A DNA stretch of 64,000 bases from Haloarcula mannanilytica. Its GTDB lineage: Archaea; Halobacteriota; Halobacteria; Halobacteriales; Haloarculaceae. The stretch covers positions 1 to 64,000 of the forward strand of contig NZ_BIXZ01000004.1 of assembly GCF_005406125.1 (NCBI RefSeq). Reading direction: 5' to 3'. The translations under genes and the position numbers were made by a program. The notes beneath the pieces are model-generated. The model was not told where the DNA came from. It ran no database searches and saw nothing but the letters and a program-made list of their open reading frames with translations. This document shows positions 1 through 64,000 of the stretch, piece by piece; within the stretch, counting starts at the first letter, position 1, and every line of letters begins with the position of its first letter.

Positions 1-1
1 G

Positions 2-175
2 TTTAGCGAAAATAATACAGAAGAAATAAAGTGGTGGATTGAACAACAAATCTCTAAAACATATGATTTCGATACCAATCTGATGAATAAAAATGCTGTT
101 GATCCCTATACTTCTGCAGCTAGGATTTATGAGGCAACTAGGATTTCTGACTATACGCTAAATATTGATAATTGA
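2..175 (+). CDS. 3' end of an unidentified protein (cut by the window edge)
   Basis: An open frame runs in from the window edge and ends at a TGA after 57 residues. It begins FSENNTEEIKWWIEQQ and ends DYTLNIDN. Codon use is AT-rich like the glycosylation genes that follow on the same strand, so it may belong to that cluster. I recognise no domain. It could be the tail of a glycosyltransferase or sulfatase, but nothing here decides that. Confidence 0.5.
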   Translation, partial: FSENNTEEIKWWIEQQISKTYDFDTNLMNKNAVDPYTSAARIYEATRISDYTLNIDN

Positions 176-516
176 CATGTTATGGTAAAATGCTGATGGT
201 ATTCCTACGTACGTATTGTATTGTCATTCACATAGCTCTCCAAACCTCAGTAGCAATGGTCTCTCCTGTTGAAAGTCCTATGGTATTCAATTATGAGTTT
301 TTCATGTATCTCAAAATCGAATCACTGTTCAATGGTAGCAGCGAACTTTTATAGAGTCCCTTCAGCCTGTAGTCTGGTCCTTTCTTAGCTTTCAGGATCA
401 ATCAGTGCGACGGTCCAAAATACTATCTCACAACGGTGGTTTGTTCAGGTAGCAGAATCATAGGTAAAGACTACGGTGTTCCCCTACAAAAGATATATAC
501 GCCAGAATAATCAAAC
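176..516. other. intergenic, no gene seen
   Basis: About 340 AT-rich bases separate the truncated gene from the sulfatase-like gene. One short open frame exists (172-354), but it has no coding character. The A/T-rich stretch near 480-510 probably carries the promoter of the next gene. No repeat or RNA gene was seen. Confidence 0.4.
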
Positions 517-1443
517 TTGGCTGTGAAACTCAAAGAATTACAGCAAAAATTTGAAACCGCTGTTGACCTCTATCAGAACGACGGTAGTGAAGAAGTTGCC
601 AGAATAACTTGGCTCAAAGCACTCCAATCCCTTGGCACTCAATTGAATTATGGAATAACCCCCTACGAACGGGAGTGGGATATTCTCATAGTGCTTGACG
701 CATGCCGCTACGATTTATTTACTGAAAATGCGCCAAGACACCAAATTTATGATAGGTTTTTAGATATTGAGCCGATATATTCATGTGCGAGTACAAGCTT
801 AGAGTGGATGAAAAAGTCTTTCTCCAATAATATAAAACAAACACAAAATACATTCTATATAACTGCAAATGGCTTTGTGAATGAATTGGATTCAACTCAC
901 TTTTTTGATGTTGAAAACGTGTACGAATATGGAATTGATCCTGACTTCAATATTGTACCTCCGGAGCCAGTAACAAACGCAGCTCTCTATCATTACAGAA
1001 ATTCCAGCGCATCTAAGTATATTATTCATTATGCTCCTCCCCATGCACCTTTTCTACACTGTCCTGGGAAATATGACTCAATAAACGGGAATTCTCAAAA
1101 CGTATGGGATGGCTTAAGAAAGAATAAGTATTGTGTTAACGATGTATGGGAAGATTACGGGCAGAACCTTTTAAATGTATTGGATCATGTTGAGATTCTA
1201 TTAGATAATATGTCTGGAAAGATAGCAATTACCTCAGATCATGGAAATGCGATTGGTGAATGGGGAATATACGGACATCCGGGCTATGTTCCAATTCCAG
1301 ATATTAAACGAGTTCCTTGGATAGAGACAGAGGGACTAGATTTAAATACATATGATACTAACCCAGAAGACATCAGATCTGACAAAGAATTAGACGACCA
1401 GGAAGTCGAAGAACATCTGCAGGATCTTGGCTATATGTTATAA
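517..1443 (+). CDS. sulfatase/alkaline-phosphatase-superfamily protein of a surface-glycan cluster
   Basis: A 308-residue soluble protein. After an N-terminal helix it has VLDACRYD (Asp61, Arg64), the metal-binding start of the alkaline phosphatase fold. HYAPPHAPF (from His171) and ITSDHGNAIGE (Asp241, His242) are the later metal ligands, and GHPG follows at about 253. Such proteins are common in haloarchaeal glycosylation loci, where a hydrolase or phospho/sulfo-transferase role acting on polysaccharide is assumed. The formylglycine CxPxR motif of true sulfatases is not seen, so catalysis, if any, differs. The start is a TTG at 517; a GTG at 523 is an equal alternative. Base composition is AT-rich compared with the chromosome beyond 22 kb. 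Confidence 0.75.
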   Translation: MAVKLKELQQKFETAVDLYQNDGSEEVARITWLKALQSLGTQLNYGITPYEREWDILIVLDACRYDLFTENAPRHQIYDRFLDIEPIYSCASTSLEWMKKSFSNNIKQTQNTFYITANGFVNELDSTHFFDVENVYEYGIDPDFNIVPPEPVTNAALYHYRNSSASKYIIHYAPPHAPFLHCPGKYDSINGNSQNVWDGLRKNKYCVNDVWEDYGQNLLNVLDHVEILLDNMSGKIAITSDHGNAIGEWGIYGHPGYVPIPDIKRVPWIETEGLDLNTYDTNPEDIRSDKELDDQEVEEHLQDLGYML

Positions 1444-1869
1444 AATGATGTATTATAGAACACGTCTCATAGCCTCCGTGTAGTGGTTCTAACTGCTTCA
1501 CTCAGTTTTGTGCGTTGGTGTCGGTTGTTGAGTGAACAAAGATATCGTTGATCTCGATCATGAGGATATCAACACCATGACCACCGTTATCCTAAATTCC
1601 CGAGAGAAAGTTGTAGACGGCTTTTTTCAGAGAATCTTCAAGATCTGTTCGGAGCGATAACACTTAGATCGAACCATCCCTAAGGCGTTCGAATCAGGAT
1701 CAAGACGAACGGGACTGACCATTAGAAGGTGTCAGTTTGGGTGATCAGTGCAACTGTTGAACCGCGATTATGAATGCAGACCACAAGCATCGAAAAACTT
1801 CGTTGAGATTGATGACCTCACAGCGTCTTTTCCGACATCTGCAGAACTTATGCAGACCACTCAAACTGG
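1444..1869. other. non-coding debris between gene and IS remnants
   Basis: No convincing gene. Around 1740 the sequence GTGATCAGTGCAACTGTTGA resembles the ends of the IS630-type element at 14,406 and the solo end at 17,404. This may be another decayed element end, but the match is imperfect. Confidence 0.3.
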
Positions 1870-2020
1870 CACCTTCGTTGAGTTGCATCTCGTAGTTTCA
1901 TAGGCCGTGATCCTGCTTCGAATCCTCGAAGTCCGTCTCGATCCGCTACCACATTCTGTGGAGCGAATTACGTGTTCGGTCGGCGCGTTGATCCTGTTTG
2001 TGGCGAGATACTTGACCGGG
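1870..2020 (-). pseudogene. decayed IS4/IS701-type transposase fragment
   Basis: Reading the minus strand gives, in pieces of frame, VKYLATNRINAPTEHVIRS, then RIETDFEDSKQDHGL, then NYEMQLNEGAS. Together these match the C-terminal catalytic part of haloarchaeal IS4/IS701-like transposases: the glutamate-containing IET.FEDSKQ.LGL block and the following E.QL. Stops and shifts interrupt it and neither end of the gene is present. It abuts the IS5-type element, which probably inserted next to or into it. Confidence 0.5.
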
Positions 2021-2039
2021 TGTTCTTCGTCAGCGGCTT

Positions 2040-2967
2040 TGTTGAATCACTAGACAGCAGCAGGATCGTTCGCTAAATCGAAGGAGTTGAAGCGGGAGAC
2101 TTCAGTTGTTCATGACGCAAATCTCCCGCTTCACTGGTGAGATTGTGCCGATTGCTCAAAGAGTTACTGGCGATGGAGACGAATCCGCCGCCCCGGGAAG
2201 TGGCGGCGGATTCGCCGACTATGCTCTCGTTTCCTTGCATTGTCTGCGGATTTACCTCGATACGCCCTACCGAATGACGATTGACCTGCTCAAAGAGATG
2301 CCGCAAATAACCGGGGAGATCGGCCTCGAAACGGCCGATCTCCCCTCTCCATCCACGTTGTGTAAAGCGTTCGACCGGATCAGTATGAGCGTCTGTCGAG
2401 TGCTACTGCGCCAGTCGGCGCAGTTGCACGATCCGTCCAAACACGCCGCTATCGACGCCACATTCTACGAACGCTCAGCAGCGAGTCGCCACTACTGCCA
2501 ACGAATCAGCTACCGTGTTCAGAAACTAAGTCACGAAACTCGTCGATACAGAGACGCAAGCTGTCCTTGACGTACACTGCTCCACGACTCGGGAAGGAAG
2601 CGATGCAGACTTAGCTGAGCAGGTCGCCCGCCGGAATGCGGGCGATCTGCGGTCTCTTGCCGCCGATAAGGGCTATGATAAGCAGTCACTCCGCGAAGCA
2701 CTGCGTGAACTCGATATCAGACCACTCATCAAGCACCGCATCTTCGCTCCCTACGATCACGCTCACAACGCCAGAATCGACAAACAACGCTACAATCAGC
2801 GCTCTATGACTGAAACCGTCAATTCGGCTGTGAAGCGCTCGCTCGGCTTCGCCGTGCGAGCGCGTTCCTGGTTCCGTGAGTTCCGGGAGATTGCGCTGAT
2901 GTGTGTCGTCTATAACATTAAGCGTGCCGTCAAACAGTGAATTCCGCCGCCCTGTGGTGATTCAACA
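2040..2967 (+). mobile_element. IS5-family insertion sequence with 11-bp terminal inverted repeats
   Basis: TGTTGAATCAC at 2040-2050 is repeated in perfect inverted form (GTGATTCAACA) at 2957-2967, bounding 928 bp that contain one transposase gene. This size is normal for haloarchaeal IS5 elements. I could not see a convincing target duplication in the flanks. The transposase has an indel, so the copy is probably immobile on its own. Confidence 0.75.
2112..2940 (+). pseudogene. IS5-family transposase, frameshifted
   Basis: The first part runs from ATG 2112 (MTQISRFTGEIVPIAQ) through PSTLCKAFDRIS and the DDE-type block HAAIDATFYERS. Near 2527-2535 the frame breaks. The +1 frame then continues KLVDTETQAVLDVHC, RSLAADKGYDKQSL, PLIKHRIFAPYDHAHNAR and SMTETVNSAVKRSLG, ending VYNIKRAVKQ at 2940. 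The intact family reads through QKLK.VTKLVDT, so about two bases are missing. All catalytic regions are otherwise present. Confidence 0.85.
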
Positions 2968-3030
2968 CGGCCATTAATGCCAACTGCCAGTATCGCTGCA
3001 CTGTTCGTATGAATGTAGTGGTTTTATTGA

Positions 3031-4242
3031 TTGAATACGACGATAAATACTAAAATGAGACTTAGCACAGATGTGTCCACTCGTCGAATATTGCGGAAGC
3101 TAGCGTCTGACGGTCCAGTATCGACATGTACTGAAAGTATGAGAATGGTATCTCGGGAATTATTTTTTGGTCCGATATTTGTCATTCTATTTGAAAACGG
3201 AGTTATCAACACTCTTCCCCGTAATCAGCTTATCAATACTGTCAACATATATTCAGATAACACCTCGATATGTAAAAATATTGAACATAGTGACAATTCC
3301 AACGCAGAGACGAACCGATTCGTGGCTACAATCCCTGATGGGTATATCCTTGCTGGTAGTGGTACAGTGTTGACCACAGAAGGAGAACTTGTCGTTGATT
3401 CATTATCTACCCCAACAATGTCTCCCGATTATATAACGAGACCTTTGAATAAACATTTTATTCGGGACGGTTTACGATTTACCACAAACTTCATCACGGG
3501 CAATATTCGATCGTTCAATACAGTTGATAGCTCAAAAGATCTGCTCTGTCCACTAATCCCGCGACATCAGAATTATTATCATTGGACAATTGAAACGCTT
3601 CCAAAAATTCGACTTCTCAAGAAGTTCTATCAAGAGACAGATCGTGAACCTACGCTACTTCTCCCGCCCGATCCACCTTCGTGGATGTTAGAGTCACTTA
3701 GCCTTCTTGGCGGAGATATTTTTACTGTACAGCACGCAAAGGAGCCTGTCTACAACTCAGAAGCTGTGCTAGTTCACTCATTCATATATAAGCTCTCCTC
3801 GGAAGAACTTCAGTGGTTCAAACGGCAAACGACGCATCTACGCGATAATATCGAGACTAACCAACCGCGACGAATCTATATTTCACGAGAAGGAGCACAA
3901 GAACGACGAATCCACAACGATACTGCCGTCCTCGATATGCTTAGGACATATGGTTTCGAAACCCACCGTCTTGAGGAACTCTCCGTCGCTAAGCAGATAC
4001 AATTGTTTACAAATGCTGAAATAGTTGTTGGCCCTCATGGTGCGGGTCTGTCAAATCTTGTCTACAGCGAGGATGTGACCGTTGTCGAACTATTTGGGGA
4101 TAATTTGAAGCCGAACTTCTCACGTATCGCTGAAGTGGCTGGGTTCGACTATCACCATATCCAGTGCCATAATGATGGTCCCGATATCTATATTGATGTA
4201 TCACGACTCCACGAGACCCTCGAACAAGTGGTTGACAAGTAG
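3031..4242 (+). CDS. GT61-like (DUF563) glycosyltransferase
   Basis: 403 residues with the pattern of family 61 glycosyltransferases: a central NYYHWTIETLPKIRLL segment, RRIYISREGAQERRI, and near residue 333 the signature VVGPHGAGLSNLVY followed by VVELFGD. These enzymes transfer a sugar to surface glycans or glycoproteins. No signal peptide or membrane segment is evident, so it probably acts on the cytoplasmic side. The start used is TTG 3031; ATG 3055 (MRLSTD) is an in-frame alternative and could be the true one. It is convergent with the UDP-sugar epimerase gene and lies in AT-rich accessory DNA. Confidence 0.75.
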   Translation: MNTTINTKMRLSTDVSTRRILRKLASDGPVSTCTESMRMVSRELFFGPIFVILFENGVINTLPRNQLINTVNIYSDNTSICKNIEHSDNSNAETNRFVATIPDGYILAGSGTVLTTEGELVVDSLSTPTMSPDYITRPLNKHFIRDGLRFTTNFITGNIRSFNTVDSSKDLLCPLIPRHQNYYHWTIETLPKIRLLKKFYQETDREPTLLLPPDPPSWMLESLSLLGGDIFTVQHAKEPVYNSEAVLVHSFIYKLSSEELQWFKRQTTHLRDNIETNQPRRIYISREGAQERRIHNDTAVLDMLRTYGFETHRLEELSVAKQIQLFTNAEIVVGPHGAGLSNLVYSEDVTVVELFGDNLKPNFSRIAEVAGFDYHHIQCHNDGPDIYIDVSRLHETLEQVVDK

Positions 4243-4307
4243 GACTACGCAAGGTTCGATCGTTTTATTCAGCAATAAATAGCTCTTATATGGTATTCGA
4301 CCCCATA

Positions 4308-5255
4308 TTACACAGAATTCATATTACGTTTAAATTGTTCAATTGTTTTATTTAATCCCTCTCGGAGTGATATCTCTGGTTCCCAATTCAATTCTGCCTT
4401 GGCACGGCTGATGTCAGGTCTGCGTTGACTCGGATCATCTTCAGGCAACGGTTCATGAACGATACCAGATTCAGTATCAGTCAGATTAAGCACTTCCTGT
4501 GCCAGTTCTTTAATCGTGTGCTCATTCTCTTTCCCAATATTATACACATCATACTCGGGACCTTCAACTCGCATAAGTGAGACAAGACCCTCAATCAGAT
4601 CCTCCACGTAGCAGAAACTCCGAGTCTGTTCACCATCTCCATATATCGTGAGATCGTCACCCCGAACCGCTTGCGTGACAAAAGTGGGAATAACTCGCCC
4701 ATCATTGGGACGCATCCGCGGGCCATACGTATTAAAAATACGTACTGTGCGAGTATCGAGATCGAACTTCCGCTGGTACGCGACAGTCAGCGTTTCTCCA
4801 AATCGTTTGGATTCATCATAACAACCTCGAATTCCACGGATATTCACATTACCCGTATATGTCTCCGGTTGTGGATGAACTTCGGGATCGCCGTATACTT
4901 CGCTGGTGCTGGCAAAAACCATCCGTGCATCGCATGCTCGTGAGTGATCCAATAATCGCTGCGTTCCTTGCGTGTTTGCTAACGCTATGTTGACAGGGAA
5001 ATCCGTGAAATCAGCTGGCGACGCCCGAGATGCAAGATGATAGATTCGATCCACAGATGGGAGCGATCCCGTGAGCCGAACATCTCTATCAATAACAGTG
5101 AATGTAGAAAGTTTTTCGAGTTCTTTGATGTTATCGCGTTGTCCGCTACCAAAATTATCAAGACAGATCACCTCATGACCCTCAGACAAGAGCCGTTCAC
5201 ATAGGTGGCTGCCAAGGAATCCGGCACCGCCTGTTACCAATATTCGGTTAGACAT
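4308..5255 (-). CDS. NAD-dependent UDP-sugar epimerase/dehydratase, UDP-glucuronate decarboxylase-like
   Basis: 315-residue extended short-chain dehydrogenase. The Rossmann motif GGAGFLGSH is at residues 9-17, FASTSEVYG at 114-122, and the catalytic pair is Tyr146 and Lys150 in CYDESKR. The order and the [20 protein letters not shown] block are typical of the UDP-xylose synthase/dTDP-glucose dehydratase group, with closest resemblance to UDP-glucuronic acid decarboxylase. It would supply a nucleotide sugar (UDP-xylose or similar) to the glycosyltransferases nearby. An AT-rich upstream region at 5256-5300 separates it from the IS1595-type fragment. Substrate specificity cannot be decided from sequence alone. 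Confidence 0.8.
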
Positions 5256-5324
5256 GCGAAAATACTGCTATTACAGGCATATCAATCCTGTGTTCTTCTG
5301 TAGGACATTGTTGTTACCATCCTC

Positions 5325-6075
5325 CTTCGCTCTTGGATAAGCGATTGTTGGTGGCTTCATAGCGAAGTTTCCAAGATGATTTTGAGTGCTTCCTCACCGG
5401 GTTTGCGGCGGACGCGCTGGCGTAGCTGAAGCCCTCTGAGATACGGCGTGAGCTTGTCTTTGGAAATACCCCGATGGGCGAGAGCCACCGTCGCGCCGGC
5501 GACGCGTGGCTCTCGCAGGTGTTGACGTGAACGTCGCCGTCAGCGTATTCACCCTCGCCGTGGACGACGTATTGGCGGTCGAAAGCGTCGTCCGAGTCAA
5601 GTGACTCGTAGGCCCGAAAGCCGTCGGTATAGACAGTCAACGACTCCTGCTGGCGGGTGCCAAGCAGGAGTCGAATCGTCGATTCGTCGGCGGCTTTCGA
5701 CGGATGAACGTACGTTTCTCCAGTGCCACGGTCAGCGAGGACGAACACTGGCGGCTTGTCCTCGTGATACGTTCCACGTCCACGCGTGGACAGGCCACGC
5801 GAGCGCGACGGTCGGTCGCGCTCGCGGCCTTTCTTCCCGGCTTTCACGTACAGTTCGTCGATTTCTACTGGCCCTTCGAGTTGTAGCCGGGGCGCGTCCA
5901 GCGTCCGTAGGAAGCGCTGGACGCGCCGATACACCGTTTTGTAGGTGACGGCGAGTTCGGCGTCCAGTTGCCTGATACTCGTATTCAGCCGGATGTAGGT
6001 GTAGACGGCCAGATACCACTTCCTGAGCGGTATCGACGAGTACTCGAAGACTGTGCCAGTCTTGTAAAACTCCAC
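5325..6075 (-). mobile_element. partial IS1595-family element (copy 1)
   Basis: The transposase 3' side is complete to a terminal repeat near 5325-5350 (TTCGCTCTTGGATAAGCGAT then TGTTGGTG), which matches both ends of the copy at 13.6-15.7 kb. The opposite side is lost: the zinc-ribbon start of the transposase and its terminus are missing beyond about 6075. Confidence 0.65.
5357..6075 (-). pseudogene. IS1595-family transposase, N-truncated and frameshifted
   Basis: The readable part starts VEFYKTGTVFEYSSIPLRKW and continues with the DDE elements EIDELYVKAGKKGRERDR, EDKPPVFVLADRGTGETYV and VYTDGFRAYESL. It reaches VNTCESHASPARRWLSP. There the frame shifts (near 5475); the correct continuation, HRGISKDKLTPYLRGLQLRQ to KIILETSL, lies in another frame and stops at 5357. 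The two-cysteine zinc ribbon seen in the copy at 13,663 is absent. The gene is therefore inactive at both ends. Confidence 0.8.
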
Positions 6076-6116
6076 GTCAATGTGCTGGCAGAGCGCATCA
6101 ACACGGTCAAAAGGGA

Positions 6117-6407
6117 GTGGCGGTACTCATCGAGGTCCGACTCGCGAACTCCGCAGACGTGCTCAGTATCGACGCGTCGTCGATAGCGGTCGTCGATTTC
6201 TCACCCGGCGACGAAGGATACTATCCGCCGCTGGTGAATCTGCAACTTCTCAAGGAGTTTGGCGATCTGGGCCTGACGCGGTGGATGCGTATCCAGCAAC
6301 TGCTTGAACTTGATGATGGCACGGGCGACGTTGGAGAAGCCCTCCGAACCTGTGTGAAGCACTCGCTGGAGGTCCCACCGAGTCTCTCGGAGTCTGGGCA
6401 GATTTGA
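6117..6407 (+). CDS. short coding-like frame, unidentified, possibly a remnant
   Basis: A 96-residue frame from GTG 6117, with NLQLLKEFGDLGLTRWMRIQ in its centre and an acidic LDDGTGDVGEAL segment. Third codon positions are GC-rich as in real haloarchaeal genes, which is why it is listed. No family recognised. It lies where the 5' half of the neighbouring IS1595 copy was lost, so it may be a fragment of a gene broken by that event. Confidence 0.2.
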   Translation: MAVLIEVRLANSADVLSIDASSIAVVDFSPGDEGYYPPLVNLQLLKEFGDLGLTRWMRIQQLLELDDGTGDVGEALRTCVKHSLEVPPSLSESGQI

Positions 6408-6809
6408 CCATTGGCTGGGCTACAATCGGTTGCGGGCACTGAATGAGAGTTCACTCAGCATGTCGTTAGTTCCCGCTGAGTGGGCGTCGGCCGTGGTACG
6501 TGCTGAGCCAGGAGTGACACACCACTTTTCAAGTGAAATCAGTGGAGAATTCGTGGGCGTTTTTGAGCGGATCTCATAGTTTATCAAGTCAGCTAACACA
6601 GATTCACTCCATCTACTGGGAACCACAGTGGTGTTATCCCGTCAGATGCGATTGTGTGTAGGCTCGCATTCCCTTTTCGACGCTCCTACTCAAGACGGGG
6701 CCGATTACGTTCGACGCGCTCCTGTGTGATCTAAGCGCGATCGTTGCTCTACGCAATCTCGCCGGCTAACCAGGGCAACTCGAGTGGGAGGAAACGCGGT
6801 AGTTCCTCC

Positions 6810-6835
6810 CAGACACCCCACCGCGTCGAATGATC
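6810..6835 (-). repeat. origin recognition box-like repeat, inverted copy
   Basis: Read on the minus strand it gives ATTCGACGCGGTGGGGTGTC, nearly identical to the three direct copies at 8207, 8273 and 8341. The G-rich GGTGGGGTG core with a flanking CGAC motif resembles haloarchaeal ORB elements bound by Orc1/Cdc6. It faces the downstream copies across the initiator gene. Confidence 0.6.
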
Positions 6836-6935
6836 TTCTCCATGGACAGCAAGAGTATTACGAGTTCAGATAACCAAGACGCCACATCATGTCGTATATC
6901 CTTACTGCATTGTTTGCGTCGGACTATCATACGAC

Positions 6936-6960
6936 GCATTCGACACGGTGGTTTTATTAT
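6936..6960 (+). repeat. degenerate origin-box half
   Basis: GCATTCGACACGGTGG matches the first two thirds of the other boxes, but the G-run is followed by TTTTATTATC instead of GGTG. It is probably a decayed copy, or chance overlap with the AT-rich promoter of the initiator gene. Confidence 0.35.
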
Positions 6961-6984
6961 CACGGAGAGAGCATTCAGATACAT

Positions 6985-8197
6985 ATGATGTCGACGTTCA
7001 CTCGTGATACCGAAATCTTCCGCGACGAAGATATGCTCCGGGAAGATTACCAGCCCGAGTCCATCACAGCTTGAGAAGACGAACTGGAGAACTACAAGAA
7101 GGTACTTCAGCCCGCAGTCAACGGCGCACAGCCACGAAACATCTTTCTCTATGGTAAAACGGGTGTCGGAAAGACCGCCGTCTCACGGTTCCTTCTGAAC
7201 CGACTAAAACAGGATACAGAACAGTACGATGGTATCGATCTCTCAGTGTACTGGCTCAACTGTACGAATCTTTCGTCCTCGTATCAGGTTGCGGTCAACC
7301 TCGTGAACACAATCCGAGACCCGGACGAGCAAATTAGCACGACAGGATACCCCCAGCAACGCGTCTTCGACATTTTGTACGATGAGCTTGACGCAGTCGG
7401 TGGAACAGTTCTGCTCGTATTCGATGAGATCGACCAGATCGGAAGTGACGATGAAATTCTCTATGAGATTCCCCGTGCCCGGGCAAATGGGTATCTGGAA
7501 TCGGCAAAGCCGGGCGTTATTGGAATCAGCAACGATTTCGGATTTCGAGATGACCTCTCGCCAAAAGTGAAGGACACGCTCTGTGGGGAAGAGATCCATT
7601 TTTCACCCTATAACGGGCCAGAACTCGAGGCGATTTTACGCGAGCGCGCTGAGAGGGCGCTGTTCAATGATGCAGCTGAGGAGGGCGTGATATCGCTCTG
7701 TGCCGCGCTTGCCGCACAGGACACCGGGCAGTGCGAGACAGGCGCTTAATATTCTATATAATGCAGGAGAGATGGCTAGAACAAAGGGTGAGTCGATAAT
7801 CACGGAATCACATGTCCACAGTGCTCGTGAAGAACTCGAACAGAGCCAGATCGAACATGGTATGTGCGAGCTGACAAAGCACGGTCATCTGGCGCTCGTG
7901 GCCACGCTCCATCTCGCACTCGAAGAGGAGATGCCCGCCCGAGTCCGGGATATATACCCGCGGTACCGGACTATCGCCGATCACTCAAAGATTGAGCCGC
8001 TGGTCCGTCGGCGTATGCACGACCACCTCGCTGACCTCGCCATGCTCGGCATTCTCGACCGACAGTCACGCAACGAAGGACGGCGAGGTGGGCAGTACTA
8101 CGAGTACGAGTTCAGCGTAGATCTACGAATTGTACAGGAAGTTGTGGGTGACTTGGAAGGAGTTGTGCTTCCACAGCGTGTCCAACGCCGACTGTAA
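6985..8197 (+). pseudogene. Orc1/Cdc6-type replication initiator, disrupted
   Basis: From ATG 6985/6988 the frame reads [21 protein letters not shown]. It is interrupted by a TGA at 7072-7074, then continues [19 protein letters not shown] (Walker A), [16 protein letters not shown] (Walker B/sensor region) and [16 protein letters not shown]. Near 7729 the frame shifts; the other frame carries [16 protein letters not shown] and the winged-helix C-terminus ending QRVQRRL at 8197. The total is the normal length, about 400 codons. In life this AAA+ protein binds origin boxes and loads the helicase. With a stop and a frameshift it should not be functional. Origin-box-like repeats flank it on both sides. 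Confidence 0.88.
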
Positions 8198-8206
8198 GGT
8201 CAAGCA

Positions 8207-8232
8207 AACACTCGACACGGTGGGGTGTGTGA
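8207..8232 (+). repeat. origin recognition box-like repeat A
   Basis: AACACTCGACACGGTGGGGT followed by GTGTGAC, directly after the initiator pseudogene. It is the first of three direct copies spaced about 66-68 bp apart. Confidence 0.6.
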
Positions 8233-8272
8233 CATCGGCTTCTTAAAAGACGAGGATGGATATCACTGGCAG

Positions 8273-8299
8273 AACATTCGACGCAGTGGGGTGTGTGAT
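8273..8299 (+). repeat. origin recognition box-like repeat B
   Basis: AACATTCGACGCAGTGGGGT followed by GTGTGAT. Three substitutions relative to box A. The preceding bases (CTGGCAG) resemble those before box C (CCGGCAG), so the repeated unit is longer than the box. Confidence 0.6.
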
Positions 8300-8340
8300 A
8301 TAGGCCCTTCACAAAGGCAGGGCCAAGCATTACCGGCAGA

Positions 8341-8362
8341 ACACTCGACACGGTGGGGTGAA
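8341..8362 (+). repeat. origin recognition box-like repeat C
   Basis: ACACTCGACACGGTGGGGTG followed by AA; identical to box A over its core, 67-68 bp after box B. Last of the direct array. Confidence 0.6.
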
Positions 8363-8498
8363 GGAAGAAGCAACACAGTCTGCCGGTAGCAAAATATCAC
8401 TCGCGGTCAACACTCTGTTCCGGCAAGGACGATATTCACACGATCTGACTCTCGGATGGCGATGAGCACCTTAGAGACAGTGTCATGTCCGAGTTTGT

Positions 8499-8582
8499 AG
8501 AACGGGAGTCCACGCCAAAGCCTTCCCCCCAACGAGCGAGCGGGACCAGTGCCCCCGAGCAAGGTAAAGTGGAGTAGTGTAC
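8499..8582 (+). mobile_element. solo right end of an IS1341/tnpB-type element (guide-RNA-like scaffold remnant)
   Basis: About 84 bp starting GAACGGGAGTCCACGCCAAA align closely with the segment downstream of the intact tnpB (minus strand, 20,665 to 20,581). They share ACGGGAGTCCACGC, CAACGAGCGAG, CCCCGAGC and a terminal GTAGT-TAC. No tnpB coding sequence lies beside it. In this IS group the right end encodes the 3' part of the guide RNA. This is either a remnant after loss of tnpB or an independent small copy. Confidence 0.6.
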
Positions 8583-8672
8583 GGCGTTGAGACACGTCGA
8601 CGGACCGCACTGTGTGCGTTCCTGCTGCTCGTGCACTACAGTCTGGCTTGGCGTCTCGACACCACCGAGTCG

Positions 8673-9150
8673 TCACTCAGTGCCACCACTCGGCACGAGG
8701 TCGCTTGGAGTAAACAGTGATACGTCGTCGCGGTCTGCAGCCAGCCGTTGCAGGCCACTGGAAAGCCCCGACCGGCAGAAACAGCAGTACTGATCCTCGC
8801 GGTCGGTCCCGCTGGGTGGTGTCCACTGAACCTGTGCCGCAGTCCGCTCAAGATCTGCCAGGTCCGCTTCGGTCATCTCGCTGCTGGTATACTTGCACTC
8901 ACCGGCTACGAGTGTCCCGTTACTCTCGGTTGACGACGATCAGATCCGCACGCTTGTCTTCCTCGACCGGACCCGGTCGGTGAACCCCGCGGCGTCAGCG
9001 GGGTTCGCGCTGATGCGGGCCACCCGTTCCGGGAATTGACTCCCCATCGACACTCGCGTAATGAGTGTCTTCTTTGCTAACCGGGCGAACTTGCAGAGCA
9101 AACGGCTCCACAACCGTATCCAGAACCGACTTAGTGGCGAGTTCAATGAT
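8673..9150 (-). pseudogene. C-terminal remnant of a DUF234-type archaeal ATPase
   Basis: Pieces in different minus-strand frames give ELATKSVLDTVVEPFALQV, KEDTHYASVDGES, VEEDKRADLIVVNRE and NGTLVAGECKYTSSEMTEAD, then LADLERTAAQVQWTPPSGTD, CCFCRSGLSSGLQRLAADRD and DVSLFTPSDLV. The GECKYTSSE block followed by DLERTA is the nuclease-like C-terminal part of archaeal DEXX/DUF234 ATPases. At least two frameshifts separate the pieces and the ATPase domain is gone. Family assignment is from memory of the motif order. Confidence 0.5.
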
Positions 9151-9350
9151 GGTACCGCATCGTCGCTGCTAATCGCGCCCTGTTTCATGCATTTCAGGAC
9201 GAGAAATACAGTGCCCCGGGTGGTGATCCCTCGGCAACAGCAACGTCTCGCCCGTACGTTTCATCCATCACAGCAACGCCGTCGTGGGCGTCAGCATAGG
9301 CGAGCACAGCGGCGTCAGCGTCACTGAGATTGCTATTTTCTTGGAGCCGC
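9150..9350 (-). pseudogene. PIN-domain (VapC-like) toxin remnant
   Basis: Minus-strand text LSDADAAVLAYADAHDGVAV then MDETYGRDVAVAEG, and after a frame change TTRGTVFLVLKCMKQGAISS, corresponds to the C-terminal half of a PIN-domain ribonuclease. That half has the acidic LSDADA and DE motifs followed by a GT..L..L..G.IS helix. The start and end are missing. The wHTH gene directly beyond it on the other strand could be its former neighbour. Confidence 0.5.
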
Positions 9351-9356
9351 GAGTAG

Positions 9357-9599
9357 ATGGGCGAACGGGAGCGGGACGCGGAGACCGGCGAGATCGTCGA
9401 CAAGTACCCTCGGGAGGCGTAGCTGTCGGCGATCCGGGAGTCGGGAGGCATCGCGGCGACCTCCGAGGTCGCCGAGACGGTCGGGGCAGACCGGAACACG
9501 GTGTACAAGAAGCTGCAGTCGATGGAGGCCGACAGGGCCGTGTCGAGCCGGAAGGCGGGCGGGATCCGGGTGTGGAAACAAGAAAACAGCGGGGATTAG
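9357..9599 (+). pseudogene. small winged-helix DNA-binding protein with an internal stop
   Basis: An 80-residue frame from ATG 9357 (MGERERDAETGEIVDKYPRE) to TAG 9597. Codon 22 is TAG at 9420-9422, immediately after EIVDKYPREA. The rest, SAIRESGGIAATSEVAETVG then ADRNTVYKKLQSME, is a clear helix-turn-helix of the kind paired with haloarchaeal PIN toxins. Without the single stop it would be intact. A start after the stop would lose the first helix. Confidence 0.6.
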
Positions 9600-9941
9600 T
9601 GCTCCATTATTCATTCTGTTCTTCTTTGCCTGACTGTCTGACAAACGACATTTGTGGCTCGTCTCACTTCCGCGTGTGGTACGTTCCCGGTAGTATCACT
9701 ACTTTCCTGATATCGATTCTGAACAGACAGCTTAGAATATACATGTGCAGGTTGCGTCGGCCAGACGACGAATCGGCATACTTGTATATTGGGGTGTACA
9801 ATCTGAGTTTGGATGGGAATATTTTGGGTCGCGATGGTCGAATCAAGTGAACTGGATAATATGTTTGTTTTATAATTACAGAAATATGGCTGGAAACAAG
9901 GCCGAAAACGCAGTGAGAATAACGATCGATCGGAACCAGAC
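9600..9941. other. intergenic, AT-rich promoter region of the GT2 gene
   Basis: No gene is supported. The AT content rises strongly from 9720 to 9930, as expected of a promoter and leader for the glycosyltransferase at 9942. No repeat or RNA gene was recognised. Confidence 0.4.
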
Positions 9942-11099
9942 ATGAGTTTGGAGCGGCTATCTCTATCCCTATTCATCTGTGCGGCTATCGGATTAGTCCA
10001 CGCCTATTTTTTCTATCCGCTGAGTCTTCGCGTACTCAATCCGATCGTCGGTAGTCCACTCGACAGACGTACAGAGCCTCTCCCCAGTGTAGCATTGATC
10101 ATCGCTGCGTACAACGAAGAAGACGTGATCCATGAGAAGATCGAAAACAGTCTCGAGTTGGAGTATCCTTCGAATAAACTCAACATCATCGTCTTCTCGG
10201 ACGCCTCTAGCGATCGAACAGACGAGATCGTCAAAGAGTACGAAAGCGAAGGAGTCACCCTGATCCGAATTGAAGGTCGGGTTGGAAAAACCGAGTGTCA
10301 GAACCGAGTTACCGAGCGAGTCGACGAAGAGATACTTGTGTTCTCGGACGCGAACAGCATGTACGAACCGAACGCGATTACCGAACTTGTCCATGGATTC
10401 ACTCCGGAGGTGGGGTGTGTCGTCGGCGAACTTCGATACCGGGATTCGAGTGATGTCGAAGGGGAGTCGTTCTACTGGCGGTACGAGTCGAGGATCAAAA
10501 GTCTCGAATCTGAGTTCCACTCGCTCGTGACCGGAAACGGTTCGATCTATGCGGTACGGACCTCCTCTTACGTGCCGCAACCACCGGATAGGATCAGCGA
10601 TTTTACCGAACCGTTGTCCATCATTCGAAACGGGGAACGGGTGAGGTACGTACCAAGCGCGGTTGCCTGGGAAGAGACGGGTTCGTCGCCGGACGACGAG
10701 CTATCGCGACGGATCCGGATCGTGACTCGAAGCTGGAACAGCATCATCGAGTACACGGATCTTCTCAATCCGCTTCAAGATTCCAAGATCGCCTATCAGC
10801 TCATTTCACACAAAGTCATCCGGTGGCTCTCCCCACTCTTGCTCATGGTCGCTCTGGGAGCGAATGTCGGTCTGGTACTGAGTGGGACGTCGATCTCTTA
10901 TGAGATCGCTCTCGCCGGTCAGATCGCCTTTTATATGTTGGCGGGACTCGGGGGAATGGCGGAACAGTTCGGCGTGGACGATCCGCTGATCACTCACGTT
11001 CCGTTCTACTTTCTGTATGCGAATTACGGAATGTTGCGAGGATTCTTGAATTTCGTGAACGGATCGAACATCGTCGTCTGGGAAACGACGGACAGATAA
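9942..11099 (+). CDS. membrane-anchored family 2 glycosyltransferase
   Basis: 385 residues. One membrane helix lies at about 4-22. The GT-A domain follows: VALIIAAYNEEDVIHEKIEN, IVFSDASSDRTDEI, and the metal-binding ILVFSDANSMYEPNA. GNGSIYAVR follows and is typical of the acceptor region. Three hydrophobic helices close the protein (about 290-360). This architecture is that of processive or dolichol-linked polysaccharide glycosyltransferases. It probably extends an N-glycan or exopolysaccharide on the inner face of the membrane. It is convergent with the GT2/AglQ-like pair. Codon use is intermediate in GC between the island and the core. Confidence 0.85.
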   Translation: MSLERLSLSLFICAAIGLVHAYFFYPLSLRVLNPIVGSPLDRRTEPLPSVALIIAAYNEEDVIHEKIENSLELEYPSNKLNIIVFSDASSDRTDEIVKEYESEGVTLIRIEGRVGKTECQNRVTERVDEEILVFSDANSMYEPNAITELVHGFTPEVGCVVGELRYRDSSDVEGESFYWRYESRIKSLESEFHSLVTGNGSIYAVRTSSYVPQPPDRISDFTEPLSIIRNGERVRYVPSAVAWEETGSSPDDELSRRIRIVTRSWNSIIEYTDLLNPLQDSKIAYQLISHKVIRWLSPLLLMVALGANVGLVLSGTSISYEIALAGQIAFYMLAGLGGMAEQFGVDDPLITHVPFYFLYANYGMLRGFLNFVNGSNIVVWETTDR

Positions 11100-11112
11100 G
11101 TCGTTGGTCGAT

Positions 11113-12042
11113 TTAGCGCAGCTTATTGACCGTCTTTTCACGCAGGAGATTCAATACACCGACGAGTCTGCCCAACGCCAACGAGCCATACACTAACACA
11201 CCAACGAGATAGACGAAGACGCTCGCATCAACGTCTCTATCTGGTGGCGTTTCATGGCCTGAATCCGAGGACTTTCCCTCCGATTCGACGAGGAAACGGA
11301 ATACCTTTACTGGAAAACTGAGGAGCCCGAAAAACACGATGCTCGCCGTGACGTCTTCCTGTAACGACCAGAGCTGGATGCTTCCCTTTCCGACGCGGTA
11401 CATCTTGGAGAGTAATGGACCGAGCTGTCGAGATGGGTGATCAACGATGGCATCAGGTGCGTACATGAGGCTATGTCCACGATCCGTGGCAGACTGTGTC
11501 CAGTAGACGTCGCCACCGGAGCGGAGCTGAGCAGGGAATTCACCAATGTCTTCGACGACTGATCGTCTGACGAAGACGTTTGCGGTTTTCGCGAAGCCAT
11601 CTATCTCGTGTTTGTCATTCCGCATGTTGACCATTGCGTCGAATCGCTCCGCAGGAGTGGGATCTGCGGAAAATTGGAAGCGGACACGTCCGGAGACTAA
11701 ATCGGCATTTTGTACGGTCATCTTCTGTATCCCGGCTTCGATCCAAGCAGGTTCTGGAGTACAGTCGGCGTCGACGAATGCGAATATATCTCCATTTGTA
11801 TGCCTGATACCCTTGTTTCGTGCCGCGTAGGACCCCTGAATTTCGTCTTCGACGAGGAGAGTGACTGGAAAATCCGAAACGACGGACCGGGTGTCGTCGG
11901 TGGAGCCGTTATCTACGACGAGTACCTCGAATCTGCTTTCCGGATAGGTTTGGTCGGTAAGTGCGGTCAGACATTTACGGATTCCGTCTGGATCGTTGTA
12001 GACTGGGACGATCACCGAGACGAATGGAAGCGTCTCAGTCAT
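11113..12042 (-). CDS. family 2 glycosyltransferase
   Basis: 309 residues with the GT-A fold: FVSVIVPVYNDPDGIRKCL, EVLVVDNGSTDDTRSV, GSYAARNKGIRHTNGDI and the metal-binding FAFVDADCTPE near 90-100. RSGGDVYWTQSATDRGHSL lies in the acceptor region, and a hydrophobic C-terminal segment may tether it to the membrane. The ATG overlaps the end of the AglQ-like gene by 8 bases, so the two are co-transcribed. Role: transfer of one sugar in surface glycan assembly; donor and acceptor unknown. Confidence 0.85.
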   Translation of the reverse strand: MTETLPFVSVIVPVYNDPDGIRKCLTALTDQTYPESRFEVLVVDNGSTDDTRSVVSDFPVTLLVEDEIQGSYAARNKGIRHTNGDIFAFVDADCTPEPAWIEAGIQKMTVQNADLVSGRVRFQFSADPTPAERFDAMVNMRNDKHEIDGFAKTANVFVRRSVVEDIGEFPAQLRSGGDVYWTQSATDRGHSLMYAPDAIVDHPSRQLGPLLSKMYRVGKGSIQLWSLQEDVTASIVFFGLLSFPVKVFRFLVESEGKSSDSGHETPPDRDVDASVFVYLVGVLVYGSLALGRLVGVLNLLREKTVNKLR

Positions 12043-13183
12043 CGATCACGTCGGTATCGAAGTCAAGTGATAGCTCAATATCTGGGAGACGGGTCGCTTC
12101 GTACAATCGGGCGGTAAGCGTTGCCGGATCCGGATTGTTCCGTGACATAGTCATGGTGTCGGGATTGAGTGTTCGTTCAAACTGTTGTTTAAGCCACCAC
12201 TGCTGTTGTTCCCGGACGTCGTCGTCGAACACTTCCAGCACATAGGCCATCTCGATACCGGATACGTTATACGGATATCCATAGGGATTTCCGTCGAGGC
12301 GTCGTTTGAATTCCTCACTTCGTGCGTAATTCAGTGCCCGTTGGAACTTTTCGTGTTCCCAGATGGGATGATTCGGATAGATCTCATGGAAGACAGCGAA
12401 AGCGTACATATTGAACGAGTGGTATCCGATCGAGGTTTCCTTCATTGGGTCACTGCTTTCACCACCGACCATTCCCTTAGCGAGGTTCCAGACCATCTTA
12501 TGTGCGACGCCCGCACGGGCACCCTCAAGAAAGATCCTGGCGTACTTCTGTACGTCGAACTCTGGTTTAAATGGATGATATATCAAGCCCGAATTATAGA
12601 GAGTCAGGTTCTCTGGCAACTCGTCGAGAAACCGTTTCACTTGGTTTTCGATGGCTGGATCGACATTGTGTCGTGCCAACATTGCTCCTGCCATCGCAAA
12701 CCAAAGTTGGTGATTGAACGTCTTATCGAGCGATCTGAACTCACCATCTATGTCCACGTAGTCCCATGCGGCAAGGGTATCGTCAAACGGATGGAGGAGG
12801 AAGACTTCCTCCGAGAGTTCGATAAGATCCGGTCTGTCCAAATGTTCGGCAGCAATCACGAGTGCCTCAATCGTCCAAGCCTGGCCGACGAGTCCATTAC
12901 AGCGGGAGTTAGGATGGTTTTCCAAATGATGGAAGGTTTGATTATAAGGACGGTATTTTGATTCTAATATATTCTCTAGTAACGTTTCCGAACTTATTTG
13001 TTTGTTTGTGCCACTACACTCGTTAATTAAAGACAAGTAGGAGATTAGTAAATGACCCATATTTCGAATTGGGGTCTGATCATTTTGCCAAGGTCCATTA
13101 CAACCAGACTGAATAGGATATTTTGCTCCTTTTTGCCATATACTATTTACAGACTTTTCTATTATTTCATATAGTTCTACCAT
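12035..13183 (-). CDS. AglQ-like glycosylation-cluster protein (alpha-toroid fold)
   Basis: A 382-residue soluble protein, helical throughout, with paired aromatic and glycine turns (CNGLVGQAWTIEALVIAAEH, FNHQLWFAMAGAMLARH, ETSIGYHSFNMYAFAVFHE). These suggest an (alpha/alpha)-barrel like N-acylglucosamine epimerases or glycoside hydrolases. The closest match I can recall is AglQ of the Haloferax volcanii N-glycosylation cluster, whose exact chemistry is not settled. It heads a two-gene operon with the GT2 gene. The 5' third is more AT-rich than the 3' part, which hints at a mosaic origin. The name is tentative. Confidence 0.55.
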   Translation of the reverse strand: MVELYEIIEKSVNSIWQKGAKYPIQSGCNGPWQNDQTPIRNMGHLLISYLSLINECSGTNKQISSETLLENILESKYRPYNQTFHHLENHPNSRCNGLVGQAWTIEALVIAAEHLDRPDLIELSEEVFLLHPFDDTLAAWDYVDIDGEFRSLDKTFNHQLWFAMAGAMLARHNVDPAIENQVKRFLDELPENLTLYNSGLIYHPFKPEFDVQKYARIFLEGARAGVAHKMVWNLAKGMVGGESSDPMKETSIGYHSFNMYAFAVFHEIYPNHPIWEHEKFQRALNYARSEEFKRRLDGNPYGYPYNVSGIEMAYVLEVFDDDVREQQQWWLKQQFERTLNPDTMTMSRNNPDPATLTARLYEATRLPDIELSLDFDTDVIDD

Positions 13184-13223
13184 GATTGTTTAGTCAGTAT
13201 TCTGTTATAACATCCGCTCTCCG

Positions 13224-13457
13224 TCACGTACTTTTTAAACAATACATAATCGTTCCGTGAATACCACATTGACCAATTAAATTAGTTAATTTTTCATGTA
13301 GTTCCATCCTATCATCAACTGGTTGTGAATACACATGGATACGCTCTCCAATTGGCACATACACTCTTGACGACGTGGATAGATAATTGAGTGAGTTAAC
13401 TACTCTATTCATATATTCTGAATAGTTTTGTGACCCGTACGTTTCGTATTAATTCTT
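13224..13457 (-). pseudogene. possible 3' fragment of a broken gene
   Basis: After a stop codon near 13,455, a minus-strand frame reads YETYGSQNYSEYMNRVVNSL, then a VYVPIGERIHVYSQ segment, and ends GTIMYCLKST. It has coding-like amino-acid composition and the same AT-rich style as the glycan genes. It may be the tail of a gene cut when the adjacent IS1595 element inserted. No family recognised; a short independent gene from ATG 13,412 is also possible. Confidence 0.25.
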
Positions 13458-13662
13458 CCGTGGAATATTTTAGCATTTTGTGTTCCCCATTGCCCGCTCA
13501 AAATTAGTTCGACCGACGGCAAGAGCCTGACGGGATTAGACTTGGCACCGGTGGACCATGCGTTATTATGATGGATCGCTCTTCCGAAGCAGGTTGTTGG
13601 TCGGGTAGAGCTGGCGCTGTAGAAGCGTAGCGGGCAAGGGTGACGCGGTAGCGTCACCCGAT

Positions 13663-14411
13663 ATGTTCCCATTCGAAGTGCTGTGTTCAGAGGCGAGCGC
13701 CGCGAACCTGCTGGAGCAGGTTCGCTGGCGCGATGGCCTCTACTGCCCGCGCTGCCGGTCTGAATCGGTAATCAAGTACGGCAGCTATCGAGAGTATCAG
13801 CGGTATCTCTGTAAGGATTGTGACCGTACGTTTAACACCAAGACCGGCACGATCTTCGCGCACGCGAAGATCGGCCTCGACAAGCTGTTGTTCGCGTTCT
13901 ACGCGTTCCTCAGGTTCAACACGAGTATTCACCAGCTGGACGCTGAACTTACCGTTTCGTACCGGTCGCTGCGACGGCGCGTCGAGCAGTTCGCCAGAAC
14001 GCTCGACGCGCCAGCCATCGACCTCGTTGGCCCGGTAGAGATCGACGAAGTCTACGTGACTGCGGGGCTGAAAGGCCGCAAGCGCGACCAGGAGTCGCGC
14101 TCACGCGGCCTCTCGAAACGCGGTCGTGGAAACTATGCCGAGGACAAGCCACCGGTGTTCACACTCGTTGATCGTGGGAGTGGTCAACGATACGTCGTGC
14201 CAGCGAAATCCGCTGACGAATCGACCGAGTGACTCCTCCTCGGCGACCGCGAGGAGGAGTCGCTGACCATCTACACCGACGATTTCGAGCGTACGACCCA
14301 CTCGAAGACGACGAAAGCTACCAGCGAGAAGCGGTGATTCACGGTGATGGCGAATACGTCGATGGAGACGCACACGTGAATACCTGCGAGAGCCACGCGT
14401 CGCTGGAGTAA
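13663..14411 (+). pseudogene. IS1595-family transposase, 5' part (frameshifted, split)
   Basis: Starts MFPFEVLCSEASAANLLEQV and has a zinc ribbon (YCPRCRSESVIKYG, YLCKDCDRTFN). The catalytic domain follows: VGPVEIDEVYVTAGLKGRKR, EDKPPVFTLVDRGSGQRYV. The frame ends at a TGA at 14,230. The next frame continues FRAYDPLEDDESYQREAVIH and VNTCESHASLE, where the IS630-type element begins. So it has both an internal frameshift and an insertion. The remaining exon-like piece is at about 15,523-15,657. Confidence 0.85.
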
Positions 14412-15515
14412 TCACTGTAACACCTGAATATCTGGAAGGAAGGTTTCGATCCAGTCGTTCGCAAAACTGAGGCGATGACTCAACCGAAGAAAGGCTTCAG
14501 TGACGAACTCTCTAAAGTGGTCTTTGTCCTCGAAAATCTCTGGCAAGATTTCTCGTTTGAGGTCTTTCCACAGTGGTTCGATAGCGTTCAGCGTTGGTGA
14601 GTACGGCGGAATGAAGACGAACTCGATGCCGAGTTCGTCGGCCCGTCGTTGTGTGAGTTTCGCGTGATGCGAGCCGTAGTTGTCGGCCACGAGCAGAATC
14701 CGGCCCCGCGGATTCTGCTCGCGGATCTCTTCAAGCGCTTCGACGATCGTCTCCTTGACCAACCGCTCTTTGTACGTGATTACGTTTCGACCAGTCAGTG
14801 CATAGAAACCAATCGACCGCCACGGAACTGCTACTAACGGTTTCTCGATTTGGACGGTGCGGTCATACGACCACATCCGTTGAGAGTTCTCGAATGGTTG
14901 TGGCCACGCTTCATCGAAAAAATCCGAGAATCACTGGATCCTCCTCGTCGCTGGCTTCGTCTTCGCCGAGTGCCTGACTGAGGCGCTCGGCGAAAACCTC
15001 CTCAGCATCGTCTGGACTGCGCGGATCCATCGGTCGCGGTTTTGCGTAGTGCATCCCTAAAGAGCGGAGTTTCCGGGCGAAATAGGTCGGATGGTAGGTG
15101 ACGCCGTAGCGGTTTTCGATGAGTGCGTGAATCTCGCGTGGTGTCTATGGTTAGCCATCTTCGAGGATGGTACAAATCTCGTCCCACTGTGCTGGTGTGA
15201 GCTTCGGCGGCCGACCGCCGCCAAAGCGTGGGCGTAGCCCATCGACACCACCGTCATTCCACACGCGTGCCCAGCGACTACTCGTTGGCTGAGAGACGCC
15301 AACAGTATTTCCAGCCTGTTGCTGGGTTTTCCCCTGGTAGAGATTTTTCACAAAGCACAGTCGCCGGACGAGGCGGGTCTCGTCCGCCGCCTGAGCCTCG
15401 TTAATCGCACGATCTAACTCTGCCGGCGACAGATGCTCAACGACCACCAACCGGCGTACTCCAGTCATCGGAGAGAATACGCTATCTACGTATTCAGACG
15501 TTGCGCTAATCACTC
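14406..15515 (-). mobile_element. IS630-family element nested in the IS1595 element
   Basis: The left end GAGTAATCACTGTAAC and the right end read inward, GAGTGATTAGCGCAAC, are imperfect inverted repeats that continue into CTGAATA on both sides. A third similar end (GAGTGATCACTGCAAC) stands alone at 17,404. The element is about 1.1 kb and carries one disrupted transposase. Confidence 0.65.
14412..15468 (-). pseudogene. IS630-family transposase with stops and a frameshift
   Basis: From ATG 15,468 (MTGVRRLVVVEHLSPAELDR) it shows the helix-turn-helix GNTVGVSQPTSSRWARVW and GGRPPKLTPAQWDEI. Two stops (TAA and TAG) fall after CTILEDG, near 15,150. TPREIHALIENRYGVTYHP and RPMDPRSPDDAEEVF follow, then a T-run frameshift near 14,925. 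The DDE domain continues AVPWRSIGFYALTG, ILLVADNYGSHHAKL, FVFIPPYSPTLNAIEPLWK. All catalytic residues are recognisable (D of VADNY, E of NAIEP), but the gene is broken in three places. Confidence 0.85.
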
Positions 15516-15522
15516 GTGCGAC

Positions 15523-15657
15523 GCGTGGCTCTCGCCACATCGAGGTGTCTCAAAAGACAAACTCACGCCGTATCTCAGAGCGTTCCAACTGCGCCGCCAA
15601 ATCTTACACAAACCCGGTCGAGATGCTCTCGAAGAAATCGTTCGAACCGTGCTCTAA
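15523..15657 (+). pseudogene. IS1595-family transposase, 3' part
   Basis: WLSPHRGVSKDKLTPYLRAF, then QLRRQILHKPGRDALEEIV ending RTVL at the TAA 15,655. This is the exact continuation of the transposase begun at 13,663 and equals the tail of the copy at 5357 (YLRGLQLRQ). It shows that the 1.1 kb between is an insert. Confidence 0.8.
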
Positions 15658-15968
15658 CTCACCAACAACGTGCTTCACATGAGCGATTTTGTATCAGAGT
15701 TCTTCTGACATCAACTGTGTCAGCTTCTTACTGTCCACGTTGTCGAGAATGTCTTACAATTCCTCGACGGAGATTTCGTCGAAGCTATTATCATATATTT
15801 TGATATTATATAGGTGTGAATATTCTAACGTTTACTATAAGCAACGCGCTCTAAGAATAAGGCTAGAGGGTAATACAGATCATTCTAACTGGAACAAAAT
15901 AATATTGAAAATTAGGTTGAGATGGAATCATAATACTCTGAAGGGAGTGGTTTGAAACCAACAAGTTT

Positions 15969-16859
15969 CTACGCAAGAGATTGTTTTATCCTATAGAAGA
16001 GATATGATTTTAATTTGCTATATTTATATGCGAAGGCAAATAAATACAATTGTGGGAACCGAGAATTTTTGATTTGTGATTCTGATATCCGCTCATATAG
16101 TAAAAATGGGTTCGGTGGTAAAAACATAAACCAAACATCAATCCATGTATTATTCAGAAGTTGCTTATAATTTCGATGTACCTGTGCAGTTCCACGCCCA
16201 ATTCGCTCAGATTTGCTTAGCATTTCTTCTGCAGAATCACGGATTGGATGATATACTTGTATCGAGTCGCAGAAATACTGTGAGTATCCCAAATTATAGG
16301 CAGCTTTTCCAAATATCTTATCACCGTTTGACTCTAAGTCACTATCGAAGCCTCCAACATCTTCAAAAACTTGTTTTTTTATGACTAAACAGCATGTAGG
16401 TGCATATTTTTCATTTTCCATATAATATTTTATTGGAAATCCAGTTACAAGATTAAATAAGCCCGCTACCGTGTCAATCTCACCGACCGGTTTTAGTGAG
16501 ACATCTATACCGACATATGGCTTCTCTTCATTAATAATGAGTTTGTGGATATCTTCGATATATGTTTCTGGTACCCACATGTCAGCATCAATAAAGGCAA
16601 CGGTATCCCCATTAGACATTTTAACACCCTTATTTCGAGCTGCATACGAACTTTGCTTGCTTGCTTCTAATACATATCTGATATTATCAACTCTTTTAGA
16701 AAAGCTTTTTATTATTGTTGCTGTCTCATCGTCCGAGTTGTTGTCAACTACAACTATTTCATACTTGCCACTATATGTTTGGTTTATAAGAGACTCAATT
16801 GTTCTAGCAACGCCGGCTGGATCGTTATATACAGGGACCACCACAGAGATCATATTCAA
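15969..16859 (-). CDS. family 2 glycosyltransferase
   Basis: 296 residues: MISVVVPVYNDPAGVARTIE, YEIVVVDNNSDDETATI, SYAARNKGVKMSNGDTVAF and the metal-binding IDADMWVPETY near 90. GGFDSDLESNGDKIFGKAAY follows in the acceptor region. It resembles the GT2 gene at 11,113 in order and motif spacing but is far richer in A and T, suggesting a separate origin. A basic, hydrophobic C-terminus (KYSKLKSYLFYRIKQ) may contact the membrane. It lies alone between IS remnants; a surface glycan role is inferred from the island context. Confidence 0.85.
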   Translation of the reverse strand: MNMISVVVPVYNDPAGVARTIESLINQTYSGKYEIVVVDNNSDDETATIIKSFSKRVDNIRYVLEASKQSSYAARNKGVKMSNGDTVAFIDADMWVPETYIEDIHKLIINEEKPYVGIDVSLKPVGEIDTVAGLFNLVTGFPIKYYMENEKYAPTCCLVIKKQVFEDVGGFDSDLESNGDKIFGKAAYNLGYSQYFCDSIQVYHPIRDSAEEMLSKSERIGRGTAQVHRNYKQLLNNTWIDVWFMFLPPNPFLLYERISESQIKNSRFPQLYLFAFAYKYSKLKSYLFYRIKQSLA

Positions 16860-16869
16860 TAAACGGAAT

Positions 16870-17197
16870 TTACCTCTATAATCTCTTCCGTTTTGGACAA
16901 AACGGTGTCAAGGTTAGAGCGCAGCATTGTGGAGTATGGCGAAGGCTTTGAGCCACGATCTGGTTGAGTTGGTGGAGCTGCGATACGGAAATCGGTACCA
17001 AAACGTCTGGTTCGGTATTTGGACAGGCCGAACCAAGTTTCGATGAGCGAGCGGTTTCCCCATGTTTCCCGTTCGTACTCACAGTGTTGCAGTTCAAGCG
17101 GCCAGTCGTACCACGGGCCGTGGTCGCCCGCTGGTGCGGGCCGACCGCGGCACCGTTCGAGCACATCTTTCAGAAATAACAGCGCATCCAGACTCAA
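16870..17197 (-). pseudogene. IS6-family transposase, C-terminal fragment
   Basis: SLDALLFLKDVLERCRGRPA, then DHGPWYDWPLELQHCEYERE and TWGNRSLIETWFGLSKYRTR. This is the last third of an IS6 (ISH14-like) transposase, including the final catalytic Glu in NRSLIETWF. The expected RFWHRFPH and final LKAFAILHN blocks lie in other frames, so it is frameshifted as well as truncated. It abuts the GT2 gene start. Confidence 0.7.
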
Positions 17198-17242
17198 CGG
17201 CCGTCGTGAATCGCCATATGGTGCTTGATTTCACTGGTTCAC

Positions 17243-17403
17243 TGCCTGCTTGATGTTGTAAACCGTACACCTCAAGACGAGTTCTCGAAATTCACCTACC
17301 AAGTCCGCGCACGCACGGCGTCGCCGAGCGTGCGCTTGATCGTCGAGAAGACGGTTTCACACATCGCTTGTTGCCGGTATCGAGGTCCATCGATCCGCGC
17401 GTT
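17243..17403 (-). pseudogene. IS5-type transposase, C-terminal scrap
   Basis: Minus-strand reading gives NARIDGPRYRQQAMCETVFS, TIKRTLGDAVRARTW, then after a shift FRELVLRCTVYNIKQAVNQ and a stop. It matches the tail of the IS5-type transposase at 2112 (PYDHAHNARIDKQRYNQRSM to YNIKRAVKQ). It is joined directly to a solo IS630-type end at 17,404. Confidence 0.65.
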
Positions 17404-17432
17404 GAGTGATCACTGCAACTTCTGAATATTGG
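17404..17432 (+). repeat. solo IS630-type terminal repeat
   Basis: GAGTGATCACTGCAACTTCT followed by GAATATTGG corresponds to the left end of the element at 14,406 (GAGTAATCACTGTAAC, CTGAATATCTGG). No transposase remains to its right apart from unreadable debris. Confidence 0.5.
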
Positions 17433-17872
17433 AGGAGACAGATCCGTTTTGAGAGGAGTCACTCACAAACCGAACAACTGCGACCATGTGCTATCTCATC
17501 TCGATTACTGAGTCCAGTATTCAAGACTAACGCAGACCACTCCACGCCGAGGTAGGTGATAGTAGTCACACTGGTGCTCATCGGCGACGCGATCCCCGTG
17601 AATATCGTGCTGGAGTTCGTCGATATCGGGCGTTGTGTCTGTAGTAGCTATATATTTCTATAAAATTATTTTTGTATTAAGTATTTCTAACTGATTTAGA
17701 ACAGCGAATGGAAGCGCTATCGGGCCAATCTGGCTCGGAGTACTCTCTCGAAACCCTCTCCTGTTCCAATCCAATTCGGTCGTGGCTGCGCGCGCAGCAT
17801 CGCGAGCACGGAGCGGAGGGAGGGGTGGTGGGGTAGCGGGGCTGTGGTTGCAAACAGCGGGGGGAGAGCCCG
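17433..17872. other. non-coding, mosaic
   Basis: About 440 bases without a supported gene: IS debris, then an AT-rich block (17,640-17,700), then a G-rich stretch before the end of the TFB pseudogene. Nothing else recognised. Confidence 0.35.
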
Positions 17873-18914
17873 CTAGTCGTCTGCGACCAACCCGGCGACC
17901 GCGTCAGTTGGTCTGAGGTGGGTTTCGCCTGCCTCGTACACCTCTCGGGAGTAGTGCTTGATTCTGTGTTTGCTGGTCGGCACGGTTTGACTAACCGCCC
18001 TAACCACGTCGGCCTGGGTGAGCGCCTTTCCAGATGTGAGCCGGTCAGCCGCGTAGACAGCCGCCCCGGCGACAGTCATCCGTGTCTTGCCCGCCCCGAT
18101 GGGGACCGTATCGGCCACGTCCAGCAACCGCTTGCCGACCCGCACCAGTTCGATCCCTGTTTCCACGTCGATGCCAGCCTCGTCGAGGGCCGTCACGACC
18201 CGGTCGACCGCTCTGTCGCGAACCACCGGCGCGTCCACGGATGTCTGCAACCGGATCTTCCGTGCGGCCGCACACATCCGCTCACGACTGCTCTTTGCGA
18301 ACTGGGCGATCTGGCCGGCGTTCGTTCCACGCCGCTTGCACGCCCGGCTAACAGCACTGCACCGGCCGCCAGTGACTCCCAGGCCATCCGTCCGCCCGGT
18401 AGCCGCTCGTCCTTCGCCGCCTCCAAGTACCGCGCCGCATCGGTCGTGACGTGCTCGGGGAGTTCGAGGTTAGCGCCGAGCCTGCCGATATCGCGGAATC
18501 CCTCGTTCATTCGTTTGTGTCGATCCGACTGCATCGTGAAGCGCCTGTGTCGCTGCCGTAATCGCTCCATCTTGTCCATGCGCTCCGAGCTCAGCGAGTT
18601 GCCCTTGCCGTCGGTTGCGAGGAAAACGTCGTATGCAACCCCTTGTCCACTCGGAGGTCATTTGTCGTCTCGACTGCCCACTCACCGGTTTGCTTGTCAC
18701 AGTCCGGGCCATGGGTTTTCACCCCAGGGCTCCGATCCAACGTATCTTCAGTCACCACCAGGCCACAGTCGGTACACACCGCCTCAACGTCCACCGCGAT
18801 GACACGCCCTTCGCATTCCGGGCATTGTGTCTGCCACCCGGTGGTCTGCGTTTCCGTTCGTTCAGTGCTCGATTCGTCCGAACCTTCTTTACCGAAAATG
18901 ACGTTACTACTCAT
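17873..18914 (-). pseudogene. tfb: transcription initiation factor B (TFB), two frameshifts
   Basis: The start MSSNVIFGKEGSDESS is followed by the zinc ribbon CPECEGRVIAVDVEAVCTDC and GPDCDKQTGEWAV. Near 18,621 the frame shifts; the right continuation is FLATDGKGNSLSSERMDKME, then the first cyclin repeat RLGANLELPEHVTTDAARYL. Near 18,325 it shifts again into GQIAQFAKSSRERMCAAARK and the second repeat, ending DAVAGLVADD. Intact TFB recruits RNA polymerase to TBP-bound promoters; haloarchaea carry many paralogues. The full length remains, so decay is recent. It probably arrived with the mobile replicon. Confidence 0.85.
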
Positions 18915-18961
18915 TAGAGTACATCGCTCCGAAAGCGCTCACGCAGGGCCCAACGCCGGAC

Positions 18962-19345
18962 CTACCCTCGCGCTCGCTCCAGAATCGCATCACGAGCCTT
19001 CTTGGCACATTCTCGGCCACCGCGATCAAAATGCAGCGTATTCGGATTGACCGGATCACTCAGCAGGCCACCGCTTTCGACCGGGACATCGATCTGCTCG
19101 ATCTGGATGTAGCCGATGGTGATGCCCCCGTTGTAGTCGACGCCAGTTATCTCCTCAACCGGGATTTCTCGGTTGTCGAAGTTCGAGCGGTCGACGCGCG
19201 TAATCGTGACGTAGTCGTCGTAGACCGCGAGGGCCCCGTCCTGGAACTCACAGACGACAGCTGCATCTAGATGCTCCTCCGTCGGTTCAGCGCCTGAGTC
19301 ATTGCTGCTACCACGGCTCCACGGGAAGTCAATCATGACACGCAC
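18962..19345 (-). CDS. small acidic PH-like domain protein
   Basis: 127 residues (118 if ATG 19,318, MIDFPW-side, is not used; ATG 19,336 gives MIDFPWSRG). Sequence features: AVVCEFQDGALAVYDDYVTI, an arginine/valine strand pair, NREIPVEEITGVDYNGG, and LHFDRGGRECAKKARDAILE at the end. The alternating strands with one C-terminal helix look like a bacterial/archaeal PH-type domain used to sense or bind. No membrane segment. It precedes, on the same strand, nothing in an obvious operon; the RNA ligase gene lies 53 bases downstream and could be co-transcribed. Function unknown. Confidence 0.6.
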   Translation of the reverse strand: MRVMIDFPWSRGSSNDSGAEPTEEHLDAAVVCEFQDGALAVYDDYVTITRVDRSNFDNREIPVEEITGVDYNGGITIGYIQIEQIDVPVESGGLLSDPVNPNTLHFDRGGRECAKKARDAILERARG

Positions 19346-19398
19346 GTACTCCTAGCCGTCGCAAAAGCATTTGGCACAGTACCACGGACGAGGACCAC

Positions 19399-20238
19399 TT
19401 ACCGCCCGTCGAGAAACCCACGCGTTAGCGCCGCGACTTCGGAGCGAAATGCCTGCATATCGACCGGGTCCGAACCGTGATAGAGCCGCTTGTGCTCTTC
19501 CCTGACGATGTCCTCGATAGTGCGCTCGTAGAGCGTCTCGACCGTCACTGCCTGTTCGTGATCTTCGAGTTTGGTGGCGAGCTTTCGAAATCGCTGCTGT
19601 GTCGCGTATCGGCGGGCCAGTGCTGACGCATCAGCGTTGACTGGGATCGTCTCCTCGACCTCCCGAAAGTCGGGGTGGAGCAGTTTCGCACGGCCACCGC
19701 GCTTGTTCCGAATCACGACACCCTCGGCTGGCCCATCGTACCACGCCGACTGCGGAATCTCGTAGCTAGCCGGATCGAACTCCTGTGCCCGTCGTTCGCG
19801 TTCGACGGCATTGACAGGCTGGAGGCCGAGGCGGTCGAAAATTCCCTCGACAACATCTGGCGAGAGGAATCGGTTGTCCGCCGCTGACCAGATATCGAAG
19901 CCGAGAAACGACGGCGTGCGTTCCCAGTCGTAGTCGATTGTATGGTGGTGCATCGCTTCGCCGAAGAAAACGTACGCTTCGACATCGTCGACGGCACGCC
20001 GGAGCGCTTCTCGGTCGAGGGTTTCGCGGATGTATCGGATGGCATGGCGGTACGGATCCGGTACCGCATCGGGATCGTCGTAGACGCGGCTCCGATCGCC
20101 AAAGCGAAGCAGTCCTGACTGCTGCAACTGAAAGCGCATGTTCGCTCCGTCGAGCTTCTCCAGAATCCACAGATGGCCTTCCTCGAAGAGCCCTTCAGGG
20201 GCGTCATCGGCGCGTGGAATCGACGGGAACTGTTTCAT
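19399..20238 (-). CDS. RNA ligase family protein (Rnl2-like nucleotidyltransferase)
   Basis: 279 residues with the ligase superfamily motifs in order. Motif I is EKLDGAN with the AMP-accepting Lys28; motif III is VFFGEA (90-95). FLGFDIW follows, then motif IV AEGVVIRNK (Glu172) and motif V AKLLHP (Lys185). A helical C-terminal domain (about 200-279) completes it. Such proteins seal nicks in RNA with ATP. Targets in haloarchaea are unknown; repair of tRNA or guide RNAs is possible. It stands on intact DNA inside the IS-rich island. The ATG start is preceded by an AT-rich promoter-like segment (TATTGTTTTGTATC). Confidence 0.8.
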   Translation of the reverse strand: MKQFPSIPRADDAPEGLFEEGHLWILEKLDGANMRFQLQQSGLLRFGDRSRVYDDPDAVPDPYRHAIRYIRETLDREALRRAVDDVEAYVFFGEAMHHHTIDYDWERTPSFLGFDIWSAADNRFLSPDVVEGIFDRLGLQPVNAVERERRAQEFDPASYEIPQSAWYDGPAEGVVIRNKRGGRAKLLHPDFREVEETIPVNADASALARRYATQQRFRKLATKLEDHEQAVTVETLYERTIEDIVREEHKRLYHGSDPVDMQAFRSEVAALTRGFLDGR

Positions 20239-20304
20239 TTATATTGTTTTGTATCAGACAATACTACGTACTACCGATAGCGTCAACCCACCTTTCAATA
20301 GTCT

Positions 20305-20418
20305 CTATGACTCGTGGGATTCTACTGTTGTTCCACAGTCCGGACACTCACCGTCGGTGATCGTAATCTGGGCATCACAGGCCGGACAGTAGTTGCGGTA
20401 ACACGCTGGGTCACCCAT
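20305..20418 (-). CDS. 37-residue two-CPxC zinc-ribbon microprotein
   Basis: ATG 20,418 to TAG 20,305 encodes MGDPACYRNYCPACDAQITI, then TDGECPDCGTTVESHES. The two knuckles CPAC and CPDCG are spaced like those of the tiny zinc-finger proteins common in haloarchaea. These are thought to act as regulators or protein-interaction adaptors. It is below the usual gene-calling length. It lies just upstream of the RNA ligase gene on the same strand (66 bases apart) and may share its transcript. Confidence 0.6.
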   Translation of the reverse strand: MGDPACYRNYCPACDAQITITDGECPDCGTTVESHES

Positions 20419-20559
20419 AGCTACGTATTCATTGTAGAGTTTTGAGAGCGTTTCGCCGGGTGTGCTCAGGGCTCATCTGAGACCCGATTTGTAAGAAACA
20501 GATTGAGGAGTCGTCTTCGCCGGAAGGAACTCTTTGAGACGCTTGTGTCTTTTCCATCG

Positions 20560-20664
20560 GAGGGGCTTCCAGGGTTGGCAGTAAACTACCCTCCCCTACT
20601 TCGCTCGGGGTCGAATGACCCACTCGCTCGTTGAGGGAAGGGCTTTCGCGTGGACTCCCGTTCT
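20560..20664 (-). ncRNA. putative tnpB guide-RNA 3' region (omega/reRNA scaffold and guide start)
   Basis: Directly after the tnpB stop, the minus strand runs GAACGGGAGTCCACGCGAAA, with the hairpin-like CTTCCCTCAACGAGCG and a terminus GTAGTTTAC at 20,581. In IS200/605 elements this right end is transcribed with the tnpB 3' end into the guide RNA. The first bases outside (TGCCAACCCTGGAAGCCCCT) would then be the guide. The boundary is inferred from similarity to the solo copy at 8499. Confidence 0.5.
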
Positions 20665-21925
20665 ATGCCTCAGCAGAGGCAGGTGGGTTGTACTCCCCAC
20701 TCACGTTCAGCGTCCCGCGATTCAAGCGCACGTCTACGGGTGCGCCTCTGGCGTCTGCGTTTTGCCGACGCCGGAGATACTGCAAACCGATGTTTTTGGC
20801 CGCGTTGTAGTCGGCGTGGTTCTGGTAGCCACAATCCTGACACTCGAAGTCTTCGCCCTGGCGGTTATCGTCGTGGGTAAAGCCACAGGTCGAACACCGC
20901 TTTGACGTGTTCCTGGGGTCAACTTGGACGGCCTCAACGCCCTGCTCTCTGGCTTTGTATTCGACGTATTCGTAGAGGCGACGGAACGCCCATAGATGGT
21001 GCCACGACGCCGCTGGCACGTTCTCACGAATGTCTGTCAAGTCCTCAAACACGATATGCGAACAGCCGTGTTCAACGGCTTCAGCGACGATCTCGTTGGC
21101 GACACGATGCAGGAATATCTCGAAGCGGCCATCCTCTTTGCGCTCAACACCTGCTATCGCATCGTGTGCTGCTCGCGTCCCACACTGTTGGAGGTCGCCA
21201 CGCCGGTTCTCGTATTCTCGCTTCCAGTGGTTGAACTCCTCCGCCGACCAGAACCGTCCGGTCGAAGTGACCGCAAGTTGCTTCATACCGAGATCCACAC
21301 CGAGGACTGTTCTGTGCCCGGTCGTGGTATCGGTGTCATCGTCCTCTTTGAGCATCGACGCATGGAGATACCAGTCGCCGTCACGTCGATGGAGTGTCGC
21401 CCGCCGAAACTCGAACTCCTCGTCCGTGACGTACTTCGTTGGCGGCTTTTCGGCGTCGTCAGGAAGGATGTACTCGCACTCGACTCGTCCGTCCACTGTT
21501 GACAGCGAAACGTGGTCACGGTGGAACGTGGCACTTCGTTTGTCGTAGACAGCGGTATCTGCCGTGAACGTCGGGCGAGATGTATCTTGGCCGTTGTTGA
21601 GGCGTTCGACGCCGCTTGTGACGGCTTCGACGGCTTGGCGAATCCCTTTCTGGACGAGATTCGCGGTCAACTCGGTGTCCTCGCGTAGCTGGTCGTACAG
21701 ACCATCTTCAGCCTTTGCTTTCGAGGTGACGTGGTATCCGTCATCGCCGTGCCAGCACCACTCACTCGCGGCGTTGGCGCAGTATTTGAATTGCTCGACA
21801 GTCTCCTGCAGGTGTGTATCCGCGCCTTCGGGCGTGTCGAGCTTGATGACGGCGGTTCGACGGTACTCCACTGTACTTTCACATAAAGACTTGTAGTCAC
21901 TTGGTAGTTGGGAGCTAGAAGACAA
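20581..21925 (-). mobile_element. IS1341-type (tnpB-only) IS200/IS605 element
   Basis: A tnpB gene with its conserved right end (20,581). No tnpA is present on either side. The left end is not clearly defined; it lies just 5' of the gene, before the G+C-rich segment near 21,960-22,020. Such tnpB-only copies depend on a TnpA elsewhere for mobility. Confidence 0.65.
20663..21925 (-). CDS. tnpB: TnpB RNA-guided nuclease of IS1341 type
   Basis: 420 residues. The RuvC-like catalytic triad is complete: Asp211 in VLGVDLGMKQL, Glu294 in IVFEDLTDIREN, Asp372 in NHADYNAAKNIG. The zinc ribbon CSTCGFTHDD / ECQDCG sits between the last two. TnpB is a guide-RNA-directed DNA nuclease, ancestor of Cas12, which helps the element to be retained. 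The first 18 residues are unusual for the family; GTG 21,871 (giving VEYRRTAVIKLDTPE) is a likely alternative start. The frame is intact in an island where almost every other transposase is broken. Confidence 0.88.
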   Translation of the reverse strand: MSSSSQLPSDYKSLCESTVEYRRTAVIKLDTPEGADTHLQETVEQFKYCANAASEWCWHGDDGYHVTSKAKAEDGLYDQLREDTELTANLVQKGIRQAVEAVTSGVERLNNGQDTSRPTFTADTAVYDKRSATFHRDHVSLSTVDGRVECEYILPDDAEKPPTKYVTDEEFEFRRATLHRRDGDWYLHASMLKEDDDTDTTTGHRTVLGVDLGMKQLAVTSTGRFWSAEEFNHWKREYENRRGDLQQCGTRAAHDAIAGVERKEDGRFEIFLHRVANEIVAEAVEHGCSHIVFEDLTDIRENVPAASWHHLWAFRRLYEYVEYKAREQGVEAVQVDPRNTSKRCSTCGFTHDDNRQGEDFECQDCGYQNHADYNAAKNIGLQYLRRRQNADARGAPVDVRLNRGTLNVSGEYNPPASAEA

Positions 21926-22185
21926 CAGTCGAGTGGCTAGTCAATACCGTATCGGCTTCCTCCCCACCCTACTCGCTTGCTCTTCCGACGTATCGGAAGC
22001 CCGGCGCTCTTTGAAGGTGGGGCCTCCGCCTCGAAGACGGTGAAACTGACTACTGAAAATATCGTTCCAGAATGCAGTTGTGAGAACCAGTAAATCACAG
22101 ATATGGCTATTAATATAGTCTCTCGAATTTCAGACACTATTTGTATAGTGATAATGGCCTTGTGCGAGATTCGTCTGGACTCTGT
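21926..22185. other. intergenic, island edge
   Basis: About 260 bases. The first half probably contains the tnpB element's left end. The second half is AT-rich (22,070-22,150) and should hold the promoter of the HTH gene. The base composition changes from here to the stable GC-rich pattern of the rest. Confidence 0.4.
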
Positions 22186-22944
22186 ATGCGCAACACCGGT
22201 GAACAGGGGTCGACGACCGAGGCCGACCAGCCAGCTGATGGCGCTGGATATGGGCCGGCTAGCCCATCGGAAACGGATGGGACAACGCGGGAGAAGAGTC
22301 TTGGCGTCGATCTGTGTCTGAGTCATCCGGACCTGATTCTATCGGCTGCAATCGAGAACAGTCCGGACGTGACGGTGCGTCCGGAGCAGATGGTCGACGA
22401 TGGAACAGCGAGCTTTCTGGTGATAGTGGCTGAGGGGGAAACGCTGGACCGGTTCGAAACGGGACTGGAGATGGATGATACAGTGTGTGATCCCGTGGTG
22501 TTAGACTGGACGGAGACGAACCGCGTCTATCGGGTCGAAATGGCAGCCAGCGCGGTCCGGATTTCGCCGACACTTGTCCGCGCTGGCGGTCGGGTACTCG
22601 ATATGGAGGGGACGGAGGGACAGTGGCAGGTACACGCACAGTTCCGGTCGCGGTCGGCGCTGTCGCAGTTTCGATCCGAGTGTTCCGACCGAGACATCAC
22701 GTTCCGACTCGACCGACTGTACTGGACTACCGGCGAAGCAAACGCCGGGGCGTGTGGACTGACCGCGGATCAGCAGGTTGCGCTTGAGGCGGCACACAAA
22801 GCGGGCTACTTCGACGTGCCACGGGGCATCTCGCAGGCTGAACTCGCGGACAAACTCGGAATCTCCCCATCGGCAGTGTCCCAGCGGATTCGACGCGGGA
22901 TGGATCAGGTCATCGGCTCGGAACTCGGACTGGCTGAGGAGTGA
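22186..22944 (+). CDS. bacterio-opsin-activator-type HTH transcription regulator
   Basis: 252 residues from ATG 22,186 (MRNTGEQGSTTEADQP); the frame extends upstream to a TTG at 22,141 with no better signal. The N-terminal part (LGVDLCLSHPDLILSAAIEN to VYRVEM) is the beta-rich sensing half. The C-terminal HTH-10 domain reads CGLTADQQVALEAAHKAGYF then RGISQAELADKLGISPSAVS. This family includes Bat, the regulator of bacterioopsin, and many haloarchaeal homologues of unknown target. No GAF or PAS domain is attached. It is monocistronic and close to the island edge. Confidence 0.8.
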   Translation: MRNTGEQGSTTEADQPADGAGYGPASPSETDGTTREKSLGVDLCLSHPDLILSAAIENSPDVTVRPEQMVDDGTASFLVIVAEGETLDRFETGLEMDDTVCDPVVLDWTETNRVYRVEMAASAVRISPTLVRAGGRVLDMEGTEGQWQVHAQFRSRSALSQFRSECSDRDITFRLDRLYWTTGEANAGACGLTADQQVALEAAHKAGYFDVPRGISQAELADKLGISPSAVSQRIRRGMDQVIGSELGLAEE

Positions 22945-23050
22945 GCGCGCGTCGCGGCGGCACGTATCATTGAATTTTCAAGTGTGGTACGAAGTGACAA
23001 TCAGTCTATGTGCCAAAAAGGATATTGCCCTACTGTGACACTCGTACTGT

Positions 23051-24754
23051 ATGAGACACCGAATCGTGAGCGGGATATGCGCTTTACTTCTCATCTCGAC
23101 AGTCGCGTCTGTCTCCGTAGGTGTCGCTGCCGCGGAGGGAGCCGGTCAGTACACTGCGTACACAGCGACGGCAAACGAAACGACTCCGTCGATACAGGCG
23201 GCTGAGCCGACACAGGCTATCGCAGAGGGACCGAACGGAACCGCGTTTGTCTGGGAACAGATAGACGGCGAGCCTGCCAACGACTACCGAATCGCGGTGA
23301 CCGTTAGTTCGCCGCAGGCAAACCTCTCGGTCTGTACGCACGCCAACGGCTCAGCGACGTGTACGCCGGTCGGTCCGAACGGGACCGCGACCGTTACGAC
23401 TCCCGGGACTGTCGGCCTCGACTCTCTCTCTGTTTCTCTCTACAACACGAGTTCCGACACCACGGTGGATCGGCAGTCGGTGTCTCTCCAGTCGATTCAG
23501 CGTACCGGCGATGTTGACGACGACGGACTCAATAACAGCAACGAGATAGCCGCGGGAACGAATCTCACGAACGCCGACACTGATGGCGACGGGCTGGCAG
23601 ACGGCGCGGAGATCCACCAGCATGGGACCGATCCCACGGTCGCGGACACTGACGAGGATGGCATCGCCGACACGGCCGAGCTCAAGCACGGGACTGACCC
23701 GACCGCCGTCGACACGGACGGAGACGGGCTGGCGGACAAGCGCGAGATGACCGTCGGAACGAACCCGACCGTCGTTGATACCGACGGCGACGGCCTCTCC
23801 GACCAGCGAGAGGTCTCGGGCAAGACCAATCCGACGGACGCGGACACGGACAACGACGGTGTCGCCGACGGCCGGGAACTGGAAATCGGGACGAATCCGG
23901 TCGAAGCTGACACTGACGGGGATGGCGTCACCGACGGCCGCGAGCTCTCGCTGGATACGAACCCGACGGTGGCAGACACTGACGGCGATGGCCTCACCGA
24001 CGGGCAAGAACTCGATGAAGGGACTGACCCGACGGTGGCAGACACCGACGGCGACGGTCTCGACGACAGCGAAGAGTTGGATAACGGAACGTCCCCGGTT
24101 ACTGCTGATTCGGACGGTGACGGACTCAGCGACGGGCGAGAGGTTTCGGAACTCGGAACGAACCCGCTCGCGGCCGATTCGGACGGTGACTTCCTGACTG
24201 ACCGGCAAGAAGTAGCCTGGGGAACGAACCCGAACAGCGCGCTGACGCCCGCCTGGGTCACGAGCTCGCTTTTCGGGTTCCTTATCGGGACCGGACTGAC
24301 GGTCCTGGCGATCAGGCGTGGCTGGATCACGGAGCTCTCCGCAGCGGCCAGACTGTTCGTCTATCGTCGCCTCGAACTGGACCGGGAAATAATCGAGATC
24401 AACCGTGAAATCGAAGCCGCGGACGAGACGGCGGGGTCCGAAGATGCGGACATCGACGCGGACACCGCGGCTGCGGCCTTCGAGCAAGCCGACAGGGAGT
24501 TCATCCCCGACGAGCGCCTGGTCAAACTGATGCTGCGAGCCGAGAGCGGCCGCATGCACCAGACCGACATCGTCGAGGCGACGGACTGGTCGAAAGCGAA
24601 GGTCAGCCGCCTCCTCTCGAAGATGGTCGACGACGACGAGGTCGTGAAGATCCGGCTCGGCAGGGAGAACCTCATCTGTCTGGAGCGGGCAAAGCCCGCA
24701 GCTGCGAACTCGCCCCACGCGGGCGACATCAAGCCCCCGACGCCCGGCGGATAA
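23051..24754 (+). CDS. secreted calcium-repeat protein with membrane span and cytoplasmic winged helix
   Basis: 567 residues. A signal peptide at about 1-28 (ICALLLISTVASVSVGVAAA) leads to a beta-rich extracellular region. Then come eleven thrombospondin type 3-like units between about 155 and 395, each of the form DTDGDGLxDxxEL followed by GTNPT; these bind calcium in known proteins. One membrane helix follows at about 402-421 (SLFGFLIGTGLTVLAI). The cytoplasmic tail ends in a winged helix (LMLRAESGRMHQTDIVEATD, WSKAKVSRLLSKMVDDDEVV). The layout suggests a one-protein sensor that links the outside (calcium, cell contact) to DNA binding. Ligand and targets are unknown. Confidence 0.8.
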   Translation: MRHRIVSGICALLLISTVASVSVGVAAAEGAGQYTAYTATANETTPSIQAAEPTQAIAEGPNGTAFVWEQIDGEPANDYRIAVTVSSPQANLSVCTHANGSATCTPVGPNGTATVTTPGTVGLDSLSVSLYNTSSDTTVDRQSVSLQSIQRTGDVDDDGLNNSNEIAAGTNLTNADTDGDGLADGAEIHQHGTDPTVADTDEDGIADTAELKHGTDPTAVDTDGDGLADKREMTVGTNPTVVDTDGDGLSDQREVSGKTNPTDADTDNDGVADGRELEIGTNPVEADTDGDGVTDGRELSLDTNPTVADTDGDGLTDGQELDEGTDPTVADTDGDGLDDSEELDNGTSPVTADSDGDGLSDGREVSELGTNPLAADSDGDFLTDRQEVAWGTNPNSALTPAWVTSSLFGFLIGTGLTVLAIRRGWITELSAAARLFVYRRLELDREIIEINREIEAADETAGSEDADIDADTAAAAFEQADREFIPDERLVKLMLRAESGRMHQTDIVEATDWSKAKVSRLLSKMVDDDEVVKIRLGRENLICLERAKPAAANSPHAGDIKPPTPGG

Positions 24755-25238
24755 GCCGGCCCGCGTCCCGAGATAGCGGGGTCGATAGTGATATCGCTGT
24801 CCTGAGACGTTGTTTCCGATCGATTCTCTTCCGAATGTAACTGTCCGTCACTGTCACGGCGCTCGTTGTTGCAGCCCCCTGCAGCGGTCGATGGGCACAG
24901 GAAGACACAATTTCGCCTTCTGAGTCTATCTATCTCCAGCTAACGGTAGAATCAGCAAATATCTGGAATCCCGCCGTAACGGCATAAATGTCTCTTTGAA
25001 GACATGATTTACAGTCATAGCGACGAAACGATTCGGTATGCTGTGTGAAACAGCGGTGACAACGTCTTCCCGATCCAACTGTCCGTTATTTGGCCCCTCA
25101 CTGCCTTAGGGTCCGGATTTACTATATCATGCTCGGGGTAAGTCAGCCATTATCGACCCGTTAAATCGGTGAAACAGTCGCAACCGGCGGAACAGTCGAC
25201 CCGGTATATGTCGGTTGCTGGAAAAGGACGAAGCGAAC
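24755..25238. other. intergenic, nothing recognised
   Basis: 484 bases without a supported gene. A short inverted pair, GTCTC and GAAGAC, around 24,988 and an AT-rich patch near 25,110-25,130 (promoter of the next gene) are the only features I noted. Confidence 0.4.
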
Positions 25239-25952
25239 ATGTCGATAGCTGAAACGACTACCGAACCCACGACAACAGAGACCGAGGAATCCAGGAGTGA
25301 CGGGTCGCAGTCTGAGGAGTCAGCGTCGAACGACGAACTCACTCGCGACGACCTCTTTCACGTACTCCAGTGTCGTCGCCGCCGCCTGGTCCTCAAGTAC
25401 CTCCACGAACACCCCGGCGATGAGCCGGCTGATATGAGCGATATCGCTGAACACATCGCGGCGCTGGAACACGACACGACAGTCGACTCGCTCCGCTCGA
25501 AACAGCGCCAGCGCGTCTACATCGCGCTGTATCAGTCCCACCTCCCGAAGATGGACGACGCGGGCGTCATCAACTACAACCAGGACCGCGGACTCGTCGA
25601 AGCGACCGCGCTCGCAGACTCCTTCGACGGGTATCTCGACGAGGAACCATCGCTCCTGTCGACGACGGCTGCGGAGTCGACGCCGTCGACCGAGGCTGTT
25701 ACGAGCCACGACCAGCCATCGGCTCACACGTCGACCGATGAGCAGTGGTCAAAGCGATATCTCGGGACCGCGGGGGCCACGTTGGTGGCAGTCGGTGGAC
25801 TCGCACTCAGCGGGATCACAGTCTCAGGCGTCGTGCTCGCGTTCGTCGTAAGTGCGGTGTTTTTCGCTCTGGCGCTGGGTCATCGACTCTCACTCTCGGG
25901 AACGCAGTCGTTCGTTGACCGCCTCAGGACGACTGTCAGTCAGAGGTCGTAA
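25239..25952 (+). CDS. DUF7344-like HTH membrane protein (first of a pair)
   Basis: 237 residues from ATG 25,239 (MSIAETTTEPTTTE). An acidic, Thr/Ser-rich head precedes a compact wHTH: DDLFHVLQCRRRRLVLKYLH, then SKQRQRVYIALYQSHLPKMD and AGVINYNQDRGLVE. This is the haloarchaeal DUF7344 pattern (RRR..L..L, VY.SL.Q.HLPKL). Two hydrophobic helices at about 178-220 place it in the membrane. It is probably a membrane-bound regulator of its neighbours. An in-frame TTG at 25,215 is less likely as start because the acidic start after ATG fits the family. Confidence 0.75.
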   Translation: MSIAETTTEPTTTETEESRSDGSQSEESASNDELTRDDLFHVLQCRRRRLVLKYLHEHPGDEPADMSDIAEHIAALEHDTTVDSLRSKQRQRVYIALYQSHLPKMDDAGVINYNQDRGLVEATALADSFDGYLDEEPSLLSTTAAESTPSTEAVTSHDQPSAHTSTDEQWSKRYLGTAGATLVAVGGLALSGITVSGVVLAFVVSAVFFALALGHRLSLSGTQSFVDRLRTTVSQRS

Positions 25953-26000
25953 GCTGCGTACTGGACAGATGCGTGTATACAGCGGCACATCCGGAGGGCG

Positions 26001-26570
26001 ATGAACCGTATGCGACCGACTGTTGGACTCGACGCGGTTCTCAATGCCGAGGGGACGACTGCGCCCACAGACCAGGACGGGCTCGATGATGCGACGATAT
26101 TCGAAATACTCGGTAACAAGCGTCGCCGAGCCTGTCTCCACTGTCTCGCCGAACACGAGACAGGGATGTCTGTCAGTTCGCTGGGTCGACAGGTGGCGCG
26201 TGCGGTCGCCGATGCAGGGACTGATAGTGACGAGCTATACGACAGCGTGTACATCTCACTCTGTCAGACGCACCTGCCCAAGCTCGACGCTGTCGGGCTG
26301 GTCGAGTACGACCACGACCGAAAACAGGTCGCGCCGGGACCGAGATTCGACGCTATCAGACAGCAGTTCGAAGCGGCTCGCACAATCGAGGGGCGGTCGA
26401 GTGACACCGTTCGAGCCGGCCCAGTTGCGAGTGTCCTGACGATCGCGGTAAGTGCGGCCGCGGCCGTGAGTCCGCCGGCGGCCAGACCGATACTGCTTTT
26501 CGGACTCGTCGCGGTTCATCTCTTCATACTCGCAGTAACGTCCACGTCCATATCTCCAGTTGGTTACTGA
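26001..26570 (+). CDS. DUF7344-like HTH membrane protein (second of a pair)
   Basis: 189 residues. The wHTH core reads ATIFEILGNKRRRACLHCLA, then DSVYISLCQTHLPKLDAVGL and EYDHDRKQVA, paralogous to the protein just upstream. A C-terminal hydrophobic region has two spans (about 135-185). It is shorter in the N-terminal region, without the acidic Ser/Thr extension. The two genes are 48 bases apart and in the same direction, so a duplication followed by co-regulation is likely. No regulator or target is visible. Confidence 0.75.
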   Translation: MNRMRPTVGLDAVLNAEGTTAPTDQDGLDDATIFEILGNKRRRACLHCLAEHETGMSVSSLGRQVARAVADAGTDSDELYDSVYISLCQTHLPKLDAVGLVEYDHDRKQVAPGPRFDAIRQQFEAARTIEGRSSDTVRAGPVASVLTIAVSAAAAVSPPAARPILLFGLVAVHLFILAVTSTSISPVGY

Positions 26571-26813
26571 CCGTCCCTGTGGCGGAACGATGTTCATGCC
26601 GACCACCGACACTGCAGTAGTCACTTGCTACTACAGGTGAGTCCCCGGGACACACTGGACAGTCCCGCAGATCGGGGACAGGTTCGGACGCCGTATTTCT
26701 GGTTGTCTCGTTGCAGCGGCCCGCGGGCAACTGATAGAAGTTCGCGTCTACTGGCCGGACACTGGCTGTAAAGAGGCGCATAATCAAGCGGTGGGGAGGC
26801 AGATGAAGCGAGT

Positions 26814-26942
26814 ATGACCGACTACGCCAGCATGCGAAAGGCGATCGAAGAGACGAAAGAATCGTTCGACGCAGTCGAACGGTTCCAACGTCGGTCTCCC
26901 CTCTGTCCCTGGTTAGACGTGCCGCTCAGCGACGAGACGTGA
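26814..26942 (+). CDS. 42-residue small protein, unidentified
   Basis: ATG 26,814 to TGA 26,942 encodes MTDYASMRKAIEETKESFDA then VERFQRRSPLCPWLDVPLSD and ET. Strongly coding in base pattern and acidic/basic helical character, but too short for routine calls. A GGGGAGGC purine run (26,792-26,799) lies upstream. No family recognised; it ends about 170 bases before trkA and could be its leader or an independent regulator. Confidence 0.45.
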   Translation: MTDYASMRKAIEETKESFDAVERFQRRSPLCPWLDVPLSDET

Positions 26943-27102
26943 CATCCTCCCAACGCCGGTCAGAACGCCTCGACCGACGTGTCGTCCTTGTGCACCGTCG
27001 TCTTCGGTAGCTCGGCCGCCACGTCGTGCGGCCACGTCGTTTGCTGGCCGGATGAAAATACACTTCACCTATCGGTGGAAAGACGGTGCACATGTATCAG
27101 GC

Positions 27103-27107
27103 GGAGG
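27103..27107 (+). promoter_or_regulatory. Shine-Dalgarno site setting the trkA start
   Basis: GGAGG lies seven bases before the GTG at 27,115. It argues against the longer frame that opens at 27,052, whose extra N-terminus (MKIHFTYRWKDGAHVSGG) precedes the conserved nucleotide-binding start. Confidence 0.7.
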
Positions 27108-27114
27108 CACAGCC

Positions 27115-28446
27115 GTGTATATCGTAATCGTCGGCGCGGGCGAAGTCGGCTCGAACATCGCCAAGAGCCTCGCGGAGAACCACGAAGTCGCGGTCGTCGA
27201 TATCGACCCCGACTGTGTGGAGGCGCTGATGTACGACGCCGACGTGCTCGGTATCGAGGGGGATGGCGCGGAACTCGACACGCTCTCCGAGGCCGGTATC
27301 GAGAAGGCCGACGTACTCATCGCCAGTACTGACGACGACGAAACGAACATCGTCACCTGCGGGACGGCGGTCACGGCCGCTGACCCGTTCACAATCTCTC
27401 GCGTCAGGAGTGCGAAGTTCCTCCGGACCTGGGAGAACTCCAAGGGAGCCTTCGGCGTGGACCACATGGTCGCGACGAACCTGCTCACCGCGGAGAACCT
27501 CGCTCGCGTAATCGGCCTGCCCGGCGCTCGCGACGTGGAGACATTCGTCGACGGCAAGGTCCAGATGGGGGAGTTCGAGGTCCTCGAATCCAGTCCCATA
27601 GCGAATCTGACCGTCGCGGAGGCCGACCGCTACGAGTCCCTGACCTTCGCCGCCGTGTTGCGTGACGAGGAGGTCATCATCCCGCGCGGGGAGACGGTCA
27701 TCAAGGCGGGTGACGATATCGTCGTCATCGGCAGCCGCGAGAGCGTCCACCTGTTCGCGACCGAGATCGCACCGGAGACCGAGACGACCCAGAACGTCCT
27801 CATCGTCGGCGGGAGCGATGTCGGCTACCACACTGCACGGTTGCTCCAGGACCGCGGGATCAAACCGCGGCTCGTCGAACAGGACCACGAACGGGCACGC
27901 GAACTCGCGGAAGACCTTCAGGGGACGACCGTGCTGGAAAGCGACGCCACCGATAGCGAGTTCCTCGAACGGGAACATGTCGCGGACGCCGACGCCGTGG
28001 TCGCGACACTCGACAGCGATGAAAAGAACCTCCTGGTGACGCTGCTCGCCAAGCGACTCGGCGCGGAGCGGACCGTCGCCGTCGTCAACTCCGGCGAGTA
28101 CGTCGATCTGTTCGAGGCTGTCGGCGTCGACGTGGCGGTCAATCCCCGCGAGACGACTGCCGAGGAGATTACGCGGTTCACCCGGGAGTACGACGCGACA
28201 AAGGTCGCCATCATCGAGTCCGACCGCGCCGAAGTGCTCGAAATCGAGGTCTCATCCGAGAGCATCCTCGCGGGACGGCCGATCCGGGAGTCGGTGCAGG
28301 AACTCCCAACCGGTGTCGTCATCGGGGCTATCAGCCGCGGCGGCGAACTGGTCATCCCTCGCGGTGACACTGTCATCGAAACCGGCGACCACGTCGTCGT
28401 GTTCGTCGAGGCTGCCTGTCTGGAAGCGGTCAACGACAAACTGTAG
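27115..28446 (+). CDS. trkA: Trk potassium transport regulatory protein TrkA
   Basis: 443 residues with two RCK units in tandem. The first opens MYIVIVGAGEVGSNIAKSLA (GxGxxG dinucleotide loop) with VVDIDPDCVEALMYD. The second opens NVLIVGGSDVGYHTARLLQD. Each is followed by a RCK-C/TrkA-C domain (EFEVLESSPIANLTVAEADR; LEIEVSSESILAGRPIRESV). The protein gates TrkH-type K+ channels in response to NAD(H) or nucleotides, a central process in salt-in cells. No trkH gene is in the window. The GTG start follows a good Shine-Dalgarno site. Confidence in family is high. Confidence 0.92.
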   Translation: MYIVIVGAGEVGSNIAKSLAENHEVAVVDIDPDCVEALMYDADVLGIEGDGAELDTLSEAGIEKADVLIASTDDDETNIVTCGTAVTAADPFTISRVRSAKFLRTWENSKGAFGVDHMVATNLLTAENLARVIGLPGARDVETFVDGKVQMGEFEVLESSPIANLTVAEADRYESLTFAAVLRDEEVIIPRGETVIKAGDDIVVIGSRESVHLFATEIAPETETTQNVLIVGGSDVGYHTARLLQDRGIKPRLVEQDHERARELAEDLQGTTVLESDATDSEFLEREHVADADAVVATLDSDEKNLLVTLLAKRLGAERTVAVVNSGEYVDLFEAVGVDVAVNPRETTAEEITRFTREYDATKVAIIESDRAEVLEIEVSSESILAGRPIRESVQELPTGVVIGAISRGGELVIPRGDTVIETGDHVVVFVEAACLEAVNDKL

Positions 28447-28503
28447 TCGTGTCGGCGGGACCGTGCCCCAGGGACTAAGCTTCGCTATCGCCTCGGTTAG
28501 GCT

Positions 28504-28815
28504 ATGGCTTCGATTGCAGACCGCATCGTTCTCTCGTTTGCCCCCAGCGCCGCCGGCGGAGATCCGTGGTCAGGTGTCGACACCGAGTGGATTGTGGATG
28601 AACTGCGCGGGGACGCCTATCGGCAGTACCTCCGGCGCGCCCACGGCGGTCCGGTGACCGTCGGCGATGAGTGGTCCGAGTTCGTGAGCTGTGGCTGTGC
28701 CACACCACAGGACGTGGTGTTGCGCGTCGAACGCGTCGAGGGTGGGACGGTCCTCGGCGATACGACGACTCTGGATATTCACCCACGGGATGACGCCGAA
28801 GCGGTGTCACAGTAG
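28504..28815 (+). CDS. conserved-looking small protein, function unknown
   Basis: 103 residues, begins MASIADRIVLSFAPSAAGGD, acidic, no membrane span. EWIVDELRGDAYRQYLRRAH looks helical, and a strand-rich C-terminal half follows (VVLRVERVEGGTVLGDTTTL). A single CGC motif (SCGCATPQD) is the only cysteine-containing segment. It follows trkA by 57 bases on the same strand and may be co-transcribed with it. I do not recognise the family. Confidence 0.6.
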   Translation: MASIADRIVLSFAPSAAGGDPWSGVDTEWIVDELRGDAYRQYLRRAHGGPVTVGDEWSEFVSCGCATPQDVVLRVERVEGGTVLGDTTTLDIHPRDDAEAVSQ

Positions 28816-28940
28816 CCGTATTCGCTGTCGAATGTGCCAATCCCTGAATACCCCACCTGTTGGCACCGCCACGCGGGTCGGTATCGGGATATATTGGGAG
28901 AAGGGAAAGGCTGATGCATGGGACTAGCACATTCCGGACT

Positions 28941-29621
28941 ATGCCACGCGATTCATATCAGGAGGGACTGAACTCGCTCCGCGAGGATGTCCTCTATATG
29001 TCAGAGATCGTCCTCGAACGGCTCCGGCTGGGGCTTGACGCGCTCGAACAGAAAGACGAGGCGATGGCCCGAGAAGTCATCGAGGGCGACCACGAGATCA
29101 ATCAGCTGTATCTCGACCTCGAACAGGACTGTATCGACCTGCTGGCGCTGCAACAGCCGGTCGCCTCGGACCTCCGGTTTATCGCCGCGTCGTTCAAGAT
29201 CATCACCGACCTCGAACGGATCGGTGACCTCGCCACGAACCTCGGTGAGTACTCACTGGATGCCGAACGCGACGTGTACCCCGAGGTCGACATCCAGGAT
29301 GTCGCTGACGTGACTATCGAGATGGTCGAGAATGCTATGGACGCCTATGGCGAGGAGGACGCCGACCAGTGTTACACGATCGCCGATATCGACGACGAGG
29401 TGGACGAGCGCTGTGAAGCGGCCTCCGAGACGGTCGTGCGCGACCTCATCGAACGCGAGATCGACGCCGACTCCAGCGAGGCCGAGATCGAGCAGCTTAT
29501 GGCCGACGTGTCCCGGCTGCTGTTGACGATTCGGGACATCGAGCGGGTCGGCGACCACGCCGTCAACATCGCCGCGCGGACGCTGTACATGGTCGAGAAC
29601 GACGACGATCTCATCTACTGA
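28941..29621 (+). CDS. phoU: PhoU-type phosphate signalling protein
   Basis: 226 residues from ATG 28,941 (MPRDSYQEGLNSLREDVLYM). Two PhoU three-helix bundles: SDLRFIAASFKIITDLERIG near the end of the first and LLTIRDIERVGDHAVNIAAR in the second. Both have the E/D..RIGD metal-binding pattern. It would coordinate phosphate uptake with need, together with Pst or other transporters. It is far (20 kb) from the pst genes, which have their own AbrB-PhoU protein. A weak inverted repeat (GTGCCAA / TTGGCAC, about 28,832-28,864) lies upstream. The frame extends 81 bases upstream without good support. Confidence 0.88.
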   Translation: MPRDSYQEGLNSLREDVLYMSEIVLERLRLGLDALEQKDEAMAREVIEGDHEINQLYLDLEQDCIDLLALQQPVASDLRFIAASFKIITDLERIGDLATNLGEYSLDAERDVYPEVDIQDVADVTIEMVENAMDAYGEEDADQCYTIADIDDEVDERCEAASETVVRDLIEREIDADSSEAEIEQLMADVSRLLLTIRDIERVGDHAVNIAARTLYMVENDDDLIY

Positions 29622-29906
29622 ACCTTTTTCATCGTCGGGTCGCCGAAGGCGACCACTCCTCGAAAAACGTTCATGAAAAAGGCCGGAATCTCGGCCACAG
29701 GCCTCGATTCCGGTGAAACCGCGCTCGCTCCGCTCGCGCGGTATGCGGTACCTACAACAGCCACAAAACCGCGACAGCCACACCCTCCCCAGCCGACTGC
29801 GTTGCTCGGCTCGCGGGGCTCGCCTGTGCGACTCGTCCCTCGCGTTTGCGACGCGGCCGTCGCCGCGACGGCGCGCGCCTGAGAACGGTGGCGAGGCTCG
29901 ACTGGT
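29622..29906. other. convergent intergenic region
   Basis: 285 bases between phoU and radB, which face each other. A T-run (CTTTTTC, 29,624-29,630) just after phoU could terminate transcription. No gene or RNA recognised. Confidence 0.4.
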
Positions 29907-30617
29907 CTACTGCGGTGCTTCGGGCGTGTCGTCACCCACGAGACCCGAGTCGGTGATACGGAACTGGGCCGTCTCACCCGCGGGTTTGGCGCGGTGTTTC
30001 TCCAGCGTGGCGCGTCGGTTCCCGCCGCGAAAACGGTCCAGCCGGACGATTGCGCCCGACCAGTGATTGAGCGTGTGGCCGCCAAGCGCTGTCGAGCGGT
30101 CGCTGTCCGGATCGGTGAACACCTGGTTCGTAAACAGGACGGCGATGTCGTGTTTACGGGCCAGCGAGAGCAGGTGGGTGATCTGGCGGGCCACGTCACG
30201 CAGCGTCTCGCCGCCGTCCTCGTCGTCGCGGCGGAGCCGGTAGAACCCGGTCGCGCTGTCGAGCACGATGAGTTCGACCTCGGCGGCGAACTCCGCGGCG
30301 TCCTGGACGGCTTCGGTCTGCTCGTCGTAGTCCAGCACTTCAGTGATGATGAGTCGGCCAGCGAGGTCGTCGACAGTCTGGGCCGTCCCCCGTGCGCGGC
30401 CGCTGGCGACCTGCTCCATGCGGTCGGCCGAAAGGCCCTCAGTGTCGATGTACAGCGCGGCGTCGCCTGCGGCGGCGACTTCCATCACCGCCGACAGCGC
30501 GAGATTGGTCTTGCCGGCCGCTGGCGGGCCGTATACCTGCGTGACCGCGCCGCGCTCCAGCCCACCACCCAGGAGGTCGTCGATGGCGTCACACCCGGTC
30601 GGGACGTACTCGCTCAC
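29907..30617 (-). CDS. radB: DNA repair and recombination protein RadB
   Basis: 236 residues, a RecA-fold paralogue found in Euryarchaea, without the N-terminal DNA-binding domain of RadA. Walker A is GPPAAGKTN near residue 30; Walker B is VELIVLDSATGFY near 117. ALGGHTLNHWSG and an RAxLEKHR C-terminal region are typical of RadB. It assists homologous recombination, probably as a RadA mediator. The start MSEYVPTGCDAIDDLLGGGL is the family's usual one. It lies 39 bases from a membrane-protein gene on the same strand. Confidence 0.92.
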   Translation of the reverse strand: MSEYVPTGCDAIDDLLGGGLERGAVTQVYGPPAAGKTNLALSAVMEVAAAGDAALYIDTEGLSADRMEQVASGRARGTAQTVDDLAGRLIITEVLDYDEQTEAVQDAAEFAAEVELIVLDSATGFYRLRRDDEDGGETLRDVARQITHLLSLARKHDIAVLFTNQVFTDPDSDRSTALGGHTLNHWSGAIVRLDRFRGGNRRATLEKHRAKPAGETAQFRITDSGLVGDDTPEAPQ

Positions 30618-30656
30618 GACGGGGGGTTAGTCAGGTTCGGATAAAAACGCTCGCAC

Positions 30657-31487
30657 CTACGCCGCCGAGAGATACCGGGCGACTGCGCCCTCGACTGCGT
30701 CGGGGTCGTCCAAGTCCGCAAGCGCGAACCGGCTGTCGAACCACCATGACCGGTGGACGACCAGCGCGTCTGCAGTACGGGTATAGCCCGTGTACCGCTC
30801 CCATGGAAGCAGGCGTCTGGCGACAGGGAGTCGCTGTTCGAGCCCCTCGGCGGTGACGGCGTACTCTCTGGGCTGGGTCTGCATGAAGATCCCGATCCCC
30901 ACCGGGAACAGTATCTGTGCGAACGTCAGCGGCCAGAGATCGGGTGCGACGTACACCGAGGCGAACCCGGCGACACCGACCGCCCACAGCGGCAGTACCA
31001 GGGCCAAGAGGCGGTTCCGTGCCGCGTCGGGCCAGCCGGCGGTGAACACACAGTGGCGCTCGCTGTCCCCGAGAAGGGCGTCGGTGTAGCGTGTGCGAGC
31101 CATCACACCGACCACGCTTCCGAGGGCCATCGCACCCATCCCCGAAAACATGGCGAGGACGCCGACAACACCGGCCCAGTCGAGTGAGAGCAGCCCTGCA
31201 AAGGCATACCCCAGACCGACGAGTCCGGGGACCCAGCGCATCTGTGTCGCTCCGAGACGGTGAGGGAGGCACCCGAACCGTTCAGTCGCCCACCAGCCGA
31301 CTCCAGTCCCGACAGTGACCGTCGCTATCACCGTTCCGTATAACACGGCCGCGTCCCCGGAGACGAGACGGGCGACGGCGAAGACAGTCGGCGCTATCGC
31401 AAGCAGCGCGACGTAGAGGCCGACGACGAGAGCAAAGAGCGGGTCCCCTGGTCGCTCTGTGACGGTCTCGACGGTGGAGGGCGGCAT
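30657..31487 (-). CDS. multi-pass membrane protein, function unknown
   Basis: 276 residues from ATG 31,487. Six or so hydrophobic helices, including LFALVVGLYVALLAIAPTVF, LGYAFAGLLSLDWAGVVGVL and LLALVLPLWAVGVAGFASVY. A soluble C-terminal part follows from about 200 (EYAVTAEGLEQRLPVARRLL, YTGYTRTADALVVHR), resembling a PH-like or DUF-type membrane-associated domain. It directly precedes radB on the same strand (39 bases apart), but a link to recombination is not evident. I do not recognise a named family. Confidence 0.65.
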   Translation of the reverse strand: MPPSTVETVTERPGDPLFALVVGLYVALLAIAPTVFAVARLVSGDAAVLYGTVIATVTVGTGVGWWATERFGCLPHRLGATQMRWVPGLVGLGYAFAGLLSLDWAGVVGVLAMFSGMGAMALGSVVGVMARTRYTDALLGDSERHCVFTAGWPDAARNRLLALVLPLWAVGVAGFASVYVAPDLWPLTFAQILFPVGIGIFMQTQPREYAVTAEGLEQRLPVARRLLPWERYTGYTRTADALVVHRSWWFDSRFALADLDDPDAVEGAVARYLSAA

Positions 31488-31571
31488 ACCCCCACAATGT
31501 CCACGCTCGGACAAAACTCTCCGGGGCCGGCGGCCACAACGGTAAGTGGATACCGGACCAAGTGCTGGCCA

Positions 31572-32366
31572 GTGATAGTCGTCGCTACCGAGGACTTCGA
31601 GGTGTACCACGGCGTCGTCAACGAGCTCCGCGACCGCGGCGTGGCCTTTACCACTATCGAGCCTGGCGACGAGTGGCCCGACGGGGCGGACGTGGCGGTC
31701 ATCACAGCGGGGGAGTCGGTCGAGATCCCCGACGGCGTGGCTGTGGTGCAGGCGGACCCGGACGCCCCGCGACAGGCCGTTGAATCGGTCATCTCGACGC
31801 TTCGGGGCGGCGACGGCCGGACTATCGTCGGTATCGACCCCGGCGAACGGCCGGGCGTCGCGGTTCTCCACGGCGACATGGTCGTCGCGGCGTTTCAGGT
31901 GCCCGCAGCGGAAGCCGGCGATATCGTCCGCCAGGAGGTCGAAGACGCCGTCGATCCGGTCGTGCGCATCGGCGACGGTGCGCGGCTCGTCGGCGCGCGC
32001 ATCATCGACGACATCCAGTCCGTCCCGGTGGAACTGGTCGACGAAACGGGGACGACGCCGTATCTCGGCTCCGGCGCGCGCGGGATGGGCGACGTACTGG
32101 CCGCGGTCAACATTGCCCGCCTGGAGGGCGAGGAGATCGAGAGTCGAACCATCGAACCCACGGCCGGCGAACTCCAGAAGATCAAGGACCGCTCGCGGGA
32201 GGAAAGTGACACGAACCGGGCTATAAGCGAGGGACTCGCCCGCCGGGTTGCCACCGGCGCGCTCACCGTTGAGGAGGCACTGGCGGAACACGATAGTGAT
32301 TCGGAAGCGACCGACGACCAGCAGCGCGACACCGAACAGTCGGAGCAGAATTCGGACGACGAGTAG
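31572..32366 (+). CDS. haloarchaeal protein with an RNase H/RuvC-like motif, unknown function
   Basis: 264 residues from GTG 31,572 (MIVVATEDFEVYHGVVNEL). An in-frame ATG at 31,497 adds 25 residues with no conserved look. The first ~80 residues are a Rossmann-like alpha/beta unit. The second half contains TIVGIDPGERPGVAVLHGD, like the first strand of RNase H/RuvC folds, and DIIDD-type acidic motifs. GARLVGARIIDDIQSVPVEL follows, then a charged helical C-terminus (EALAEHDSDSEATDDQ). No catalytic role can be assigned. It is divergent from the membrane-protein gene. Confidence 0.6.
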   Translation: MIVVATEDFEVYHGVVNELRDRGVAFTTIEPGDEWPDGADVAVITAGESVEIPDGVAVVQADPDAPRQAVESVISTLRGGDGRTIVGIDPGERPGVAVLHGDMVVAAFQVPAAEAGDIVRQEVEDAVDPVVRIGDGARLVGARIIDDIQSVPVELVDETGTTPYLGSGARGMGDVLAAVNIARLEGEEIESRTIEPTAGELQKIKDRSREESDTNRAISEGLARRVATGALTVEEALAEHDSDSEATDDQQRDTEQSEQNSDDE

Positions 32367-32369
32367 CGC

Positions 32370-33713
32370 CTACTCTCGCACCATCTGTTCGGCCCGCTGC
32401 TGTATCTCGCGGACGGACAGCCCCGTCTGATCCGCGACAGCCGCGGCGTCGTCGTACTCCGCGCTCACGTCGAACACCGTGCCGTCGCTGTCGCTTGCAA
32501 CCTTGACCGTGACTTCGAACTGCTCGCCGTCGATAGAGAGCGCGACCGTCTCGTACTCCCGGTCGGCGACCCAGCGGTGGCCGGCCCCGGACTCGCGCAC
32601 GCCCAGCGTCCCGGTCGCTTCGGCGAGGCGGCGCGCGACCCGCTCGGCGTCTTCCGGTTTGCAGATGACTTTGACGATGTGGCCGGGGCGGGACTTCTTC
32701 ATCGTCGTCGGCACTATCGACACGTCGCGTGCGCCGACTTTCGCGAGCGAACGCTGGAGGTCGCCCAGCACTTCGGGCGAGACATCGTCGACGTTCGTTT
32801 CGAGTACCGTGATTTCGTCGCGGCGGAGCCGCCCCGTGCCGTCGCCGACCAGCGCCCGCAAGACGTTGGGACGGTCCGCAAGGTCCCAGCCGCCAGCGCC
32901 GTAGCCCGACGTATCGACCTTCAGCGGCGGCAGCGACTCGATCCCCTCGGCGATGTGGGCGAGAATCGCCGCGCCGGTCGGCGTCACCAGTTCCCTGTCG
33001 ATGGGGCCACCCTGAAGGGACCAGTCGGCCCGCTCGGCGATCTCGACCACCGCCGGGGTAGGGACCGGGTAAGTGCCGTGGCTCATCTCGACGGTGCCGC
33101 CGCCAGTCGACAGCGGCGTCGTCACGACCTGATCTACGTCGAGGTCATCGAGCAAGAGACAGGCCCCGACGATGTCGGCGATGGCGTCGTCGGCCCCGAC
33201 CTCGTGGAAGTGCGTCCCGTCGAGGTCCGTGCCGTGGACCGACGCCTCGGCCTCGCCGAGTATCTCGAAGATCGCCAGCGCGTCCGCTCTGACGGCCTTC
33301 GGGAGGTCCATCCCCTCGACGAGTTCGACCACTTCGGCGTACGTTCGACTCGGGCCGTGGCCCTCAGCGTGTGTGTGGTCGTGGTCATCGTCGTCGTGGT
33401 CGTGGGAGTGGCTATGGTCGTGATCCTCATGATCGTGACCGTGCCCCTCGTCGTGATCTTGGGAGTGAGAATGCGAATGATCCTCCCCAGCATGGTCGTG
33501 GGTCCCGTCGCCATCGCTGTCAGCGTCGGTCAGCAGGACCTCGACGCGCGTGGCGGCGATCCCGCAGCGGTCCACCTCGGAGACGGCGTACTCGACAGGG
33601 ATTTCGTCTTCGACCGGCGTCAGTACCTCCCTGTCGGCCCCGGCGGCGATGAGCGCGCCAAGCAGCATATCCCCGGCCGCGCCCATGCGGCCGTCGAAAG
33701 CGAGTGTTCGCAT
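32370..33713 (-). CDS. larC: nickel-pincer cofactor biosynthesis protein LarC
   Basis: 447 residues. It opens with the family signature MRTLAFDGRMGAAGDMLLGA. A histidine- and aspartate-rich stretch lies at about 82-128, made of repeated HDH and DHD pairs. Then come GTHFHEVGADDAIADIVGAC, MSHGTYPVPTPAVVEI, ELVTPTGAAILAHI and LETNVDDVSPEVLGDL, all typical of LarC. LarC inserts nickel into the lactate-racemase cofactor using CTP. LarB and LarE are not in this window. It is convergent with the gene at 31,572. The His-rich segment probably stores or delivers nickel. Confidence 0.9.
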   Translation of the reverse strand: MRTLAFDGRMGAAGDMLLGALIAAGADREVLTPVEDEIPVEYAVSEVDRCGIAATRVEVLLTDADSDGDGTHDHAGEDHSHSHSQDHDEGHGHDHEDHDHSHSHDHDDDDHDHTHAEGHGPSRTYAEVVELVEGMDLPKAVRADALAIFEILGEAEASVHGTDLDGTHFHEVGADDAIADIVGACLLLDDLDVDQVVTTPLSTGGGTVEMSHGTYPVPTPAVVEIAERADWSLQGGPIDRELVTPTGAAILAHIAEGIESLPPLKVDTSGYGAGGWDLADRPNVLRALVGDGTGRLRRDEITVLETNVDDVSPEVLGDLQRSLAKVGARDVSIVPTTMKKSRPGHIVKVICKPEDAERVARRLAEATGTLGVRESGAGHRWVADREYETVALSIDGEQFEVTVKVASDSDGTVFDVSAEYDDAAAVADQTGLSVREIQQRAEQMVRE

Positions 33714-33779
33714 ACCCGGAGGCTCAGGCCGCGCCAGTAAAAGCCCTCCTGCTACGATTCCACCGACGGCGTGGTGCGG

Positions 33780-34196
33780 TCAGGCCCGACGGACGATGTG
33801 GATGTCGTAGGTCTCGCCGTCCCTGACTTCGTCGATAGGGACGACGATGTCCTCGGTGTCGTCGCTGCCGAGGAACACGACGCTGGCGTCGACATCGCGG
33901 GCAGTCTGTCTGATCGTCGTCGACAGTTCGCTGGTGGAGTGGGCACTCACGTCGTCGTAGCGGAGTTCGGAGTCGTCAGTCGCTTCCTCGATCTTGCGCC
34001 GGAGGTCGTCCGCGGCGGTCTCGGCGGCGAAGTCCTCGGTGGGGTCGACGCGGCGGCGGCGCTCGGCGTAGTCGGCCCCGGTCGGGATGAACGCGACGGC
34101 GACGACATCCTCACCGAGCGCTTCGGCGTAGGTGACGGCGCGGTCGAGCGCGGCGTCTGCAAGCGGTGATCCATCGAAGGGAACGAGAAATACCAT
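33780..34196 (-). CDS. universal stress protein A family protein
   Basis: 138 residues: MVFLVPFDGSPLADAALDRA, with the usual first strand and helix. EDVVAVAFIPTG follows, then the central helix, VDASVVFLGSDD and a short terminal strand. The ATP-binding GxxGxxxxxxxxG(S/T) motif of the ATP-binding subgroup is not obvious, so it may belong to the non-ATP-binding group. Haloarchaea have dozens of these; roles range from stress survival to metabolic regulation. It is divergent from cdc48, whose promoter lies in the 198-base interval. Confidence 0.85.
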   Translation of the reverse strand: MVFLVPFDGSPLADAALDRAVTYAEALGEDVVAVAFIPTGADYAERRRRVDPTEDFAAETAADDLRRKIEEATDDSELRYDDVSAHSTSELSTTIRQTARDVDASVVFLGSDDTEDIVVPIDEVRDGETYDIHIVRRA

Positions 34197-34291
34197 ATCG
34201 GCGCTATCGCGCCCAGCCTTATGAAACGCGGCGGTGGCGGCAGCCTGTGTCCCCCACCCAGGCCGGTACATATTCCTTCCGTCCGTCGGGC

Positions 34292-34308
34292 ATGTTATTA
34301 GGTAACAT
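34292..34308. promoter_or_regulatory. dyad at the cdc48 promoter
   Basis: ATGTTA-TTAGG-TAACAT, a perfect 6-bp inverted repeat with a five-base centre, overlaps ATATAAAC, a TATA-like element. It lies about 87-103 bases before the cdc48 ATG. The position fits an operator; the regulator is unknown. Confidence 0.45.
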
Positions 34309-34394
34309 ATAAACCCGTCGCCGAGCGTCTTGCCCGCCGGTAGCATAAAGCATATCTCCGGGGCTACCCGAGTTCGGTGTAAGCAGGCTCTACT

Positions 34395-36620
34395 ATGAAC
34401 GAAGTCCAATTGGAAGTGGCGAAAGCGTACCCGAACGACTCGGGGCGCGGTATCGCCAGACTCGACCCCGACACGTTGTTGCATCTCAAGCTCTCTCCGG
34501 GCGACATCATCGAGATCGAGGGGAGCGATACGACCGCGGCGAAGGTGTGGCGCGCTGACCGCCAGGACTGGAACACCGACACCGTCCGCATCGACGGCTT
34601 CACGCGCCAGAACGCCGACGTGGGTATCGGCGAGCGCGTCACCATCCGGAAGGCCGAGGCCGAGAAGGCCGACAAGCTCGTCCTCGCGCCGCCCGAGGAG
34701 GCGTCGGTCCAGTTCGGCTCCGACGCCGCCGGCATGGTTAAACGCCAGATATTGAAACGGCCGGTCGTCGAGCGCGACATCGTCCCGGTGATGTCCTCGA
34801 CGAACCACCCGTTCATGCGCTCGCCGGGCCAGGCTATCCCGCTCATCGCGGTCGAAACCGAGCCCGAGGGCGTCTGTCTTATCACCGAGGACACCGAGGT
34901 GGAACTCCGCGAGGAACCCATCTCCGGCTTCGAGAAGACCGGCGGCGGGATCACCTACGAGGACATCGGCGGCCTCCAGAACGAGATCCAGCGCGTGCGA
35001 GAGATGGTCGAGTTGCCGATGAAACACCCCCAGATCTTCAAGAAGCTCGGCATCGAGCCGCCACAGGGGGTGTTGCTGCATGGCCCGCCCGGCACCGGGA
35101 AGACGCTGCTGGCGAAGGCCGTCGCCAACGAGACTTCGGCCAGCTTCTTCTCCATCGCCGGCCCCGAGATCATCTCGAAGTACTACGGCGAGTCCGAACA
35201 GCAGTTACGCGAGATATTCGAGGACGCGAGCGAGGAGTCGCCCTCGATCATCTTCATCGACGAACTGGACTCCATCGCGCCCAAGCGCGAGGACGTGACC
35301 GGCGAGGTCGAGCGCCGCGTCGTCGCCCAGTTGCTGACGATGATGGACGGCCTCGAATCGCGGGGCCAGGTCATCGTCATCGCCGCGACGAACCGCGTCG
35401 ACAGTGTGGACCCGGCGCTGCGTCGCCCGGGCCGGTTCGACCGCGAAATCGAAATCGGCGTGCCCGACGAAGTGGGTCGGGAGGAAATCCTCCAGATCCA
35501 CACCCGCGGGATGCCGCTGTCCGACGACGTGAACCTCGCCAAACTGGCGACGGACACGCACGGCTTCGTCGGGGCTGACATCGAGAGTCTGACCAAGGAG
35601 GCCGCGATGAAGGCGCTGCGGCGCTACCTCCCCGAAATCGACCTCGACGAGGAGGACATCCCGCCGAGTCTGATCGACCGGATGATAATCAAACGGGACG
35701 ACTTCAAAGGGGCGCTCAACGAGGTGAGTCCATCGGCGATGCGGGAAGTGCTGGTGGAACTCCCGAAGGTGTCCTGGGACAGCGTCGGCGGTCTCAGCGA
35801 TCCCAAAGAGCAGGTTCAGGAGGCCGTCGAGTGGCCGATGAACTCCCCGGAGAAGTTCGAGCGCATGGGCGTGACGCCGCCCTCGGGCGTGTTGCTGTAC
35901 GGTCCGCCCGGCACCGGGAAGACGCTCATGGCGAAAGCTGTCGCCAACGAGACCGACGCCAACTTCATCTCGGTCCGTGGCCCGCAGCTGCTCTCGAAGT
36001 GGGTCGGTGAGAGCGAGAAGGCCATCCGGCAGACGTTCCGAAAGGCCCGCCAGGTCGCCCCGACCATCATCTTCTTCGACGAACTCGACTCGTTAGCACC
36101 GGGTCGGGGCGGCGAGATGGGGTCGAACGTCTCCGAGCGCGTCGTCAACCAGCTCCTGACCGAACTCGACGGGCTAGAGGAGATGGAGGATGTGATGGTC
36201 ATCGGCGCGACCAACCGGCCGGACATGATCGACCCGGCGCTGATCCGTTCGGGCCGGTTCGACCGACTGGTGATGATCGGCGAGCCAGATATCGAGGGCC
36301 GCGAGCAGATACTGAAGATCCACACGGACGACACGCCGCTGTCGCCCGACGTGAGCCTGCGTGAACTGGCCGAGGTCAGTGATGGATTCGTGGGCTCAGA
36401 TCTGGAATCCATCGCCCGGGAAGCCGCCATCGAGGCGCTCCGCGAGGACGACGACGCGGAGGAAGTCGAGATGCGCCACTTCCGGCAGGCGATGGACAGC
36501 GTGCGCCCGACCATCACTGACGACATCCGCGAGTACTACGAGCAGATGGAAGAGGAGTTCAGAGGCGGCTCCAGTCCCCAGCGTCAGGCTGGCACCGGCG
36601 GCCGTATCGGCTTCCAGTAA
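34395..36620 (+). CDS. cdc48: Cdc48/VCP-like AAA ATPase
   Basis: 741 residues. The N-terminal double-psi-barrel domain (1-~190, starting [20 protein letters not shown]) binds substrates and adaptors. The D1 ATPase has Walker [10 protein letters not shown] at about 228-236, Walker B FIDELD, and an arginine-finger segment [13 protein letters not shown]2 repeats these: YGPPGTGKT near 503, FFDELD near 561, and [13 protein letters not shown]. It unfolds proteins for the proteasome in archaea. The C-terminal tail [15 protein letters not shown] lacks the known HbYX proteasome-docking motif. Start and length match the archaeal family. Confidence 0.96.
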
Positions 36621-36726
36621 GGCTCCGGCGCTTTCGGTTGCTGTTCTTCACTGCGAGTCGACTGCGCTTTTTCGCCGTGCCGTGTGATTCGACGCTCCCG
36701 AGCGATGCAACGACCGCTGGCCGCAC

Positions 36727-36769
36727 AACACCTGTGTATAATTATTAGATAAATTATACAACCGGTGTT
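36727..36769. promoter_or_regulatory. extended dyad before the MDR oxidoreductase gene
   Basis: TGTATAATT (36,735-36,743), ATTAGATA, AATTATACA (36,752-36,760) is a perfect nine-base inverted repeat. Outside it AACACC and GGTGTT (36,727-36,732 and 36,764-36,769) pair again. The centre would overlap the TATA element about 55-85 bases before the ATG. This looks like an operator for a dimeric repressor. Confidence 0.55.
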
Positions 36770-36818
36770 TGTTTCTCCTTTCGAAGCCCCCTTTCAGGAC
36801 CCGACTGTATAGGGGGTG

Positions 36819-37832
36819 ATGCCGAACACTAATCGCGTTTACAGGCTAGCAAAGCGCCCTGAAGGGACCCCTGACCATGACACATTTGAGCTTTCAGAGG
36901 AGGATGTTCCCGAGCCGGGGCCTGGCGAGGTACTCGTCAAGACGCTATATCTCTCTGTCGACCCGTACATGCGCGACCGGATGAGTGCCGGCGAATCGTA
37001 CGCTGACCCGTGGGACGTAGGCGACGCACTCCGGGGAGCGGTCGTCGGTGAGGTCGTCGAGTCAAACGGCGCGCGCTTCGACGAGGGCGACGTTGTCACC
37101 GGTGACCTGGAGTGGGCGGAGTACGCCACCGCGCCCGGACCGGCCTTGACTGAGGTCAACCCCGAACTCGCACCGATTTCGACGGCCCTGGGCGTGCTGG
37201 GCATGCCAGGCCTGACAGCGTACTTCGGCACCCGAGAGGTGGCACAGCCTGCTGCCGGCGACACCTTCGTCGTCACCGGCGCTGCCGGGGCGGTCGGCTC
37301 CGTCGCGGGTCAGCTCGCCAAACTCCAGGGCGCACATGTCGTCGGCTTCGCCGGCTCCGACGAGAAGGTCTCGTTCCTCGAAGACAAGCTGGGCTTCGAT
37401 GTCGGTATCAACTACAAGACGACCGACGACTACCAGGCCGCACTGGACGAGGCCGCGCCGGACGGCGTCGACGCTTACTTCGATAACGTCGGCGGGCCGA
37501 TCACCGACGCGGTGTTCACGCGGCTCAACACCGACGCCCGCGTGGCCGTCTGTGGACAGATATCCATGTACAACGACGAAGATGTCCCGGTTGGTCCCCG
37601 GAAGCTGACCCAGGTCATCCAGTCCCGCGCGACCGTCCAGGGACTTCTGGTCTCTGACTTCGAGCCGCGGTTCGAGGAAGCGACGAAACAGCTCGGGGAG
37701 TGGGTCGCCTCGGGAGAGATTTCGTACCGAGAAACGGTTACCGAAGGCATCGAGAACGCCCCCGACGCGTTCCTCGGGCTGTTCGAGGGCGAGAACATCG
37801 GGAAGCAGCTCGTCCAGGTCGCAGAGCGGTAG
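36819..37832 (+). CDS. zinc-independent NADPH oxidoreductase of the MDR superfamily
   Basis: 337 residues from ATG 36,819 (MPNTNRVYRLAKRPEGTPDH). PYMRDRMS and the glycine-rich GAAGAVGSVAG (about 154-164) place it in the leukotriene B4 dehydrogenase/alkenal or curcumin reductase group. GINYKT, YFDNVGG and PRKLTQVIQSRATVQGLL are also typical, and no catalytic-zinc ligands are present. It reduces activated double bonds using NADPH. It is monocistronic, with an extended dyad upstream that suggests regulation. A GTG at 36,816 precedes the ATG by one codon. Confidence 0.85.
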   Translation: MPNTNRVYRLAKRPEGTPDHDTFELSEEDVPEPGPGEVLVKTLYLSVDPYMRDRMSAGESYADPWDVGDALRGAVVGEVVESNGARFDEGDVVTGDLEWAEYATAPGPALTEVNPELAPISTALGVLGMPGLTAYFGTREVAQPAAGDTFVVTGAAGAVGSVAGQLAKLQGAHVVGFAGSDEKVSFLEDKLGFDVGINYKTTDDYQAALDEAAPDGVDAYFDNVGGPITDAVFTRLNTDARVAVCGQISMYNDEDVPVGPRKLTQVIQSRATVQGLLVSDFEPRFEEATKQLGEWVASGEISYRETVTEGIENAPDAFLGLFEGENIGKQLVQVAER

Positions 37833-37850
37833 AAAAACCGACTGGCCGAG

Positions 37851-38993
37851 TTACAGTTCGCCGAGTTTGCGGAGGAGCTGGCCGCGGTACTCCTCGTCGG
37901 CCTGAACGCCTTTCAGTTCGAGGACGTTCCGTTCGAGCTTATCGAGCGCGACGTTGAACGCGGTTTCAGCGCCGTAGCCCTCGCCGGAGCCGGCCGCCTG
38001 GCCCTTGTTGGTCCGGAGCCGGATCTGACACTGGATGAGCGGCGTGCCACGGAGCTTCTCCTTGTGCTCGTGGAAGCGGACGTGGGCGTGCTGGACCTGC
38101 ATCGCCCCGTACTTGTCGACGACCGTCTCGATGTCCGACCGGATGTCCGCACGCGAGATGGTGTCCAGCAGTTTGATGTTCGTGATCTGCACGTCCATGT
38201 GCTCTTCCTCGGTGTAGGTCAGCGCGCGGAGCACGTCGGTCTTCGTGAGAATGCCGGCGACGTGTGCGTCGTCGTCTGCCGGCGTGACCACGAGGCCAGC
38301 GAAGTCGTTTTCGAGCATCCGCGCAACGGCGTCCTCGACGGAGTCGTCGAGCTTCGCCGTCTCGACCGGGCTGCTCATCACATCGTAGACAGGCATGTCG
38401 AGCACGCGCTCGATTTCGCCCGAACGGTCGCCCCGAGTCGTCTTGTTCATGTCCCGGACGACGACATCGACGATGTCGTGGCGGGTCACCATCCCGCTCA
38501 GGTCGTCATCGTCGTCGAGCACCGGCAGTCGGGAGATGCCGTGCTTCCGGAGGAGATTGACGACTTGCCCGACGTTGGTGTCCTCAGAGACCGTGATGAC
38601 ATCCCGGGTGTAGATGTCCTCGACGCGCAACGCATCGAGGTTGTGGAGGACGGCAGCGAGGATATCGTCCTCGGTGACGATACCCCAGAGCTCGCCCGCC
38701 TCGAAGACGGGTGCGAGCTTGACACCACCCTCGACGAGGACGCGCGCGACCTCGCGCACGTCGTCGGTGCGCTCGACTTTCGGCGCCGAGCGCGTCATCG
38801 CCCCCGCTTTCGCGTTGTCCTCGACGTGGGACTGGACCAGCTGTTTCTGCGTGATAACGCCAGCGTACTCACCGTCTTCCCTGACGATGATGCCTTTGGG
38901 GTTCTCGCGCTCGAAGATAGACCGGACTTTCCCCAGGCGTTTGTTGGCGTCGACCTCGACAAACTTTCTGGTGGCGATATCAGCAATATCCAT
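37851..38993 (-). CDS. four-CBS protein with a ribosome-hibernation-factor-like C-terminus
   Basis: 380 residues. Four CBS motifs make two Bateman pairs: ADIATRKFVEVDANKRLGKV, MTRSAPKVERTDDVREVARV, IYTRDVITVSEDTNVGQVVN and VMSSPVETAKLDDSVEDAVA. They end in GIVTEDDIL, GMVTRHDIV and GILTKTDVL strands that usually bind adenine nucleotides. From about 285, VQITNIKLLDTISRADIRSD, QHAHVRFHEHKEKLRGTPLI and YGAETAFNVALDKLERNVLE look like the S30AE/HPF fold. I infer an energy-sensing ribosome or RNA-binding factor. It is convergent with the oxidoreductase gene. Confidence 0.75.
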   Translation of the reverse strand: MDIADIATRKFVEVDANKRLGKVRSIFERENPKGIIVREDGEYAGVITQKQLVQSHVEDNAKAGAMTRSAPKVERTDDVREVARVLVEGGVKLAPVFEAGELWGIVTEDDILAAVLHNLDALRVEDIYTRDVITVSEDTNVGQVVNLLRKHGISRLPVLDDDDDLSGMVTRHDIVDVVVRDMNKTTRGDRSGEIERVLDMPVYDVMSSPVETAKLDDSVEDAVARMLENDFAGLVVTPADDDAHVAGILTKTDVLRALTYTEEEHMDVQITNIKLLDTISRADIRSDIETVVDKYGAMQVQHAHVRFHEHKEKLRGTPLIQCQIRLRTNKGQAAGSGEGYGAETAFNVALDKLERNVLELKGVQADEEYRGQLLRKLGEL

Positions 38994-39095
38994 CGTGCTT
39001 CACAGTTCGAAGGTTCTACGTGAAGGGTTATCAAGGTTGGTTTAATCCCCGAGAACCGGGAGACGGGCCAACCTTTAGGATCCTGGAACCGACGT

Positions 39096-39422
39096 ATGGG
39101 TGTGCTTCCAGACATCGGCGTGTTCGGTCCCTACACGTATCTGGTCACGGAGGTCGTTTGGGGCGCTGTCGCCATCGCGCTGCTGTGGCGTGCAGGGGCG
39201 CTCCGACGGGCAGCCACGACCATTGCCGTCCTCTATCCCATCGCGTACGTCTGGGACTGGTACACGCTCACTGTCGGCATCTTCGCAATCACGCTCAGGA
39301 CCGGCGTCGATTTCCTCGGCATCCCTATCGAGGAACACATCTTCATCGTCGTGGTTCCCGCGCTCGTCCTCGGCATCCACGAAAACGTGCACGGTCGTTC
39401 CTCCGGTTCCAACAGCGAATAG
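39096..39422 (+). CDS. small membrane protein with a lycopene cyclase (CrtY-c/d) domain
   Basis: 108 residues, three membrane helices. TYLVTEVVWGAVAIALLWRA, AVLYPIAYVWDWYTL and GIPIEEHIFIVVVPALVLGI form the PIEE-containing unit of heterodimeric lycopene beta-cyclases and of bisanhydrobacterioruberin-related membrane enzymes. Haloarchaeal fusion proteins carry two such units; this has one, so it would need a partner or act as a homodimer. No carotenoid gene is near. A role in carotenoid cyclisation is an inference from the domain alone. Confidence 0.7.
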   Translation: MGVLPDIGVFGPYTYLVTEVVWGAVAIALLWRAGALRRAATTIAVLYPIAYVWDWYTLTVGIFAITLRTGVDFLGIPIEEHIFIVVVPALVLGIHENVHGRSSGSNSE

Positions 39423-39603
39423 TTAGCGACCCGACGTTTGTTTCGACCGTTAACTGATACTGTCTCGGAGTTACAACTGGAAACAGAGCCGCTCACTAAA
39501 TATGTCTATTTTACACGATTGAGGCCCTGATACCCGTTTCTGAGCTATGCAGACATCTCTCACAGTAGCTATATGTGACAGCCGAGAGTGCTGTCAGATA
39601 TCT

Positions 39604-40095
39604 ATGAGTGATACGACGCCGACACCTCACCTCGAACTGTACGTCCGGTCGATGCTCCCCGACGGCGCACACGAGCGACAGGAAGCAGTCATCACCCAAC
39701 TCGAAACGCTCGACGAGAACGACCACATCGACGGGTTCAACGTCATCGTCTGGGGCAAACAGATCGCGCCCCAGTCGGCCGCCGCACGGACAGAAGAAGG
39801 CAAGTACATTCTCAATCGCGTCGCCGAGTTCAAGCAGTGGGCACTGACCAACAACGTCTCGCTCGAATCGTTCTATCAGGACACGACCGTTGACTCGGAA
39901 GCGGCGGCGTCGGCCTACGATGCCATGGCGCTGCCCGTCATGGGGCTGGCCGAGTACGACGGCAACGAACTCGCCCACGTCGCACCCTGTACGAAAGACG
40001 ACGTTGTCCACACGATCATGGACCGGCTTGAGCGCCTCAAAGCGGGCCAGCCACCCGCGCTCGACACGGAACACAGTGGCGTGAGCGTTGTCTGA
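39604..40095 (+). CDS. conserved haloarchaeal protein, unknown function
   Basis: 163 residues from ATG 39,604 (MSDTTPTPHLELYVRSMLPD); 57 further bases in frame upstream to ATG 39,547 add a cysteine-containing sequence with no support. RHLELYVR-type start, EEGKYILNRVAEFKQWALTN and a C-terminal VHTIMDRLERLKAG helix recur in haloarchaeal genomes from memory, but I know no function. The protein is acidic and lacks membrane spans. It is convergent with the small PadR-like gene. Confidence 0.65.
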   Translation: MSDTTPTPHLELYVRSMLPDGAHERQEAVITQLETLDENDHIDGFNVIVWGKQIAPQSAAARTEEGKYILNRVAEFKQWALTNNVSLESFYQDTTVDSEAAASAYDAMALPVMGLAEYDGNELAHVAPCTKDDVVHTIMDRLERLKAGQPPALDTEHSGVSVV

Positions 40096-40115
40096 AGAAA
40101 CTATTCTGATACTCG

Positions 40116-40475
40116 CTACGAGGACCGGATCGTCTCGACGTACGGCTCGAACTCCTCTGCCTCCGACAGTGCTTCGAGTACGTCGTCGGCGTCCCCGACC
40201 AGTTCGTACCCCGGTCGCCCTTTCCCTGTCGGCGACTCCGTCTGTTCGTTCGCCAACAGACCCTCGTCCGCGAGTCGACCCAATGTCGCGATGACTTCCT
40301 GGCGCTCGACGCCGCCGAAGGGCTGGCGTTCGATGTCCGCAAGATGTGCCTTCATGGTCTGTGTCACGTGATAGGAATGGGCCGGCGTTTCGTCGGCCGT
40401 TTCGAGTTCCGCAACCGCGAGCAGCACGAACTGTTCGAACGCGTCCGCCGACTGGACCTGATCTCGCATATACAT
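40116..40475 (-). CDS. PadR-like winged-helix protein
   Basis: 119 residues. Helices DAFEQFVLLAVAELETADET and SYHVTQTMKAHLADIERQPF lead to a wing with RQEVIATLGRLADEGLLANE. GKGRPGYELVGDADDVLEAL follows, the typical wHTH with the RGRP-like turn. It resembles PadR or Orc-associated winged helices of haloarchaea. Probably a transcription regulator; target unknown. The start is ATG 40,475, or ATG 40,469 two codons on. Confidence 0.7.
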   Translation of the reverse strand: MYMRDQVQSADAFEQFVLLAVAELETADETPAHSYHVTQTMKAHLADIERQPFGGVERQEVIATLGRLADEGLLANEQTESPTGKGRPGYELVGDADDVLEALSEAEEFEPYVETIRSS

Positions 40476-40534
40476 GTCTCTACACGGTCAGGGCAAGAAG
40501 GTACTGGACGGTGCACCCGTGCCAGTTCGCAGTG

Positions 40535-41248
40535 TCACCGCGGCTTCGTCGAAACGTACACCGGTGTCGGAAACACGGCTTCGACGAGCCGTTCCCCTGC
40601 GTCCGAGGCAAGGGCCAGTTCCAGCGGCTTGGCGAACGTATCGAGCAGGCGCTGGTTCGTGTTAGACCGGTCGAGGTCGGCTTCAAGTAACTCCGCCGAC
40701 CGGAACTCGACGCTGTCGAAATGCTCCGACAGTTCCCTGCGGACCGTGACCGACCACACGGGGTGGTAGGCGACCTGATACCACTTCTCGCCTCGGCCGT
40801 ACTGCTTGTCGTATGGCTTTGCGATCCGATTCCCGAGCGCTTTTGGCAGCCAGGGCATCCCGAACGGATAGCCGTGGCCATCGCCTGGCCAGGCACGGTT
40901 CGGACAGATCGACACGAAGACCCCATCGTCTGTCAGGACACGGGCTGTCTCGGCGATGAGTCGCTTCTCGTCCGGGACGTGCTCGAACACCATGTTAGAG
41001 ATGATCGCGTCAACGCTGTTGTCCGGCAGCGGCATCGTCTCCCCCTCCGCTTGCACGGCGTCACAGTTGCATGCGGCCGCCTCGTCGTCGAAGTCGATGT
41101 CGAGAACGATGGCCCGACAACCGATGCTCTCGGCGAGTTCGGACGCGATCTTCCCGTCCTTGGCACCGATATCGAGGAGGACGGCGTCCTCGTCCAGAGA
41201 ATCTGAAAGGGCAGATTCGTACAGTTGCTTGAAGACTGGCGAAGTCAT
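40535..41248 (-). CDS. class I SAM-dependent methyltransferase
   Basis: 237 residues. Motif I is VLLDIGAKDGKIASELAES (slightly altered from GxGxG: GAKDG). Then IVLDIDFDDEA (acidic strand 2) and the late strand-4 segment MPLPDNSVDAIISNMVFEHV. HVPDEKRLIAETARVLTDDG is typical of Methyltransf_11/UbiE-type enzymes. The substrate is unknown. ICPNRAWPGDGHGYPFGMPW and LPKALGNRIAKPYDKQYGRG form a longer insertion, as in glycan- or lipid-related methyltransferases. A small dyad (TGGCT-GTTA-AGCCA) lies about 45 bases upstream. Confidence 0.85.
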   Translation of the reverse strand: MTSPVFKQLYESALSDSLDEDAVLLDIGAKDGKIASELAESIGCRAIVLDIDFDDEAAACNCDAVQAEGETMPLPDNSVDAIISNMVFEHVPDEKRLIAETARVLTDDGVFVSICPNRAWPGDGHGYPFGMPWLPKALGNRIAKPYDKQYGRGEKWYQVAYHPVWSVTVRRELSEHFDSVEFRSAELLEADLDRSNTNQRLLDTFAKPLELALASDAGERLVEAVFPTPVYVSTKPR

Positions 41249-41648
41249 ATGTCCCGGTGGGGAGTGAATGAACGACCGTCTCCAATATCACTATCTGGCT
41301 GTTAAGCCAAATAAGTGATTGATAAGTGAAGTAACTACCGACGGCCCTTCTGGCCTGGATTGACAGGGCCGCGTAATCACTGTATAACGACCCCTCCGAG
41401 CCCCCGGTATCGCGGTTGTACGGTCGAGACCCCACAGCAGGCGACGTTCAGATACGTTCGATTCGGTCAGCTTACCACTGCACACGTACGGTCATCGAGG
41501 AACGCTCGCTACGCTCGTCGGTTGCGCCGTCAGTAATGGGTTCGGGCGGATTGTGAACCAGAGAAAGACTCACTTCGTTCGTCATTCAGGGTTCAAATGG
41601 CCCTCACGAACGCTTCCGCCGCTCCCGAATTGGTTGCGACAGAAATAG
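41249..41648. other. intergenic region with a tRNA-end repeat
   Basis: 400 bases without a supported gene. The methyltransferase promoter is probably near 41,290-41,330. A partial copy of the tRNA-Val 3' end occurs at 41,537-41,559; see that entry. The G+C content is lower than in the genes on either side. Confidence 0.5.
41537..41559 (-). repeat. partial copy of the tRNA-Val 3' end (att-like)
   Basis: TGGGTTCGGGCGGATT (16 bases) matches the tRNA 3' end exactly, then one extra G, then TGAACC again. It sits 90 bases downstream of the tRNA on the same strand. Such duplications arise when an integrase uses a tRNA 3' end as attachment site. Confidence 0.6.
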
Positions 41649-41723
41649 TGGGTTCGGGCGGATTTGAACCGCCGGCCTCCTCCATGTCAAGGAGGTGTCA
41701 TAACCGACCTAGACCACGAACCC
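41649..41723 (-). tRNA. tRNA-Val (anticodon GAC)
   Basis: The minus strand reads GGGTTCG as the 5' acceptor strand and CGAACCC plus discriminator A at the 3' end. The anticodon arm is CTCCT-TGACATG-GAGGA, giving anticodon GAC (valine). The T-arm loop sequence GGTTCAAATCC is canonical. 75 nt, no intron. No CCA is encoded. It lies upstream of, and divergent from, the trp operon. Confidence 0.92.
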
Positions 41724-41853
41724 TCACTGCGAGGTACACTACAGTGTTCCCGGTGGGTGTAATTGAAGGTTTCGAATTCAGTACCGCCACGTCGTCTGTT
41801 GATTGCTCACACATGTCCGTTGACGGACAGGGGTCCCGATAGCCTTAAGTCAA

Positions 41854-41869
41854 TGTACGGATTTGTACA
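41854..41869. promoter_or_regulatory. paired TGTAC motifs before trpD
   Basis: TGTACG (41,854-41,859) and TGTACA (41,864-41,869) are ten bases apart, 33-48 bases before the trpD ATG. TGTACA is the TRP-box core bound by TrpY in Methanothermobacter. Its use by haloarchaea is not known to me. The placement around the promoter suggests a tryptophan operator. Confidence 0.4.
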
Positions 41870-41901
41870 TCACAACACGAAATAGTCCATTGGTGAATAC
41901 A

Positions 41902-42897
41902 ATGAAAGAGTACATCGAACGCGTCACTGACGGCGAGGACCTGACACAGGACGAAGCACGGACCGTTGCGACGACTGTCTTCGAGGACGCGACCGAGGCC
42001 CAGATCGGCGCGCTCTTGACGGCACTGCGGGCGAAGGGCGAGACTGAGGCCGAGATCGCCGGCTTCGCCCAGGGGATGCGCGACGCCGCACGAACCATCC
42101 GGCCGGACCGGGAGGGGCTGGTCGACACCTGCGGGACCGGCGGTGACGACTACAACACCATCAACGTCTCGACGACGAGCGCCATCGTCGCGGCCGGTGC
42201 CGGCGTCCCGATTGCCAAACACGGCAACTACTCGGTGTCCTCTTCGTCGGGGAGCGCCGACGTGCTCGAAGAGGTCGGCGTCGACATTGAGGCCGAACCG
42301 CCGGAAGTCGAGGAGACAATCGAACGCGAGGGTATCGGCTTCATGCTCGCGCCCGTGTTCCACCCGGCGATGAAGGCCGTTATCGGCCCGCGACAGGAAC
42401 TCGGGATGCGCACAGTCTTCAACATCCTCGGGCCGCTGACGAACCCCGCCGACGCGGACGCGCAGGTGCTTGGCGTCTACGACCCGGACCTCGTTCCCGT
42501 GATGGCCGAAGCGCTGGCCCGGCTGGATGTCGAGCGGGCGCTGGTCGTCCACGGCGACGGTCTCGACGAGATCGCTATCCACGGCGAGACGGCCGTTGCG
42601 GAGGTCACCGGCGACCGGATCGCCGAATACACCATCACACCGGAGGACATGGGCCTGGAGACCCACGACATCGAGGCGATTGCCGGGGGCACGCCGGAAG
42701 AGAACGCGGCCGACCTCCGCGGCATCGTTTCGGGTGAAGTCACCGGCCCGAAGCGAGACATCATCCTCGCCAATGCCGGCGCGGCCATCTACGTCGCTGG
42801 GGTCGCCGACACGCACGAGGACGGGGTCGAACAAGCCAGACAGGCCATCGAGTCGGGCGCGGCGGCCGACAAACTTGAGGATCTGATCGGGGCATGA
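41902..42897 (+). CDS. trpD: anthranilate phosphoribosyltransferase
   Basis: 331 residues from ATG 41,902 (MKEYIERVTDGEDLTQDEAR); an in-frame TTG at 41,863 would reach into the operator-like region. Catalytic loops: DTCGTGGDDYNTINVST (PRPP binding), VPIAKHGNYSVSSSSGSADV, and FMLAPVFHPAMK with GPLTNPA. It joins anthranilate and PRPP in step 2 of tryptophan synthesis. First of the trpD-F-E-G operon; its stop overlaps trpF by four bases (ATGA). Confidence 0.96.
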   Translation: MKEYIERVTDGEDLTQDEARTVATTVFEDATEAQIGALLTALRAKGETEAEIAGFAQGMRDAARTIRPDREGLVDTCGTGGDDYNTINVSTTSAIVAAGAGVPIAKHGNYSVSSSSGSADVLEEVGVDIEAEPPEVEETIEREGIGFMLAPVFHPAMKAVIGPRQELGMRTVFNILGPLTNPADADAQVLGVYDPDLVPVMAEALARLDVERALVVHGDGLDEIAIHGETAVAEVTGDRIAEYTITPEDMGLETHDIEAIAGGTPEENAADLRGIVSGEVTGPKRDIILANAGAAIYVAGVADTHEDGVEQARQAIESGAAADKLEDLIGA

Positions 42898-43538
42898 CGC
42901 GCGTGAAAATCTGTGGCGTGACGGGCGGTAAGGACCGCGACGCTGTCGTCGCGGCTGGCGCTGACGCGGTCGGCGTCATCCACGGCGTCCCGGTCGACAC
43001 GCCCCGCGAAGTCGACGAGGCCACCGCCGAGACGCTCGTCGACGGCGTCCCGCCGTTCGTGACGAGCGTGCTGGTGACGATGCCGACGACGGTTCAGGAA
43101 GCCGTCAGGCGCGTGGACAGAATCGAACCGGACGCGGTGCAGGTCCACGACGGGCTCTCGCCGGCGGAACTCGGGGCACTCGACAGCCGCATCACCCAGA
43201 ATATCGTCGCTGTGGTCGAGGCGGATGCGCCGGACATCGAGGACTACGCCGACCACGCCGATGCCCTGCTCGTCGATTCGGTCGCCGCCGACGGCGGCGG
43301 CGGCACCGGCGAGACACACGATTGGGAGCGCACGCGCGACCTTGTCGACTCGCTGGACGTGCCAATCGTGCTGGCCGGCGGACTGACGCCGGAGAACGTC
43401 GCGACGGCCGTCGAGACGGTCGGGCCGTTCGCCGTCGACGTGGCCAGCGGCGTCGAATCCTCGGGCGGGGTGAAAGACCACGACGCCGTCGAGCGGTTCG
43501 TCCGGAACGCCACGCAGGCGTCGGAGGGCGCAGTATGA
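42894..43538 (+). CDS. trpF: phosphoribosylanthranilate isomerase
   Basis: 214 residues in a (beta/alpha)8 barrel. VKICGVTGGKDRDAVVAAGA holds the catalytic Cys region; VAVVEADAPDIEDYADHADA, LLVDSVAADGGGGTGETHDW and VLAGGLTPENVATAVE complete the phosphate-binding loops (ending VDVASGVESSGGVKD). It isomerises PRA to CdRP, step 3. The ATG overlaps the trpD stop, and the stop overlaps the trpE start (ATGA), indicating translational coupling. Confidence 0.95.
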   Translation: MTRVKICGVTGGKDRDAVVAAGADAVGVIHGVPVDTPREVDEATAETLVDGVPPFVTSVLVTMPTTVQEAVRRVDRIEPDAVQVHDGLSPAELGALDSRITQNIVAVVEADAPDIEDYADHADALLVDSVAADGGGGTGETHDWERTRDLVDSLDVPIVLAGGLTPENVATAVETVGPFAVDVASGVESSGGVKDHDAVERFVRNATQASEGAV

Positions 43539-45148
43539 CCCTCGATATTTCCCGCGAGGAATTTGTCAAGCACGCACAGGCCGACCGCCCGGTCGTCGTC
43601 CGCGCCGCCGCGGAACTGAACGTGGATGTGGAGCCATTGACTGCGTACGCGGCCCTGACCGGTCGCACGAGCGACGTGGCCGCAAACGACTACACGTTCC
43701 TGCTGGAAAGCGCCGAGAAGGTCGCCTCCAGCGACCCCGACGGCGCGTTCGCGCCGGAGACCGACGACCGCCACGCCCGCTTCTCTTTCGTCGGCTACGA
43801 CCCGCGCGCCGTCGTTACCGTGACCGGCGAGGAGAGCGAGGTCGAGGCCTTCGACGACCGCTACGCCGACCTCGTGACGACCGAGGGCGGCGATGTGGTC
43901 GACGACCTCCGGGCGGCGATGCCCGACGTGGCGCTGCGGAACTTCCCGGCGATGGACCGCCAGCATCTCGAAGGCGGCCTCGTCGGCTTCCTCTCGTATG
44001 ACGCCGTCTACGACCTCTGGCTCGACGAGGTGGGTCTGGACCGCCCGGACTCGCGGTTCCCCGATGCCCAGTTCGTCCTGACTACGTCGACGGTCCGCTT
44101 CGACCACGTCGAGGAGACCGTCTCGCTGGTGTTTACCCCTGTCATCAGACAGGACGAGGACGCCGGCGACCGGTACGACGAACTGGTCGCCGAGGCCGAG
44201 CGCGTTGAGGACGTGCTCTCGGATCTGGCTCCGCTTTCGACTGGCGGTTTCCGCCGTGAGGACGAAAATGCCGGGCCCCAAGACGAATACGAGGACGCCG
44301 TCGAGCGCGCCAAGGAGTACGTCCTCTCAGGTGACATCTACCAGGGCGTCATCTCCCGGACGCGGGAGCTGTACGGCGAGGTCGACCCGCTGGGCTTCTA
44401 CGAGGCGCTCCGGGCGGTGAACCCCTCTCCGTATATGTACCTGCTGGGCTACGACGACCTGACGATTGTCGGTGCAAGTCCCGAGACGCTGGTCTCGGTC
44501 GCCGGTGACCACGTCGTATCCAACCCCATCGCGGGGACGTGCCCGCGCGGGAACTCGCCCGTCGAGGACCGCCGCCTCGCCGGCGAGATGCTCGCCGACG
44601 GCAAGGAACGGGCCGAACACACGATGCTCGTCGACCTGGCGCGCAACGACGTACGCCGGGTCGCCGAGGCTGGCAGCGTCCGCGTTCCGGAGTTCATGAA
44701 CGTCCTCAAGTACAGCCACGTCCAGCACATCGAGTCCACAGTGACGGGGCGACTGGCCGCGGACAAGGACGCCTTCGACGCCGCCCGTGCGACGTTCCCG
44801 GCGGGGACGCTCTCGGGCGCGCCGAAGATCCGCGCCATGGAGATCATCGACGAACTCGAACGCTCGCCGCGTGGCCCCTACGGCGGCGGCGTCGGCTACT
44901 TCGACTGGGACGGCGACACTGATTTCGCTATCGTGATCCGCTCGGCGACGGTCGAAGACGAGGGCGACCGGGACCGCATCACCGTCCAGGCCGGGGCCGG
45001 CATCGTCGCGGATTCGGACCCCGAAAGCGAGTACATCGAGACCGAGCAGAAGATGGACGGCGTGCTGACGGCGCTTGAGCGGATTGAGGACGAGGGCGAC
45101 CAGTCGTCCGCTGATGCCGACGCCGATCCCGAGGAGGTGGCCCGATGA
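43535..45148 (+). CDS. trpE: anthranilate synthase component I
   Basis: 537 residues from ATG 43,535. The frame opens upstream (43,322), but that part overlaps trpF in another frame and is not conserved. An N-terminal tryptophan-binding LLES motif (YTFLLESAEKVASS) suggests feedback inhibition. The chorismate domain has VLSGDIYQGVISRTRELYGE, SPYMYLLGYDDLTIVGASPE, GTCPRGNSP, DLARNDVRRVAEAG, AGTLSGAPKIRAMEIIDELE and QAGAGIVADSDPESEY. It converts chorismate to anthranilate using ammonia supplied by TrpG, encoded next. Confidence 0.96.
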   Translation: MTLDISREEFVKHAQADRPVVVRAAAELNVDVEPLTAYAALTGRTSDVAANDYTFLLESAEKVASSDPDGAFAPETDDRHARFSFVGYDPRAVVTVTGEESEVEAFDDRYADLVTTEGGDVVDDLRAAMPDVALRNFPAMDRQHLEGGLVGFLSYDAVYDLWLDEVGLDRPDSRFPDAQFVLTTSTVRFDHVEETVSLVFTPVIRQDEDAGDRYDELVAEAERVEDVLSDLAPLSTGGFRREDENAGPQDEYEDAVERAKEYVLSGDIYQGVISRTRELYGEVDPLGFYEALRAVNPSPYMYLLGYDDLTIVGASPETLVSVAGDHVVSNPIAGTCPRGNSPVEDRRLAGEMLADGKERAEHTMLVDLARNDVRRVAEAGSVRVPEFMNVLKYSHVQHIESTVTGRLAADKDAFDAARATFPAGTLSGAPKIRAMEIIDELERSPRGPYGGGVGYFDWDGDTDFAIVIRSATVEDEGDRDRITVQAGAGIVADSDPESEYIETEQKMDGVLTALERIEDEGDQSSADADADPEEVAR

Positions 45149-45768
45149 GCACGTCACAGCCGGCCGGCGAGGCCGCCGTCAGGGACGACCTGCGGGTCCT
45201 GTTCGTGGACAACTTCGACTCCTTTACCTACAACCTCGTCGAGTACGTGTCCGAACACGCCGAAACTGAAGTCGTCCGGAACACGGCGTCACTCGACGAT
45301 GTCGAGGCGTTCGACCCGGACGCGATTGTGCTCTCGCCCGGCCCTGGTCATCCAAAGAACGAGCGGGATGTCGGTGTCACGCTGGACGTGCTCCGGGAGG
45401 TCAGCCCCGACGTGCCGACGCTGGGCGTCTGCCTTGGCCTCGAATCGGCGGTGTACGCTTATGGCGGCACAATCGGCCGCGCGCCGGAACCGATTCACGG
45501 CAAAGCGTTCCCCATCGACCACGACGAGAAAGGCGTCTTCGCGGGCCTCGAACAGGGGTTCCAGGGCGGGCGCTACCACTCACTCATCGCCGAAGACGTT
45601 CCCGACGAGTTCGTCGTCAGCGCAACCACAGAAACTGAGGACGGCACGGAGCTGGTGATGGGCGTCCGCCACCGTGAGCACCCCATCGAAGCTGTGCAGT
45701 TCCATCCGGAGTCGGTCCTGACCGCGGTCGGCCACGACGTGATCCGGAACTTCCTCGCCGGGCTCTAA
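45145..45768 (+). CDS. trpG: anthranilate synthase glutamine amidotransferase component
   Basis: 207 residues, class I amidotransferase. VDNFDSFTYNLVEY opens it. Cys96 in LGVCLGLES is the nucleophile and FHPESVL (His187, Glu189) completes the triad. GGRYHSLIAE is the further substrate-binding segment. The usual ...CLGHQ after the cysteine is CLGLE here, a departure at the position that normally holds His-Gln; I cannot say if it alters activity. It couples to trpE by a four-base overlap and ends convergent with the small membrane gene. Confidence 0.93.
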   Translation: MSTSQPAGEAAVRDDLRVLFVDNFDSFTYNLVEYVSEHAETEVVRNTASLDDVEAFDPDAIVLSPGPGHPKNERDVGVTLDVLREVSPDVPTLGVCLGLESAVYAYGGTIGRAPEPIHGKAFPIDHDEKGVFAGLEQGFQGGRYHSLIAEDVPDEFVVSATTETEDGTELVMGVRHREHPIEAVQFHPESVLTAVGHDVIRNFLAGL

Positions 45769-45953
45769 AGAACCTGGAAACCCAGCATTCCCAGCAGCCA
45801 GAGCACAGCGACGGCGATAATAGCGATGATGACGAGCCGCCACGCCACTTTCATGACGAGTCGACCGACAAGCAGTACGACGGCGATTGCCAGCAGACCG
45901 ACGAGTAACGCCGGCAGTGACGGGAGCGCCCCGAGCTGGAGGAGTGGCAACAT
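45765..45953 (-). CDS. small hydrophobic membrane protein
   Basis: 62 residues from ATG 45,953 (MLPLLQLGALPSLPALLVGL); a longer version from ATG 46,016 adds 21 residues. Two membrane helices: LVGLLAIAVVLLVGRLV and ALVIIAIIAVAVLWLLGML-like (VIIAIIAVAVLWLLGMLG). Convergent with trpG, sharing four bases. No family recognised; similar tiny two-helix proteins are frequent in haloarchaea. Confidence 0.6.
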   Translation of the reverse strand: MLPLLQLGALPSLPALLVGLLAIAVVLLVGRLVMKVAWRLVIIAIIAVAVLWLLGMLGFQVL

Positions 45954-46037
45954 AGTACAAATAGGAATGCCCACGGGGAAATACTTCGTGGCCACGTTCG
46001 CCAAAGATTCAAACATATCGGCGTGCTAACTACTGGC

Positions 46038-46238
46038 ATGAGCGTAGCCGGACTGTGTGAACTCTGTGAACGCCCCGACGTGGACCACAACTGCGACAGG
46101 TGTGGACGGCTCGTCTGTGACCGCCACTGGGACGACGACACCGGCATGTGCGTCGAGTGTGGCGCGGAGGTCGGCCGGCCGAGCGACCGCGTCCCGTCAG
46201 AAAATATGCCCGACGGCGTGGATACGTACCGGTTTTGA
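46038..46238 (+). CDS. small zinc-binding protein
   Basis: 66 residues from ATG 46,038 (MSVAGLCELCERPDVDHNCD). Nine cysteines and histidines are arranged CELC..C..H.C..C..C..H..C.EC, as in HIT- or B-box-type double zinc folds, and it ends VGRPSDRVPS with an acidic tail. It may bind nucleic acid or protein. It is convergent with pyrF. A longer frame from ATG 46,023 adds MLTTG. Confidence 0.65.
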   Translation: MSVAGLCELCERPDVDHNCDRCGRLVCDRHWDDDTGMCVECGAEVGRPSDRVPSENMPDGVDTYRF

Positions 46239-47072
46239 TTAGCGGAACTGATTCAACCGCTCTTTGAGCTGTTTTGCCGACTGCCCGGCGGCCTTGAAGA
46301 ACGCGTCGCCGGAGTCGTCGCGGCGCGTGTCGGCGTCTTCGCCGGCGAAGATGATACCCCGGGAAGAGTTGACGAGGCCGACGCCGTCCGCGAGGCCGTG
46401 TTCGACCGCCGCTTCGGCGTCGCCACCCTGTGCACCGACGCCGGGGACGAGAAACGGGATGTCCGGGACTAGCTCGCGGATTTCTTCGAGTTCGTCGGGG
46501 TTGGTCGCGCCGACGACCAGCCCGACGTTGCCGTTCCCGTTCCAGAGGTCCGCGAGGTGGACCACGCGCTCGTATAGCTTCTCGCCGGAGGCCAGTTCGA
46601 GGTCCTGGAGGTCCTCGCCGCCGGGATTGGATGTCCGCCCGAGGACGAACACGCCCTTATCTGCGCGCTGGAGGAACGGCTCAAGCGAGTCCCGCCCGAG
46701 GAATGGGTTGACCGTGATGGCGTCGGCCGCCGGCCCCTCATCGTCATCAAGTATCTGGGCGTACTGTCGTGCGGTGTTGCCGATGTCGCCCCGCTTGGCG
46801 TCCAGCAGCACGGGTACGTCCTTCCCGTGTGCGTACGCGATGGTCTCCTGCAGCGAGCGCCAGCCGTCGGGGTCCTCGTAGAAGGCGGCGTTTGGCTTGT
46901 AGCAGGCGGCGTGCTCGTGGGTCGCGTCGATGATGCGGCGGTTGAACTGCCAGCGCGGCAGGTCGGCGTCCCGCACGCTGTCCGGGAGGCGGGCGGGGTC
47001 CGGGTCGAGCCCGACCGACACCACGCTGTCGGCGGCCGCGATGCGGTCCGCGAGACGGTCGAAGAAGTGCAT
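46239..47072 (-). CDS. pyrF: orotidine 5'-phosphate decarboxylase
   Basis: 277 residues of the long (bacterial type 2-like) group: MHFFDRLADRIAAADSVVSV, YKPNAAFYEDPDGWRSL, LLDAKRGDIGNTARQYAQIL with the catalytic Lys-Asp pair, and NPFLGRDSLEPFLQ. GAQGGDAEAAV and VNSSRGIIFAGE form the phosphate-binding end. It makes UMP, the last step of pyrimidine synthesis. No other pyr gene is near. A GC-rich leader precedes it. Confidence 0.95.
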   Translation of the reverse strand: MHFFDRLADRIAAADSVVSVGLDPDPARLPDSVRDADLPRWQFNRRIIDATHEHAACYKPNAAFYEDPDGWRSLQETIAYAHGKDVPVLLDAKRGDIGNTARQYAQILDDDEGPAADAITVNPFLGRDSLEPFLQRADKGVFVLGRTSNPGGEDLQDLELASGEKLYERVVHLADLWNGNGNVGLVVGATNPDELEEIRELVPDIPFLVPGVGAQGGDAEAAVEHGLADGVGLVNSSRGIIFAGEDADTRRDDSGDAFFKAAGQSAKQLKERLNQFR

Positions 47073-47191
47073 AGATACTGCGCCGGCTAGCAGCGATACA
47101 AGCGTTTCCCTCTGGCGTCGCCCGCTACAGCAGAATCACATCTGATACTCCGGCCCCCTGGCTATTTCACAGCGCGGGCGCAAGACCGCTC

Positions 47192-47674
47192 ATGGACCGC
47201 TTCATGGATGTCGGCCACGTGGCCGAGACGCTCCCAGATTTGAGCGATGCGCTGGAAGACCCACGGCTCCGACAGTTCGGGCTTGTCGGCGGTGTCGCGC
47301 TCGTCGCCGTCGGCGCGCTGTTGTCGCTCGCGCCCGCGTCCGGACAGTGGCTGTTCTGGTCGTCCGCCGTCGCCGCGACGCTCGTGTTCATCGGCGTCCC
47401 GCTGCTGTGTCTCGGCCTCGCCGCGCCCGACCCGGACCAAGGGTCGCTGTTCCACCTCGGAATCGACCTGTCGGCGACACAGCGCCGGGCCGTCGCGCTT
47501 GGCTCGCTTTGTATCACCATGACACCGATTGTCCTCGCCGCCGGGACGCCGCTTGGACTCCCGACGCTGGTGCTTGCTATCGCCGCCACGATGTCTGTGG
47601 TCGGCTCCGTCCTCATCCTCACCGGGTTCGTCGCGTGGACATCTGCAGCGATCGCCGAGCCGAGTCGTCACTAG
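47192..47674 (+). CDS. four-helix membrane protein, unknown function
   Basis: 160 residues. A soluble N-terminus, then four hydrophobic spans: LVGGVALVAVGALLSLAPAS, WLFWSSAVAATLVFIGVPLL, AVALGSLCITMTPIVLAAGT and LPTLVLAIAATMSVVGSVLI. It is the DUF-type membrane protein found singly in haloarchaeal chromosomes. No motif identifies a transported substrate. It is convergent with the DUF2240-type pair. Confidence 0.6.
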   Translation: MDRFMDVGHVAETLPDLSDALEDPRLRQFGLVGGVALVAVGALLSLAPASGQWLFWSSAVAATLVFIGVPLLCLGLAAPDPDQGSLFHLGIDLSATQRRAVALGSLCITMTPIVLAAGTPLGLPTLVLAIAATMSVVGSVLILTGFVAWTSAAIAEPSRH

Positions 47675-47724
47675 CCGCAAACCGAAGCCTCCGCCACGCA
47701 GTTCTCCCGGTCAGAAAAACCACC

Positions 47725-48069
47725 CTACTCCGAGAGTGTCTGCTCCAGTACGTCGACCGCGGCTTTCACCGCCGCACCGCTGTGTGCAACGACGGTCGTC
47801 CCGTCGACGGAGAGGTCATCACGCTCCGGGACACCCGCCGGCTCCTGTTCTAGAATTAGTCGGGCCGTCTCCGGTGTCACCTCGACGACGGCTACCTCGG
47901 TGTCGTCGGCTGTCACTCGGTAGGCGAAGGCTCCATCCGGCGTCGGTTCCACGTCCCTGTCGGCATCGACGACAGAAACATCGGAGAGTGGCCCGCGCTG
48001 GAGCCCGGTCAGTTCCGAGGCGAGTAGCTGTCCGATGCGCCGGCCGTCAGCAATCCTGTCTTTCACCAT
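47725..48069 (-). CDS. small alpha/beta protein, unknown function
   Basis: 114 residues. A first helix (MVKDRIADGRRIGQLLASEL) is followed by alternating strands (DVSVVDADRDVEPTPDG, EVAVVEVTPETARLILEQE) and a terminal helix GAAVKAAVDVLEQTLSE. It follows the DUF2240-like gene with a one-base TGATG overlap, so both are co-translated. Function unknown. Confidence 0.6.
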   Translation of the reverse strand: MVKDRIADGRRIGQLLASELTGLQRGPLSDVSVVDADRDVEPTPDGAFAYRVTADDTEVAVVEVTPETARLILEQEPAGVPERDDLSVDGTTVVAHSGAAVKAAVDVLEQTLSE

Positions 48070-48509
48070 CAGAGGTCCTCCCGAACGTCCGCGGCGATGT
48101 CGTCCACAGCAATGTCTTCACTCCGTGCGTACACGACGGCCGCGGCCTCAAGCGTCACGCCGATGTCGGACTGGAGGGCGTTGATACCGGCGACGGCGGT
48201 CTGCTTCTCGATGCCGGCCTCGACGACCGCATCGAGCACCCGCTCGAACGTCGACCGCGACTGGAGGATCTCCTCGCCCGGCGTGAACCCGTCGGGAATG
48301 TCGGTGTGTGTCGCGTCGAAGGCGACGACCAGGTCGTCGTCGTCTCGCTCGACTAACCCCTCGCTCGCGGCCACGTCGACTAACGTCTTGGCCTGGTCTG
48401 GCGAGAACCAGTTCCGGTCCAGCGAGAGCGCAACGACGAACTCGCTTTCCGCCATCCGGTCGGTCCCGCGCTGACGGAAGGGTGCGGCGACGGCCGTCTT
48501 CAGACTCAT
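48069..48509 (-). CDS. DUF2240 family protein
   Basis: 146 residues from ATG 48,509 (MSLKTAVAAPFRQRG). It contains the archaeal DUF2240 pattern FVVALSLDRNWFSPDQAKTL, then VDVAASEGLVERDDDDLVVA, and a helical C-terminus with AVAGINALQSDIGVTLEAAA and VVYARSEDIAVDDI. The first part is wHTH-like. It is probably a nucleic-acid-binding or regulatory protein. Translationally coupled to the downstream small gene. Divergent from the S8e gene, which starts 91 bases away. Confidence 0.7.
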   Translation of the reverse strand: MSLKTAVAAPFRQRGTDRMAESEFVVALSLDRNWFSPDQAKTLVDVAASEGLVERDDDDLVVAFDATHTDIPDGFTPGEEILQSRSTFERVLDAVVEAGIEKQTAVAGINALQSDIGVTLEAAAVVYARSEDIAVDDIAADVREDL

Positions 48510-48599
48510 CGTCAGCACAACCGGTCGGCGCGGGGGTAACGATTTCGATGGCGAGTCGGCATCGAACGGTTCAAGTAGCCGCTGGGTCTTCCTTCCCGT

Positions 48600-48971
48600 A
48601 TGAAAGACCAGGGACGCTCCCCTCGCAAGCGGACAGGCGGCCGCCGACGACCGAACCACAAGAAGAAGAAACACGAACTGGGCAAAGACACCATCGAGGC
48701 CCAGGTCGGCGAACAGCGGCTGAAGACCGTCGACGCCCGCGGCAACACCCAGAAGGTCCGTGCGGTCCAGACCAACGTGGCGAGCATCGCTGACGGCGCG
48801 GAAACCGTCGAAGCGACTATCGAGAACGTCGTCGAGAACCCGTCGAACCCGAACTACGCCCGACGGAACATCATCACGAAAGGCGCAATCATCGAGACCT
48901 CCGAAGGGCGCGCCCGCGTGACCTCCCGTCCCGGACAGCACGGCCAGGTCAACGCCGTGCTGGTCGAGTAA
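48600..48971 (+). CDS. rps8e: 30S ribosomal protein S8e
   Basis: 123 residues starting MKDQGRSPRKRTGGRRRPNH, very basic for a haloarchaeal protein. The S8e core is ELGKDTIEAQVGEQRLKTVD, GNTQKVRAVQTNVASIADGA and NPSNPNYARRNIITKGAII, ending VTSRPGQHGQVNAVLVE. It is a small-subunit protein present in Archaea and eukaryotes only. It is a single gene here, between a DUF2240-like pair and the AbrB-PhoU gene, as often seen for archaeal r-protein loners. Confidence 0.96.
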   Translation: MKDQGRSPRKRTGGRRRPNHKKKKHELGKDTIEAQVGEQRLKTVDARGNTQKVRAVQTNVASIADGAETVEATIENVVENPSNPNYARRNIITKGAIIETSEGRARVTSRPGQHGQVNAVLVE

Positions 48972-49024
48972 CGTAACGAGCGACTGTCTTCTCAAAACGT
49001 CCTGGGACTACGGAGCGACAGCTA

Positions 49025-50023
49025 TCAGGGTCGTGGCGCGGCTTTCTGCAGCGCGCTCTCGGCGATGTTGCCACCGTAGTCTGCGGTCCGGGACAGCGAG
49101 TCGACGACGCGGCCGAGCAACTGCGCGCTCTGTGGGTCGAGGTCCCTGACCTTCCCGTCGACCTCGCGGGCCGTTTCGTCCACGTCGGGAATCCGGGCGC
49201 GGGCCTCGTTCGCTAATTCGACGGCCTCGTCGTTGTCGTCGGCCAACAGGGCGTCCATTGCCGTTTCGGGAACCGACGTGGCCTCGGCTTCCAGTTGGTC
49301 GAGCAGATCGGCGGTTTCACCGGTGATCTCACCGATCTCCTGGGAAAGACTGGCGATTTTGGTGGCGTGGTCGGCGATACGCTCTAGCTGGCGGGCGCTT
49401 GACTGATAGTCGAACACCGTCTCGCGTGGGAAGCCGATTTCGTTGGCGGCCGTCGGGTTCCGCAGGACGGTGCGGAACACGCGCGAAACCATGTACCAGA
49501 GCCGGTCCACGTCGTCATCGCGCTGTATCACGTCTGTTGCGAGGTCGCTGTCGTCCTCGATGAGCGCCTCGACGGCGTCGGAAAGCATCGTCAGTGACAC
49601 GAGTCGCATGCGCGTGATGGCGTTGAGAACCGATAGCTCCGACGAATCAAGTAGGTCCTGCAGCACGACCCGGTCAGCCGTCTCCTCGATCATTTCCAGG
49701 CCGACAAGTCCCTGTGTGGCGTCGCGGATGATCCGTCGCTGTTCAGCCGTTATTCGGGGGGCCTCCAGTCTGATGATGTCGAAGCCGCTGACGTACATCG
49801 TCATTACTGCCCGCGTGAGTTCGTGTTTGTTTTCGAACCCGGTCACGTCAAGCGTACCCTCGACGTGATCGTCCTCGTGCTGTGGCGAGACCAGGAGCAG
49901 ATCGTCCTCGGCGTAGAATTCGACGATGCTGCCGGTCTCGACACCGTTTTCGGTTGCCCACTCTTTCGGCAACGATACGGTAAACGTAGACCCGCCCGTC
50001 AGCTGTACTTTGCGTGTCTCCAT
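49025..50023 (-). CDS. AbrB-PhoU phosphate uptake regulator
   Basis: 332 residues. The first 45 residues (METRKVQLTGGSTFTVSLPK, EWATENGVETGSIVEF) form a SpoVT/AbrB DNA-binding fold. Two PhoU helical bundles follow, with NEIGFPRETVFDYQSSARQL and ERIADHATKIASLSQEI. The fusion suggests direct control of the divergent pst operon, the two genes sharing a 296-base interval. PhoU bundles sense transporter status in other organisms. This is a second PhoU, distinct from the one at 28,941. Confidence 0.88.
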   Translation of the reverse strand: METRKVQLTGGSTFTVSLPKEWATENGVETGSIVEFYAEDDLLLVSPQHEDDHVEGTLDVTGFENKHELTRAVMTMYVSGFDIIRLEAPRITAEQRRIIRDATQGLVGLEMIEETADRVVLQDLLDSSELSVLNAITRMRLVSLTMLSDAVEALIEDDSDLATDVIQRDDDVDRLWYMVSRVFRTVLRNPTAANEIGFPRETVFDYQSSARQLERIADHATKIASLSQEIGEITGETADLLDQLEAEATSVPETAMDALLADDNDEAVELANEARARIPDVDETAREVDGKVRDLDPQSAQLLGRVVDSLSRTADYGGNIAESALQKAAPRP

Positions 50024-50319
50024 AGTACTAGTAATAAGCGTTTGTGGTGCATAAAAGATGCCCTAACTATATACTACCGGCCGAAAATACGGCATTCTTT
50101 GTCATGTGGCCACAACACAAGGACGTGGCCAACGAGGGCGGACCAGTGATGGAAGCGAGACCCAGTAGTGGCCACTACGACCGGAATACACTCTCAAGAA
50201 ACCCGTTTGACGATGTAGTACGAGTCCGCTCAAATACCTATATATTTCTATATAGTATTTATATCCAGCTATAGGGCTAATAGTAGGGTACTTATCCACT
50301 CTTCATCTCCGTTCACGTG
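50024..50319. promoter_or_regulatory. divergent promoter region, AbrB-PhoU / pst
   Basis: 296 bases. The pst side holds an AT block (50,230-50,270) with a perfect dyad; the phoU side has ATACTATATACTACCGG-like AT near 50,065-50,075. Expect binding sites for the AbrB domain of the regulator and for the general transcription factors. Confidence 0.5.
50238..50255. promoter_or_regulatory. dyad in the pst promoter
   Basis: CTATATA-TTTC-TATATAG, a perfect seven-base inverted repeat with a four-base centre, 65-82 bases before the pstS start. It overlaps a TATA-like element and could bind the adjacent AbrB-PhoU dimer. The AT-rich composition makes chance possible. Confidence 0.45.
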
Positions 50320-51327
50320 ATGACAGATTCACCGACCGGTGGTCTCTCACGTCGTCGTTTTCTGGCAGGGTCCGGCTCGCTTGGGGCACTGGCACTTGCC
50401 GGCTGTGTTCAGAACACGAGACGAGATGGTGATGGCTCCGACAGCAGCGGCTCAGACGGCGGAAGCGGGTCTGATGGGTCCTCGGGCCAAGTCATTATCA
50501 AGGGCAGCAGCACAGTGTTCCCCATCTCAGACACGATGGCTGAGGAGTTCATGTCGGAACACGATGGTGTCAACGTCACGGTGGACTCCACGGGGAGCGG
50601 TGGCGGCTTCAAGAACTGGTTCTGTCCCGGCGACTCCGACATCAATGGGGCCTCTCGCCCCATCACAGACGGCGAGATAGAGCAGTGTTCGAGCAACAAC
50701 GTCGAGCCGGTCGAGTTCGAGATCGCAGGGGACGCGCTGACGGTTGCGGTCAACAACGACGCCGACTGGGTCGACTGCCTGACGTTCGAGGAACTGCGCC
50801 AGATCTGGAGCGAGGGCGGGGTCACGAACTGGTCGGACGTGCGCGACGAGTGGCCTGATATGGAAATCGAACGCTACGGCCCAGCATCGACCTCGGGGAC
50901 GTTCGATTACTTCAACGAGAACGTCGTCGGCGAAGACACCAAACACACGACCGAATACCAGCCCACCGAGGAAGACGAAACCATCGTCCAGGGGATCCGT
51001 GACAACAAGGGCGGCATGGGCTATTTCGGCTTCGCCTACTACAAATCGAACTCCGAGGCTGTGAAAGCCGTCGAAATCAAAAACGGCGACGGCGGTGAGT
51101 GTACGCCGCCCAGCCTGGCAAACGCCAAAGACGGCTCCTACCCGCTGGCCCGGCCACTGTACATCTACGTGGCTGAGTCGGCCCTTCAGGATGAGTCGGT
51201 GTACGAGTTCGTCAAGTTCTACCTCGAACAGGCCGAAACCGATGTGGTGCAGGAGATCGGGTACGTGCCTTCGAGCCCGGAGCAACGCGACAAAAACCTT
51301 GAAAAGCTTGCGGAAATCGCCGGCTAA
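50320..51327 (+). CDS. pstS: phosphate ABC transporter substrate-binding lipoprotein
   Basis: 335 residues. The Tat lipoprotein signal SRRRFLAGSGSLGALALAGC is cut before Cys29. A Ser/Gly-rich linker follows. The PstS domain has QVIIKGSSTVFPISDTMAEE, VDSTGSGGGFKNWFCPGDSD, INGASRPI, RYGPASTSGTFDYFNENVVG, KGGMGYFGFAYYKSNSEA and the phosphate-contact serines. ATG 50,320 (MTDSPTG) is preferred over GTG 50,317, one codon before. It captures phosphate outside the cell for PstC-PstA. First of the pst operon. Confidence 0.93.
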   Translation: MTDSPTGGLSRRRFLAGSGSLGALALAGCVQNTRRDGDGSDSSGSDGGSGSDGSSGQVIIKGSSTVFPISDTMAEEFMSEHDGVNVTVDSTGSGGGFKNWFCPGDSDINGASRPITDGEIEQCSSNNVEPVEFEIAGDALTVAVNNDADWVDCLTFEELRQIWSEGGVTNWSDVRDEWPDMEIERYGPASTSGTFDYFNENVVGEDTKHTTEYQPTEEDETIVQGIRDNKGGMGYFGFAYYKSNSEAVKAVEIKNGDGGECTPPSLANAKDGSYPLARPLYIYVAESALQDESVYEFVKFYLEQAETDVVQEIGYVPSSPEQRDKNLEKLAEIAG

Positions 51328-51378
51328 CCCAGCACGGAATCGGACTATTTACATGGAGAAATTACGAGAGACAACACA

Positions 51379-52311
51379 ATGAGTACCGAGACGCCCGGGC
51401 CGGATATCACGTCCAGACCGAGCGGGCGTGCAGCACGCGAGCGCATGTATCGGTACGTCCTGCTCATGTGTGCTGCCACCTCGATTCTCGTCACCGTCAG
51501 TATCGTGGTGTTGCTCGCACGCGACGCAATCACGTTCTTCACGCTGGTGAATCCGGTTAACTTTTTCACCGGGACGGAGTTTCTCATCAGCCGGGACGTC
51601 TACGGGTTGCTTCCGCTGTTGAGCGGGACACTCCTGGTCACGGTTATCTCCGCCGTGATCGCACTCCCGACCGGCCTTGCGGCGGCGGTCTATCTCAGTG
51701 AGTACGCCAGTAGCCGGATGCGCTCAGTGCTGAAACCAGGGCTGGAAATCCTGGCCGGTATCCCGACGGTTGTCTACGGTATCTTCGCGCTGGTTTACGT
51801 GACGCCGTTCCTCCAGTCAATCGGACTCCCGGTGAACACGTTCAACATCCTCAGCGCCTCCATCATGGTCGGTATCATGATAATCCCGATGGTCTCCAGC
51901 CTGAGCGAAGACGCGATGAGTGCCGTGCCGGACTCGCTGCGTCAGGCCGGCTACGGGATGGGCGCGACGAAGTTCGAGGTGACCACCGGCGTCGTCGTCC
52001 CCGCGGCGGCATCGGGTATCTTCTCCTCGTTCATTCTGGCGCTGTCGCGAGCCATTGGCGAGACGATGATTGTCGTCGTCGCGGCCGGCAGCCGACCTCG
52101 AATGCTGAACCTCTCGGACCCGCTCGCGAACATCTACCAGGGATACCAGCCGATGACGGCGGCGATGGTTCAAATAAACAGCGCCGACACCGTCAGCCAA
52201 CTGGGCTTTACGAGCCTCTTCGCCATCGGCCTGACGCTGTTCGTTATCACGTTCCTGCTGAACCTGCTGAGCAACCGTATCGCGGCGCGCTACCGGGAGG
52301 AGTACGAATGA
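51379..52311 (+). CDS. pstC: phosphate ABC transporter permease PstC
   Basis: 310 residues with about six helices. TGLAAAVYLSEYASSRMRSV, GLEILAGIPTVVYGIFALVY, MVSSLSEDAMSAVPDSLRQA, GYGMGATKFEVTTGVVVPAA and AIGETMIVVVAAGSRP include the EAA-type coupling loop (AGYGMGATKFE) that contacts the ATPase. It follows pstS by 51 bases and precedes pstA by 19. Confidence 0.93.
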   Translation: MSTETPGPDITSRPSGRAARERMYRYVLLMCAATSILVTVSIVVLLARDAITFFTLVNPVNFFTGTEFLISRDVYGLLPLLSGTLLVTVISAVIALPTGLAAAVYLSEYASSRMRSVLKPGLEILAGIPTVVYGIFALVYVTPFLQSIGLPVNTFNILSASIMVGIMIIPMVSSLSEDAMSAVPDSLRQAGYGMGATKFEVTTGVVVPAAASGIFSSFILALSRAIGETMIVVVAAGSRPRMLNLSDPLANIYQGYQPMTAAMVQINSADTVSQLGFTSLFAIGLTLFVITFLLNLLSNRIAARYREEYE

Positions 52312-52330
52312 ACTACGAGGGACTGAACTG

Positions 52331-54031
52331 ATGGCAACACGAGAACCTGAAACAGGGTGGCACGGGGAGCAAAGCGACGTCAACCACTTGCGTGGGCGCG
52401 CCTTCGAGGCGACCTGTCTCGCGCTGACCGCGTTCGGACTCGTCTCGGTCCTGTTGCTCCTGCTGTTCGTCGCCAAGGACGCGTTTCGGCCCCTTTCCGC
52501 GGATACGGGGTGGCTGGCGACCTACGCTGCGACCGTCCTGGTCCCGCTGGCCGCACTGGGCGTTTACTACTACCGACTGGACGAACCGGCCGGCGAAGTC
52601 GCGTATGTGACGAGCGGGCTCCCGGTCGTTGGACTCCTGCTCACGGGTGGGTTTGCAGTGCTGTTCATCGAACTGCTTTCAGTCCTCGAATGGTTTGCGC
52701 TTCTCATCTCGCTGGCGGTGGCGGGTGGGCTGATCGTTGCACATGGCCGACTGCGGTCGAAGGCGGCACTCGAACGCCTCGCCGTAATGTTTCTCGCCCC
52801 GATACTCACGGTGTTCGGTCTGCCACCCACCGAGTTCAACTGGTTCGTCACTGACGCCGCCGCGGCGCTCGGCCTCGATTTCGGACTGTACTACCGCGTG
52901 ATTAGCCTCCGGGAGGCTATCATGTTGCTCCCGTTCGTGCCCACAGACTGGGCCATGCTGCTCCTGACGCTCGTGCTTCCGGTGGCCGGCGCGGCAGGCT
53001 GGTTCGTCGGACAGCGTCGCGACTCGCGGCGTGACAGCCTGGCTGTCGTAGGGATAACGACAGTGTTTGCTGTGCTAGGGGTCGTCGCCGGGCCGCTGCT
53101 CGGAATCGGGACTGACATCTGGCTGCTCTTGATCACGTTCGCCATCCTCCCGCTTGGTGTCTACGTCGAAGGCGTGGTCCGTCGCGGTGAGGGCGTCCGC
53201 GGACTCGCCTTCCCGGTCATCGCCGTGCTTGGCGTGGCCGTCGGCAGCGTCGTCACCGGCGTACTCGGGTTCGCCGGCCCGGAATCCTGGCTCGACTGGG
53301 GGTTCCTGACGAGCGCGACCTCGCGGACCGCCGCTGATGCCGGTATCTATCCCGCGATGGTCGGATCGGTGATGATGATCATTGTGATTGTGCTTACCAC
53401 GTTCCCGGTCGGCGTCGGGGCGGCAATCTATCTCGAGGAGTATGCTCCCTCAACGGGATTGATGGGCAAGTTCGTCACGCTCATCGAGATCAACATCGGA
53501 AACCTCGCGGGTGTGCCGTCGGTCGTGTACGGCCTGCTCGGGTTGGCGCTTTTCATCCGGATTCTCAACTGGCCACAAGGCTCGGTCATCGTCGCCGGCC
53601 TTGCCGTCGGCCTGTTGATACTCCCCATCGTGATTATCTCTGCCCAGGAAGCGATTCGGTCCGTCCCCGATTCGTTACGGCAGGCCTCCTACGGGATGGG
53701 GGCAACCCGCTGGCAGACGATTCGACAGGTCGTCCTCCCGGAAGCGATTCCGGGTATTCTGACCGGGACGATACTGGCGCTGGGTCGGGCCATCGGCGAA
53801 ACGGCCCCACTGCTGATGATCGGGGCGGCGGCGTCGGTCCGGCTTGCCCCCAACAGCTTCTTCGACGTGGCGAGCATGATGCCCCGGCAGATATTCACGT
53901 GGTCGTCGGAGCTGGACCCGGCGTTCCGCCACGGCGTGCTGGCCGCCGGCGTGGTGACGCTGCTTGCAGTGTTGCTGGTGATGAACGCGACAGCGATTGT
54001 CATCCGGAATCGGTATCAACGAACAGGATAA
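52331..54031 (+). CDS. pstA: phosphate ABC transporter permease PstA, extended
   Basis: 566 residues, about 250 more than the usual PstA. The N-terminal half has eight or so extra helices, including LAALGVYYYRLDEPAGEVAY and AVLFIELLSVLEWFALLISL. The C-terminal half is the ordinary permease domain: ATSRTAADAGIYPAMVGSVM, FPVGVGAAIYLEEYAPSTGL, ASYGMGATRWQTIRQVVLPE (EAA loop) and ALGRAIGETAPLLMIGAAAS. Haloarchaeal PstA proteins with this long front are known; its role is not. It is three bases before pstB. Confidence 0.9.
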   Translation: MATREPETGWHGEQSDVNHLRGRAFEATCLALTAFGLVSVLLLLLFVAKDAFRPLSADTGWLATYAATVLVPLAALGVYYYRLDEPAGEVAYVTSGLPVVGLLLTGGFAVLFIELLSVLEWFALLISLAVAGGLIVAHGRLRSKAALERLAVMFLAPILTVFGLPPTEFNWFVTDAAAALGLDFGLYYRVISLREAIMLLPFVPTDWAMLLLTLVLPVAGAAGWFVGQRRDSRRDSLAVVGITTVFAVLGVVAGPLLGIGTDIWLLLITFAILPLGVYVEGVVRRGEGVRGLAFPVIAVLGVAVGSVVTGVLGFAGPESWLDWGFLTSATSRTAADAGIYPAMVGSVMMIIVIVLTTFPVGVGAAIYLEEYAPSTGLMGKFVTLIEINIGNLAGVPSVVYGLLGLALFIRILNWPQGSVIVAGLAVGLLILPIVIISAQEAIRSVPDSLRQASYGMGATRWQTIRQVVLPEAIPGILTGTILALGRAIGETAPLLMIGAAASVRLAPNSFFDVASMMPRQIFTWSSELDPAFRHGVLAAGVVTLLAVLLVMNATAIVIRNRYQRTG

Positions 54032-54034
54032 TTC

Positions 54035-54934
54035 ATGACAGAGAACGAGATGACGAGCAACGAGAGTACCGAGTCCACATCGACCGCCGAAGCTGCTGCG
54101 TCGTCGCCGGACCCGTCAGGTGACCCCCTCGTCGAACAGTCTATCGACGTTGAGGGGACCAACGAAACCACGGGTACGACGGGGAAGCCAGTCATCGAAT
54201 CACGCGACCTGAACGTGTTTTACGGAGAGACGCAGGCGCTGCAAGACGTCAACCTGGCCATCCCTGAAAAGCAGGTGACGGCCATGATCGGTCCCTCCGG
54301 CTGTGGCAAGTCCACGTTCCTGCGGTGTATCAATCGTATGAACGACCTCATCGACGCGGCGCGGGTCGAGGGAGACCTCTACTTCGAGGGCAAGAACGTC
54401 TACGACGACGACGTGGACCCCGTCGCGCTGCGGCGACGCATCGGGATGGTGTTCCAGCACCCCAACCCCTTCCCCAAGAGCATCTACGACAACGTCGCCT
54501 ACGGCCTCCAGATTCAGAACCAGACCGAGAATCTGGACGAGAAAGTCGAGACGGCGCTCAAGCGTGCGGCGCTGTGGGATGAGGTCAAAGACCAACTGGA
54601 TAAGAGCGCGCTCGACCTCTCTGGTGGCCAGCAACAGCGGCTCTGTATCGCCCGCGCCATCGCCGTCGACCCCGATGTCATCCTGATGGACGAACCGGCG
54701 TCGGCGCTTGACCCGATTGCCACGTCGAAAATCGAGGACCTCATTGAGGAACTGGCCGAAGAGTATACTGTCGTTATCGTCACCCACAACATGCAACAGG
54801 CGGCCCGAATCTCCGACAAAACCGCCGTGTTCCTCACCGGCGGCGAACTCGTCGAGTTCGACGACACGGACAAGATATTCGAGAATCCGGACAGCCAGCG
54901 CGTCGAGGACTACATTACCGGCAAGTTCGGGTAA
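54035..54934 (+). CDS. pstB: phosphate ABC transporter ATP-binding protein PstB
   Basis: 299 residues. A ~50-residue acidic, Thr/Ser-rich head ([16 protein letters not shown]) precedes the ATPase. Walker A is GPSGCGKST; the segment [20 protein letters not shown] has the PstB-type Q-loop. The signature is [10 protein letters not shown], Walker [13 protein letters not shown], and the switch His is in [12 protein letters not shown]. It powers phosphate uptake with PstC and PstA. The gene is followed by a convergent TatD-like gene. Confidence 0.94.
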
Positions 54935-54943
54935 CGTTTTTCG

Positions 54944-55789
54944 CTATCGCTGCAACGTCGCTTCCGTGTCGATGCCGTACACCTCTGCCGGCGTCTCGAC
55001 GTGTGCCGTTCTAACCGCGTCCTCGTGGCCGTTTTCCAGTAGCCAGCGGACGCGCCGTGGGACGGTCTTCGGTCCGAGCACCGCCCCGGGTCGGTCGGGG
55101 TCGTCGATATAGTCCGTTTCCATCAGGAACGGCTCGTCAGTCTCGACCGCAATCTCCAGTTCGTCCTTGTCCGAAAGCACTGATTTGACCGGGCCGGAGA
55201 GCCGGCCCCCGGAATAGTGTTTCACGACCTGCGTGCGGTTTAGACCGCGCTCCTCGGCCCACTGTGCGACATTCTCGAAGTCTTCGCCGCCCTCGGTGTG
55301 GAGCTGTATTGCACAGCCCACGTCGGCGGCGCGTTCGAACCCGTGGCACATCACCTCGTTCGAGGCCTCCCAGACGGCGTCGTCCACGTCGTAGTGTGGC
55401 CGGCCGGACTTCATCGCCAGTGCCTCGCCGTCGGCGACGTACTCTGCCGCCATGTCGAGGCCAGTCTGCATGATGTCCCGCGCTTCTGGCGGCGTGTAGC
55501 CGTCGCCGACGAGCTTCGAAATCAGCGCCGGATGGACCCCGAGGACCGGCCAGGCGCGGCCGTCCAGTACGTCCGACGCTGCGGTGGCGGCCTCGACAGT
55601 GAGGTCGAACACTTCGCGGAACGTCGCCTCATCCGTTGCCTTCTCGACGAGATGCCAGGACGGCTTGTTGAGCACCAGCAGGTGCGTCCCGCCGTGGTCG
55701 GCGAACTCCTCGGCCGCTTCGACGTTCCGGCCGTTGACCGGGTCGAGGTGGAGGTGATTGTCGAGTACCGGCGTGTCGTCGATGTCCAT
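54944..55789 (-). CDS. TatD-related metal-dependent hydrolase
   Basis: 281 residues in a TIM-barrel amidohydrolase fold. The metal site begins LDNHLHLDP (His12, His14). A Glu-type ligand region (PVLGVHPALISKL), QLHTEGGEDFENVAQWAEER, VVKHYSGGR and the final FLMETDYIDDP give the pattern of the archaeal TatD-related group. These act as DNases or on nucleotide/peptide substrates, the target being unknown. Start ATG 55,789 (MDIDDTPVL). Convergent with pstB. Confidence 0.8.
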   Translation of the reverse strand: MDIDDTPVLDNHLHLDPVNGRNVEAAEEFADHGGTHLLVLNKPSWHLVEKATDEATFREVFDLTVEAATAASDVLDGRAWPVLGVHPALISKLVGDGYTPPEARDIMQTGLDMAAEYVADGEALAMKSGRPHYDVDDAVWEASNEVMCHGFERAADVGCAIQLHTEGGEDFENVAQWAEERGLNRTQVVKHYSGGRLSGPVKSVLSDKDELEIAVETDEPFLMETDYIDDPDRPGAVLGPKTVPRRVRWLLENGHEDAVRTAHVETPAEVYGIDTEATLQR

Positions 55790-55837
55790 ACGTGCCCAAT
55801 GGCACTGCCCGAAAAAACAGTTGGCGTCCTGGAATTC

Positions 55838-56293
55838 TCAGAGCGTCACCGCGTCCTCGGCAGCGTTGCGCAACGCATCGGAGCGCCCGTACTCGCCCGG
55901 TGCGATGGCGACGGTCCTGACCCCCTCCCGAGCCGCCACCTCAAGCGCCGGCTTGAAGTCCGTGTCCCGTGAGGCGACGGCCAGTACGTCAATCTGGCCC
56001 GAGACGACGCCCTCCGTCGCGTCGACGGCCATGCGGACATCCACGTCGCCACTGGTCGTCACGACCTCGAACCCGCGGGCCTCGGCGGCCTGGATGAGTC
56101 CCGGCGACGCGTTCTGATCGACGTAGAGGCGCGTGATCGCCAGCGGACCGTACTCGGCCGCGATGTCCCGGACCTCGTCGAGGTCGACATCGAACTCCTC
56201 CCGGAGCACGTTCGGGCCGTCGACGAACAGGCCGACGCGCCGCCGCGCGTCTATCTCCCCGAATATCCGACGAAACAGCTCCATGCGCCCCAC
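55838..56293 (-). CDS. NYN/PIN-like putative RNase (TIGR00288-type)
   Basis: 151 residues. RVGLFVDGPNVLREEFDVDL holds the first acidic site (DGPN). RLYVDQNASPGLIQAAEARG, VTTSGDVDVRMAVDATEGVV and DVLAVASRDTDFKPALEVAA hold the second Asp cluster (SRDTDF). This is the archaeal NYN family of PIN-like nucleases. RNA cleavage is expected from the family, but the target is unknown. It lies on the same strand as the TatD-like gene, 48 bases away, so they may be one transcript. Confidence 0.8.
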   Translation of the reverse strand: MGRMELFRRIFGEIDARRRVGLFVDGPNVLREEFDVDLDEVRDIAAEYGPLAITRLYVDQNASPGLIQAAEARGFEVVTTSGDVDVRMAVDATEGVVSGQIDVLAVASRDTDFKPALEVAAREGVRTVAIAPGEYGRSDALRNAAEDAVTL

Positions 56294-56528
56294 TCCCTGC
56301 TCGGTCCGTTTATCAGTGCCGTTTCGGAGTGTAAATCGGTATCCGCTATATCAAACTCGGTCACAGCCTCGACAGGTCGGTAGTCCCACGCAGTTTCACC
56401 CGATTGGTCGAACAGCGGGGACTCGCCAGTACCGGCCGTGGGGATCGACAGGTACCCGAACAGGTCGCGCTGTCTCCGAGTGTGGCCGTCCCCACACAAT
56501 TAATAATATCATCAACTGAAAAACCCAA

Positions 56529-56541
56529 AGTTATTATAACT
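56529..56541. promoter_or_regulatory. palindrome in the znuA promoter
   Basis: AGTTATTATAACT, symmetrical about a single central base, lies 24-36 bases before the znuA ATG and within an AT-rich block. The place and symmetry suggest a metal-dependent repressor (DtxR/MntR- or Zur-like) site. Two looser partial repeats (ATTAATAAC, AATTAATAATAT) surround it. Confidence 0.45.
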
Positions 56542-56564
56542 GAGTTCTAGATTAATAACTGCGC

Positions 56565-57596
56565 ATGGAATTCACCAGACGACAGCTGTTGTCCGCGACG
56601 GTCGGAGCCGCGGGCACAGGCATACTTGCAGGGTGTACCGGTAGCGAAGCGGACAGCTCCGAGCCGGAATCGACCGCCGTGAGCGCTCAGGCGACGTTTT
56701 TTGTGTTCGGGGACATCGCTTCGCAAGTGGCCGGCGAGGCCGCTACAGCGGACCTGCTCGTTCCCATTGGACAGCACGGCCACGGGTGGGAACCGGGACC
56801 GAGCGTGCGGACGGACATCCGCGAAGCGGACCTGCTGGTTCACGGTATGGACGGGTTCCAGCCGTGGGTCGACGACATCACCGGCGACCTCGAAGCCGAC
56901 GGCGCGGACGTGTCGACCATCGACGTGACCGCCGAGGTGGACCTGCTGTCAGCGGGCGGCGGACACGACGACGGCCACGAGGGAGAACACACTGCACACC
57001 ACGACGAGGAGACACACCACGGGGAAGCGACGGCGGATGTCGACCACGACCACGACTCGGACGCGGACCCGCACTTCTGGATGGACCCGCTTCGGGTGAA
57101 AGACGCCGTTGGCACGGTCAGGGACGGGTTTGCCGACAGTGACCCGGACAGCGGTGGCGCGTATCAGACCAACGCCGCGGCGTTCCGGAGTGACCTGGAT
57201 GACCTCCACCAGCGTCTCGAATCGACAGTCGCCGAGGCCACGACACACGTCGTGCTGGTCGCCGGCCACAACTCGGTTCGGTATCTCGGGGAGCGTTACG
57301 ACATCGAGGTGGTGGCCCTCACCGGACTCTCCCCGGACGACCGGCCCACAGCGCAGGACATCGACCACGCACAGGCGGTCATCGAGACACACGACCTCCA
57401 GTACATCTGTGCCGACCCCCTGGAGTCCCAGCAAGCCGCCGAACAATTGGTGGCGGATACTGACGCCGAGGCGGTCCTGCCGCTGACGGCAATGCCCGGG
57501 TTGACCGACGAGTGGGACACGCAGAACTGGGGTTACGTCGATGTCATGGAACAGGTGAACGTTCCGACGCTTGAGCGCGCACTGGGAGCCCAATGA
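56565..57596 (+). CDS. zinc/manganese ABC transporter substrate-binding lipoprotein
   Basis: 343 residues. Tat lipoprotein signal TRRQLLSATVGAAGTGILAG is cut before Cys24. The cluster A-I solute protein has GQHGHGWEPGPSVRTDI (first metal His), a histidine-rich loop (about 129-170), PHFWMDPLRVKDAVGTV, VLVAGHNSVRYLG and PLTAMPGLTDEWD. The His-rich loop favours zinc over manganese. First of three coupled genes. The ATG is preceded by the palindrome at 56,529-56,541. Confidence 0.88.
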   Translation: MEFTRRQLLSATVGAAGTGILAGCTGSEADSSEPESTAVSAQATFFVFGDIASQVAGEAATADLLVPIGQHGHGWEPGPSVRTDIREADLLVHGMDGFQPWVDDITGDLEADGADVSTIDVTAEVDLLSAGGGHDDGHEGEHTAHHDEETHHGEATADVDHDHDSDADPHFWMDPLRVKDAVGTVRDGFADSDPDSGGAYQTNAAAFRSDLDDLHQRLESTVAEATTHVVLVAGHNSVRYLGERYDIEVVALTGLSPDDRPTAQDIDHAQAVIETHDLQYICADPLESQQAAEQLVADTDAEAVLPLTAMPGLTDEWDTQNWGYVDVMEQVNVPTLERALGAQ

Positions 57597-58330
57597 GTGT
57601 CATCGAAGCCACTGACGTGACCTTCGCCTACGGGCACCGGCCGGTCGTCGACGGGGTGTCACTCAGCGTCGACGAGGGGGCGTTTCTGGGGCTCGTTGGA
57701 CCCAACGGCTCCGGCAAGACGACTCTGCTCGAACTGCTTATCGGACTGCGTCGGCCCGACAGCGGATCGGTGACGCTGTTCGGGGATCCGGCCCACGAAT
57801 CGACACATGGCGAACGGATCGGCTTCGTTCCCCAGGATGTCTCGGCTTCGAACGGCGAGATGCCGACGACGGTTCGGGAAGCAGTCCGGATGGGGCGGTA
57901 TCCACGGCGACTGCTCGGGCGGTTCACCGAGGACGACCGTCAGGCTATCGACAGTGCACTGGTCCGAGTCGGTATCGCCGACCTCGCCGATCGTCGCGTC
58001 GGCCGGCTCTCCGGCGGCCAGCGCCAGCGGGTGTTCATCGCCCGTGCGCTCGCGGCCGAAGCCGACCTGCTCGCCCTCGACGAACCGACCGTCGGCGTCG
58101 ACGCGGAGTCCCGCGAGGCGTTTTATGACCTCCTGTGCGAACTGAACGCTGACGGCATCACCGTCGTTCTCATCGAGCACGACATCGGCGTCGTCACGAC
58201 CCACGCCTCGGAGATCGCCTGTCTCAACCGGGAGCTGTACTTCCATGGCGATCCCGGGGCCTTCGTCGAAACCGACGCGCTGGCTGACGCGTACGGCGGT
58301 TCTCAGTCCGTCGTCCAACACCACCACTGA
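57593..58330 (+). CDS. zinc/manganese ABC transporter ATP-binding protein
   Basis: 245 residues. Walker A is GPNGSGKTT, the Q-loop IGFVPQDVSASNGEMP, the signature RLSGGQRQRVFIARAL, Walker B LLALDEPTVGVD, and switch His VLIEHDIGVV. Typical of ZnuC/MntB-type proteins. The ATG overlaps the stop of the binding-protein gene (ATGA), and its own stop overlaps the permease start (TGATG). It drives metal import. Confidence 0.92.
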   Translation: MSVIEATDVTFAYGHRPVVDGVSLSVDEGAFLGLVGPNGSGKTTLLELLIGLRRPDSGSVTLFGDPAHESTHGERIGFVPQDVSASNGEMPTTVREAVRMGRYPRRLLGRFTEDDRQAIDSALVRVGIADLADRRVGRLSGGQRQRVFIARALAAEADLLALDEPTVGVDAESREAFYDLLCELNADGITVVLIEHDIGVVTTHASEIACLNRELYFHGDPGAFVETDALADAYGGSQSVVQHHH

Positions 58331-59355
58331 TGGCGTTCCTCCCAGCCACCGAACCCCTGGTCGTGTTCGTGTCTGTCCTGGTCGGCACAGTCGACCGACT
58401 GGTCGGTGTTGTCCTCGATGACCTGTGGGGAACGAGCATGGACGCGCTGTCCGCGCTGACCGGTATCGACATGCTCGGGTCACCGTTCATGCAACGGGCG
58501 TATCTCGCTGCGGTGTGTATCGCGCTCATCGGTCCGCTTGTGGGGAGCTTTCTGGTCCACCGGGAGATGGCAATGATCGGTGACACGCTGGCCCACTCCG
58601 CCTTCGCCGGGGTCGCCGCAGGCCTGTTCGTTAACGCAGCCTTCGCGGTCACTGTCCCTCCGCTGTTGACGGCGCTCATCGTCGCCGGCGTCGCCGCGCT
58701 ACTGGTCCAGACGCTCGTCGATTACGCCGGCGCGTACCGGGACACGTCGCTGGCTATCGTGCTGACGGGGTCGTTCGCGGTGGGGAGCGTGCTCGTGACC
58801 GCGACGGACGGCGGTATCGCCGTCGGTATCAACGCCTACCTCTTTGGCTCGCTCGCTACCGTTTCCAGGGCTAGTGCGGCAATCTTGCTCGCGATGAGCG
58901 TTTTCGTCACTCTCGGTGTCACTGCCGCGTACCGCCCGCTCGTCTACGTTACCTTCGACGAAATAGGGGCACGCGCCGCCGGTCTGAGCGTGACACGGTA
59001 CAACCAGTTACTCGCGGTCCTGACCGCAGTAGTGGTCGTCGGGGCAATGCAGATAATGGGTGTCATTCTCGTCGCCGGGATGCTCGTAATCCCCGTCGCA
59101 GCCGCCACGACAGCCCGAGGGTTCAAGCGGTCGGTCGTCGCCGCCGTCGCTGCCGCCCAGTTCGCCACGATCACCGGCGTGACGATGGCCTACCTCTTCG
59201 ACGTTGCTGCGGGTGGAACGATCGTTCTGGTCGCTATCGCGGTGTATCTGGCCGTGACAGTCGCTGTTCGAGCCCGTCGATCGGTCGGGCAGATGCGCTC
59301 GAATCACCGGGCTCCGGCGCCCGTATCGACGGACCGCGGCGACGATACCGACTGA
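58330..59355 (+). CDS. zinc/manganese ABC transporter permease
   Basis: 341 residues with about eight helices. PLVGSFLVHREMAMIGDTLA and HSAFAGVAAGLFVN are typical of ABC-3 (ZnuB/MntB) permeases. So are YLFGSLATVSRASAA, DEIGARAAGLSVTRYNQLLA and ILVAGMLVIPVAAATTARGF. A basic tail RSVGQMRSNHR ends it. An N-terminal extra (MAFLPATEPLVVFVSVLVGT) adds a helix. Last gene of the operon. Confidence 0.9.
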   Translation: MAFLPATEPLVVFVSVLVGTVDRLVGVVLDDLWGTSMDALSALTGIDMLGSPFMQRAYLAAVCIALIGPLVGSFLVHREMAMIGDTLAHSAFAGVAAGLFVNAAFAVTVPPLLTALIVAGVAALLVQTLVDYAGAYRDTSLAIVLTGSFAVGSVLVTATDGGIAVGINAYLFGSLATVSRASAAILLAMSVFVTLGVTAAYRPLVYVTFDEIGARAAGLSVTRYNQLLAVLTAVVVVGAMQIMGVILVAGMLVIPVAAATTARGFKRSVVAAVAAAQFATITGVTMAYLFDVAAGGTIVLVAIAVYLAVTVAVRARRSVGQMRSNHRAPAPVSTDRGDDTD

Positions 59356-59464
59356 GCCGGCCTTGCCGGTCGTGCTCGTGAGATGGAGTTTGCTATCGTG
59401 ATATGTGGTTTATCGAGCCGGCGATGGCCAAACGGTAAGACGACGCGGCGCGAGGTATCCGCGT

Positions 59465-60556
59465 ATGTCACTGCGGTCACCACCGCTCTCGGCGGTGCAT
59501 GAACGTGCCGACGCTTCGTTTACCGATTTCGGCGGGTGGGAGATGCCAGTCGAGTTCGAGTCGATTCGCGTGGAACACGAGGCGGTCCGGAGCGAGGTCG
59601 GGAAGTTCGACGTTTCCCACATGGGACAGATAACCGTGGACGGGCCGGACGCGGCGACGCTGACACAGCGCCTGACCACCAACGACGTGACCGCGCTGGA
59701 CCCGGGCGAGGCCCAGTACGCGGCTATCACTAACGCGGACGGGATTATGCTCGACGACACCGTGGTCTACCGCCTACCGGTGGACGCGGCCGACGAGTTC
59801 CTGTTCGTTCCCAATGCCGGCCACGACGGGGAGATGACCGAGCGGTGGCTCACGGAACGGGACGACCGTGACCTCGACGCCACGGTGACGAACCGGACCG
59901 AGGAGTACGCGATGCTCGCCGTTCAAGGTCCCGAAGCGCCGGACCTGCTGGCGGCCGAGACGGACGCCGACCTCCGGTCGCTATCCCAGTTTGAGGTCAC
60001 TGACGGGACTGTCGCCGGCGTCGACTCGCTGGTCGCCCGGACCGGCTACACGGGCGAGCGTGGCTTCGAGATACTCTGTCCGTGGGACGACGCCGAGGCG
60101 GTCTGGAGTGCGCTGGACTGTCAGCCCTGCGGGCTCGGTGCGCGCGACACCCTCCGTCTGGAGATGGGGTTTCTGCTCTCGGGCCAGGAGTTCCACCCCG
60201 TCGACGAGCCCCGAACGCCCCACGAGGCCGGCATCGGGTGGACTGTCAAACTCGATACGGAGTTCGTCGGCCGGGACGCGCTGGAAGGCGTCGCCGCCGA
60301 CGGCCCCGAAGAGAAACTCGTCGGTATCGAACTCGTAGACCGCGGTGTTCCGCGCCACGGCTACGATGTGACGACACCGGACGGGGAAGCTATCGGACAC
60401 GTCACCAGCGGGACGATGAGCCCGACACTCGGGAAGCCTATCGCACTTGCCTACGTCCCGGCGGCGTATGCCGAACCCGACGAGTCCGTTCGCGTCGTCG
60501 TCCGCGGTGAACCGAAGAAAGCACGTACCAGGAGCACGCCATTCCTTGACAGATGA
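59465..60556 (+). CDS. gcvT: glycine cleavage system aminomethyltransferase (T protein)
   Basis: 363 residues from ATG 59,465 ([20 protein letters not shown]); the frame reaches upstream to 59,405 without a site. [58 protein letters not shown] and [17 protein letters not shown] are conserved folate-binding segments, and [20 protein letters not shown] closes the core. It moves the methylene group to tetrahydrofolate. First of gcvT-H-PA-PB; its stop overlaps gcvH by four bases. Confidence 0.94.
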
Positions 60557-60936
60557 GCTTCGACGTTCCCGACGACCTGCGATATCTGGAGTCACACGAA
60601 TGGGTGCGCGTCGCCGACGGCACCGCCGAAATCGGCATCACCGAGTTCGCACAGGACGAACTCGGCGACGTGGTGTTCGTCGAACTGCCCAACGAAGGGG
60701 CGACCCTGACTGCGGGCGAGGACTTCGGCGTGGTGGAGTCGATCAAAGCGGTGTCGGACGTGTACGCCCCGGTCTCCGGAACCGTCACGGCGGTCAACGA
60801 CCGACTCCGCGACGAACCGGAACTGCTGAACGAGGACCCCTTCGGTGAGGGCTGGATGCTAGAAGTCGAACTCGACGACGAGAGCGAACCCGATGACCTG
60901 CTCTCACCCGCCGAGTACCGCGACCAGATCGAGTGA
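60553..60936 (+). CDS. gcvH: glycine cleavage system H protein
   Basis: 127 residues. The lipoyl-binding site is Lys65 in [17 protein letters not shown]. The front [40 protein letters not shown] and the end [13 protein letters not shown] are standard. It shuttles the aminomethyl arm between P, T and L proteins. The lipoylation machinery and L protein are not in the window. Overlaps gcvT by four bases. Confidence 0.96.
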
Positions 60937-61044
60937 CTGTCGGTCGCGGTGGGCTTCCGAGAGGCCCGAAAGGAGTACTCTAATGTGGACACGGTCGTTA
61001 GCTGCTTCTATCATGTCACCCCGGCGCTGCTGGGTGGATCTCAA

Positions 61045-62388
61045 ATGAGCGATAGTGACTCACACGCGACAGGCAGTCCGTACGCACCGCAGACGGCCAC
61101 AGAAACCGCGGCGATGCTTGAGGCAGTAGGCGTCGACGATATCGACTCGCTGTTCGACGTTCCCGACGCTGTCGCCTTCGACGGCGAGTTCGGTATCGAC
61201 GCCCGGAGCGAGCGAGCGACACGTCGGGAAGTCGCCAGCCTCCTGGGGCGCAACGCCGATCTCACCGAATTTCTGGGCCGCGGCCACTACGATCACTACG
61301 TCCCGAGCGTCGTTGACGACCTCGCCAGCCGTTCTGAGTTCCTGACTTCCTACACGCAGTACCAGCCCGAGGTCGCACAGGGATTCCTCCAGGCCCTCTT
61401 CGAGTTTCAATCGATGCTGGTCGAACTCACAGGACTCGATGTCGCCAACTGCTCGATGTACGACGACGCGACGGCGCTGGGCGAGGCGGCGACCCTCTCC
61501 CAGCGAGTCCGGTCGGTCTCGGGCGACCGGATTCTGGTTCCCGAACACCTCCGGGACGGCAAACACGCCGTGCTGGCGAACTACGCCGACGGGCCGGACT
61601 TCACGGTCGAGTCGTATCCCATGACGGACGGTGTCGCCGACGTGGGAGCGCTCTCTGAACAGGTGGACGGGGACACTGCGATGGTGTACGCCGAGACGCC
61701 GACGGTCCGGGGCGTCATCGAGGAGCGGCTCGGCGCGCTCGGTGACCTCGCAGGCGACCACGACGCGCTGTTCTGTCTCGGCTCGGACCCGATTGCGCTG
61801 TCCCTGCTGGAACGGCCGGCCGATGTCGGAGCCGACGTGGTTGTCGGCGACGCCGCGTCGCTGGGGACCGGCACCGCTTACGGCTTCGGGCTGGGGATGT
61901 TCGTCACCCGCGAGGAGTACCTGCGGCAGGTGCCCGGTCGCCTCGTGGGGGCCAGTGAGGACGCAGCTGGCCGCCGCGCGTACACGCTCACGCTCCAGAC
62001 GCGAGAGCAGCACATCCGCAAGGAGCGGGCCACGTCGAACATCTGTACGAACCAGGCGTGGGTCGCGTTGCGGACCGCCATGCACGCCGCGTGGCTTGGC
62101 CCGGACGGACTGGTTGACCTCGCGGAGGACTGTGTGACTCGCGCCCGCGACCTGGCCGACCGCCTCGACGGCATCGTCGGCGTGAAGGCCCCGGTCCACG
62201 ACCACCACCACTTCCGGGAGTTCCTTGCCCGCACGGACCAGCCGGCCAGCGCCATCGTCGGGGACCTCACGGACGAGGGCTTCGCGGTTCACGCGGTCGA
62301 CGACCACCTCGTGCAGGTGTGTGCGACCGAGACGACAGCCGAGGCCGAAGACGAGTTCGTGGCGGCGTTCCGAGAGGTGGCGAAATGA
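61045..62388 (+). CDS. gcvPA: glycine dehydrogenase (decarboxylating) subunit 1
   Basis: 447 residues from ATG 61,045 ([20 protein letters not shown]); the frame extends to 60,949 but lacks support. N-terminal half of the P protein: [80 protein letters not shown] and [10 protein letters not shown]. It lacks the PLP lysine, which is in the partner. In Archaea the P protein is split; the two subunits form the active enzyme. Downstream comes a repeat element before gcvPB. Confidence 0.95.
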
Positions 62389-62406
62389 CACTCGCCGCAC
62401 TGCGCC

Positions 62407-62546
62407 CGGCGAAACACCGTGGGACAAACCACGTCCCACGAGCATCACGCTCGACACGGGGGTGTCTCTTCGCCTCGCAATACTCGGCGAAACACCGTGG
62501 GACAAACCGCGTCCCACGAGCGTCACGCTCGACACGGGGGTGTCTC
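62407..62546 (+). repeat. tandem 62-bp hairpin-rich repeat between gcvPA and gcvPB
   Basis: Two copies, 62,407-62,468 and 62,485-62,546, differ at two positions and are separated by 16 bases. Each has three consecutive palindromes: GTGGGAC/GTCCCAC, GAGCGTCACGCTC, and GACACGGGGGTGTC. Both copies begin CGGCGAAACACCGTGGGACA and end GGTGTCTC. The second ends just before the gcvPB GTG (62,549), so it would be in the leader. The two copies lie a multiple of three apart and the gcvPB frame is open through both, giving the peptide ETPWDKPRPTS twice, in frame with gcvPB. Confidence 0.85.
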
Positions 62547-62548
62547 GC

Positions 62549-63970
62549 GTGAAATACGACCAGGCGCGCTGGACCGACGACAGCGACGACCTGTACGAGC
62601 CGTTGCTCTCGGAGAAAGCGAGCGAAACCGTCGAGGTCGATGACTCGCCGCTGCCCGATGACCTGACGCGGGACGCCCTTTCCTTGCCGGACCCGGCCGA
62701 ACCTGAACTGGCACGGCACTACACGCGCCTCTCACAGATGAATTACGGCGTCGAGAGCGGGCCGTTCCCGCTTGGCTCGTGTACGATGAAGTACAACCCC
62801 TCCTTCACCGAGGACGTGGCTGCGCGGGCGGACGCTGCTATCCACCCGGATCGGCCCGATTCAACGGTTCAGGGGACGCTGGCACTGTGTCACCGCCTGC
62901 AGGACTATTTGGGTCGCATCGGCGGCATGGACGCGGTGACCTTGCAGCCACCGGCCGGCGCAGCCGGCGAGTTCACCGGGGTTCAAATTGCGAAGGCCTA
63001 CCACGAACACAACGATGACGAGCGACGGGAGGTTGTCATTCCGGATTCGGCACACGGCACAAACTTCGCGACGGCGGCGATGGCCGGCTACGAGGTCGTG
63101 GAACTGCCAAGCGGCGACGACGGCTGTGTCGACATCGAGGCGCTGGAGGCGGCCGTTGGCGATGACACCGCCGCGCTCATGCTCACAAACCCCAACACGC
63201 TGGGGCTGTTCGAGCGCGACATCGAACACATCGCCGATATCGTCCACGACGCCGGCGGCCTGCTGTACTACGACGGCGCGAACCTCAACGCCTTGCTCGG
63301 GCGCGCTCGCCCCGGTGACATGGGCTTTGACGTGATGCACTACAACGTCCACAAGACGTTCGCGACGCCCCACGGCGGCGGTGGCCCCGGGGCCGGCCCG
63401 GTCGGCGTCCGCGAGGAGCTGGCCCAGTTCCTCCCGAACCCACACGTCAGAGAGCGCGGCGGCAACTACGAACACTACGAGCCGGACAGCTCCATCGGGA
63501 AGGTGCATGGCTTCTACGGCAACTGGCCGGTGCTGGTCAAGACCTTCGCCTACATCGCCCGACTCGGTGACGAGGGTCTCAGCGACGCCAGCGCCAAGGC
63601 CGTCCTCAACGCGAACTACCTCGCCGAACAGATTGAGTACGAGGTGCCCTTCGGCCCGTTCCACCACGAGTTCGTCGCCAGCGCGGGCGAGCAAGACGCC
63701 GCCGACGCGGCCAAGCGGATGCTCGACTACGGCGTCCACCCGCCGACGACGAAGTGGCCCGAAATCGTCGACGAGGCGCTGATGACCGAGCCGACGGAGG
63801 GCGAGACCAAACGCTCGCTGGATCAGCTCGCGGCCGCGTTCAACGCTGTCGCCGGCGATTCAGACGCCGAACTGGCCGAGGCCCCGTCCCGTCCGGCGGC
63901 GAAACGCATCGACCAGGTGACCGCGGCTCGAAACCCTCGCCTCTCCTGGCAGGCGCTTGACGACACGTAG
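62549..63970 (+). CDS. gcvPB: glycine dehydrogenase (decarboxylating) subunit 2
   Basis: 473 residues from GTG 62,549 (MKYDQARWTDDSDDLYEPLL), placed right after the tandem repeat. The frame is open upstream, but that part is repeat-derived. Conserved blocks: MNYGVESGPFPLGSCTMKYN, LQPPAGAAGEFTGVQIAKAY, DSAHGTNFATAAMAGYEVVE, YYDGANLNALLGRARPGDMG and MHYNVHKTFATPHGGGGPGA, where Lys269 carries PLP. FGPFHHEFVAS and GVHPPTTKWPEIVDEALMTE end it. With gcvPA it decarboxylates glycine and passes the aminomethyl group to GcvH. Confidence 0.94.
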   Translation: MKYDQARWTDDSDDLYEPLLSEKASETVEVDDSPLPDDLTRDALSLPDPAEPELARHYTRLSQMNYGVESGPFPLGSCTMKYNPSFTEDVAARADAAIHPDRPDSTVQGTLALCHRLQDYLGRIGGMDAVTLQPPAGAAGEFTGVQIAKAYHEHNDDERREVVIPDSAHGTNFATAAMAGYEVVELPSGDDGCVDIEALEAAVGDDTAALMLTNPNTLGLFERDIEHIADIVHDAGGLLYYDGANLNALLGRARPGDMGFDVMHYNVHKTFATPHGGGGPGAGPVGVREELAQFLPNPHVRERGGNYEHYEPDSSIGKVHGFYGNWPVLVKTFAYIARLGDEGLSDASAKAVLNANYLAEQIEYEVPFGPFHHEFVASAGEQDAADAAKRMLDYGVHPPTTKWPEIVDEALMTEPTEGETKRSLDQLAAAFNAVAGDSDAELAEAPSRPAAKRIDQVTAARNPRLSWQALDDT

Positions 63971-64000
63971 CCGCGCGTTTCGACATTTGATACTTCCGCC

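Follow-up and report, generated by a model that had tools for sequence, protein, structure and literature searches.

The locus described here is very probably an acquired and now defective orc1/cdc6-linked replication origin, which lies in the VR2/region B hotspot, arrived separately from oriC4-cdc6g and was recently inactivated. The window, meaning the whole 64-kb stretch of DNA that was analysed, is the beginning of a 299.5-kb contig (C4) in a 33-contig draft genome of 4.2 Mb; base 1 of the window is the contig end, and the view of the variable region stops there on its far side. The features on which the description depends are as follows.

5314-6075, minus strand: IS1595-type transposase, left border of the module (ORF search)
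6808-6837, minus strand: upstream origin recognition box, inverted (repeat copy 6810-6836; matrix score 33.8)
6938-6952, plus strand: truncated box CATTCGACACGGTGG, running into a TATA-like TTTTAT at 6953-6958
6988-8197, plus strand: orc1/cdc6 initiator pseudogene of the TIGR02928 family, read in two frames (profile matches, alignment)
7072-7074, plus strand: in-frame TGA stop, 28 codons past the start ATG at 6988
7726-7729, plus strand: frame change, one base more than in intact relatives, within the conserved DTGSARQAL motif
8204-8233, plus strand: downstream origin recognition box 1 (matrix score 41.9)
8270-8299, plus strand: downstream origin recognition box 2 (matrix score 38.4)
8337-8366, plus strand: downstream origin recognition box 3 (matrix score 39.8)
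13663-14406, plus strand: another IS1595-type transposase, this one broken, within the variable region (ORF search)
22104-64000, no strand: conserved collinear chromosome, everything to the left of it being the variable region (the right end is an extrapolation from stretches tested up to 43 kb)

The initiator gene is recognizable over both of its halves, which match TIGR02928 with E-values of 3.9e-77 and 4.2e-36, and it carries the Pfam domains Cdc6_lid and Cdc6_C; its identity to the intact orthologue of Halovenus carboxidivorans (L038) is 87.4%. The preliminary description had placed a stop at 7072 and a frameshift near 7729, and both lesions are confirmed in the sequence: in alignments with intact Orc1 orthologues the TGA at 7072-7074 is in frame at what is a sense codon in the relatives, and the frame changes at 7726-7729. 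The frame following the TGA is open up to 7749 and the DTGSARQAL motif is continued in a different frame, therefore one extra base is placed within 7726-7729. With these lesions, the locus lacks the intact linked initiator gene that is listed among the marks of an origin (PMC3528665). Elsewhere in the same genome, a broken orc1-like copy with one TGA is found at C9:127987-128967 and a partial one, a C-terminal piece, at C12:15769-16242; a Halovenus-type genome (G098) also holds a partial second copy of the C-terminal part of the same orc (C1:448247-448653), about 5 kb from its intact gene.

The boxes surrounding the gene were scored with a position matrix derived from 106 boxes found in relatives (consensus AGAACACTCGACACGGTGGGGTG). 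All four full boxes far exceed the best score of 10.8 seen among 100 simulated versions of the region, the lowest-scoring being the upstream inverted copy, and zero-mismatch matches to the strict core TCGACRCRGTGGGGTG in the 4.2-Mb genome are these four boxes only; an identical core is present on the haloarchaeal plasmid pR1SE2. The G-rich repeats proposed earlier, one inverted and three direct around the gene, are thus real, measuring 23-26 bp with start-to-start distances of 66 and 67 bp between the direct downstream copies; the list of four full copies stands, but the truncated fifth box at 6938-6952 had been overlooked. This truncated box and the TTTTAT joined to it lie about 30 bases ahead of the orc start codon, and the pair holds the same position in most orthologues (L037-L045, L053-L060, L079). 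The upstream side consists of one full inverted box and the truncated direct box, with an A+T content between them of only 52-55%; intact relatives mostly have two to six full upstream inverted boxes. Repeated G-string ORB-like elements directly beside an orc/cdc6 gene, as described for origins (PMC3528665), are seen at the locus.

The association of these boxes with this type of initiator extends to other genomes. The same ORBs flank the close relatives examined on one or both sides (69-87% identity over the full protein), and ORBs of the window type are absent around the relatives at 48-53% identity (L002-L004, L061, L062); the ORB sequence is common to members of the same Orc family and not to other families, a pattern expected of origins (PMC3528665). 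The same boxes in the same layout near intact haloarchaeal relatives bear out the proposed linkage of the repeats to orc1/cdc6, and judged from sequence the window boxes are genuine origin recognition boxes of this initiator family. In the window's genome, five Orc paralogues have box cores of a different sequence (CTTCGGAAAC, GCGGACAT, TACTGGCAAT, CACCGGAAAC and CATTCACAC). The idea that the boxes are common to other origins of the genome was rejected, as every paralogue examined has its own box.

The truncated ORB at the TATA-like element suggests self-repression or self-regulation by the initiator. In a comparison of 25 orc families, promoter segments (-80 to -28) gave 8.7 matches per kb to the flanks of their own origin versus 1.6 to those of other families, with gene-body controls giving baseline values of 1.9 and 2.1; the segment from -135 to -83 gave 8.5, equal to the promoter segment. 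On this basis the notion that half sites resembling boxes particularly mark orc promoters was rejected, as the segment just upstream matches its own flanks equally well, and origin boxes commonly extend through the orc promoter. Half-boxes of their own type were also noticed in the promoter position of other Orc families.

Collinearity indicates that the locus is chromosomal and is situated in the Haloarcula hotspot region B/VR2. In complete genomes of the genus, the stretch at 40-43 kb of the window belongs to chromosome contigs, and the distance from the 464-aa conserved orc (cdc6E/oriC2 position) to this 40-43 kb anchor is about 234 kb in the window's genome, against 218 kb for G013 and 226 kb for G019. 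The latter two genomes are taken here to be H. hispanica and H. marismortui, respectively, an assumption which fits the published VR2/cdc6g description. In six of six genomes compared, collinearity stops at 22.1 kb of the window; to the left of this point, the variable region is lower in G+C and contains glycosyltransferase and epimerase genes as well as IS1595 transposases. Several close relatives sit on chromosome-sized contigs. The region B/VR2 hotspot was described by Wu et al. (2012, 2014) and holds oriC4-cdc6g in H. marismortui (PMC3528665, PMC4441112); such variable regions are hotspots of origin gain, loss and disruption (Wu et al. 2014, PMC4441112). Two traits given for such regions (PMC4441112) are present, namely a border of conserved collinear chromosome, with the boundary at 22.1 kb, and transposases beside the origin, with IS1595 elements at 5314-6075 and 13663-14406. 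Downstream of the relic, remains of several unassigned genes occupy 8673-9595, and within them 9143-9361 is 87% identical to a stretch of G019 about 3 kb from its orc gene.

Other genomes carry initiators in the same place. G019 has an intact orc with the same ORB type 27 kb past the same collinearity boundary, in agreement with the published oriC4-cdc6g. The tree joins the window gene to those of Halovenus and archaeon SHR40 (100/100) and places the G019 gene inside a Halorubrum clade (100/100); the two origins belong to different clades and are therefore separate acquisitions. The tree and the genome tallies together show a patchy presence acquired separately per strain, as reported for Haloarcula origins (PMC4441112). 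Among the other genomes, G033 carries an intact orc of a different family within this variable region; the orc of G014 there is broken by one TAG, with two downstream boxes left (L134, G014:C9:119300-123300), and that of G029 is a fossil with six stops and no full box (L135, G029:C5:115400-119000), most similar to the G019 gene. Across neighbouring genomes, this one hotspot presents an origin that is intact, an initiator that is broken though its boxes are good, and a fossil whose boxes are gone.

The codon changes suggest that the initiator was constrained until recently, and that the gene was either lost recently or carries lesions that are errors. On the window branch, changes at codon positions one, two and three number 21, 10 and 97, and the estimated share of the branch without constraint (neutral share) is 0.10 (95% -0.09 to 0.29). 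A long-standing pseudogene was rejected, as the strong third-position bias departs from the neutral expectation (p = 3.7e-27). Non-synonymous to synonymous changes stand at 36 to 92 on the window branch compared to 21 to 60 and 19.5 to 77.5 in intact relatives, a difference that is not significant (Fisher p = 0.35). This normal constraint over the rest of the gene is what would be expected if the gene were intact in the living strain and both lesions were sequencing or assembly errors, and a one-base frame change beside a G run is a typical error. Such a reading is nonetheless improbable: the two lesions are independent and differ in kind, errors seldom take the form of a nonsense substitution, broken transposases lie nearby, other orc copies of the genome (C9:127987, C12:15769) are broken as well, and the upstream box array is also reduced. 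A sequencing error may still lie behind one or the other lesion, or both.

The preliminary description had further proposed integration of a plasmid or megaplasmid at this site, the locus being its decayed origin. The view of the locus as an origin linked to orc1/cdc6 that has true ORBs and whose initiator is broken is upheld; the plasmid integration is not supported, with no plasmid backbone gene among the ORFs tested, and is considered rather unlikely. In its favor, a close intact relative is located on pR1SE2 (82% over the ATPase part), the region is low in G+C and contains transposases, and PMC4441112 gives the integration of extrachromosomal elements as its general model. On the other side, Pfam assigned the ten ORFs tested at 0.5-14.2 kb to glycosyltransferase, epimerase or IS1595 transposase or gave no assignment, so that no partition, integrase or other plasmid gene occurs among these ten, in a search bounded by the contig end at base 1; no integrase or attachment site was seen, the only tRNA of the 64-kb window lying at 41.6 kb. 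Homology to relatives is also confined to the origin module (approximately 6927-8228), and the closest relatives lie on contigs of 1.07 Mb and 225 kb. Import of a small module by transposition or recombination is judged to have the same likelihood as the integration of an entire plasmid. A phage or viral origin of the module was rejected, the protein having no match in the phage collection and viral contigs having no exact box.

An acquired origin that has recently become defective, the preferred reading, can be described in terms of the family to which it belongs. In an intact module, binding of Orc1 to the boxes around its gene would lead to melting of the DNA that separates the inverted upstream boxes and to loading of the helicase, as suggested by the ORB-Orc linkage of the family; the downstream boxes would likely titrate the Orc1 protein, as has been indicated for H. 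hispanica oriC2D (PMC3936714). In the relic, the initiator is cut by the stop and the frameshift and the upstream array offers a single full box; with a broken initiator and a reduced array, the origin should therefore not fire by itself. The relic should stay inert as long as no element carrying an Orc of this type comes in, and the closest plasmid relative of the relic origin is pR1SE2.

Whether the boxes have retained a role depends on a partner for them. It had been suggested that an Orc encoded elsewhere might still bind them, and another cellular Orc could in principle keep them in use as a dormant origin or regulatory site; their scores are similar to those of boxes in intact relatives, and dormant origins are documented in Haloferax mediterranei (PMC4595724). 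This is weakened by the different boxes in the flanks of the examined paralogues and by the published specificity of each Orc for its own ORBs (PMC3528665, PMC3936714, PMC4441112); among the origin-linked paralogues examined box by box, no resident Orc partner for the relic boxes is evident. Since inactivation was recent (or the lesions are errors), the good preservation of the boxes is no sign of kept function, and their continued use is highly improbable. By analogy, the boxes could instead serve as a chromosomal decoy that binds the initiator of an incoming plasmid with the same Orc and ORBs (pR1SE2-type) and lowers its replication, although this is a long shot. In H. hispanica, an oriC2 plasmid replicates less when the downstream box array alone, without oriC2-cdc6E, remains in the chromosome (PMC3936714). 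The three to four boxes of the relic may not suffice for such an effect. If true, a dead origin would be a plasmid-incompatibility locus.

The relic is a real but ordinary case of a process already described in Haloarcula, and it leaves the current view of archaeal replication unchanged. To the model in which haloarchaeal chromosomes gain and lose origins it contributes a case whose age has been estimated, and boxes without their initiator form a natural construct for studying titration and plasmid exclusion.

In comparing the locus to known systems, oriC4-cdc6g of H. marismortui shares its hotspot, its ORB sequence, the presence of ORBs on both sides of the gene, and the surrounding polysaccharide genes and transposases. 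It differs in being intact and of a Halorubrum-type clade, with 74% identity between the two proteins over their whole length; the window copy is broken, of a Halovenus-type clade, and oriented the other way with respect to the conserved flank. Like the window locus, oriC3-cdc6D* of H. hispanica (VR1; PMC3528665, PMC4441112) is acquired and non-functional with a transposase alongside and few ORBs left; however, it is a different named gene in another region and was disrupted by a transposase, whereas in the window the initiator itself is broken. The pR1SE2 origin of Halorubrum lacusprofundi (NZ_KX906370.1) has an 81% identical Orc1, an identical ORB core, upstream inverted and downstream direct boxes, and a TATA-linked truncated box, but it is intact, has six upstream boxes and resides on a 163-kb plasmid. 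Nearest by tree (100/100) and with the same boxes are the origins of Halovenus carboxidivorans (L038) and archaeon SHR40 (L037), which differ from the relic in their intact genes and belong to other genera.

Follow-up and report, generated by a model that had tools for sequence, protein, structure and literature searches.

The window, a 64,000-nucleotide stretch of the Haloarcula mannanilytica genome, contains the genes gcvT, gcvH, gcvPA and gcvPB, whose identities are backed by NCBIfam. A preliminary description of this DNA placed them in a compact operon with four-base overlaps between neighbors. Such an overlap does join gcvT and gcvH (60553-60556), but some 108 nt separate gcvH from gcvPA. 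Between gcvPA and gcvPB lies an insert made of the one direct-repeat family in the region (62392-62468 and 62470-62546, spacing 78). The two near-identical 62-bp tandem units reported earlier were recovered as the cores of this 78-bp period (62407-62468 vs. 62485-62546, 97% identity). Three palindromes per unit had been described, and each core indeed contains three hairpins: CGTGGGAC/GTCCCACG, GAGC/GCTC, and GACAC-GGGG-GTGTC; an additional, weak one (TCGCC/GGCGA) is found at the start of the 78-bp period. Also as described, gcvPB begins two bases after the second copy, at the GTG at 62549. The 173-nt region folds more stably than all of 200 dinucleotide shuffles (z = -4.98), and a single 62-nt core folds more weakly (z = -2.56 vs. 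shuffles). The unit is present at one place in this genome; the next-best match has an E-value of 0.04.

The stop of gcvPA is contained in an ATGA (62385-62388) and the start of gcvPB in a GTGA (62549-62552). A small open reading frame, here called the relay ORF, spans the insert and shares 4 nt with each neighbor: at its start with the gcvPA stop, and at its stop with the gcvPB start (Table 1). It had been claimed that the repeat keeps the reading frame open. An open frame is present, but the relevant one is the third frame, 62385-62552, and not that of gcvPB itself. Shine-Dalgarno (SD)-like motifs were identified by their match to the anti-SD sequence.

Table 1. Features of the gcvPA/gcvPB junction (window coordinates).
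Feature	Position	Strand	Basis or remark
gcvPA	61045-62388	+	stop TGA 62386-62388 inside ATGA; NCBIfam GcvPA equivalog
SD-like GAGGTG 5' of the relay ORF	62374-62379	+	sequence; 6-nt match
Relay ORF, 55 codons	62385-62552	+	ATG in the gcvPA-stop ATGA, TGA in the gcvPB-start GTGA; equivalent open in 15/15 insert-bearing congeners
Unit 1, 78-bp period (core 62407-62468)	62392-62469	+	direct repeat
Unit 2, 78-bp period (core 62485-62546)	62470-62547	+	direct repeat
Hairpin 2 CGTGGGAC..GTCCCACG, copy 1	62418-62440	+	folding; copy 2 at 62496-62518; pattern dispersed in genus g27
Hairpins 3 and 4, copy 1 (GAGCATCACGCTC; GACAC-GGGG-GTGTC)	62440-62466	+	folding
Terminal hairpin TCACGC-TC-GACAC-GGGG-GTGTC-TC-GCGTGA	62522-62553	+	3' arm = relay stop and gcvPB start; covariation, models R1 and R2
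SD-like GGGGGTG, loop and 3' arm of the terminal hairpin	62536-62542	+	GGAGGTG in some congeners
gcvPB, start GTG 62549	62549-63970	+	NCBIfam GcvPB equivalog; aligned start codon of relatives

Elsewhere in the window, a second small ORF with -4 overlaps at both ends (9847-9945, + strand, 32 codons) lies between two long open frames. It has no evident likeness to the family described below and is perhaps due to chance.

Filled and empty gcvPA/gcvPB junctions

Fifteen of 32 Haloarcula genomes carry an insert, once per genome and at this junction only. The full unit is found in 14 of them, with one to three units overall (one unit in ten genomes, two in three, three in one). In the other, G025, the middle of the insert is different, and its 3' end is that of its Haloarcula counterparts. 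The relay ORF, which runs from an ATGA or GTGA to the GTGA, is open in all 15. Because 78 bp amount to 26 codons and phase is kept, the relay grows longer with each added copy but stays intact, and copy number can vary. We found gcvPB in 30 of the genus genomes, and the 15 that lack the insert have direct gcvPA/gcvPB overlaps of -4 or -1; two near-complete genomes, G006 and G014, had no gcvPB match at E ≤ 1e-10.

In trees of both gcvPA and gcvPB, the 14 filled genomes share one clade with an empty one, G004, and G025 falls in another clade. Since G004 is empty inside the filled clade and G025 lies elsewhere, the insert was either lost in G004 or gained more than once. Divergence of the last unit averaged 0.113, vs. 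0.281 at four-fold sites of the flanking genes (14 genomes, 91 pairs), and the insert was the less divergent in every one of the 91 pairs. The correlation between the two divergences was only 0.07; the history of the insert may thus include exchange between strains.

Across haloarchaea, we compared 170 distinct gcvPA/gcvPB junctions. In 93, the genes overlap directly or are separated by no more than 10 nt, and 45 are in-frame N-terminal extensions of GcvPB that begin in the RTGA. Another 27 are relays, a number obtained from a scripted count of 46 by removing 18 that were reclassed (from chains) as in-frame extensions, as well as L089, which is ambiguous between two possible gcvPA stops. The remainder comprise three junctions with a +1 gap, L089 itself, and one (L170) that was not assigned to a class. 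None of the 170 contains an insertion that clearly uncouples gcvPB.

The longest relay, a 547-nt insert in Salinarchaeum laminariae, has 184 open codons; given its phase, the probability of an open frame in shuffles was 0.029. For most single inserts this probability was 0.54-0.95, as open frames are common in GC-rich DNA once the phase is right. Because an open frame is not improbable for most single inserts, the weight of the argument is carried by the repeated double overlap. At one junction (L146, genome G144), three tandem terminal hairpins, each ending in GTGA, yield two chained relay ORFs before gcvPB. Long runs of GCGAG/CTCGC-type palindromes were also observed at two junctions: within the GcvPB N-terminus of Halorientalis salina (L127) and inside the 184-codon relay ORF of S. 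laminariae (L100).

The terminal hairpin

Every Haloarcula insert ends in the terminal hairpin of Table 1 or a close variant of it, the last arm of which provides both the relay stop and the gcvPB start; the loop side reads GGGGGTG or GGAGGTG. The positions of the SD-like motif and of the start codon within the hairpin are kept across families. A check of folding and covariation had been proposed, and the hairpin does covary: two-sided changes were seen in 5 of 12 pairs among nine sequences from several families and in 7 of 11 pairs among 15 sequences from five kinds of junction, counts that describe the hairpin-bearing subset, since the alignment rows (A2, A3) were hand-picked as those in which the hairpin could be drawn, with G383, G267, the Halovenus-type relays and Salinarchaeum excluded. 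For the 15 sequences, the covariation score was 0.412, compared with 0.106 or less when the alignment was slid, and 0 of 500 shuffles equaled it.

Masking of the start was predicted beyond shuffles in G008, G023, G061, G144, G273 and G228, and local folding added G025 and G179 (fractions ≤ 0.04 throughout). In the window itself the start is predicted to be 91-99% paired, and this masking did not go beyond shuffles (fractions 0.17 and 0.28). Nor was masking beyond shuffles found in G329, G383, G267, the Halovenus-type relays (L068, L200, L206) or Salinarchaeum (L100). The Halovenus-type, Salinarchaeum, G383 and G267 relays thus indicate that the hairpin is not essential to the relay architecture. 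Overall, the start at relay junctions is predicted to be less accessible than that at 43 direct overlaps (mean probability of being unpaired, 0.18 vs. 0.49; p = 4e-6 with all 26 relay rows, and 0.014 when Haloarcula is represented by a single row).

Occurrence at other operons

The preliminary description had raised the possibility of a mobile miniature element and proposed a search for the unit across haloarchaeal genomes. The full Haloarcula unit is not scattered; it occurs at gcv only, and a search with it in the H. mannanilytica genome returns a single place. It took a covariance model of the terminal hairpin to bring the spread to light; this hairpin, together with a relay ORF, is found at unrelated loci. 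The insert belongs to a dispersed family, and by the refuting condition set in the preliminary description, a gcv-specific role is refuted as regards this hairpin and the relay ORF.

A first model, R1, was built from gcv hairpins alone. Within the genus, its matches revealed the same architecture before nuoCD, rps28e, leuC and argC. The argX/argC junction (both names are provisional) is a plain 4-nt RTGA overlap in 29 of 30 genomes; only in G030 does it hold a 79-nt insert with a relay ORF, and no other site points as clearly to a recent, precise insertion. A second model, R2, added the genus hits at other junctions to R1, and two gcv loci among the 78 examined below (G179, G273) were training rows of it. 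At E ≤ 1e-3, it matched 113 of 391 genomes of the haloarchaeal class, in 46 of 86 genera, with 1-4 copies per matched genome and one in H. mannanilytica. It was found in 17 of 265 phylum genomes, all of the same order, a figure that leaves unstated what share of the 265 lies outside that order.

We took up 79 R2 loci, mostly the best-scoring, and examined 78 of them (L313 was dropped at a contig edge). Five matches were re-oriented to the opposite strand, as the nearly palindromic hairpin had placed them on the wrong one. Relays were present at 75 of the 78 loci, and 71 had the -4 overlap at the upstream end too; L345, L375 and L385 are R2 matches that are not relays. As a control, 54 of 1508 other RTGA sites in the same DNA qualified as relays (3.6%; 2.2% with the -4 overlap). 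At the R2 loci, relays precede 24 downstream protein families: SucD (14), ArgB (12), NuoCD (7), GcvPB (7), PurQ (6), Ndk (5), and further ones that include RpoB, LysX, AtpC, S28e and LeuC. These names derive from HMMs run on one or more members. The upstream partners presumably include SucC, NuoB, PurS, RpoB'', AtpE and LysW, judging from their sequences and neighbors. An exact pattern of the family hairpin had no match in viral contigs.

The modal insert length in the family is 83 nt. At 79% of the 71 sites, vs. 41% in the control, the base that follows RTGA is duplicated at both ends, and in 62 of 71 it is matched by a complementary first base in the hairpin's 5' arm. Evidence for a duplication longer than RTGAN is weak; these features would fit a short RTGAN duplication. 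All 71 inserts are in one phase (2 mod 3), but the way in which a relay is defined makes this necessary, and it adds no separate evidence.

Two other repeats were observed during this survey. The hairpin-2 pattern, CCGNNNGACAAACCGCGTCNNNCGAG, is dispersed with covarying stems in eight genomes of genus g27 (G170, G184, G193, G197, G290, G382, G392 and G054; e.g., loci L157-L164), at 1 to 26 copies each; elsewhere among the 391 genomes it was found only at the Haloarcula gcv locus, and a reversed control pattern gave no match. Some relay ORFs have a core, AGACATTCCTGCTCGCT-CGCTGCGCGGGCTGTGACT, that also adjoins tRNA genes (Ser, Gly, Phe, Thr), beside copies of T-arm-like sequence, at L287, L288 (this genome, C1:39731-39771), L299, L301, L303, L304, L305 and L308, a placement that would fit entry of this repeat into the 3' ends of tRNAs.

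Interpretation of the insert

We consider it likely that the insert is a translational-coupling relay in the gcvPA/gcvPB ATGA overlap and that it belongs to a dispersed, MIRU-like haloarchaeal family located at coupling sites. The relay architecture is well supported: the DNA itself shows where the insert lies, that it overlaps the genes at both ends, that the frames are open and the hairpin covaries, that junctions exist both with and without an insert, and that the family reaches other operons. From it we infer translation of the relay ORF, reinitiation, start masking in vivo and mobility. The insert would split an ancestral ATGA stop/start overlap. Ribosomes finishing gcvPA would restart at the ATG of the ATGA, after GAGGTG, and would translate the insert as a small ORF, melting on their way the hairpin that conceals the gcvPB ribosome-binding site. 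Termination would then occur at the TGA within the GTGA, followed by reinitiation on gcvPB. In this manner, the two subunits could stay coupled across 160 nt, and only ribosomes arriving via the relay would overcome the silencing of gcvPB by the hairpin.

According to PMC10666635, termination-reinitiation in Haloferax volcanii falls to zero once stop and start are about 22 nt apart. With such a limit, an untranslated 160-nt gap should uncouple the genes, and the same would hold for inserts of 82-238 nt within an overlap, unless they were translated and overlapped both neighbors. SD motifs are described as helping reinitiation to a variable extent (passages of PMC6728339). The overlap type and the organism group are those of the H. 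volcanii ATGA reinitiation portrayed in parts of Huber 2019 and 2023 (PMC10666635, PMC6728339), where overlaps favor genes for subunit pairs of heteromeric complexes. Termination-reinitiation pairs overlap by -4 or -1 or are a few nt apart, and both relay ends overlap by -4. The H. volcanii cases are direct gene pairs, however, whereas here an inserted ORF bridges two overlaps.

The closest architectural parallel that we considered is the MIRU (mycobacterial interspersed repetitive unit). In portions of PMC12548453, a 2025 review, MIRUs are presented as mobile elements whose insertion at start codons couples their own ORF to the gene at -4 spacing; they are 40-100 bp long and lie in tandem, at variable copy number, between operon genes (PMC12548453, with excerpts of PMC4213456 and PMC2734929). 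Compared with those accounts, the 78-bp unit (family modal insert, 83 nt) is in the same size range, the Haloarcula gcv locus has tandem arrays of 1, 2 or 3 units, and the internal ORF makes 4-nt overlaps at coupling sites, with -4 at both ends in 71 of 78 loci. The haloarchaeal family differs in being archaeal and in its covarying hairpin, which holds an SD-like motif and a start codon. MIRUs occupy many loci per genome; with R2, this family has many loci class-wide, at 1-4 per matched genome. In its architecture, it would work like an archaeal variant of the MIRU kind, entering RTGAN coupling sites of many operons as MIRUs do in mycobacteria. In the PMC literature, a scope that takes in neither most subscription-journal papers nor bioRxiv preprints, we found no report of an archaeal family of coupling inserts.

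Other systems share single aspects of the relay. As some passages of PMC12548453 relate, in leader-ORF or bicistronic designs a small ORF ends on the next start and opens its structure, but these are synthetic or placed in 5' leaders, whereas the relay is natural, intercistronic and fed by an upstream gene. According to parts of PMC8092293, mgtQ of Salmonella (mgtC-mgtB) is an intercistronic short ORF that, with stem-loops, controls downstream translation; it is a single regulated locus, while the relay family is dispersed. REP and other palindromic repeats likewise consist of short palindromes, and hairpin 2 has dispersed relatives in genus g27. The relay insert differs in occupying stop/start overlaps and in carrying a coupled ORF.

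In a rival reading, the insert is a selfish, REP/MITE-like palindromic element that brings the host no benefit and persists only where frames stayed coupled; its hairpin would serve transposition, through recognition as a single-strand hairpin, and not translation. We regard this as a real possibility, although we lean against it. Dispersal before 24 downstream families, the one recent precise insertion at argX/argC, the duplicated RTGAN and the membership of hairpin 2 in a dispersed family of up to 26 copies per g27 genome speak for it. The conservation of the insert beyond four-fold sites in 91/91 Haloarcula pairs and the fixed place of the SD-like motif and start in the hairpin across families speak against it. 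Selfish origin and present use as a relay may both hold.

Of the earlier suggestions, the mobile miniature element and the RNA structure that controls gcvPB translation each hold in part and meet in a single dispersed insert, in which a hairpin surrounds the gcvPB start and a small ORF joins both genes. The more particular proposal of a gcvPB-specific, glycine-responsive switch draws on the structured RNA beside the start and is almost certainly wrong: half of the gcvPB-bearing congeners have no insert, the same module precedes genes unrelated to glycine (sucD, argB, nuoCD, purQ, ndk), and Rfam gave 0 matches at E ≤ 1 over 60500-64000, which also bears out the earlier statement that this is not the bacterial glycine riboswitch. 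An element that acts on mRNA processing or stability and sets the gcvPA:gcvPB message ratio would be in keeping with strong hairpins between cistrons; we think it unlikely, as it leaves the double 4-nt overlaps in 71 of 78 R2 loci unexplained. We are still more skeptical that the relay ORF encodes a functional small protein. Its frame is open in all members, and a motif, RRSCSLRCAGCD, recurs in relay ORFs of different loci. Yet gcv relay peptides differ between lineages, much of their sequence is a palindrome read in one frame, and the recurring core turns up next to tRNA genes as well, where there is no relay; furthermore, 57 of 75 peptides are net basic, with a mean of +0.10 per residue vs. 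-0.10 for the downstream genes. Taken as a whole, the interpretation in the preliminary description is partly supported.

Beyond the relay itself, we tentatively suggest that miniature mobile elements throughout the haloarchaeal class target coupling sites with a self-contained handover module, in which a passenger ORF is combined with a duplicated RTGAN and a ribosome-binding site gated by a hairpin. If so, their place within the coupling step could let such elements into operons as essential as those for RNA polymerase, complex I, succinyl-CoA ligase and ATP synthase while the subunits remained coupled, and one hairpin may serve both transposition and translation gating.

Whether a post-termination ribosome needs an overlap or scans onward is contested, as portions of PMC10666635 make plain. 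The inserts amount to natural experiments on this question, with 55-547 nt placed into an overlap, and every clear gcvPA/gcvPB insert is either bridged by a coupled ORF or fused to the next protein. They also show how insertion between the subunit genes of essential complexes can be tolerated. Many of the very small, basic ORFs of haloarchaeal operons may not be protein genes but relays.
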